From NCBI GenBank assembly GCA_015057755.1, contig SVDR01000039.1:1-24853 (forward strand): DNA of 24,853 bases, in the 5' to 3' direction. This document shows, piece after piece, positions 1-24,853 of the stretch. The DNA is from Lachnoclostridium sp. (lineage in GTDB: Bacteria; Bacillota_A; Clostridia; Lachnospirales; Lachnospiraceae). Under the pieces are notes generated by a model. The model searched no databases. It was not told where the DNA came from and saw only the letters and a list, made by a program, of their open reading frames with translations. The position numbers and the translations under genes are program-made. The stretch's first letter is position 1. Each line of letters opens with the position of its first letter.

Positions 1-90
1 TCTAAGAAATATGAATGTTATGTTGCAATTGGAGATGTTGATGTTCTGGTTGATCAAGAGTATAGACGAATTAAAGCTTTTATGAAATAA
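1..90 (+). CDS. C-terminal fragment of an unidentified protein (5' end outside window)
   Basis: An open frame enters the window at base 1 and runs for 29 sense codons to a TAA at 88-90, ending in the residues YRRIKAFMK. It contains an acidic, hydrophobic stretch (AIGDVDVLVDQEY) but no motif that I recognise. Because the beginning is missing, neither start nor function can be given. A 9-bp hairpin begins about 20 bases after the stop, which fits a gene end. The frame could in principle be a chance opening, since only about 30 codons are visible. Confidence 0.5.
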   Translation, partial: SKKYECYVAIGDVDVLVDQEYRRIKAFMK

Positions 91-109
91 TATATGAAAG
101 AAATAAAAT

Positions 110-144
110 GCTCCCGATACTATTATTTATTAGTAATCGGGAGC
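110..144 (+). terminator. Hairpin after the partial gene, possible terminator
   Basis: A perfect 9-bp stem (GCTCCCGAT at 110-118 pairing with ATCGGGAGC at 136-144) encloses a 17-base AT-rich loop. It starts 20 bases after the stop codon of the partial gene. No clear U-tract follows on the plus strand (next bases GAATCTATATAG), so it may be a weak terminator or an RNA-stabilising 3' hairpin. Confidence 0.4.
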
Positions 145-214
145 GAATCTATATAGATTATCCATATAATTTAAACTACAGATTGTTGAATTAAAGACGA
201 ATCGTTAATTTAGG

Positions 215-248
215 AAGATGGGGGCAAATGCAACTGCCCCCATCTTTT
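215..248. terminator. Strong hairpin terminator downstream of the Lon-like protease gene
   Basis: A 12-bp stem (AAGATGGGGGCA at 215-226 with TGCCCCCATCTT at 235-246) and an 8-base loop lie just beyond the stop of the minus-strand protease gene at 253. The T run is short on both sides, but the stem is GC-rich and the position is right for ending that gene. It may also stop plus-strand read-through. Confidence 0.7.
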
Positions 249-252
249 ACGC

Positions 253-2649
253 TTATTCTTTTGCTGCCTCATGGAATTCTTTCAGTTTCTTCAGCACCTT
301 TCCATGCACACTATCTTCCGGATATTCCCCATTCTTATTTCGTTCACCAGCCGGGTGCTGCATAAGAAGCTCGATTCCTTGGTCGATGTGGGTAATCGGG
401 TAAATGTGGAAGGTTCCGTTCTTGACTGCCTCCACGACTTCATCATTGAGAACCAGATCTTTGACGTTGGATTGTGGAATTAAGACACCCTGGTTTCCGG
501 TCAGACCACGTTTTTTACAGAGGTCGAAGAATCCTTCGATCTTGTGGGTCACACCGCCGATGGCCTGAATTTCGCCTTTCTGATTGACGGAGCCGGTCAC
601 GGCCAGATCCTGGCGGATTGGGAGTTCGGAAAGGGAGGAGATGATGCAGTACAGTTCGGTACTGGAGGCGCTGTCGCCGTCGATGCCGTTGTAGTTCTGC
701 TCAAAGCAGACACGGCAGGAGAGGGACATCGGGAATTTCTGGGCGTAAGTCTGTCCGAGGAAACCGGTGATGATCTGCACGCCTTTGTCATGGGTCTGTC
801 CGCTCATGCGGGCTTCTTTTTCGATGTTTACGATGCCTGATTTTCCGACGTAGGTAGTGGCAGTGATGCGGGACGGGGTTCCGAATGCATAGCTGCCCAT
901 GTCGAGGACAGCGAGGCCATTGATCTGACCAATCTCGGCACCGTCGGTGTCGATCATAATCACGCCTTCATCCAACATTTCGTCCATTTTCTCTTTGTAG
1001 AGCATCAGGCGCTGTTCTTTTTCTTTGATGGCTTTGCGGATATGTTCGGCAGTAACGACCGTTGCATTGCTCATTTGCGCCCATGTGAATGCTTCGCCTA
1101 AAATCTCGGACAGGTAGTTGAACCGTGTCGATAATTTATCCTGTCTGGATGCGGAGCGGGAGGAATGTTCGATGATGGCGCAGACGGCGCTTACGTCGAA
1201 TTCCAGGGTGTGTTCGCGTTCTACGAAGCCTTTGATGAACTGGGCAATTTTTATGATATTTTCATCGGTTCGCGGCATTTCGTAGTCGAAGTCGGCGCGG
1301 ATCTTGAAGGATTTATCGAATTCAGCATCGTACTGGCTCAGTACGTCGTAATAATAGTCATTGCCGATCATGATGACTTTGAGCTGAGCAGGGATCGGCT
1401 CCGGCTGCAGGGTCGGGACTGCAGTAGTATTTGCCAGTTCGCGGATGGAATCCATGTCGATTTCTTTGGTCTTGATCACGCGGCGAAGCGCCTCCCACGC
1501 ATGGGGAGCAGAGAGAATGTCCTGGGCCTGCACGATCAGGTAACCGCCGTTGGCCTGGTGGAGCAGACCGGCTTTGATCTTCATAAAATCGGTGGTCAAC
1601 GTACCAAATTCATTGTCATATTCGGTTTCGCCCATGAGGTTATTGTAGGTTGGATTGAAAGTTACCACCACAGGCGCGCCCTTGGTTTCAGAATGATCCA
1701 CGATCAGGTTGACACGGTATTTTAATGTCACATCTTCTTCCGGTTTCTTGGCGATCATCGGAAGCAGAGACGCAAGTGCATCTTCTTGAACTTCGGATGT
1801 GTCCATAAACTGACCCAGATGGTTAAGCACGTCATTTTGCACCGCTGTAATGTAGGAGACGGCGCGGTCGTAAGTCTGATAATGCTCTAAGATTTCCTGT
1901 ACATGTCTTCCGATGGCGAACATACCGATTTTACGATTCAGTTCATCGACTTTCTGCTCGCTTTCTTTTTCTAATCGCTGGGTCTCGCGGAAGGTAAGAC
2001 TGGCCTTTTCCTGGATCAGTTGAGAATTTTGTTCAATCGCATCTTTCGTTTCATCCGGAAGTGCTTCGAACGCCTCGTCCTCCATTGGCTCCCCATTGAC
2101 AAGCGGAATAAAATAAATGCCGGCCTCTGTATTTTTGATCTGGAAGCTGTATTCAGCAGCAAATGCATGAAGCTCTGCGAGGAGAGCGTCCTGCTTGAGT
2201 TCGTAACTGTGGAGGAGTGCCATTTTCTGCTTTTCGTAATCTTCGGACTGCAGGGCTTTTGGCAGTTCTTTCTTGAAAATGGCTACCAGTTTCGCCATAT
2301 CTTCTTTGAAGTGCTTTCCTGTTCCGGCTTCAAAGTAAATGGCGATTGGCTTTTTCGGATTCTGGAAGTTGTAAACGTAGCACCAGTCAGTCGGAACCGG
2401 CTCGGTTGCCGCCAGTTTTTTTGTACTGCGGCAGGCGTATGTAGTCTTTCCGGTACCGGATGGGCCGGACATGTAGATGTTATAGCCTTTCATTTTCACA
2501 GCCAAACCGAAGTCAAATGCCTGAACGGCTCGTTCCTGCCCGATGATTCCATCCAGGGGCTCCAATTCTGCGGTGGTCCGGAAGGAGAATGCTTCGGGAT
2601 TGCAGTAGTTTTTTAGCTGAGTGTAGTCTAATTCGAATGGTTTCTTCAT
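253..2649 (-). CDS. Lon-family ATP-dependent protease (LonB-like AAA_32 / Lon_C type)
   Basis: Encodes 798 aa of a cytosolic ATP-driven serine protease. The start at 2649 (MKKPFELDY) is chosen because AAGGAGG sits just upstream; the frame stays open to 2880, but that extension crosses the neighbour's terminator and coding end. Visible parts: an N-terminal segment with GIIGQERAV, a P-loop (GPSGTGKT, residues 62-69), a long helical charged insertion at roughly 120-310 typical of AAA_32 proteins, the GGYLIVQAQDIL strand region, and a C-terminal Lon peptidase domain. The catalytic pair is Ser660 (in DGDSAS) and Lys703 (in THKIEG); their 43-residue spacing equals that of Ser679/Lys722 in E. coli Lon. 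There is no N-terminal Lon substrate-binding domain. Expected role is degradation of damaged or regulatory proteins; substrates unknown. Transcribed alone, since the upstream ATPase gene has its own terminator. The family is sure; membership of the 'LonB-like ATP-binding protein' subgroup is inferred. Confidence 0.9.
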   Translation of the reverse strand: MKKPFELDYTQLKNYCNPEAFSFRTTAELEPLDGIIGQERAVQAFDFGLAVKMKGYNIYMSGPSGTGKTTYACRSTKKLAATEPVPTDWCYVYNFQNPKKPIAIYFEAGTGKHFKEDMAKLVAIFKKELPKALQSEDYEKQKMALLHSYELKQDALLAELHAFAAEYSFQIKNTEAGIYFIPLVNGEPMEDEAFEALPDETKDAIEQNSQLIQEKASLTFRETQRLEKESEQKVDELNRKIGMFAIGRHVQEILEHYQTYDRAVSYITAVQNDVLNHLGQFMDTSEVQEDALASLLPMIAKKPEEDVTLKYRVNLIVDHSETKGAPVVVTFNPTYNNLMGETEYDNEFGTLTTDFMKIKAGLLHQANGGYLIVQAQDILSAPHAWEALRRVIKTKEIDMDSIRELANTTAVPTLQPEPIPAQLKVIMIGNDYYYDVLSQYDAEFDKSFKIRADFDYEMPRTDENIIKIAQFIKGFVEREHTLEFDVSAVCAIIEHSSRSASRQDKLSTRFNYLSEILGEAFTWAQMSNATVVTAEHIRKAIKEKEQRLMLYKEKMDEMLDEGVIMIDTDGAEIGQINGLAVLDMGSYAFGTPSRITATTYVGKSGIVNIEKEARMSGQTHDKGVQIITGFLGQTYAQKFPMSLSCRVCFEQNYNGIDGDSASSTELYCIISSLSELPIRQDLAVTGSVNQKGEIQAIGGVTHKIEGFFDLCKKRGLTGNQGVLIPQSNVKDLVLNDEVVEAVKNGTFHIYPITHIDQGIELLMQHPAGERNKNGEYPEDSVHGKVLKKLKEFHEAAKE

Positions 2650-2710
2650 ATAGGATACCTCCTTCGGAGAAGCGAAACTGAGATGTGAACGAGGATTGTT
2701 TTCTAAGATT

Positions 2711-2719
2711 ATTTTACCA
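2711..2719 (-). promoter_or_regulatory. Extended -10 promoter of the protease gene
   Basis: Reading the minus strand, TGTGG-TAAAAT (hexamer at 2711-2716, TG element at 2718-2719) lies between the ATPase terminator and the protease start. No good -35 is seen, as expected for extended -10 promoters. It would give a leader of about 55 bases. Confidence 0.4.
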
Positions 2720-2750
2720 CATTTTTTTGATTTTTTGGAGATGGGAAGAG

Positions 2751-2788
2751 AAAAAAACACCGGCTGAGCGGGTTTTGCCTCAGCCGGT
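2751..2788 (-). terminator. Intrinsic terminator of the metal ATPase gene
   Basis: On the minus strand, ACCGGCTGAG (2779-2788) pairs with CTCAGCCGGT (2759-2768) over a 10-base loop, and the stem is followed by G and seven T. It begins 7 bases after the ATPase stop codon and separates it from the protease gene. Confidence 0.9.
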
Positions 2789-2795
2789 AAATGAA

Positions 2796-5549
2796 TTATT
2801 TGTTTGTTTTGTATAACACACGGATAGAGTTGAGCACACAGAGCATTGCTACGCCGGAGTCTGCGAATACGGCCATCCACATGGATGCGATTCCGAATAA
2901 ACCGAGAACCATAACCAGGGCTTTGATCGCGAGGGCGAATACCACGTTCTGGTAGGCAATGGAACCTGTCTGTTTTGCGATGCGGATGGATTCCGGGATG
3001 GCTTCCATGCTGGAAGTCATGAATACCACATCGGCGGCCTCGATGGCTGCGTCTGCACCGCTTCCCATAGCAGCGCCTACGTCCGCACCTGCAAGTACCG
3101 GAGCGTCGTTGATACCGTCACCGACGAACATGGCATTTCCATGCTCTTTGCGGAGCTTCTTGAGAATGTCAAGTTTGTCGCCCGGAAGAAGCTTGGAGTA
3201 TACGGTGTCGATGCCGGTTTCGGCTGCAACTGCCTTTGCTGTTTCTTCGCCGTCACCTGTGAGCATCGCTGTGTGAATGCCAAGCTTCTTTAAGGAAGCG
3301 ACAGCAGCAGCGGACTCTGGTTTGATGGTGTCAGCGATGGCGATGGAACCAATGTATGTACTGTCTTTTGCAAGGAGAACCGTTGTTGCGGACGGATCTT
3401 CCTGGACGGAGGCCATGTCTACATGATTCTCTTCAAGGAATAAACGGTTACCGCAGAGGATCACACCTGCGTGTGTCACGGCGCGGATGCCTTTACCGGA
3501 GATTTCCTGGATGTCATCCGTAGTTTCGATCTTCAGGGATTTTTCCTGTGCGGCTGTGAGAATGCTGTTTCCGATCGGGTGTGTGGAAGCGGTCTCACAT
3601 GCAGCTGCCAGAGCCAGAAGCTCGTCTTCAGACATACCGTGTTCCGGCATGATTTTCTGAACAACGAAGTTACCTTTTGTAATGGTGCCTGTCTTGTCCA
3701 TAACAACCGTTTTTACATTTTTCAGTGCTTCAATGGCAACGCCGCCTTTGAAAAGGATGCCTTGTTTGGAGCCTGCGCCGATGCCTGAGAAGAAGGCAAG
3801 CGGTACGCTCAGTACGAGAGCACACGGACAGCTGATTACCAGGAAAGTAAGGGCTGTGTATACCCAGTGATTCCAGTCGCCTGTGATAATGGATGGAATG
3901 ATCGCAGTCGCAGCTGCGAGGGCAACAACGAACGGTGTGTATACACGTGCAAATTTTGTAATAAAACGCTCAACCTGCGGTTTGCTTGCGGCAGCGTTTT
4001 CAACAGAATCCAGGATTCTTGTTACCATGGATTCGGACAGTTCTTTTTCGACTCTCATTTTCAGGAGACCGGAAGTATTTACGCAGCCGGAAATGACAGA
4101 TGCGCCCGGCTTTACAGCTACCGGAACCGGCTCACCTGTGATCGGAGAGGTGTCGATGCGGCTTTCGCCGTCCACAACGATACCGTCTAACGGGATTCTG
4201 TCGCCCGGACGAACATGAATGATCTGACCGACTTCGCAAAGTTCAGCCGGAATTTCACGTGTGGAGCCGTTTGTGTCAAGGAGAACCGTCTCCGGACGAA
4301 GGTCAACAGCCTCCATGATCTGGCTGCGGCTCTTTTCAACAGCTCTGTGCTCGAATGCCTGACCGACGCGGTAGAAGAGCATTACGCCAACGGCTTCTGC
4401 ATATTCGTGGATCGCAAAGGCGCCGATGGTTGCGATACTCATAAGGAAGTTTTCGTCCATCATGTGGCCGGTCTTCAGGTTTTTGAGAGCAGTTTTCAGC
4501 ACATCTTTTCCGAGAATGATGTATGCGGCAATGAAGCATGCAATGGATGCCAGCGGGATCGCGCCTCCGATGAGATTTCCGATCACAAAAAGGATTGCTC
4601 CTGCGATGATTTCCTTTTTGTCATTTTTATGTTCATCATGGTCGGCGTTGGCCTGTACTTTTGTGCCGTCCTCTCGAACCGTGATTTTTGTGCCAGGTTC
4701 AATGCGGTCTGCAATTTCCTGCATCTGCGGGAGAAGTTCCGTGCCCTTTTTAGAGTAGACACGAAGCTGTCTGGTTGCGAATGTAAGAACTGCATCGTCA
4801 ACATCCGGAAGTTCGCGGATCTTGGCCTCAATCTTTGCGGAGCAGTTTGCACAGTCGATGTTTTCTAAATTGTATACCACACAGTCTTTCTTAACCGGTT
4901 TCTGGCGCACTTCGATGATTGTGCCCGGCTCGATCTTATCAGCGATTTCCTGCATCTTCGGTAAGATTGCAGTGCCTGCAGTGGAGTAGACGCGGAGCTG
5001 TCTGGTTGCAAATGTAAGAATTGCATCATCGACCTCTGGGAGCTCTTTGATGCGCTGCTCGATTTTTGCGGAGCAGTTTGCACAATCGATGTTCTTCATC
5101 ACATATACGATGCACGGGGCTTTAGATGTCGTAACCACTGTAGCAGCGTGCTCGTGATGACCATGGTGATGGTGTTCATGATGGTGTTCGTGGTGGTGTT
5201 CGTGACCGTGATCATGACCGCAGGAGCAGGATTCGCCGTGCTCGTGGTGGTGGTGCTCATGGTGATGTTCATGATGATGCTCGTGACTATGATCATGACC
5301 GCAGGAGCAGGACTCGCCATGTTCGTGGTGATGATGCTCATGGTGGTGCTCGTGGCCGTGGTCATGTCCACAGGAGCAGGACTCGCCATGTTCATGGTGA
5401 TGATGCTCATGGTGGTGCTTGTGGCCGTGGTCATGTCCACAGGAGCAAGACTCGCCGTGTTCGTGGTGGTGGTGCTCATGATGATGCTCGTGACCGTGGT
5501 CATGTCCGCAAGAGCAGGATTCGCCATGTTCGTGTTTATGTTCGCTCAT
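2796..5549 (-). CDS. cadA: P1B-2 type heavy-metal (Zn/Cd/Pb) exporting P-type ATPase with His/Cys repeat tail
   Basis: 917 aa; start fixed by AAGGAGG directly upstream. Domain order: a His/Cys-rich repeat tail (residues 3-134), two HMA metal-binding domains with NIDCANC (Cys156/159 and Cys233/236), transmembrane helices, actuator TGEP (471-474), the membrane CPC motif (574-576), phosphorylation motif DKTGT (Asp618), HP dipeptide (657-658), GDGINDAP hinge (810-817) and the last helices. Lys876 and Asp897 match the membrane-buried Lys and Asp of ZntA-type pumps, arguing for Zn2+/Cd2+/Pb2+ rather than Cu+ export. The two HMA domains are nearly identical, pointing to recent duplication. The promoter carries an ArsR/SmtB-type palindrome, so expression is probably induced by metal. 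No ArsR-type regulator gene lies in the window. The symbol is by family resemblance only; exact metal preference is not provable from sequence. Confidence 0.95.
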   Translation of the reverse strand: MSEHKHEHGESCSCGHDHGHEHHHEHHHHEHGESCSCGHDHGHKHHHEHHHHEHGESCSCGHDHGHEHHHEHHHHEHGESCSCGHDHSHEHHHEHHHEHHHHEHGESCSCGHDHGHEHHHEHHHEHHHHGHHEHAATVVTTSKAPCIVYVMKNIDCANCSAKIEQRIKELPEVDDAILTFATRQLRVYSTAGTAILPKMQEIADKIEPGTIIEVRQKPVKKDCVVYNLENIDCANCSAKIEAKIRELPDVDDAVLTFATRQLRVYSKKGTELLPQMQEIADRIEPGTKITVREDGTKVQANADHDEHKNDKKEIIAGAILFVIGNLIGGAIPLASIACFIAAYIILGKDVLKTALKNLKTGHMMDENFLMSIATIGAFAIHEYAEAVGVMLFYRVGQAFEHRAVEKSRSQIMEAVDLRPETVLLDTNGSTREIPAELCEVGQIIHVRPGDRIPLDGIVVDGESRIDTSPITGEPVPVAVKPGASVISGCVNTSGLLKMRVEKELSESMVTRILDSVENAAASKPQVERFITKFARVYTPFVVALAAATAIIPSIITGDWNHWVYTALTFLVISCPCALVLSVPLAFFSGIGAGSKQGILFKGGVAIEALKNVKTVVMDKTGTITKGNFVVQKIMPEHGMSEDELLALAAACETASTHPIGNSILTAAQEKSLKIETTDDIQEISGKGIRAVTHAGVILCGNRLFLEENHVDMASVQEDPSATTVLLAKDSTYIGSIAIADTIKPESAAAVASLKKLGIHTAMLTGDGEETAKAVAAETGIDTVYSKLLPGDKLDILKKLRKEHGNAMFVGDGINDAPVLAGADVGAAMGSGADAAIEAADVVFMTSSMEAIPESIRIAKQTGSIAYQNVVFALAIKALVMVLGLFGIASMWMAVFADSGVAMLCVLNSIRVLYKTNK
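5148..5543 (-). repeat. Five tandem coding repeats, His/Cys-rich N-terminus of the metal ATPase
   Basis: Five in-frame units of 69, 69, 69, 81 and 81 bases encode EHGESCSCGHDHGH followed by clusters of EHHH/HHHH, and a short GHHEH tail. Units 1-3 are 23 residues and units 4-5 are 27 residues long. Each has one CSC pair and about a dozen His. The DNA of the units is very similar, so copy number could vary by slippage or recombination. Confidence 0.95.
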
Positions 5550-5572
5550 AGGATTTCCTCCTTGTAAATATC

Positions 5573-5598
5573 AACATATGAATAACTGTTCATATGTT
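5573..5598. promoter_or_regulatory. ArsR/SmtB-type operator palindrome of the metal ATPase
   Basis: Perfect 10-bp arms, AACATATGAA (5573-5582) and TTCATATGTT (5589-5598), are separated by 6 bases. On the minus strand the core reads ATATGAACAGTTATTCAT, very close to the known 12-2-12 operator of SmtB/CzrA-family metal sensors. It starts 1 base downstream of the -10 hexamer, so a bound repressor would cover the transcription start. Confidence 0.85.
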
Positions 5599-5599
5599 T

Positions 5600-5628
5600 A
5601 ATATAATACCTCATTCGACAAATTACAA
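5600..5628 (-). promoter_or_regulatory. Promoter of the metal ATPase gene
   Basis: Minus strand: TTGTAA (5623-5628), 17-base spacer, TATATT (5600-5605). It lies right next to the palindromic operator and 50 bases upstream of the start codon. Confidence 0.75.
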
Positions 5629-5674
5629 CCCCGGAACGAAAATAATAAAAAAGTAAAGTGCCGGAGATTCTTTC

Positions 5675-5703
5675 TTTCCAATCGGAATCAGGTGTGTTAT
5701 ATT
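5675..5703 (+). promoter_or_regulatory. Promoter of the thioesterase gene
   Basis: TTTCCA (5675-5680), a 17-base spacer ending in TGTGT, and TATATT (5698-5703). The TG one base before the hexamer makes it an extended -10 element. The start codon follows about 60 bases downstream. Confidence 0.5.
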
Positions 5704-5761
5704 TATTAAGAAGTTTGGAAAACGCAGAAAATCTGCATGAAGTAAGAAAGAAGGAAGTACG

Positions 5762-6181
5762 ATGTTTTCATACGATTGGACGGTACAATACTACGAAACT
5801 GACCAGATGGCCATTGTCCATCATTCAAATTATATCCGCTGGTTTGAGTCTGCACGAACTGCATACCTTTCAAAAATGGGTATTCCGTACGACAAGATGG
5901 AAGAGGCTGGAATTATTAGCCCGGTTCTGAGCGTAAACTGCCAGTACCGCCAGATGACACGATACGGAGAGGTTGTAACGATCACACCGGTTTTGAGTTC
6001 TTATAATGGTGTAAAATATACGGTAACTTATGAAGTGAGAAATAAGGAAAACGGTGCACTCAATGCAACAGGAGAGACGAGTCACTGTTTTCTGAGCAAA
6101 GACGGTAAGATTGTGTCTTTGAAAAAAGTTTTACCGGAGACCCATGCAGTGTTGATGGGATTGGTAAAGAAAGAATGTTAG
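5762..6181 (+). CDS. Acyl-CoA thioesterase of the 4HBT/YbgC hot-dog family
   Basis: 139 aa, the usual length for a single hot-dog domain. The N-terminus YETDQMAIVHHSNYIRWFE matches the family signature in which the Asp (here in ETDQM) sits before the xVxHxNY segment and acts in thioester hydrolysis. The remainder (EVVTITPVL, NATGETSHCFL) fits the beta strands of the fold. It would cleave an acyl-CoA or acyl-ACP in the cytosol; the natural acyl group cannot be told. Start at 5762 follows AAGGAAG with short spacing. A monocistronic gene ending in the large two-way terminator. Context gives no pathway clue. Confidence 0.88.
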   Translation: MFSYDWTVQYYETDQMAIVHHSNYIRWFESARTAYLSKMGIPYDKMEEAGIISPVLSVNCQYRQMTRYGEVVTITPVLSSYNGVKYTVTYEVRNKENGALNATGETSHCFLSKDGKIVSLKKVLPETHAVLMGLVKKEC

Positions 6182-6183
6182 GC

Positions 6184-6229
6184 AAAAGGCAAGAAACGAT
6201 ATATGAATCTATATCGCTTCTTGCCTTTT
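6184..6229. terminator. Large bidirectional terminator between convergent genes
   Basis: AAAAGGCAAGAA (6184-6195) pairs with TTCTTGCCTTTT (6218-6229), and after one A/C mismatch CGATATA (6197-6203) pairs with TATATCG (6210-6216), leaving a 6-base loop. Both strands end in TTTT. It lies between the stops of the thioesterase (6181) and the minus-strand gene (6233) and serves both. Confidence 0.9.
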
Positions 6230-6232
6230 AGA

Positions 6233-7090
6233 TTAGGTCCAATTAGTTTCGATGAGTGCATTTGCTTGATGCTCAGTCAAATGAAATTTTTCCATTAATT
6301 GAGGTAAGAGCTGTTGCTTGTCAAAACCAATGTCTTTGAAAATTCGTATTACAGAAGCGATACTCTGATCAACAGCTTCTCTATACATAATCTGTTCCAC
6401 TTTTGTTAACATGGTTATTTCCCTCCTTAGTTTTTCAGCATAGGCGTTTTCGATAAATTTGTCGGTAAACGTAAGAAGTCCTACGATCACCGTATGTACA
6501 TCGTTCTGACTTGGCAGTTTCTTCGCAAGTTCTACAACCTTTATAATATATTCCTGTTTTGCATCGAGGCCTTTTGCGGTCAAGGGCAAAATCATCAGTT
6601 CCATCAATTCTTCTTCTTTGAGAGATTCATGATTTTCAATTTTAAACCGCAGTTTTTGGTAAATATGATTGGAGTTCATATTTACAAGATAAGCTGCTTC
6701 GATCTTTAACGTGATTCCGCCAAGGTCATAAGTCTCCTGAGCTGATTCAACATCTGCCGTGTAGATGACGATCATACGGATTTCGTGGATTTCTCCCAGG
6801 TTCTTGTTTGACGAATACCGTTTTAGTACGCGTCCGATATAGTCGATGTATTTTACAAAATTTACACGGCTGAATTCGGACTCGTAGTCAATGATTGCAA
6901 GGGAACCGTCGCTTAGAAGAAATAAATTATCTAACCGTAGTTCGTTACTCTCAATTGCGGGCAAATTTGTAGGTAAAATGTCCACAATCTGTAAATGTTC
7001 CAGTCCAAACGGAGCGAGGCTTTTACCGATTAATCGCTCACTGGTAGTTTTTGAAGCAACATCTTTGTTCTGATATGCGATATCACCCAT
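6233..7090 (-). CDS. PD-(D/E)XK nuclease-like protein, Rpn/transposase-31-like (function unknown)
   Basis: 285 aa, no signal peptide or membrane segment. Residues 50-92 resemble the core of Rpn-type PD-(D/E)XK proteins: LRLDNLF with Asp54, a turn (LSDGS), then the strand IIDYESEF with Glu70 and Glu72, followed by a helix of the RxxxYIxxxLKRY kind. In Rpn proteins the last two core residues are usually E-x-Q; here they are Glu-Ser-Glu, so nuclease activity is uncertain. The C-terminal half is helical (EELMELMILPLTAKG, then LPQLMEKFHLTEHQANALI, a small helical module often seen at the end of such proteins). The ribosome binding site is weak (AAGAAAG), so the start is less sure than others. The family assignment is inferred from motif layout only. 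It may be a relic of mobile DNA or a standalone host gene. Confidence 0.65.
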   Translation of the reverse strand: MGDIAYQNKDVASKTTSERLIGKSLAPFGLEHLQIVDILPTNLPAIESNELRLDNLFLLSDGSLAIIDYESEFSRVNFVKYIDYIGRVLKRYSSNKNLGEIHEIRMIVIYTADVESAQETYDLGGITLKIEAAYLVNMNSNHIYQKLRFKIENHESLKEEELMELMILPLTAKGLDAKQEYIIKVVELAKKLPSQNDVHTVIVGLLTFTDKFIENAYAEKLRREITMLTKVEQIMYREAVDQSIASVIRIFKDIGFDKQQLLPQLMEKFHLTEHQANALIETNWT

Positions 7091-7204
7091 TCATTATTCT
7101 TTCTTACATATTAACTATACTACAAATCAAGTAAAACATAAACAACCGCCAGTTCAATTGTGCGTTTTTTGGCGAACACAATCATAGAAATCAGCCTGTG
7201 AAAT

Positions 7205-7233
7205 TTGTGGAATATGACCAAGTATGGTAAAAT
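7205..7233 (+). promoter_or_regulatory. Promoter of the LytTR regulator-kinase-CPBP operon
   Basis: TTGTGG (7205-7210), 17-base spacer, TAAAAT (7228-7233), with TATGG before the hexamer forming an extended -10. It gives a leader of about 95 bases. A second extended -10 (TGTGT-TATGAT, hexamer 7306-7311) lies just before the start codon and could be an alternative start site. Confidence 0.6.
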
Positions 7234-7335
7234 AAACAGAAGAAACAAAAAATAACGATATTCGTGCAGAAAATGACCCAATACAGATTCAGCGGAATTT
7301 TGTGTTATGATAGAGACAGCAAAAGGGGTGACAGA

Positions 7336-8055
7336 ATGATACGAATTGCAATTTGTGATGATGACAGAGAATATGGAGCATGGTTGGAGAATCTGATTTT
7401 CCACGCATTCGGAAACGGAGTTGAAGTGAATCAGTACAGCAGTGGAGAGGATTATCTCGTGGATGTGGACATGATGCATGAGCTGATCTTTTTGGATGTG
7501 GAAATGCCCGGAATTGACGGAATTGAGACCGCGGCCAGGATTCGAAAAGAAAACAGAAACGCAGTATTAGTCTTTATTTCTGGGGCACGAAATCCAACGC
7601 CGGAATCGTTTAAGATGGCTCCTTACCGCTATTTGCTGAAGAGTTTCTCTGTTCAGGAACTGGAGAAGGAACTGACGGAGATTGTTGCAGAGACAAAACG
7701 TGTGTTTTCAGAGGAGTATTTGATCTGTGAAATGGATGGTCACAGTATTCGTGTGAAGCTGATGGACATCTTATATATTTCGATTGTTCGTGGCGGATGT
7801 CAGATTCGTACATACGATGGTGGGAATACCGATGGAGCTTTTGTGCGGGAAAAATTGGCATTACTCGCAAAGAAACTGGAGGATAAAGATTTTGTACAGG
7901 CCCATAACAGTTATCTCATAAACCTCCGGAATGTGGAATCTTTTTCGAAAGTGGAAGTTGTTTTGAAGGATCAGACGACATTGGCAATTTCCAGATCAAA
8001 ATACAGTGAATTTGAAAGACGAATATTTGCGTATTGGGGAAGGAAGTATGGGTAA
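7336..8055 (+). CDS. LytTR-family response regulator (AgrA/ComE/VirR-like)
   Basis: 239 aa. The start at 7336 (MIRIAICDDD) follows AGGGGTGAC; an in-frame ATG upstream would add residues foreign to the family. Receiver domain (1-120): acidic pair Asp8/Asp9 within CDDD, phosphoacceptor Asp54 in FLDVEMPG, Ser82 and Lys102. The C-terminal LytTR DNA-binding domain (about 130-235) contains VQAHNSYLINLRNV. It should be phosphorylated by the kinase encoded next and bind direct repeats in promoters. Its TAA overlaps the kinase ATG (TAATG), so the two are translationally coupled. Regulators of this type commonly control peptide-triggered or bacteriocin-type gene sets; the target here is not visible. 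Confidence 0.92.
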   Translation: MIRIAICDDDREYGAWLENLIFHAFGNGVEVNQYSSGEDYLVDVDMMHELIFLDVEMPGIDGIETAARIRKENRNAVLVFISGARNPTPESFKMAPYRYLLKSFSVQELEKELTEIVAETKRVFSEEYLICEMDGHSIRVKLMDILYISIVRGGCQIRTYDGGNTDGAFVREKLALLAKKLEDKDFVQAHNSYLINLRNVESFSKVEVVLKDQTTLAISRSKYSEFERRIFAYWGRKYG

Positions 8056-9332
8056 TGGATATTTTTAAAATTTATAATTTCATTATGAGGTTTGGGTTTT
8101 CGCTCCCTATTTGGCTGTTTCAGCTTGCGATAGTCTATAATCTTTGTAATAGTGTATTGGGGGTACGTGAAGAGAGAAAGAAATATGCATTTCGATCGCT
8201 GGTATTGATGATTCTGGTGTTTTTGCTTATGCCCAACAATACGAATGGGATGAAAATACTGATTATTGTGCTTGGTTCCATATGGCTTTTTCGTGGAGGT
8301 CTTGCACAAAAGGTATGTACATCATTGCTGGGAACGTTTGTGTGGTTTTACTGTCTGGCAGCAGCTGTTGCCCTCCAACGGGTAACAGGATTTGAGCCGC
8401 AGACTCAAATTGGCTTTCAGGTGTTTACGTGTTTCCTGGGAAATCTTTTAATTGCTGTTGTTGTGAAAAAAATCGGAGATGCCTGTCTGGAAGAAGATTT
8501 TGAAAAGGATGGATGGCTGTTTGCAAGTGTTTCAGTTGTAAACTTTCTAATCATGGGTATTATAGATGAGTCATTGTCTACAGATTGGAATGGAATGCTG
8601 GCGTGGATGGTTGTAATGGGAATGCTTGCTTTTGTAGATATATGTCTATTTATCTACTACGAGCGCAACATTTTAAAGAAAAAGAAGCTGAAACTTGCTA
8701 CTGAATTTCAAAAGAAAAATGAATTAGAGCAGCAACATTATCAGCGACTGGAGGAAGTACAGAATGAATTTCGCAGTTTGACACACGATATGAATCATTA
8801 TCTGAATGTACTTTCTAATATGAAAGAAGAAAAAATAAGTGGAGCGCAGCATGAATTGGCAGAACAGATTCAGGCAAGGATTTGTGAAACAAGCCGAAGC
8901 GTATACTGTATGCGTCCGGTATTAAATGCAATTTTAAATGAAAAAGAAATAGTAGCGAGAGAACAGGACATTGCATTTGAAGTCTTCGTTGAACCGGGTT
9001 TCGATGTGGAGAATTTGGATGATTATTCCATGATCGGTATTATGTCCAATTTGATTGATAATGCGATTGAGGCTGCAGGAAAATTGGAAGAGAAACGTTG
9101 GATTCGCATTCATTTATTTGCGGTCAACGATGGAAAACAGAATTTTATCCGAATTGAAAACAGTATGATTTATGAACCGGTTAAGCAAACGAGAGGGTTC
9201 TTTACTAAAAAGGAGAACAAAAAACAGCATGGTCTGGGACTTAAAAATGTTCAGAAGCTTGTGGAAAACAATAAGGGGATTTTGCGGCTTCAGGCAGAGG
9301 AAGGACGCTTTGTTGCGGAGGTTGTTTTTTAA
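8055..9332 (+). CDS. GHKL-type sensor histidine kinase (AgrC/ComD-like)
   Basis: 425 aa. The start at 8055 overlaps the regulator's stop (TAATG) and has AGGAAG eight bases upstream. The N-terminal half (about 15-205) is hydrophobic with roughly six membrane helices. The cytosolic half has His244 in SLTHDMNHYLN (phosphorylation site of the HPK10 type), the N box SNLIDNAIEAA (331-341) and a single G box HGLGLKNV (392-399); the usual DxGxG box is replaced by IRIENSM, as in AgrC-like kinases. It probably senses an extracellular ligand through its membrane part and phosphorylates the neighbouring regulator. Known relatives sense secreted peptides, but no peptide precursor or AgrB-like processing gene is present, so the ligand is unknown. 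Confidence 0.92.
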   Translation: MDIFKIYNFIMRFGFSLPIWLFQLAIVYNLCNSVLGVREERKKYAFRSLVLMILVFLLMPNNTNGMKILIIVLGSIWLFRGGLAQKVCTSLLGTFVWFYCLAAAVALQRVTGFEPQTQIGFQVFTCFLGNLLIAVVVKKIGDACLEEDFEKDGWLFASVSVVNFLIMGIIDESLSTDWNGMLAWMVVMGMLAFVDICLFIYYERNILKKKKLKLATEFQKKNELEQQHYQRLEEVQNEFRSLTHDMNHYLNVLSNMKEEKISGAQHELAEQIQARICETSRSVYCMRPVLNAILNEKEIVAREQDIAFEVFVEPGFDVENLDDYSMIGIMSNLIDNAIEAAGKLEEKRWIRIHLFAVNDGKQNFIRIENSMIYEPVKQTRGFFTKKENKKQHGLGLKNVQKLVENNKGILRLQAEEGRFVAEVVF

Positions 9333-9368
9333 TTGGAAAAGGGAATTTACAGAGGGGGAGATTGCTGA

Positions 9369-10196
9369 ATGGAGAAAAAAAGAGATTGGATAAATGTTTT
9401 AAGCTGCTTGCTTGGCGGATTTGTTTTATTGTGTTTTTCCGGAATCATTTCTCAGCCATTGGAAAAGATTATGCCGCCATACGGGTATTTGTTTCGTTTC
9501 CTTGTATATGCGGCCCTTACCATTGCCAGTGTCAAATATCTGACGAAACAGGCAGGTATTACTCTTGAACAGTGTCGGATTACAAAAGTACGTTTACATC
9601 CATTGGGAATATTGTTCGCAATCTGTTTACCGGTGGTTATGGTATTATGGACGATTCATGGGGAGCCGGGACATTTTGTATATAATCAAATGTCAACAGA
9701 ACAGGCAATGGAGATATTATTCTATTTGATGTTTCATACTGGATTTTGCAGCGGTATTGTGGAAGAGATGATGTTTCGTGGTGCCTTAACCAGAATTTGC
9801 GAGGAGAAGGTAGGAAGACGATTGGCATGGATCATGCCGACATTTTTATTTGTACTCCCGCATCTTCGGAATATTAGTAGTCCGCTGGATTTTTGGAGTA
9901 CGTGTTTATTTATGACAGCAATTAGTATCTTTTTTACAGTTCTTACATATAGGACAGGTACGGTTTGGGATGCGGCACTTGTTCATGCATTTTGGGACAT
10001 GTTTGCGGCAAGAAGTAATGTGGTTGCAGTAAGTTCGGAAATGGAGAGTGGTGCATTTTTTACATACGTATTGGATTGCCCGGAGTTACATCCACTTCAA
10101 AATGTGAGAGGAAACGAATCGCTGTGGATGGTTTCTGCAGTATTCCTCGTATGTTCTGGCCTGCTGGCTGTTTCCAATCTCCGAAAAAAGCGATAA
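9369..10196 (+). CDS. CPBP-family intramembrane glutamic endopeptidase (Abi/CAAX protease-like)
   Basis: 275 aa with about seven membrane helices. The three family motifs are present in order: EEMMFR (Glu132, Glu133, Arg137), FVLPH (His165) and HAFWD (His206, Asp210). All are placed in or near hydrophobic segments, as in the Rce1/MmRce1 active site. The start at 9369 follows GGGGGAG at good spacing and lies 36 bases after the kinase stop, so it is the third gene of the regulator-kinase operon. Bacterial CPBP proteins beside peptide-responsive kinases are often linked to bacteriocin immunity or to processing of a secreted peptide; which applies here is inference. No terminator is seen after it, only the nucleoside hydrolase promoter. 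Confidence 0.88.
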   Translation: MEKKRDWINVLSCLLGGFVLLCFSGIISQPLEKIMPPYGYLFRFLVYAALTIASVKYLTKQAGITLEQCRITKVRLHPLGILFAICLPVVMVLWTIHGEPGHFVYNQMSTEQAMEILFYLMFHTGFCSGIVEEMMFRGALTRICEEKVGRRLAWIMPTFLFVLPHLRNISSPLDFWSTCLFMTAISIFFTVLTYRTGTVWDAALVHAFWDMFAARSNVVAVSSEMESGAFFTYVLDCPELHPLQNVRGNESLWMVSAVFLVCSGLLAVSNLRKKR

Positions 10197-10221
10197 CTTC
10201 GTGGAATTATCAGGCTATTTG

Positions 10222-10230
10222 TGCTATGAT
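10222..10230 (+). promoter_or_regulatory. Extended -10 promoter of the nucleoside hydrolase gene
   Basis: TGTGC-TATGAT (TG at 10222-10223, hexamer at 10225-10230) with no convincing -35 box, 35 bases upstream of the start codon. Confidence 0.5.
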
Positions 10231-10265
10231 AAGGGTATCTTGATGAAATACAAAGGAGAACAGCT

Positions 10266-11261
10266 ATGGCACCTGAAAAAATTATTTTAGACGTTGACAC
10301 TGGTTCTGATGATGCGGTTGCGATTATATGTGCGGCTCTTTCCAGCAAGATTGAACTGCATTCGATCTGTACGGTGTGGGGTAACCGACCGCTTGAACAG
10401 ACGACGGATAATACCCTGCGAGTGGTTGATATGCTGGGAATTGGTGATACGGTAAAGGTTTATCCGGGATGTGAGACTTCTATGGTAGCGACATTGCTGG
10501 CAAATCGTCACGCCGGTTACACCGGTCAGCGTAAGAGCGTGAACGGAGGCAAAGAGGTGAGCATGCACCAGGAGACGATTGATGAGCTTCCTGCACCACA
10601 TACTCTGCCTCAGGACAAACGTGCGGTAATGCATTATGTAGAGACGATCATGAACGGCGAAGACGGTGAATTTACTCTGGTGCCGGTTGGTCCGCTGACG
10701 AATATTGCAATGGCTCTGCGAGTTGAGCCGCGTATTGCAAAGAAGATCAAGCAGATCGTTTTGATGGGCGGCGGCTGCAGACGAAGCAATTCGACTTCTG
10801 CTGCTGAGTTTAACATTTGGGGAGACCCGGAGGCAGCGCAGATTGTATTTACATGTGGAGCAAAAGTGACGGTTGTTCCGCTGGATGCCACTCAGAATGC
10901 TTGTATCAATAGTGATGAAGTAGAAGCGTTGTATCAAATGGGTACTCCTGCATCCATCTGTGTGGCAGATATGATCAAGCACCGCATTGCTGCGTACAGT
11001 TACCTGCAGCCGATGGCGAGACTGGACAGCGCTCCGGTTCACGATGCTCTGACGGTTTGTTATCTGATCCAGCCGGATGTTTTGGAGCAGGTGGAGCTGG
11101 TAAGATGTGACGTTGATATTTCCGGAGGTATTGCAGACGGTCAAACGATCGTAGATCCACGTGCATATACCGATCTGCCGAAAAATGTTAATTTTGCATT
11201 TTTTGCAAACCGCGACAAGTTCTCAAATCTGCTGTTTGAGATCCTGCGTGGGGAAAATTAA
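10266..11261 (+). CDS. Inosine/uridine-preferring nucleoside hydrolase (ribonucleoside hydrolase family)
   Basis: 331 aa, normal family length. It hydrolyses the N-glycosidic bond of nucleosides to free base and ribose, for salvage in the cytosol. The Ca2+/ribose-binding signature DVDTGSDDA lies at the very N-terminus (Asp9, Asp11, Asp15, Asp16). MGGGCR and AEFNIWGDPEAA (middle), and His259-Asp260 in PVHDAL, match the family's conserved active-site segments. Start at 10266 has AAAGGAGA at ideal spacing. Base preference cannot be read from sequence. It is a single-gene unit with its own promoter and a strong terminator. Confidence 0.93.
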   Translation: MAPEKIILDVDTGSDDAVAIICAALSSKIELHSICTVWGNRPLEQTTDNTLRVVDMLGIGDTVKVYPGCETSMVATLLANRHAGYTGQRKSVNGGKEVSMHQETIDELPAPHTLPQDKRAVMHYVETIMNGEDGEFTLVPVGPLTNIAMALRVEPRIAKKIKQIVLMGGGCRRSNSTSAAEFNIWGDPEAAQIVFTCGAKVTVVPLDATQNACINSDEVEALYQMGTPASICVADMIKHRIAAYSYLQPMARLDSAPVHDALTVCYLIQPDVLEQVELVRCDVDISGGIADGQTIVDPRAYTDLPKNVNFAFFANRDKFSNLLFEILRGEN

Positions 11262-11281
11262 TTAAATAAATAGCCGATAAG

Positions 11282-11319
11282 AGGCTGAATTCCATACGAT
11301 ATGGGATTCAGCCTTTTTT
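11282..11319 (+). terminator. Intrinsic terminator of the nucleoside hydrolase gene
   Basis: A 15-bp stem with one G-T pair (AGGCTGAATTCCATA at 11282-11296 with TATGGGATTCAGCCT at 11300-11314), tight loop, then a run of six T. Confidence 0.92.
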
Positions 11320-11360
11320 GTTGTCTTAATACAAATTTAATATCGTAAAAGTGACCCTAA

Positions 11361-11389
11361 TACACACTTCATGCGTTGTATGCGATAAT
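11361..11389 (+). promoter_or_regulatory. Probable promoter of the ktrBA-kdpDE operon
   Basis: TACACA (11361-11366), 17-base spacer, GATAAT (11384-11389) preceded by TATGC, an extended -10 element. The leader would be about 30 bases, too short for a c-di-AMP (ydaO) riboswitch. TATAGT at 11391-11396 is an alternative -10. Confidence 0.5.
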
Positions 11390-11422
11390 TTATAGTAGAA
11401 AACCATCAATGGAGGGCGTGAT

Positions 11423-12751
11423 ATGGGACGAATCGGAAAGCGGTTATCTTCATCTCAAATTATTATACTCGGATTTGCGGCGGCGATTTTGACCGGTTGT
11501 TTCTTGCTTATGCTGCCAATCGCTACGTTAGATGGTAAAGGGGCAAGGTTTACGGATGCACTGTTTACAGCAACCTCCGCTGTCTGTGTTACCGGATTGA
11601 TCGTACGGGATACTGCTACATATTGGAGTATGTTTGGTCAGGCAGTGATCTTGGGTTTGATTCAGATTGGAGGCATGGGTGTTGTCACAATTGCAATTGC
11701 AATTTCAACATTATCTGGAAGGCAGATCAGTTTGAAGCAGCGAAGTACGATGCAGGAGGCAATATCTGCCCCGAAAGTAGGAGGAATCGTCCGATTAACC
11801 GGATTTATTATTAAGATGACCATTATCTTTGAACTTCTCGGTGCTGCACTCATGGCTCCGACATTTTGCAAAGAATTTGGTATCTGGAAGGGAATCTGGT
11901 ATTCTGCATTTCATTCCATTTCTGCATTCTGCAATGCCGGATTTGATCTGATGGGTATAAAAACACCGTATTCTTCCCTTACTTATTTCGTGACTCATCC
12001 GGTCATCAACATTGTCGTCATGTCATTGATCATAATTGGCGGTATCGGATTCACGACATGGGATGATATTAAGACAAACAGACATTATATTAGAAAATAC
12101 CGGATGCAGAGTAAGGTTATTTTGCTGACTACAAGTTTATTGATCCTGGTCCCGACTGCTTATTTTTTCTTTTTTGAATTTGGAAATAAACCATTTGCAG
12201 AACGGATATGGAGTTCTCTGTTCCAGGCAGTCACACCGAGAACAGCCGGATTTAATACTGCAGAACTGGCGGAGATCAGTGAAGTCGGTACTGCGATTAC
12301 GATTGTGCTTATGCTGATCGGAGGCTCGCCGGGATCGACTGCCGGCGGTATGAAGACCACAACGCTTGCAGTTATGTTATCGACGGCAGTTTCTGTATTT
12401 CGACGCAGAGAGCATACTCATTTTTTTGGACGCAGGGTAAATGACGATACGGTCCGAAATGCAGCAACGATCCTGATGATGTATGTCATTCTGTTTTTGA
12501 CGGGTGGATTTATCATCAGTTATATGGAAGAACTTCCGTTGCTGACATGTTTGTATGAAACGGCATCGGCCATTGGAACTGTAGGATTAACGCTTGGCAT
12601 TACATCAGATCTGGGAATGATTTCCCGGCTGATCTTGATTTTGTTAATGTATATTGGCAGAGTTGGCGGTTTGACTTTGATTTTCTCAGCGCTGTCCGGA
12701 AATCAGGGGAATACAGCACGGCTTCCGCAAGAAAAACTGACGGTTGGATAA
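11423..12751 (+). CDS. ktrB: KtrB/TrkH-type potassium uptake channel subunit
   Basis: 442 aa integral membrane protein that conducts K+ inward, in Ktr systems with Na+ dependence. It has the four-fold M1-P-M2 plan: the selectivity-filter glycines are Gly58 (TSAVCVTGL), Gly173 (ISAFCNAGF), Gly276 (VTPRTAGFN) and Gly388 (ASAIGTVGL). The Gly/Ser/Thr-rich intramembrane gating loop GGSPGSTAGGMKTTT lies at 300-314. Length and single-glycine filters are those of KtrB rather than the longer E. coli TrkH. Start at 11423 follows GGAGGGCGTG. The stop is 10 bases before the ktrA start, with the ktrA ribosome binding site overlapping it. First gene of the apparent operon through kdpE. Confidence 0.93.
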   Translation: MGRIGKRLSSSQIIILGFAAAILTGCFLLMLPIATLDGKGARFTDALFTATSAVCVTGLIVRDTATYWSMFGQAVILGLIQIGGMGVVTIAIAISTLSGRQISLKQRSTMQEAISAPKVGGIVRLTGFIIKMTIIFELLGAALMAPTFCKEFGIWKGIWYSAFHSISAFCNAGFDLMGIKTPYSSLTYFVTHPVINIVVMSLIIIGGIGFTTWDDIKTNRHYIRKYRMQSKVILLTTSLLILVPTAYFFFFEFGNKPFAERIWSSLFQAVTPRTAGFNTAELAEISEVGTAITIVLMLIGGSPGSTAGGMKTTTLAVMLSTAVSVFRRREHTHFFGRRVNDDTVRNAATILMMYVILFLTGGFIISYMEELPLLTCLYETASAIGTVGLTLGITSDLGMISRLILILLMYIGRVGGLTLIFSALSGNQGNTARLPQEKLTVG

Positions 12752-12761
12752 GGAGGAAACA

Positions 12762-13409
12762 ATGAAATCTGTATTATTGATAGGGCTTGGACGATTTGGC
12801 AGGCATATTGCCATGAAACTTAACGAATTGAACCATCAGGTGATGGCAGTGGATAACAATGAAGAACGGGTAAATGCAGCACTGCCGTTTGTTACCAACG
12901 CACAGATTGGTGACAGTACAAATGAAGAATTCCTTTCTTCTTTGGGAATTCGCAATTTTGATGCCTGTATTGTTGCGATCGGTGATGATTTTCAAAGTTC
13001 TCTGGAAACCGCATCTCTTTTAAAGGAGCTGGGGGCGAAGAAGATCATTGCAAGAGCGTCCAGAGGTGTGCAGGAAAAATTTTTGCTGCGAAACGGGGCA
13101 GACGAAGTTGTTTATCCGGAGAAGCAGCTTGCTGCGTGGACTGCCATCCGATGTACGTCGGAACATATTCGTGATTATATCGAACTGGACGAAGATTATT
13201 CGATTCTTGAACTGAACATACCGGAGGAATGGGATGGTAAAACCATCATTCAGTTAGATCTTCGTAAAAAATGCGGAATTAATATTTTGGGCATGAGAGA
13301 AAATGGAAAGCTCAATATGAATATAACTCCAGACACAGTTCTGAAAAAAGGAAGAACCATTTTGGTGTTGGGTCATCATAAGGCGGTGCAGAAATGTTTC
13401 CGGATTTAA
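12762..13409 (+). CDS. ktrA: KtrA/TrkA regulatory subunit, RCK domain protein
   Basis: 215 aa cytosolic ring-forming gating subunit of the Ktr system. The Rossmann GLGRFG motif (Gly8, Gly10, Gly13) and Asp31 at the end of strand 2 indicate binding of ATP/ADP or NAD(H). The second half (about 135-215) is an RCK_C/TrkA_C domain, a known site for c-di-AMP in Firmicutes. The start at 12762 is chosen over an earlier in-frame ATG because AAGGAGG lies immediately upstream, overlapping the ktrB stop. The only RCK protein near KtrB, so the two are partners. Confidence 0.93.
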   Translation: MKSVLLIGLGRFGRHIAMKLNELNHQVMAVDNNEERVNAALPFVTNAQIGDSTNEEFLSSLGIRNFDACIVAIGDDFQSSLETASLLKELGAKKIIARASRGVQEKFLLRNGADEVVYPEKQLAAWTAIRCTSEHIRDYIELDEDYSILELNIPEEWDGKTIIQLDLRKKCGINILGMRENGKLNMNITPDTVLKKGRTILVLGHHKAVQKCFRI

Positions 13410-13446
13410 GTGATCCATACGGAAATGTTCTATGGGGGTGAGAAGG

Positions 13447-13941
13447 ATGAAAGAGGTTATCCTATTGGTTGTTACACTGGCGATGTTTGCATTCGTCTAT
13501 GTTCTTATTATGAAAAAGATTGATCCGTTTATCAAAAAGAGTCGTCATTTTACGGATGTTCCAAACATGGAAAGTGGCTGTACCATAAGAATTGGTTTGG
13601 AGAGTCATGCACTGCGCGGAGCGATTGCGCCCGCATTAAAGCAGTGTTCTGAGATGAATCCGTTTGTACAGTGTGTTTTCAGTTACGGGAAACGTGGAAG
13701 ATTATTGAAAAAATTGACCAAGGGAAGCATTGACATCGCTATTCTATATGAGGATAATAGAAAGGAACTTGAAAAGGGGCTGGCACAAATTCGGATTCCT
13801 TATCAGATCGGTCAGGACATGAACTGGTGTTATGTGGCATGGAAAAAGTCAATGTCACATAAAGACAGGGACAGAGTTCTGTTTTATATTGAAAATGAGC
13901 ATTGCCGATTGAAAAGCGGCTATTGTGATTACATGAATTAG
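13447..13941 (+). CDS. Membrane-anchored protein of unknown function between ktrA and kdpD, with a substrate-binding-like fold
   Basis: 164 aa. One N-terminal membrane helix (about residues 3-22) is followed by KKIDPFIKKSR, so by the positive-inside rule the C-terminal body may be cytosolic. Residues 46-101 (CTIRIGLESHALRGAIAPAL, then FSYGKRGRLLKKLTKGSIDIAI) have the rhythm of the first lobe of LysR/periplasmic-type-2 substrate-binding domains (IRIG...P.L..F....P....F..G....L...L..G.IDIAI). The second lobe is incomplete, so it is a half domain or a degenerate copy. Start at 13447 is preferred over the ATG at 13432: GGGGTGAGAAGG precedes it, the same arrangement as before kdpD. It lies 37 bases after ktrA and 19 before kdpD, clearly in the operon. 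I do not know a named family for it; a role in linking Ktr and KdpD is only a suggestion. Confidence 0.8.
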   Translation: MKEVILLVVTLAMFAFVYVLIMKKIDPFIKKSRHFTDVPNMESGCTIRIGLESHALRGAIAPALKQCSEMNPFVQCVFSYGKRGRLLKKLTKGSIDIAILYEDNRKELEKGLAQIRIPYQIGQDMNWCYVAWKKSMSHKDRDRVLFYIENEHCRLKSGYCDYMN

Positions 13942-13960
13942 TTTTTAGAAGGTGAGCAGG

Positions 13961-16546
13961 ATGAATCGTACAGATAAGGGAAAACTTAAAATCTTTTTCA
14001 GTTATTCGGGAGGAATCGGCAAAACACTCTCCATGATGAATGCTGCATGGGCGGCGAAAGAGCGTGGCGTAGAGGTGGTTGTCGGATACATTGCTGCTCA
14101 CACTCCGACAGAAAAGCTAGATAATCTTGCACAGTTTGAGGTGCTTGATCCTGAGAATACAGATACGTTCGATATTGACCGTGCATTGGAGCGGAAGCCA
14201 GAGCTGATCTTGATCGATGAACTGGCACACGCCAATCCGCCGGGAAGCCGTCATAAAGAGCGCTATCAGGAAGTGACAGAACTTCTCAATAACGGAATCG
14301 ATGTTTATACCACGATTAACGTTGGCAACATTGAGAGTCTTCGCGATCTGGTTGCGTCGATTACCGGTATCCATACATGGGAATGTATTCCGGATTCGAT
14401 TTTTGATACGGCTGATCAGGTAGAGTTGATCGACGTGGATCCGCAGGAATTGATCGAACGTCTGCGAGAGAAAAACACGGCTGAATCAAGGCTGACGCTG
14501 GAACAGCTGACTGCTTTACGTGAAATTGCGCTCAGACGCTGCACGGACAGAGTAAAGCATTTGTCAGACCGTATGCGGGATAAAAAGGGGTTCCATACGG
14601 ATGAGCATATTTTGGTTTGTTTATCCTCTGCGCCTTCTAATGCGAAGATTATCCGGACAGCAGCCCGCATGGCAAAAGCATTTAACAGCCAGTTTACTGC
14701 GCTGTTCGTGGAAACACCGGATTTTGCAGTGGCTACGGAGGAGAACAAGCAGCGGTTTCGTGATAACAGAAGGCTTGCGGAACAGCTGGGAGCCAACATT
14801 GAGATCGTATACGGTGATGATGTTCCTTACCAGATTGCGGAGTTTGCCCGTTTGTCCGGAATCACGAAAATCGTTCTTGGACGAAGTGCGCTGACCCGCA
14901 AACACTTTTTTGGAAAACCAACGCTGACAGAGCAGCTTCTTTCCTATGCGCCAGAGACGGATATTCACATTATTCCGGACAGAAACGCGGACCCGCTGTA
15001 TAAGCCGAAAAAAGCAAGAAATACAGACAAAGAAAATATTTTGAAAAATGGAATCATCAGCGGGCTGATCATGGTGGGTGCCACACTGCTTGGCATTGTC
15101 TTTGACAATTTGGGATTTACGGATGCCAATATTATCATGGTGTATATTTTGGGTGTGCTGCTGACTTCGATTGCAACTTCCCATCGGATTTACAGTCTGA
15201 TCTTTTCCATTGCCAGTGTGATTATTTTTAACTTCCTCTTTACGTGGCCAAGGTTTTCTCTTGTGGCTTACGGAACCGGATATCCGATCACATTTGTGAC
15301 GATGTTTCTGACCGCCTATATTACCGGAACATTTGCGATCCGCTATAAGGCCCAGGCCGGACAATCCGCCAAAATTGCTCATCGAACCAAGGTGCTGTTT
15401 GATACGGATCAGCTTTTGTCCAAGGCGAATGGCAAAGATGAGATCCTGCATGCAACGGCGAAGCAGATTCGAAAATTGCTGGATCGTAACATTGTGATTT
15501 TTGAAAATGAGAATGGTCGTTTGGGCGTTCCGTATTTTTCTCCGGTCAGTGATTCGGTGGATGCCGGTTATGATTTTGAAAATGAACGCGTGGCTGCTGA
15601 GTGGGTGTTACAGAATAACCATATTGCAGGAGCTACGACCGATACGCATGCAGATGTGCGTTATTTGTATCTTTCACTCCGTGTAAATGAGCGTGTCTAC
15701 GGTGTGGTTGGCATAGATGCCAAGGAAGCGCCGCTTGATGCGTCGGAACACGGTATCTTGCTTTCCATTCTCGGTGAGGCGGCATTGGCGCTGGAAAATG
15801 AGAAAAATGTCCGAGAAAAAGAGGCGGCAGCAGTGTTGGCAGAGAGTGAACAGCTGCGTGCGAATCTGCTGCGTTCCATTTCTCATGATCTGCGCACCCC
15901 GCTGACCTCTATTTCAGGAAATGCAAGCAATCTGATGGCGAACGGAAACAGTTTTGACGAAGAGACAAAAGTACAGATGTATGCAGATATCTATCATGAT
16001 TCGATGTGGCTGATCGAGCTGGTGGAAAATCTTTTGTATGCAACGCGCATCGAAGAGGGACGTATGATGCTCCATACGTCTGCAGAGCTTCTTAGTGAAA
16101 TTGTGGAAGCGGCCGTTTTGCGTATCAGGCGTAAGGCAAGTGATCATTCGCTGACGGTTTTTCATACCGATGACTTGCTGCTGGTAAATGCAGATGCTAA
16201 TCTGGTGGTGCAGGTTGTTACCAACATCATTGATAATGCGGTAAAATATACACCGGCGGGTTCTTCTATTTCGATCAAAACAAAACGGGTCGGAACGATG
16301 GCAGAAATACAGATTGCTGATACAGGAAACGGAATTTCAGAAAAAGATAAACAGCATATCTTTGACAAATTTTATTGCGGAGACCATAATGTAGCTGACA
16401 AACGCCGAAGCTTGGGATTGGGATTGTTTCTGTGCAAGGCGATCATAGAAGCGCATGGAGGTGCGATTTCTGTTTCTGATAATCAGCCGCAAGGTGCAGT
16501 ATTTACATTTACCCTTCCGCTGGAGGAGGTTTCTTACTATGAATAA
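13961..16546 (+). CDS. kdpD: KdpD sensor histidine kinase (K+ / osmotic sensing)
   Basis: 861 aa, close to E. coli KdpD. Order: KdpD N-terminal domain (1-210) with P-loop FSYSGGIGKT (13-22) and Walker B LILIDELAHANPPGSRHKERY; a universal stress protein domain (about 215-350); four membrane helices of DUF4118 (about 362-470); a GAF region (480-610); HisKA with His642 in ISHDLRTPLTS; and HATPase_c with NIIDNAVKYTP, DTGNGIS and LGLGLFLCK. The first P-loop glycine of the family (FGxxxGVGKT) is replaced by Ser14, and the usual NVQHLESL segment reads NVGNIESL. Start at 13961 follows AGAAGGTGAG; a GTG at 13952 is possible but lacks spacing. Its stop overlaps kdpE by 8 bases. No kdpFABC genes are near. 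Confidence 0.93.
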   Translation: MNRTDKGKLKIFFSYSGGIGKTLSMMNAAWAAKERGVEVVVGYIAAHTPTEKLDNLAQFEVLDPENTDTFDIDRALERKPELILIDELAHANPPGSRHKERYQEVTELLNNGIDVYTTINVGNIESLRDLVASITGIHTWECIPDSIFDTADQVELIDVDPQELIERLREKNTAESRLTLEQLTALREIALRRCTDRVKHLSDRMRDKKGFHTDEHILVCLSSAPSNAKIIRTAARMAKAFNSQFTALFVETPDFAVATEENKQRFRDNRRLAEQLGANIEIVYGDDVPYQIAEFARLSGITKIVLGRSALTRKHFFGKPTLTEQLLSYAPETDIHIIPDRNADPLYKPKKARNTDKENILKNGIISGLIMVGATLLGIVFDNLGFTDANIIMVYILGVLLTSIATSHRIYSLIFSIASVIIFNFLFTWPRFSLVAYGTGYPITFVTMFLTAYITGTFAIRYKAQAGQSAKIAHRTKVLFDTDQLLSKANGKDEILHATAKQIRKLLDRNIVIFENENGRLGVPYFSPVSDSVDAGYDFENERVAAEWVLQNNHIAGATTDTHADVRYLYLSLRVNERVYGVVGIDAKEAPLDASEHGILLSILGEAALALENEKNVREKEAAAVLAESEQLRANLLRSISHDLRTPLTSISGNASNLMANGNSFDEETKVQMYADIYHDSMWLIELVENLLYATRIEEGRMMLHTSAELLSEIVEAAVLRIRRKASDHSLTVFHTDDLLLVNADANLVVQVVTNIIDNAVKYTPAGSSISIKTKRVGTMAEIQIADTGNGISEKDKQHIFDKFYCGDHNVADKRRSLGLGLFLCKAIIEAHGGAISVSDNQPQGAVFTFTLPLEEVSYYE

Positions 16547-17237
16547 TTTTCAAATTTTAGTGGTTGAGGATGATGCTCCTGTATGTAACCTGATCACAAC
16601 CACATTAAAAGCTCATAAATATCGTTTTATTACGTCAAATACCGGAGAAGTTGCAGTTATGGAGGCGGCTTCTCATAATCCGGACATTATCTTGCTGGAT
16701 CTTGGTTTGCCGGATATTGACGGTGTCGAAGTAATTACGCGGATTCGAAGCTGGTCCAATGTTCCGATCATTGTCATCAGTGCGCGAAGTGAGGACAGTG
16801 ACAAGATCGATGCTTTGGATGCAGGAGCAGATGATTATCTGACAAAGCCGTTTTCCATTGATGAACTTCTTGCCCGTTTGCGTGTGACCCAGCGACGTCT
16901 GGCGTTGATGCAGAACAATCAGGTACAGGAAGCCTGTTATGAAAACGGAAGTCTTCGCATAGATTATGCTAAACGCTGTGCATATCTGGCGGAAGAGGAA
17001 TTATGTCTGACACCGATGGAGTATAAATTGTTATGTCTGCTTGCCCAAAATACCGGAAAAGTCCTAACCCATAAATTCATTCTTACGAATGTATGGGGCA
17101 GCAGTATGGAATCCAATGTCAGTTCGCTGCGTGTCTTTATGGCAACGCTGAGAAAAAAGCTAGAAAAAGCTCCGGATTCACCGCAGTATATCCAGACTCA
17201 TATTGGTGTAGGTTATCGCATGATGCGGGTGGAATAA
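16539..17237 (+). CDS. kdpE: KdpE response regulator (OmpR family)
   Basis: 232 aa. Receiver domain with acidic triad Glu10/Asp11/Asp12, phosphoacceptor Asp54 in LLDLGLPD, Ser81 and Lys103 (YLTKPFS), then an OmpR/PhoB winged helix (about 128-232) with LTPMEYKLLCLLAQN and the recognition-helix region VSSLRVFMATLRKKL. The start at 16539 overlaps the kdpD stop by 8 bases and has AGGAGG upstream, so translation is coupled. It is the last gene of the operon, ended by a strong terminator 25 bases later. In the absence of kdpFABC its likely target is the ktr operon itself or genes elsewhere. Confidence 0.93.
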   Translation: MNNFQILVVEDDAPVCNLITTTLKAHKYRFITSNTGEVAVMEAASHNPDIILLDLGLPDIDGVEVITRIRSWSNVPIIVISARSEDSDKIDALDAGADDYLTKPFSIDELLARLRVTQRRLALMQNNQVQEACYENGSLRIDYAKRCAYLAEEELCLTPMEYKLLCLLAQNTGKVLTHKFILTNVWGSSMESNVSSLRVFMATLRKKLEKAPDSPQYIQTHIGVGYRMMRVE

Positions 17238-17262
17238 ATGTCGGGCGGTTTCGCCATAATGC

Positions 17263-17311
17263 AAAACAGGAAGCACTCTGAAGAAAAACTCAGAGATGCT
17301 TCCTGTTTTTT
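17263..17311. terminator. Bidirectional terminator shared by kdpE and the DUF1295 gene
   Basis: AACAGGAAGCA pairs with TGCTTCCTGTT, and TCTGA with TCAGA beyond a small internal loop. The plus strand continues in six T; the minus strand in TTTTGC. It lies between the convergent stops at 17237 and 17330. Confidence 0.9.
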
Positions 17312-17329
17312 GCTATGTATTATTTTAAA

Positions 17330-18133
17330 TTATGCCACTAACCATTTATATTTTTCCACACTGTAAAGCGGAATGAACGGTACAAGGATCGGAACGGTTT
17401 TTACATATTTCTGATATTCCGGATCGTTTCCGTAGTTCTTGTTCTGGCGGATCTCCAGTCTTCTTGCACCGCTGAACATAACGAAGATGATGCCGATATA
17501 GCCGGTAAGGACAACGGCCCACTGGCCGATACCGGAAATCGCGCCGATACCGGAAATGAGAACTCCTGTCCAGAAGATCATTTCGCCAAGGTAGTTCGGG
17601 CAGCGAACGAGGCGGTAGAGACCCGTGTCAACAAAGCGGCGCGGATTGATCTTTTTGGCAGCATTTTTCTGAAGGTCAGCTGCAGATTCCAGAACAATGC
17701 CGATCACCATGATCACTGCGCCAATGTAAGTCCATGTGTTGGAACCGAGTCCGTTATGGAGGCGGTAGAATACTGCGGAAATCTGTGTCACATATAGCAG
17801 CGCGCAAGTTACCCAGATTGCAATCTTAACACCGAAAGGAACCGTTTTACCGTCTTTGATCTCTCCGGTCATGTTCTTTTTGTAAGAATTGCTTGTAAAT
17901 TCACGGTATGCAAGATAGCCTCCGAGGCGGCAGCCGTAGATGATAAATAAAATACAGCAGATGGTAGTACCCAGAGTCAGTTCCTGACCATATAAAAGCA
18001 TCATAAGAAGGCCTTCTCCTGCGATAGAGAAGCCATAACCCAGGGAAATGAACCATACATAGTTCTTGAAGCCGATCGAGCTGATCAGCATGGCAGCTGC
18101 AAATAGCAGACCAAAATTCATAGGAAATACCAT
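17330..18133 (-). CDS. DUF1295 / steroid 5-alpha-reductase-like membrane protein
   Basis: 267 aa with about seven membrane helices. The motif GLYRLVRCPNYLGEMIFW (171-188) with preceding NPRRFVDTG is the hallmark of DUF1295, related to isoprenylcysteine methyltransferases and 3-oxo-5-alpha-steroid 4-dehydrogenases; these use SAM or NADPH on lipophilic substrates inside the membrane. Which chemistry applies is not decidable. The start at 18133 (MVFPMNF) is chosen because AAAGGAG lies 7 bases upstream; the ATG two codons earlier would leave only one base. A monocistronic gene with a near-consensus promoter and a shared terminator. Confidence 0.85.
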   Translation of the reverse strand: MVFPMNFGLLFAAAMLISSIGFKNYVWFISLGYGFSIAGEGLLMMLLYGQELTLGTTICCILFIIYGCRLGGYLAYREFTSNSYKKNMTGEIKDGKTVPFGVKIAIWVTCALLYVTQISAVFYRLHNGLGSNTWTYIGAVIMVIGIVLESAADLQKNAAKKINPRRFVDTGLYRLVRCPNYLGEMIFWTGVLISGIGAISGIGQWAVVLTGYIGIIFVMFSGARRLEIRQNKNYGNDPEYQKYVKTVPILVPFIPLYSVEKYKWLVA

Positions 18134-18164
18134 AGTCATTCTCCTTTATTAATGATTTCTTTTT

Positions 18165-18193
18165 ATCATAATTCTTTCAGTATAGAAAGTCAA
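18165..18193 (-). promoter_or_regulatory. Promoter of the DUF1295 gene
   Basis: Minus strand: TTGACT (18188-18193), 17-base spacer, TATGAT (18165-18170), 31 bases upstream of the start codon. Confidence 0.8.
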
Positions 18194-18291
18194 GAATCTG
18201 AAAGTAGTCATCTGTAACAAAGCAAATGAAAAAGTCTTACATTTGTTTAAGAAATTAGTAAAGGAAAAGCAAAGTAACTTATCTGTGCATG

Positions 18292-18300
18292 TGCTAAAAT
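18292..18300 (+). promoter_or_regulatory. Extended -10 promoter of the lipoprotein gene
   Basis: TGTGC-TAAAAT (TG at 18292-18293, hexamer 18295-18300) without a clear -35, about 72 bases before the start codon. Confidence 0.45.
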
Positions 18301-18371
18301 AAGGATGAGAAAACGTTTCTTAATATATATGAGAAAGATACGTAGTATTATGAGGACTGGAGAGTGAGACT

Positions 18372-20030
18372 ATGAAGAAATACACATATCTGGCACTTGC
18401 TTCAGCACTTGTATTGAGTGCATGTGGAAACGGACAGGGAACTTTGGATGAAAGTACGAGCGTACAGGCAGAGTCAGTGGACGCGACGACAGCAGAAGCG
18501 TCTTCGGAAGAAGCTGAGGATATGACATCCGAAACGCAGGAGAAGGACTGCGAGGAACTTCCGGATAAGGAAGTGGTTTATCGCACACCGCTGGATATTG
18601 GACTGACAGCGGAATATGAGGGCGAATGGGATGAGAAAGGACCGATTATCACGGCAGACTGTTCGAAGATTTTAATTCAGGACGACGGTTATGAGGAGTT
18701 AAAGGAAGCTGTCGATGCGTATAATGAGCGCAACTGGCAGGAGGTTTATACAGTATATAAAGAGCATCTGGAGTATGCGAAAGGGGATATCTATCCGGAG
18801 GGAACGGAACTTGCGATCTCAAGAGAAATTGAACTGACAAGAGCAGACAGCAAGGTGCTGAGTTTTATCAACGCAGAGATATCATTTCTGGGCGGCGCAC
18901 ATGGAAGTTATTATGAGAATGCAGAGGTGTTCGATTCGGAGACCGGAGAAAAACTGGAGCTTTCGGATGTGGTCACAGATATTGACGCAGTATATCAATA
19001 TGTAAAAAACAGCCTTAGTGAAAATTATGAGAAAGAATCATTTTTTGAAGGCTACGAAGAGTGGCTGGAGGAAATGTTTTACGAGCAGGACAGCGCGATG
19101 TCTTCTCCGTTAGAATGGACTTTGACAATGGAAGGTCTGGAATTTTCCTTCAGTCCGTATGTACTGGGACCGTGGGTAGCCGGAGTTTTTGAAGTGAAAA
19201 TTCCTTATAAAGGAAATGAAGAACTGTTCGTGGAAGAGTATCTTTGTACAGTAGAACATCCGATTCAGAACATTGCTCCGGAGGAAATCATTTCAGCAGA
19301 TCTGAATGGAGACGGAAGCGAGGACCAGGTCAGCTTTTCTGTTAAGTGGAATGAGGAAACATACTGCACGGCATTGACGATCGACCGTTTGTGTGAAATG
19401 GAAGACGGTTCCAAGCAGGAAGCGAAGCTGACCGCAAATGATATTTACGGTACATTTTCAGATGCATACCTGATGCATACGGATCAGGGGGCAATTTATT
19501 TATATGTAGAATTTCTGATGGATAATGACTGGAGGAAGCTGGAGATTGTCCGTCTGACCGATACGGAAGAAGTGAATGGTCCGGAACTTGTGGATAGTAT
19601 CGGAATGGCTGTTTACGGTCACTTTGTCTCTGATCCAAAGCAGTTTACACTTTATGACCGCCTGGATATTCTTGGAACGTATATGGTTTACAAGGATTAT
19701 GCGGTTGGAGGGGATGGAATCCCGGTTACGGACGATGATCGATACCGGATAGTCAGCTATTATTTCGACTGGGAGTACGCATTAACGGCAAAACGTGAAA
19801 TTCCGGTACTGATGCATGTGGAGGGAAGTGACGAGAAAGAGGAAGTGAAGCTTCCTAAAGGAACGAAATTCCGCCCGAGAAAGACGGATGGAGAGACCGT
19901 TGTCGAAATGGAGCTGGAAGATGGAAGACGATGTGATATTCTGGTCGAGCGGAAGCCGGATGAGTATATTTACTATATTAATGGTATCAGCGAGTACGAG
20001 TATTTCGGAGATGTTCCATACGCAGGCTAG
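18372..20030 (+). CDS. Secreted lipoprotein with RsiV/PdaC-like DUF3298 region
   Basis: 552 aa. The N-terminus is a lipoprotein signal peptide: KKYTYLALASALVLSAC with lipobox LSAC and lipidated Cys18, followed by an acidic Ser/Thr/Glu-rich tether to about residue 65. Residues 65-285 resemble the DUF4163-DUF3298 pair of PdaC and RsiV: GGAHGSYYE (174-182), TGEKLELSDVV, and FSPYVLGPWVAG (260-271) leading into KIPY. An EF-hand-like loop DLNGDGSED (310-318) opens a second, unassigned region rich in acidic residues. Start at 18372 follows GGAGAGTGAG. Location: outer face of the cell membrane. In Bacillus, RsiV's DUF3298 binds lysozyme and PdaC modifies peptidoglycan, but no sigma factor gene or deacetylase domain is present, so function is unknown. 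Confidence 0.85.
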   Translation: MKKYTYLALASALVLSACGNGQGTLDESTSVQAESVDATTAEASSEEAEDMTSETQEKDCEELPDKEVVYRTPLDIGLTAEYEGEWDEKGPIITADCSKILIQDDGYEELKEAVDAYNERNWQEVYTVYKEHLEYAKGDIYPEGTELAISREIELTRADSKVLSFINAEISFLGGAHGSYYENAEVFDSETGEKLELSDVVTDIDAVYQYVKNSLSENYEKESFFEGYEEWLEEMFYEQDSAMSSPLEWTLTMEGLEFSFSPYVLGPWVAGVFEVKIPYKGNEELFVEEYLCTVEHPIQNIAPEEIISADLNGDGSEDQVSFSVKWNEETYCTALTIDRLCEMEDGSKQEAKLTANDIYGTFSDAYLMHTDQGAIYLYVEFLMDNDWRKLEIVRLTDTEEVNGPELVDSIGMAVYGHFVSDPKQFTLYDRLDILGTYMVYKDYAVGGDGIPVTDDDRYRIVSYYFDWEYALTAKREIPVLMHVEGSDEKEEVKLPKGTKFRPRKTDGETVVEMELEDGRRCDILVERKPDEYIYYINGISEYEYFGDVPYAG

Positions 20031-20091
20031 GAATGTGCGGAGTTATTTGAATTTCGTTTCGAAAAAAGTACAAAAAGTTTAGAGTACCCGA

Positions 20092-20120
20092 TTGACATTC
20101 GCGCTTTGAAGCGCTATAAT
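20092..20120 (+). promoter_or_regulatory. Perfect consensus promoter with palindromic spacer
   Basis: TTGACA (20092-20097), exactly 17 bases, TATAAT (20115-20120). The spacer contains the palindrome GCGCTTTGAAGCGC (20101-20114), a likely repressor site between the two boxes. Expected transcription start near 20127, only about 10 bases ahead of a terminator hairpin. Confidence 0.85.
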
Positions 20121-20135
20121 CCAATCGATTCAGGG

Positions 20136-20159
20136 AAGGGCGGTGAATCCGCCCTTTTT
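20136..20159 (+). terminator. Intrinsic terminator after the lipoprotein gene / just behind the consensus promoter
   Basis: AAGGGCGG (20136-20143) pairs with CCGCCCTT (20149-20156) over a 5-base loop, and five T run to 20159. It stops read-through from the lipoprotein gene, and would also end RNA from the promoter at 20092 after about 33 bases. Confidence 0.88.
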
Positions 20160-20221
20160 GTATGCAATTTTTTATGCTAAAGTGCTAACAAAAAAGCAAA
20201 ATAGCAAAAAACAATATAATA

Positions 20222-20263
20222 AGGAAGGAGAACCGGCGTTTTACAAGCCGGGAAAGAATCATG
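20222..20263 (+). promoter_or_regulatory. Unusual ribosome binding site with a hairpin between SD and start codon
   Basis: A strong Shine-Dalgarno run AGGAAGGAGA (20222-20231) is 29 bases from the ATG at 20261, too far for normal use. Between them CCGGC (20233-20237) can pair with GCCGG (20247-20251). Folding that hairpin brings the SD to about 10 bases from the start codon. A weaker SD-like GGGAAAG lies just before the ATG. TATAAT at 20215-20220 has no -35 partner. Confidence 0.5.
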
Positions 20264-21142
20264 GGAACAATGGCAGCAAAAGATAAGAATATCAGTAAGC
20301 TGATCAAACAGGTATGCATTATTGTATTCGGACTTACAATTTACGCATTTGGCGTAGCAATGTTCGTTCTCCCGCTGGATATGATCGCAGCAGGTACAAC
20401 AGGTATGGCGCTTCTGGCACAGAGACTTTGGGGCATTCCGATCTCCACATTTGTCGGTGTGTTTAATATTTTAATGTTTGGTCTCGGTTTTATCGAGCTT
20501 GGCAAGACATTTGCCCTGACCACTCTGGTGGCAACCTTTTATTATCCGGTTATTTTAGATGTAGCAATCGCAGTTGTCGGCGATATGGTGATCACACAGG
20601 ACCCGATGCTCAGCGCGATCTTTGCAGGTTTACTGATCGGTTTCTCTCTTGGTATCGTAATCAAAGCAGGTGCTTCTACCGGCGGTATGGACATTCCGCC
20701 GCTCGTATTAAAGAAGCGTTTTGGCATTCCGGTTTCTGCGTCCATGTATTTCTTCGATGCGGTGATCCTGGTAGGCCAGATGCCGTTTGGTGATAAGGAA
20801 CGTATCCTTTACGCGCTGATCATGGTTATGATCTATACAATGGTGCTTGATAAGGTGCTGATGATGGGCTCCAAGCAGATCCAGGTAAAGATCTTCAGTG
20901 AGAAATATGAAGAGATCAGCAAGGCGATCCAGGAAAAGATGGACCGCGGCACAACACTCCTCAACATGGAGGGTGGTCATTCCAGACAGAAATCCATGGC
21001 GATCCTTTCCATCGTGTCCGGTCGTGAACTTTCCAAGATCAATGACATCGTTATGGAGATTGATGAGAATGCTTTTATGATCGTAAATCAGGTCGGAGAG
21101 GTTCGCGGAAGAGGCTTCACGCTGACAAAGAAATACGAATAA
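20261..21142 (+). CDS. YitT-family membrane protein (DUF161 + DUF2179)
   Basis: 293 aa. The N-terminal two thirds contain five to six membrane helices with the family pattern FGVAMFVLPLDMIAAGTTGMAL and GASTGGMDIPPLVLKKRFGIP. The C-terminal cytosolic DUF2179 domain (about 218-288) contains KIFSEKYEEISKAI, a charged turn GGHSRQKSMAI, and ends VRGRGFTLTKKYE. The family is common in Firmicutes; its molecular function is not established. The start is ambiguous between 20261 and the ATG three codons later. The gene's 5' region is unusual (hairpin between SD and ATG, terminator upstream). Ends in a GC-rich terminator. Confidence 0.88.
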   Translation: MGTMAAKDKNISKLIKQVCIIVFGLTIYAFGVAMFVLPLDMIAAGTTGMALLAQRLWGIPISTFVGVFNILMFGLGFIELGKTFALTTLVATFYYPVILDVAIAVVGDMVITQDPMLSAIFAGLLIGFSLGIVIKAGASTGGMDIPPLVLKKRFGIPVSASMYFFDAVILVGQMPFGDKERILYALIMVMIYTMVLDKVLMMGSKQIQVKIFSEKYEEISKAIQEKMDRGTTLLNMEGGHSRQKSMAILSIVSGRELSKINDIVMEIDENAFMIVNQVGEVRGRGFTLTKKYE

Positions 21143-21173
21143 TCCACAACTTAAAAAAGAAAAGAAAAAATGG

Positions 21174-21213
21174 GCGGCCGCAAAAGAAAAGTAACTTGCG
21201 GCCGCTTTGTATT
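21174..21213 (+). terminator. Terminator of the YitT-family gene
   Basis: GCGGCCGCAA (21174-21183) pairs with TTGCGGCCGC (21196-21205) over a 12-base loop, followed by TTTGTATTT. Confidence 0.8.
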
Positions 21214-21252
21214 TGAATCCGTACAATTTTTCCTTTTTCGGCTAAAAATGAC

Positions 21253-21281
21253 TTGAAATTTGCCAATATAACGAGTATGAT
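21253..21281 (+). promoter_or_regulatory. Promoter of the Na+-decarboxylase operon
   Basis: TTGAAA (21253-21258), 17-base spacer, TATGAT (21276-21281), with about 50 bases of leader before the first start codon. Confidence 0.8.
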
Positions 21282-21337
21282 TATATAAGGCAGAAATTTG
21301 GTTTTCGTCAATTTTTTAATAATGGAGGACAGCAAAA

Positions 21338-22765
21338 ATGACTAATTCAGCAATGAACAGAATCAACTTATTGCTTGATGAGAACAGCTTCGTTGAAGTT
21401 GGTGCGTACATGACTGCCAGAAGCACAGACTTCAATATGCAGGCTCAGGAAACACCTGCAGACGGCGTTGTTACTGGTTACGGTACAATCGAGGGAGCTC
21501 TTGTATACGTATACAGCCAGAACGCAGCAGTAATGGGTGGTTCTGTAGGTGAAATGCACGCAAAGAAGATCGAGAACATCTACGCTATGGCTATGAAGAT
21601 GGGCGCACCGGTGATCGGTCTCATCGACTGCGCAGGTTTAAGACTTCAGGAAGGTATGGATGCTCTTGATGGTTTCGGCAAACTTTATGCTTGCCAGACT
21701 ATGGCTTCCGGCGTTATTCCGCAGATTCAGGCAGTATTTGGTAACTGCGGCGGCGGTATGGCAGTGGCTTCTGCTATGGCAGACTTCACTTACATGGAAG
21801 ACAAAGCAAAATTATTCGTAAACGCTCCGAACGCAATCGTAGAGAACAAGGCAGACAACTCCACAGCGAAGTATCAGGCTGAGGAATCCGGCAACGTTTG
21901 TGCTACAGGCACAGAGGAAGAAATCCTCGCTGAGATCCACACACTTGTTTCCATTCTCCCGGCAAACAACGAGGATGACATGTCCTACGATGAGTGTGAA
22001 GATGATCTTAACAGAATGGTAGAAGGCATCGAGAACTGCACAGGTGACACAGCTCTTGCACTTGCTATGATCTCCGATGACAACTTCATCATCGAAATGA
22101 AGAAAAACTATGCTCCGAGCATGGTAACAGCTTTCATCCGTTTAAACGGCGCTACAGTAGGTTGTGTTGCTAACCGCACTGAGTCCTATGAAGATGGTAA
22201 GAAAGTTGCTACTTATGACAGCGGTTTAACAGCAGCAGCTTGTGAGAAGGCAGCTGACTTCGTAAACTTCTGTGATGCTTTCGAGATCCCGGTACTTACA
22301 CTTGTAAACGTAAACGGTTACAAGAACTGCGCTTGCAACGAGAAGAAGATCGCAAGAGCAGCAGCAAAATTAACAGCAGCATTTGCTAACGCAAGTGTTC
22401 CGAAAGTGACAGTTGTATGCGGTACAGCATTTGGTACAGCAGGTCTTGCTATGAACAGCAAATCCATCGGCGCAGACATCGTTTACGCTTGGGAGAACGC
22501 TTCTATCGGTATGATGGATGCTACACCGGCAGTGAAGATCATGTACGCTAAGGAAATCGCTGAGTCCCAGAACCCGGCAGCTCTCATCGCTGAGAAGGCA
22601 GCTGAGTACACAGCTATGCAGGCTAGCGCTATGGCAGCAGCTAGAAGAGGCTACGTTGATGATATCATCAAAGCTGACGAGACAAGACAGCGCGTAGTAG
22701 CAGCATTCGAGATGCTGTTCACAAAGAGAGAGGATCGTCCGTCCAAGAAACACGGCACAATCTAA
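21338..22765 (+). CDS. Carboxyltransferase (alpha) subunit of a biotin-dependent Na+-pumping acyl-CoA decarboxylase
   Basis: 475 aa, PF01039-type carboxyltransferase of the crotonase-like fold. It moves the carboxyl group from an acyl-CoA (methylmalonyl-, malonyl- or glutaconyl-CoA type) to biotin on the carrier encoded two genes downstream. Two half-domains are visible: the N half with GGSVGEMHAKKI, LIDCAGLRLQEG and FGNCGGGMA, and the C half with LVNVNGYKNC, VVCGTAFGTAGLAMNSK and WENASIGMM. The Gly-Gly pairs are the expected oxyanion holes. It is somewhat shorter than MmdA of Veillonella (about 509 aa) and much shorter than GcdA. Start at 21338 follows GGAGG. Codon use is strongly biased (AAC for Asn, GCA/GCT for Ala), suggesting high expression. 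The exact substrate is not decidable. Confidence 0.88.
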   Translation: MTNSAMNRINLLLDENSFVEVGAYMTARSTDFNMQAQETPADGVVTGYGTIEGALVYVYSQNAAVMGGSVGEMHAKKIENIYAMAMKMGAPVIGLIDCAGLRLQEGMDALDGFGKLYACQTMASGVIPQIQAVFGNCGGGMAVASAMADFTYMEDKAKLFVNAPNAIVENKADNSTAKYQAEESGNVCATGTEEEILAEIHTLVSILPANNEDDMSYDECEDDLNRMVEGIENCTGDTALALAMISDDNFIIEMKKNYAPSMVTAFIRLNGATVGCVANRTESYEDGKKVATYDSGLTAAACEKAADFVNFCDAFEIPVLTLVNVNGYKNCACNEKKIARAAAKLTAAFANASVPKVTVVCGTAFGTAGLAMNSKSIGADIVYAWENASIGMMDATPAVKIMYAKEIAESQNPAALIAEKAAEYTAMQASAMAAARRGYVDDIIKADETRQRVVAAFEMLFTKREDRPSKKHGTI

Positions 22766-22782
22766 TACGAGGTGGCAGATAT

Positions 22783-23553
22783 ATGAAAAATATTAAGAGA
22801 ATCTGGCTTGCTCTTTGCATGAGCTTATGTCTGTTTGCTCTGACTGCTTGCTCCGGTTCCGGCGATGTTGAGGTTACAATCGAAGAGGAAGCTATTTCCA
22901 ATATGCAGATGCTCGCTGAGAACTACATCAATGCGTTCAGCGAGATGACTGATGAGGATCTTGCTACTCAGATGGCAGCAGCTACAAAGAGCAAAGATTA
23001 CACAATGGAAACAGCATTCAAGTCCTGGGAATCTGTAAAGGATGATCTTGGTGCACTTGTTTCCTATGAAACAGCAACAGTAACATTAGGCGACGAAGGT
23101 TACATCGCAAGAATGAACGCTGTATATGAGCAGAGAAATATGGAAATGACTCTCATGGTTGACGAAGAGTTTACTGAGATCCAGGGTGTTTCCTTCTCTC
23201 CGGAATATACAACAGGTGAGAAGATGACAAAAGCCGGTATGAATACTCTTATGGGTATGGGCGTTGTATTCGTAGTTCTCATTTTCATTAGCTGGGTAAT
23301 CGGTATGTTCAAATACATCAGTGTATTTGAGGCAAAGATGAAGGCTAAAAACGCTCCGGCACCGGCAGCACCGGCACCGGCAGCAGCTCCGGCTCCTGTG
23401 GCAGCTCCGGTTGTTGAGGAAGAGGAGTATGTTGATGATACAGAGCTTATCTCTGTAATCGCAGCAGCAATTGCAGCATCTGAAGGTAAGACATCTGCGA
23501 ACGGACTTGTTGTTCGTTCCATCAAACGTGTTCCGAACCGCAGCTGGAGATAA
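22783..23553 (+). CDS. OadG-type membrane subunit fused to an N-terminal lipoprotein domain
   Basis: 256 aa. Residues 1-23 are a lipoprotein signal (lipobox LTAC, Cys23). Residues 30-145 form an extracellular domain resembling DUF3887 (ENYINAFSEMTDEDLATQM). One membrane helix (about 155-177) is followed by an Ala/Pro linker (191-210) and a C-terminal segment ELISVIAAAIAASEGK with VVRSIKRV and a final SWR, which is the conserved tail of OadG/MmdD-E subunits that holds the decarboxylase complex together. Classic OadG is only about 80-100 aa and lacks the outer domain. Start at 22783 follows GAGGTGG, 17 bases after the alpha gene. Residue 23 would be anchored outside while the C-terminus stays in the cytosol. 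Confidence 0.85.
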   Translation: MKNIKRIWLALCMSLCLFALTACSGSGDVEVTIEEEAISNMQMLAENYINAFSEMTDEDLATQMAAATKSKDYTMETAFKSWESVKDDLGALVSYETATVTLGDEGYIARMNAVYEQRNMEMTLMVDEEFTEIQGVSFSPEYTTGEKMTKAGMNTLMGMGVVFVVLIFISWVIGMFKYISVFEAKMKAKNAPAPAAPAPAAAPAPVAAPVVEEEEYVDDTELISVIAAAIAASEGKTSANGLVVRSIKRVPNRSWR

Positions 23554-23565
23554 GAGTCAGTTGGG

Positions 23566-23611
23566 TAGGACCTTGTATGGCTGTTGAAAAATTCAGGCCA
23601 TGCATAACCTA
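23566..23611 (+). other. Structured spacer RNA inside the decarboxylase operon
   Basis: Within the 80-base gap, TAGG (23566-23569) can pair with CCTA (23608-23611), and TATGGC..TG (23576-23583) with CAGGCCATG (23594-23602). There is no T run, so it is not a terminator; it may be a processing or stability element setting subunit ratios. Confidence 0.4.
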
Positions 23612-23633
23612 TATTTTCAGGAGGAATTAAATA

Positions 23634-24020
23634 ATGAAAAATTATACAATTACAGTTAATGGTAACGTTTACGAAGTAACAGTTGAAGAAGGTTTCACAG
23701 GCGCAGCTTCCGCACCGGCAGCAGCTCCGAAGGCAGCACCGAAAGCAGCTCCGAAGGCAGCTCCGGCACCGGCAGCAGCTCCGGCAGCACCGGCTGGCGC
23801 AGCAGGCGCAGTAGCAGTTACAGCTCCGATGCCGGGTAAGATCCTTGGCGTTAAGGCTTCCGCTGGTCAGGCTGTTAAGAAGGGTCAGGTTATCCTTGTT
23901 CTCGAAGCTATGAAGATGGAAAACGAGATCGTAGCTCCGCAGGATGGTACAATCGCTACAATCAACGTTGCTGCAGGTGATTCCGTAGAGCCGGGTGCAA
24001 CTCTCGCTACAATGAACTAA
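23634..24020 (+). CDS. Biotin carboxyl carrier subunit of the Na+-pumping decarboxylase
   Basis: 128 aa. A short N-terminal strand region (MKNYTITVNGNVYEVTVEE) is joined by a flexible Ala/Pro/Lys linker (24-60, with repeated APKA units) to a biotinyl domain ending at residue 128. Biotin attaches to Lys94 in the motif EAMKMENEI. It shuttles CO2 between the carboxyltransferase and the membrane beta subunit. Start at 23634 follows AGGAGG. Like the gamma gene, the linker uses repetitive GCA/GCT/CCG codons. Confidence 0.95.
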   Translation: MKNYTITVNGNVYEVTVEEGFTGAASAPAAAPKAAPKAAPKAAPAPAAAPAAPAGAAGAVAVTAPMPGKILGVKASAGQAVKKGQVILVLEAMKMENEIVAPQDGTIATINVAAGDSVEPGATLATMN

Positions 24021-24058
24021 TTTTTTGCTGAAAACAGATTCCACGTGGAGGGATAAAT

Positions 24059-24853
24059 ATGGATTATATTGTTAACACTCTTTCGAATCTTCTTCAGCAG
24101 ACAGCATTCCTGAACCTGTCCGTGGGTAACCTCATCATGATCGCCGTAGCTTGCTTCTTCTTATATCTTGCTATCGGCAAAGGCTTTGAGCCGTTACTCC
24201 TTGTTCCGATTTCTTTTGGTATGCTGCTTGTAAATATCTATCCGGATATTATGATTCACGCAGAAGATTCTTCCAACGGTGTCGGTGGACTTCTCTGGTA
24301 CTTCTACTTACTCGATGAGTGGAGTATCTTACCGTCCCTGATCTTCATGGGTGTAGGTGCGATGACTGACTTCGGTCCGCTTATTGCTAACCCGAAGAGC
24401 TTCCTCTTAGGTGCGGCTGCTCAGTTCGGTATCTACGCTGCTTACTTTATGGCTATTTTCATGGGCTTCAACGACAAGGCTGCTGCAGCTATCTCCATCA
24501 TCGGTGGTGCTGACGGCCCGACATCCATCTTCCTTGCTGGTAAACTTGGCCAGACAGAGTTCATGGGTCCGATCGCCGTTGCTGCTTACTCTTATATGGC
24601 TCTCGTTCCGGTTATCCAGCCGCCGATCATGAAGGCTATGACAACAGAAGCAGAGAGAAAGATCAAAATGGAACAGCTTCGTCCGGTATCCAAACTGGAG
24701 AAGATCTTATTCCCGATCATCGTTACAATCATCGTATGTATGATCCTGCCGACAACAGCTCCGCTTGTTGGTATGCTCATGGTTGGTAACCTGTTCCGTG
24801 AGTGCGGCGTTGTTAAACAGCTCCAGGAGACTGCTTCCAACGCTCTTATGTAC
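24059..24853 (+). CDS. Na+-translocating decarboxylase beta subunit (OadB/MmdB/GcdB), 3' end outside window
   Basis: 265 codons are visible before the window ends; family members are about 370-430 aa, so about two thirds are present. A polytopic membrane protein: hydrophobic segments around 20-65, 90-135, 145-195 and 215-245. The signature GGADGPTSIF (149-158) contains Asp152, equivalent to the essential Na+-site Asp of OadB, and AYSYMALVPVIQPP follows. It decarboxylates carboxybiotin while pumping Na+ out, giving an ion gradient. ATG at 24059 follows GGAGGG. The last gene visible of the operon alpha-gamma-biotin carrier-beta. Confidence 0.93.
   Translation, partial: MDYIVNTLSNLLQQTAFLNLSVGNLIMIAVACFFLYLAIGKGFEPLLLVPISFGMLLVNIYPDIMIHAEDSSNGVGGLLWYFYLLDEWSILPSLIFMGVGAMTDFGPLIANPKSFLLGAAAQFGIYAAYFMAIFMGFNDKAAAAISIIGGADGPTSIFLAGKLGQTEFMGPIAVAAYSYMALVPVIQPPIMKAMTTEAERKIKMEQLRPVSKLEKILFPIIVTIIVCMILPTTAPLVGMLMVGNLFRECGVVKQLQETASNALMY

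Follow-up and report, generated by a model that had tools for sequence, protein, structure and literature searches.

A protein of 164 aa, which we call X, is encoded between a TrkHA-type potassium transporter and a KdpD-type sensor kinase in a 24,853-nt stretch of DNA from Lachnoclostridium sp. (contig SVDR01000039.1; the whole stretch is referred to here as the window). The X family, its predicted fold and its linkage to these genes are well supported, and X is probably an undescribed helper of the KdpD sensor. The reading that TrkHA-KdpDE loci have in X a third component, not described before, which relays the state of the transporter or tunes the sensor, has in our judgement close to an even chance of being correct. 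The signal sensed by KdpD is a matter of long debate, and most work on KdpD has been done with the KdpFABC pump. Here, the KdpD-type sensor is tied to TrkHA, mostly lacks the N-terminal serine-kinase domain, and in 60 of 68 loci is accompanied by an additional membrane protein encoded at the same position; should X couple transporter to sensor, it would open a direct route to understanding how KdpD reads potassium. The literature searched, which comprised titles and abstract openings, with subscription papers mostly outside the scope, contained no account of a protein of this type.

The open reading frames of the window, together with Pfam and NCBIfam scans, place X in a five-gene run on the forward strand, trkH-trkA-X-kdpD-kdpE. 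The trkH gene (11423..12751) encodes a K+ channel-like subunit of the TrkH family (PF02386, E 2.2e-61; TIGR00933, 318.3 bits, just below the cut-off of 331), and trkA (12762..13409), which is KtrA-like, encodes a single RCK regulatory subunit with TrkA_N and TrkA_C domains (PF02254, PF02080). These are followed by X (13447..13941), for which ORF, relatives, Pfam matches and predicted model indicate one membrane helix and a LysR/PBP-II fold of a single lobe, and by kdpD (13961..16546), a sensor kinase with KdpD N-domain (PF02702, E 1.2e-63), Usp, DUF4118, GAF and HisKA/HATPase domains. The end of kdpD is overlapped by kdpE (16539..17237), an OmpR-type response regulator (PF00072, PF00486; NF007820, 227.9 bits, below the cut-off of 325). 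The preliminary description had put X between the transporter and the sensor kinase, and trkA and kdpD do flank it. Upstream of trkH, a terminator-like hairpin of 18 pairs with a T tail (11279..11317, forward strand), found by pattern match only, likely marks the upstream border of the operon; the window holds seven such sites vs 5.7 expected. A promoter-like TTGACA-17-GATAAT (11/12) lies within the X gene, upstream of kdpD (13730-13758, forward strand), and may be a chance match or could be an internal kdpDE promoter (20 sites of that kind vs 12.7 expected). The window gave no Rfam match at gathering scores, and megablast gave no plasmid match to the operon.

We place the start of X at 13447; the ORF finder gives 13432 (169 aa), and the M-K-[E/D] opening seen at 13447 begins six out of six relatives. 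These six further proteins, found among 5.8 billion searched, align with X end to end, with 26 positions invariant among the seven, while querying with wider alignments gave lists of 14 and 23 proteins, query members counted. Two of the entries listed have source names, both reading "hypothetical protein." No Pfam or NCBIfam family covers the whole length of any scanned X member, and no sequence relative was found in the PDB (best E 0.48). Hydropathy places a hydrophobic helix at approximately residues 4-22, and the predicted model has a helix at residues 2-36; with the charge count, we set the membrane helix at about residues 2-24 (13450..13518, forward strand); a neck rich in K/R comes after it. 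The ORF, hydropathy and model thus agree with the earlier claim of a 164-aa protein with one membrane helix. In 33 of 36 X members, the C-terminal side of the helix holds more lysine and arginine than the N-terminal side, and in none does it hold fewer; with just 0-5 residues ahead of the helix, this count is biased. The net charge of the C-terminal side is the more positive in 16 members, the less positive in 15 and equal in five; for the window X it is +3 vs 0 before the helix. With this K/R majority and equivocal net charge, the lobe that follows is probably, not surely, cytoplasmic, and the N-terminus probably outside. X has no cysteine before residue 45. A C-terminal cysteine metal site was considered and rejected for lack of conservation.

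Residues 44-154 (13576..13908, forward strand) form the predicted lobe, while residues 1-43 are the membrane helix and a loose linker in the model. Residues 46-104 match the LysR_substrate family (PF03466) with E 1.7e-5 and 24.8 bits, below the gathering score of 28. The same region was matched independently in six out of ten other X members scanned (P0008, 9.9e-7, 28.8 bits, above gathering; P0010, 7.3e-6; P0009, 1.9e-5; P0007, 5.3e-4; P0004, 0.0039; P0003, 0.022), and in the remaining four (P0006, P0011, L086, L093) it was not matched. In the predicted model, the lobe is equivalent to RD1 of the LysR effector domain, and RD2 is missing by comparison with CbnR: 111 model residues (102 aligned) span 205 residues of CbnR. 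From the model secondary structure read against the alignment ranges, the strand pair at residues 112-133 (13780..13845) appears to lie where a LysR domain would insert RD2. Like RD1 of CbnR (1ixc) and PqsR (6q7u), the model runs strand-helix-strand-helix-strand, followed by a strand pair and a last helix (residues 139-152, KDRDRVLFYIENEH; 13861..13902). Unlike LysR regulators, X has no DNA-binding domain (no HTH or winged HTH in the Pfam scan or the model) and no RD2, carries a helix in front, and sits in a K+ operon.

The preliminary description had proposed a half domain resembling the first lobe of a LysR/PBP2 ligand domain. Its likeness to that lobe stands, as PF03466 matches and a PBP-like predicted fold were obtained, the latter as expected. 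"Half" has to be refined, because the C-terminal strand and helix rejoin the same lobe in the model; X would thus have one whole lobe without the other, rather than a chain-wise half of the domain, and the model lacks the two lobes round a ligand cleft of type II periplasmic binding proteins (PBPs). Single-lobe forms of periplasmic binding proteins also fold alone; the available part of PMC10601554 deals with halves of the type I ribose-binding protein, whereas X would be a type II lobe on a membrane anchor. As a natural case of a lone PBP-II lobe, X bears on the rise and decay of two-lobe receptors.

To place X in its genomic setting, we surveyed loci anchored on TrkA (two families, 396 and 272 genomes, of which 77 and 82 matched at E <= 1e-70) and on KdpD (392 and 266 genomes, of which 63 and 93 matched at E <= 1e-90). 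A strict-pattern search for related loci found two loci only, being too narrow because the X family diverges fast. A close-family profile search gave matches in 8 of 195 and 6 of 197 genomes; of these matches, five (L007, L008, L009, L011, L016; frames of 291-329 aa) read as ordinary LysR regulators, which the profile by itself cannot tell apart from X. The first sample of loci covered 79 of 172 TrkA places (55 of 80 and 24 of 92), mostly the most similar, and comprised 32 with kdpD downstream, 43 without it and with room for it, and four that were too short and were dropped (L059, L061, L068, L081). Three of the 43 have a divergent kdpD (L062, L083, L087) and were set aside, leaving 40. The second sample consists of 36 trkA-kdpD pairs picked by eye for closeness on one strand, a choice that makes the sample dependent on kdpD; in one pair, L134, stop codons interrupt the kdpD match. 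The window, L001 and L155 lie outside the resulting 68 trkA-kdpD loci.

X lies between trkA and kdpD in 60 of these 68 loci. It is present in 26 of 32 in the first sample (24 by a script that scored small hydrophobic ORFs between the two genes, plus L057 and L058, with a GTG start, by eye; absent from L021, L029, L032, L033, L074 and L079) and in 34 of 36 in the second (absent from L101 and L105), as well as in the window, L001 and L155. The shortest members (30-50 aa) were assigned by position, hydrophobicity and a loose motif, not by proven homology to the window X. No ORF after trkA was judged X-like by eye in the 40 trkHA loci without kdpD at the locus. Eight of the 40 have any hydrophobic ORF there (L034, L038, L040, L051, L063, L065, L070, L078), and by eye these resemble unrelated genes (L078 has a SecG-like one, L034 and L038 have repeat proteins) or wrong-strand frames, with L051 and L065 the least certain calls. 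A Fisher test gave p ~6e-12, a value that ignores shared ancestry and was computed with nine hydrophobic ORFs in 40 where the real count is eight. Within the TrkA clade of the window, L017, L018 and L022 lack both kdpD and X. The neighbors of X are thus not random, and X is genetically linked to kdpD (60 of 68, vs none X-like in the 40).

X also precedes kdpD with no trkHA adjoining, in L135 (113 aa, near a contig end) and L152 (36 aa). Where kdpD is divergent, X stays behind trkA in four of six loci (L083, L087, L131, L132, two sister pairs in the TrkA tree; not L062 or L133); the frame listed for L131 has 55 aa, of which the last 30 match L132. Overall, linkage follows kdpD more closely than trkHA, and the divergent loci point to trkHA too.

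As a control, we read 20 regions (L136-L155) before kdpD copies chosen for having no adjoining TrkA match; L155 proved to be trkH-trkA-X-kdpD, L152 has X, and L153 was too short to read. In ten loci (L138-L146, L148) kdpC precedes kdpD, as Pfam confirms for all ten, and no ORF with the X motif was seen by eye before these kdpD copies. The kdpC-kdpD gap holds no small hydrophobic ORF in seven of the ten, and some in L141, L146 and L148. The ORFs of L146 (2149-2343) and L148 (2252-2356; kdpD forward) share an approximately 34-aa peptide, MFLI[FY]IGLPL..., that is unlike X by eye; since it is common to both loci, a different small helix protein precedes kdpD there, perhaps another small KdpD partner. 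Other genes precede kdpD in L147, L149 and L151 (with a 28-aa hydrophobic frame in L147), L154 has a 29-aa hydrophobic ORF before kdpD, and L150 has trkH followed by kdpD, with neither trkA nor X. In L028 and L137, kdpD is immediately preceded by a CorA-type gene of approximately 303 aa (matched by Pfam CorA in L137), and L136 contains only the end of this gene.

The length of X ranges from 30 to 177 aa. Long forms with the lobe occur at six places in the TrkA tree (a 37-row starred clade, L115, L086/L096, window/L001, L028 and L023/L026), while other forms are halved (L044, L072, L075, L076), lack the first half of the lobe (L106, L109) or are a bare helix (L035, L037, L053, L057, L058, L077). 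By parsimony, this pattern suggests an old lobe that was trimmed many times, with the number of events unsure because many deep forks of the TrkA tree are open. Because the lobe is wholly or partly missing from many members, the core function of X may reside in the helix and neck.

Of several possible functions, the adaptor between KtrA and KdpD put forward in the preliminary description is the best-fitting idea and the most likely. We propose a cytoplasmic lobe, next to TrkA and to the KdpD domains on that side of the membrane, and a helix that packs on the membrane part of KdpD and possibly on TrkH. Where the lobe is kept, it would contact KdpD and/or TrkA via its last helix, acting as a protein-contact module that shares ancestry with the ligand domain; it could be trimmed because the helix-neck part would carry the basic function. 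By contacting both sides, X would report transporter state or tune the kinase/phosphatase balance of the sensor. An adaptor touching KdpD and the trkHA products fits most cases, but not L150 or the eight X-less loci. The broadest form of this proposal is plausible, though on balance we lean against it: X would found a widespread single-lobe, membrane-anchored PBP-II family that physically couples a Trk/Ktr channel to a KdpD-type sensor for direct reading of its state, with the lobe a former ligand domain turned contact module and repeatedly stripped to a bare KdpF-like helix.

There are precedents for small partners of KdpD. Like X, KdpF is small, spans the membrane with a single helix and is encoded alongside a K+ transporter; it binds KdpD in a two-hybrid assay according to the accessible part of PMC3618439. 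KdpF has approximately 30 aa and lies in kdpFABC, whereas X often carries a soluble lobe and lies in trkHA-kdpDE. LprF and LprJ are lipoproteins, and hence outside the membrane. These Mycobacterium tuberculosis proteins are membrane-attached like X, and bind KdpD as accessory proteins thought to be sensors or ligand-binding, as far as the available text of PMC3610689 goes; unlike them, X has no cysteine near its N-terminus and its lobe is probably cytoplasmic.

The resemblance to KdpF allows another reading, in which X is a KdpF-like structural subunit of TrkHA whose helix stabilises the TrkH dimer or the TrkA ring, and kdpD is adjacent through co-regulation only. TrkH and KdpA are members of a single K+ transporter superfamily, and the shortest X forms (30-50 aa) share KdpF's size class and neighborhood, yet they have no KdpF family match, though profiles so short are insensitive: KdpF models matched none of nine X members and none of the eight shorter of ten more, with HMMER insensitive at 30-50 aa. 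Nor was X met in a kdpFABC setting; it occurs in trkHA-kdpDE loci, and its motif was not seen before the ten kdpC-following kdpD genes. While the retention of X in the trkHA operon in four of six divergent loci fits a TrkH partner equally well, the absence, as judged by eye, of an X-like ORF from 40 kdpD-less loci implies that related TrkHA do without X, and L135 and L152 have X with kdpD and no trkHA adjoining. Altogether, we consider the structural-subunit reading possible but unlikely.

Conservation within the lobe bears on whether X contacts a protein or a ligand. Among the seven close relatives, mean entropy is 0.37 in the last helix, the most conserved element, and 0.97-1.64 in the other 11 segments, although these values, drawn from just seven sequences that include two close pairs, are suggestive. 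The beta1-alpha1 and beta2-alpha2 loops, which correspond to the ligand rim of LysR domains, are some of the most variable segments (1.64 and 1.61), with strands 2 and 4 close behind (1.60 and 1.54); the deep X alignment is too divergent for a conservation peak. The pattern suggests that a protein contact, more than a ligand, has been conserved. A true small-molecule sensor, in which the lone discontinuous lobe binds a ligand and reports to KdpD, has the predicted LysR/PBP-II fold in its favor, and T-G is the majority pair after strand 2 in the deep X alignment. A lone discontinuous PBP-II lobe could bind a ligand, by analogy with many type II PBPs, in which one lobe, mostly the discontinuous one, holds most or almost all of the binding residues (available part of PMC10601554), and X keeps that lobe. 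Yet X has no second lobe to close over a ligand, its rim loops are variable, and the lobe is absent or halved in many members; a sensor of this kind is improbable in our view, and the small-molecule part of the original adaptor idea is weakened.

Selection on X was assessed in 15 close pairs, none of which includes the window X. In all 15, the divergence of X at the protein level (dN) is at least three times that of TrkA, which is unusual for a core subunit. Its dN/dS is 0.06-0.47 in the 14 pairs where it could be computed, with L100-L103 near saturation, and these related pairs are under purifying selection. For the helix part, dN/dS is 0.64 in L119-L122, 2.07 in L122-L123 and 0.83 in L035-L037, values that rest on few changes and argue against a strictly conserved helix. 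In L105, only a 3' remnant of X persists, in a stretch 89% identical to L104 running into kdpD; since the close relative L104 keeps X, X is dispensable in L105. Rapid divergence, the loss of the first lobe half in L106 and L109, and this broken remnant would fit a functionless, decaying LysR remnant captured between genes, but we disfavor this as very improbable, as whole-gene dN/dS is well under 1, the same architecture recurs at six places in the TrkA tree, the cut leaves a confidently predicted lobe, and LysR regulators are not known to carry a membrane helix.

The N-domain of KdpD is not a general partner of X. The KdpD match reaches the start of the N-terminal serine-kinase domain in nine of the 68 trkA-kdpD loci; it begins in the N-domain in five of the 60 with X (L023, L024, L025, L026, L028), and four loci without X have the domain (L029, L032, L033, L074). 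The idea that X substitutes for a missing N-domain fails as well, as L002, L093 and L104 combine a lobe with a short KdpD, and L024 and L025 a bare helix with a long one. According to the accessible portion of PMC11018627, the domain works in E. coli as an atypical serine kinase with KdpB as its target, and its motif is G-X5-GKT; the window KdpD retains GKT, with S in place of the first G. A link to c-di-AMP through the Usp domain was also rejected: the published motif, SXS-X20-FTAXY (from the available part of PMC4686210), with S allowed for T, occurs in 8 of 35 KdpD sequences, several of them truncated or without Usp, in 2 of 36 second-sample loci, and not in the window. KdpD proteins that start at Usp, without the N-terminal serine-kinase domain, and carry this motif (T/S allowed) occur in L035, L037, L044, L072, L075, L082, L084 and L086. 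In L046, L057 and L058, KdpD-like frames of approximately 375 aa lie beside trkHA-X; their match to the window KdpD begins near residue 361-365, and they thus lack the KdpD and Usp domains.

Elsewhere in the window, a 917-aa P-type metal ATPase (2796-5549, reverse strand; E1-E2_ATPase, two HMA stretches) has an N-terminal His/Cys-rich unit (HEHGESCSCGHDHGH...) repeated five times. A LytTR response regulator, a GHKL sensor and an Rce1-like (CPBP) protease are encoded in series at 7264-10196 (forward strand), an arrangement that resembles a peptide-sensing cassette.
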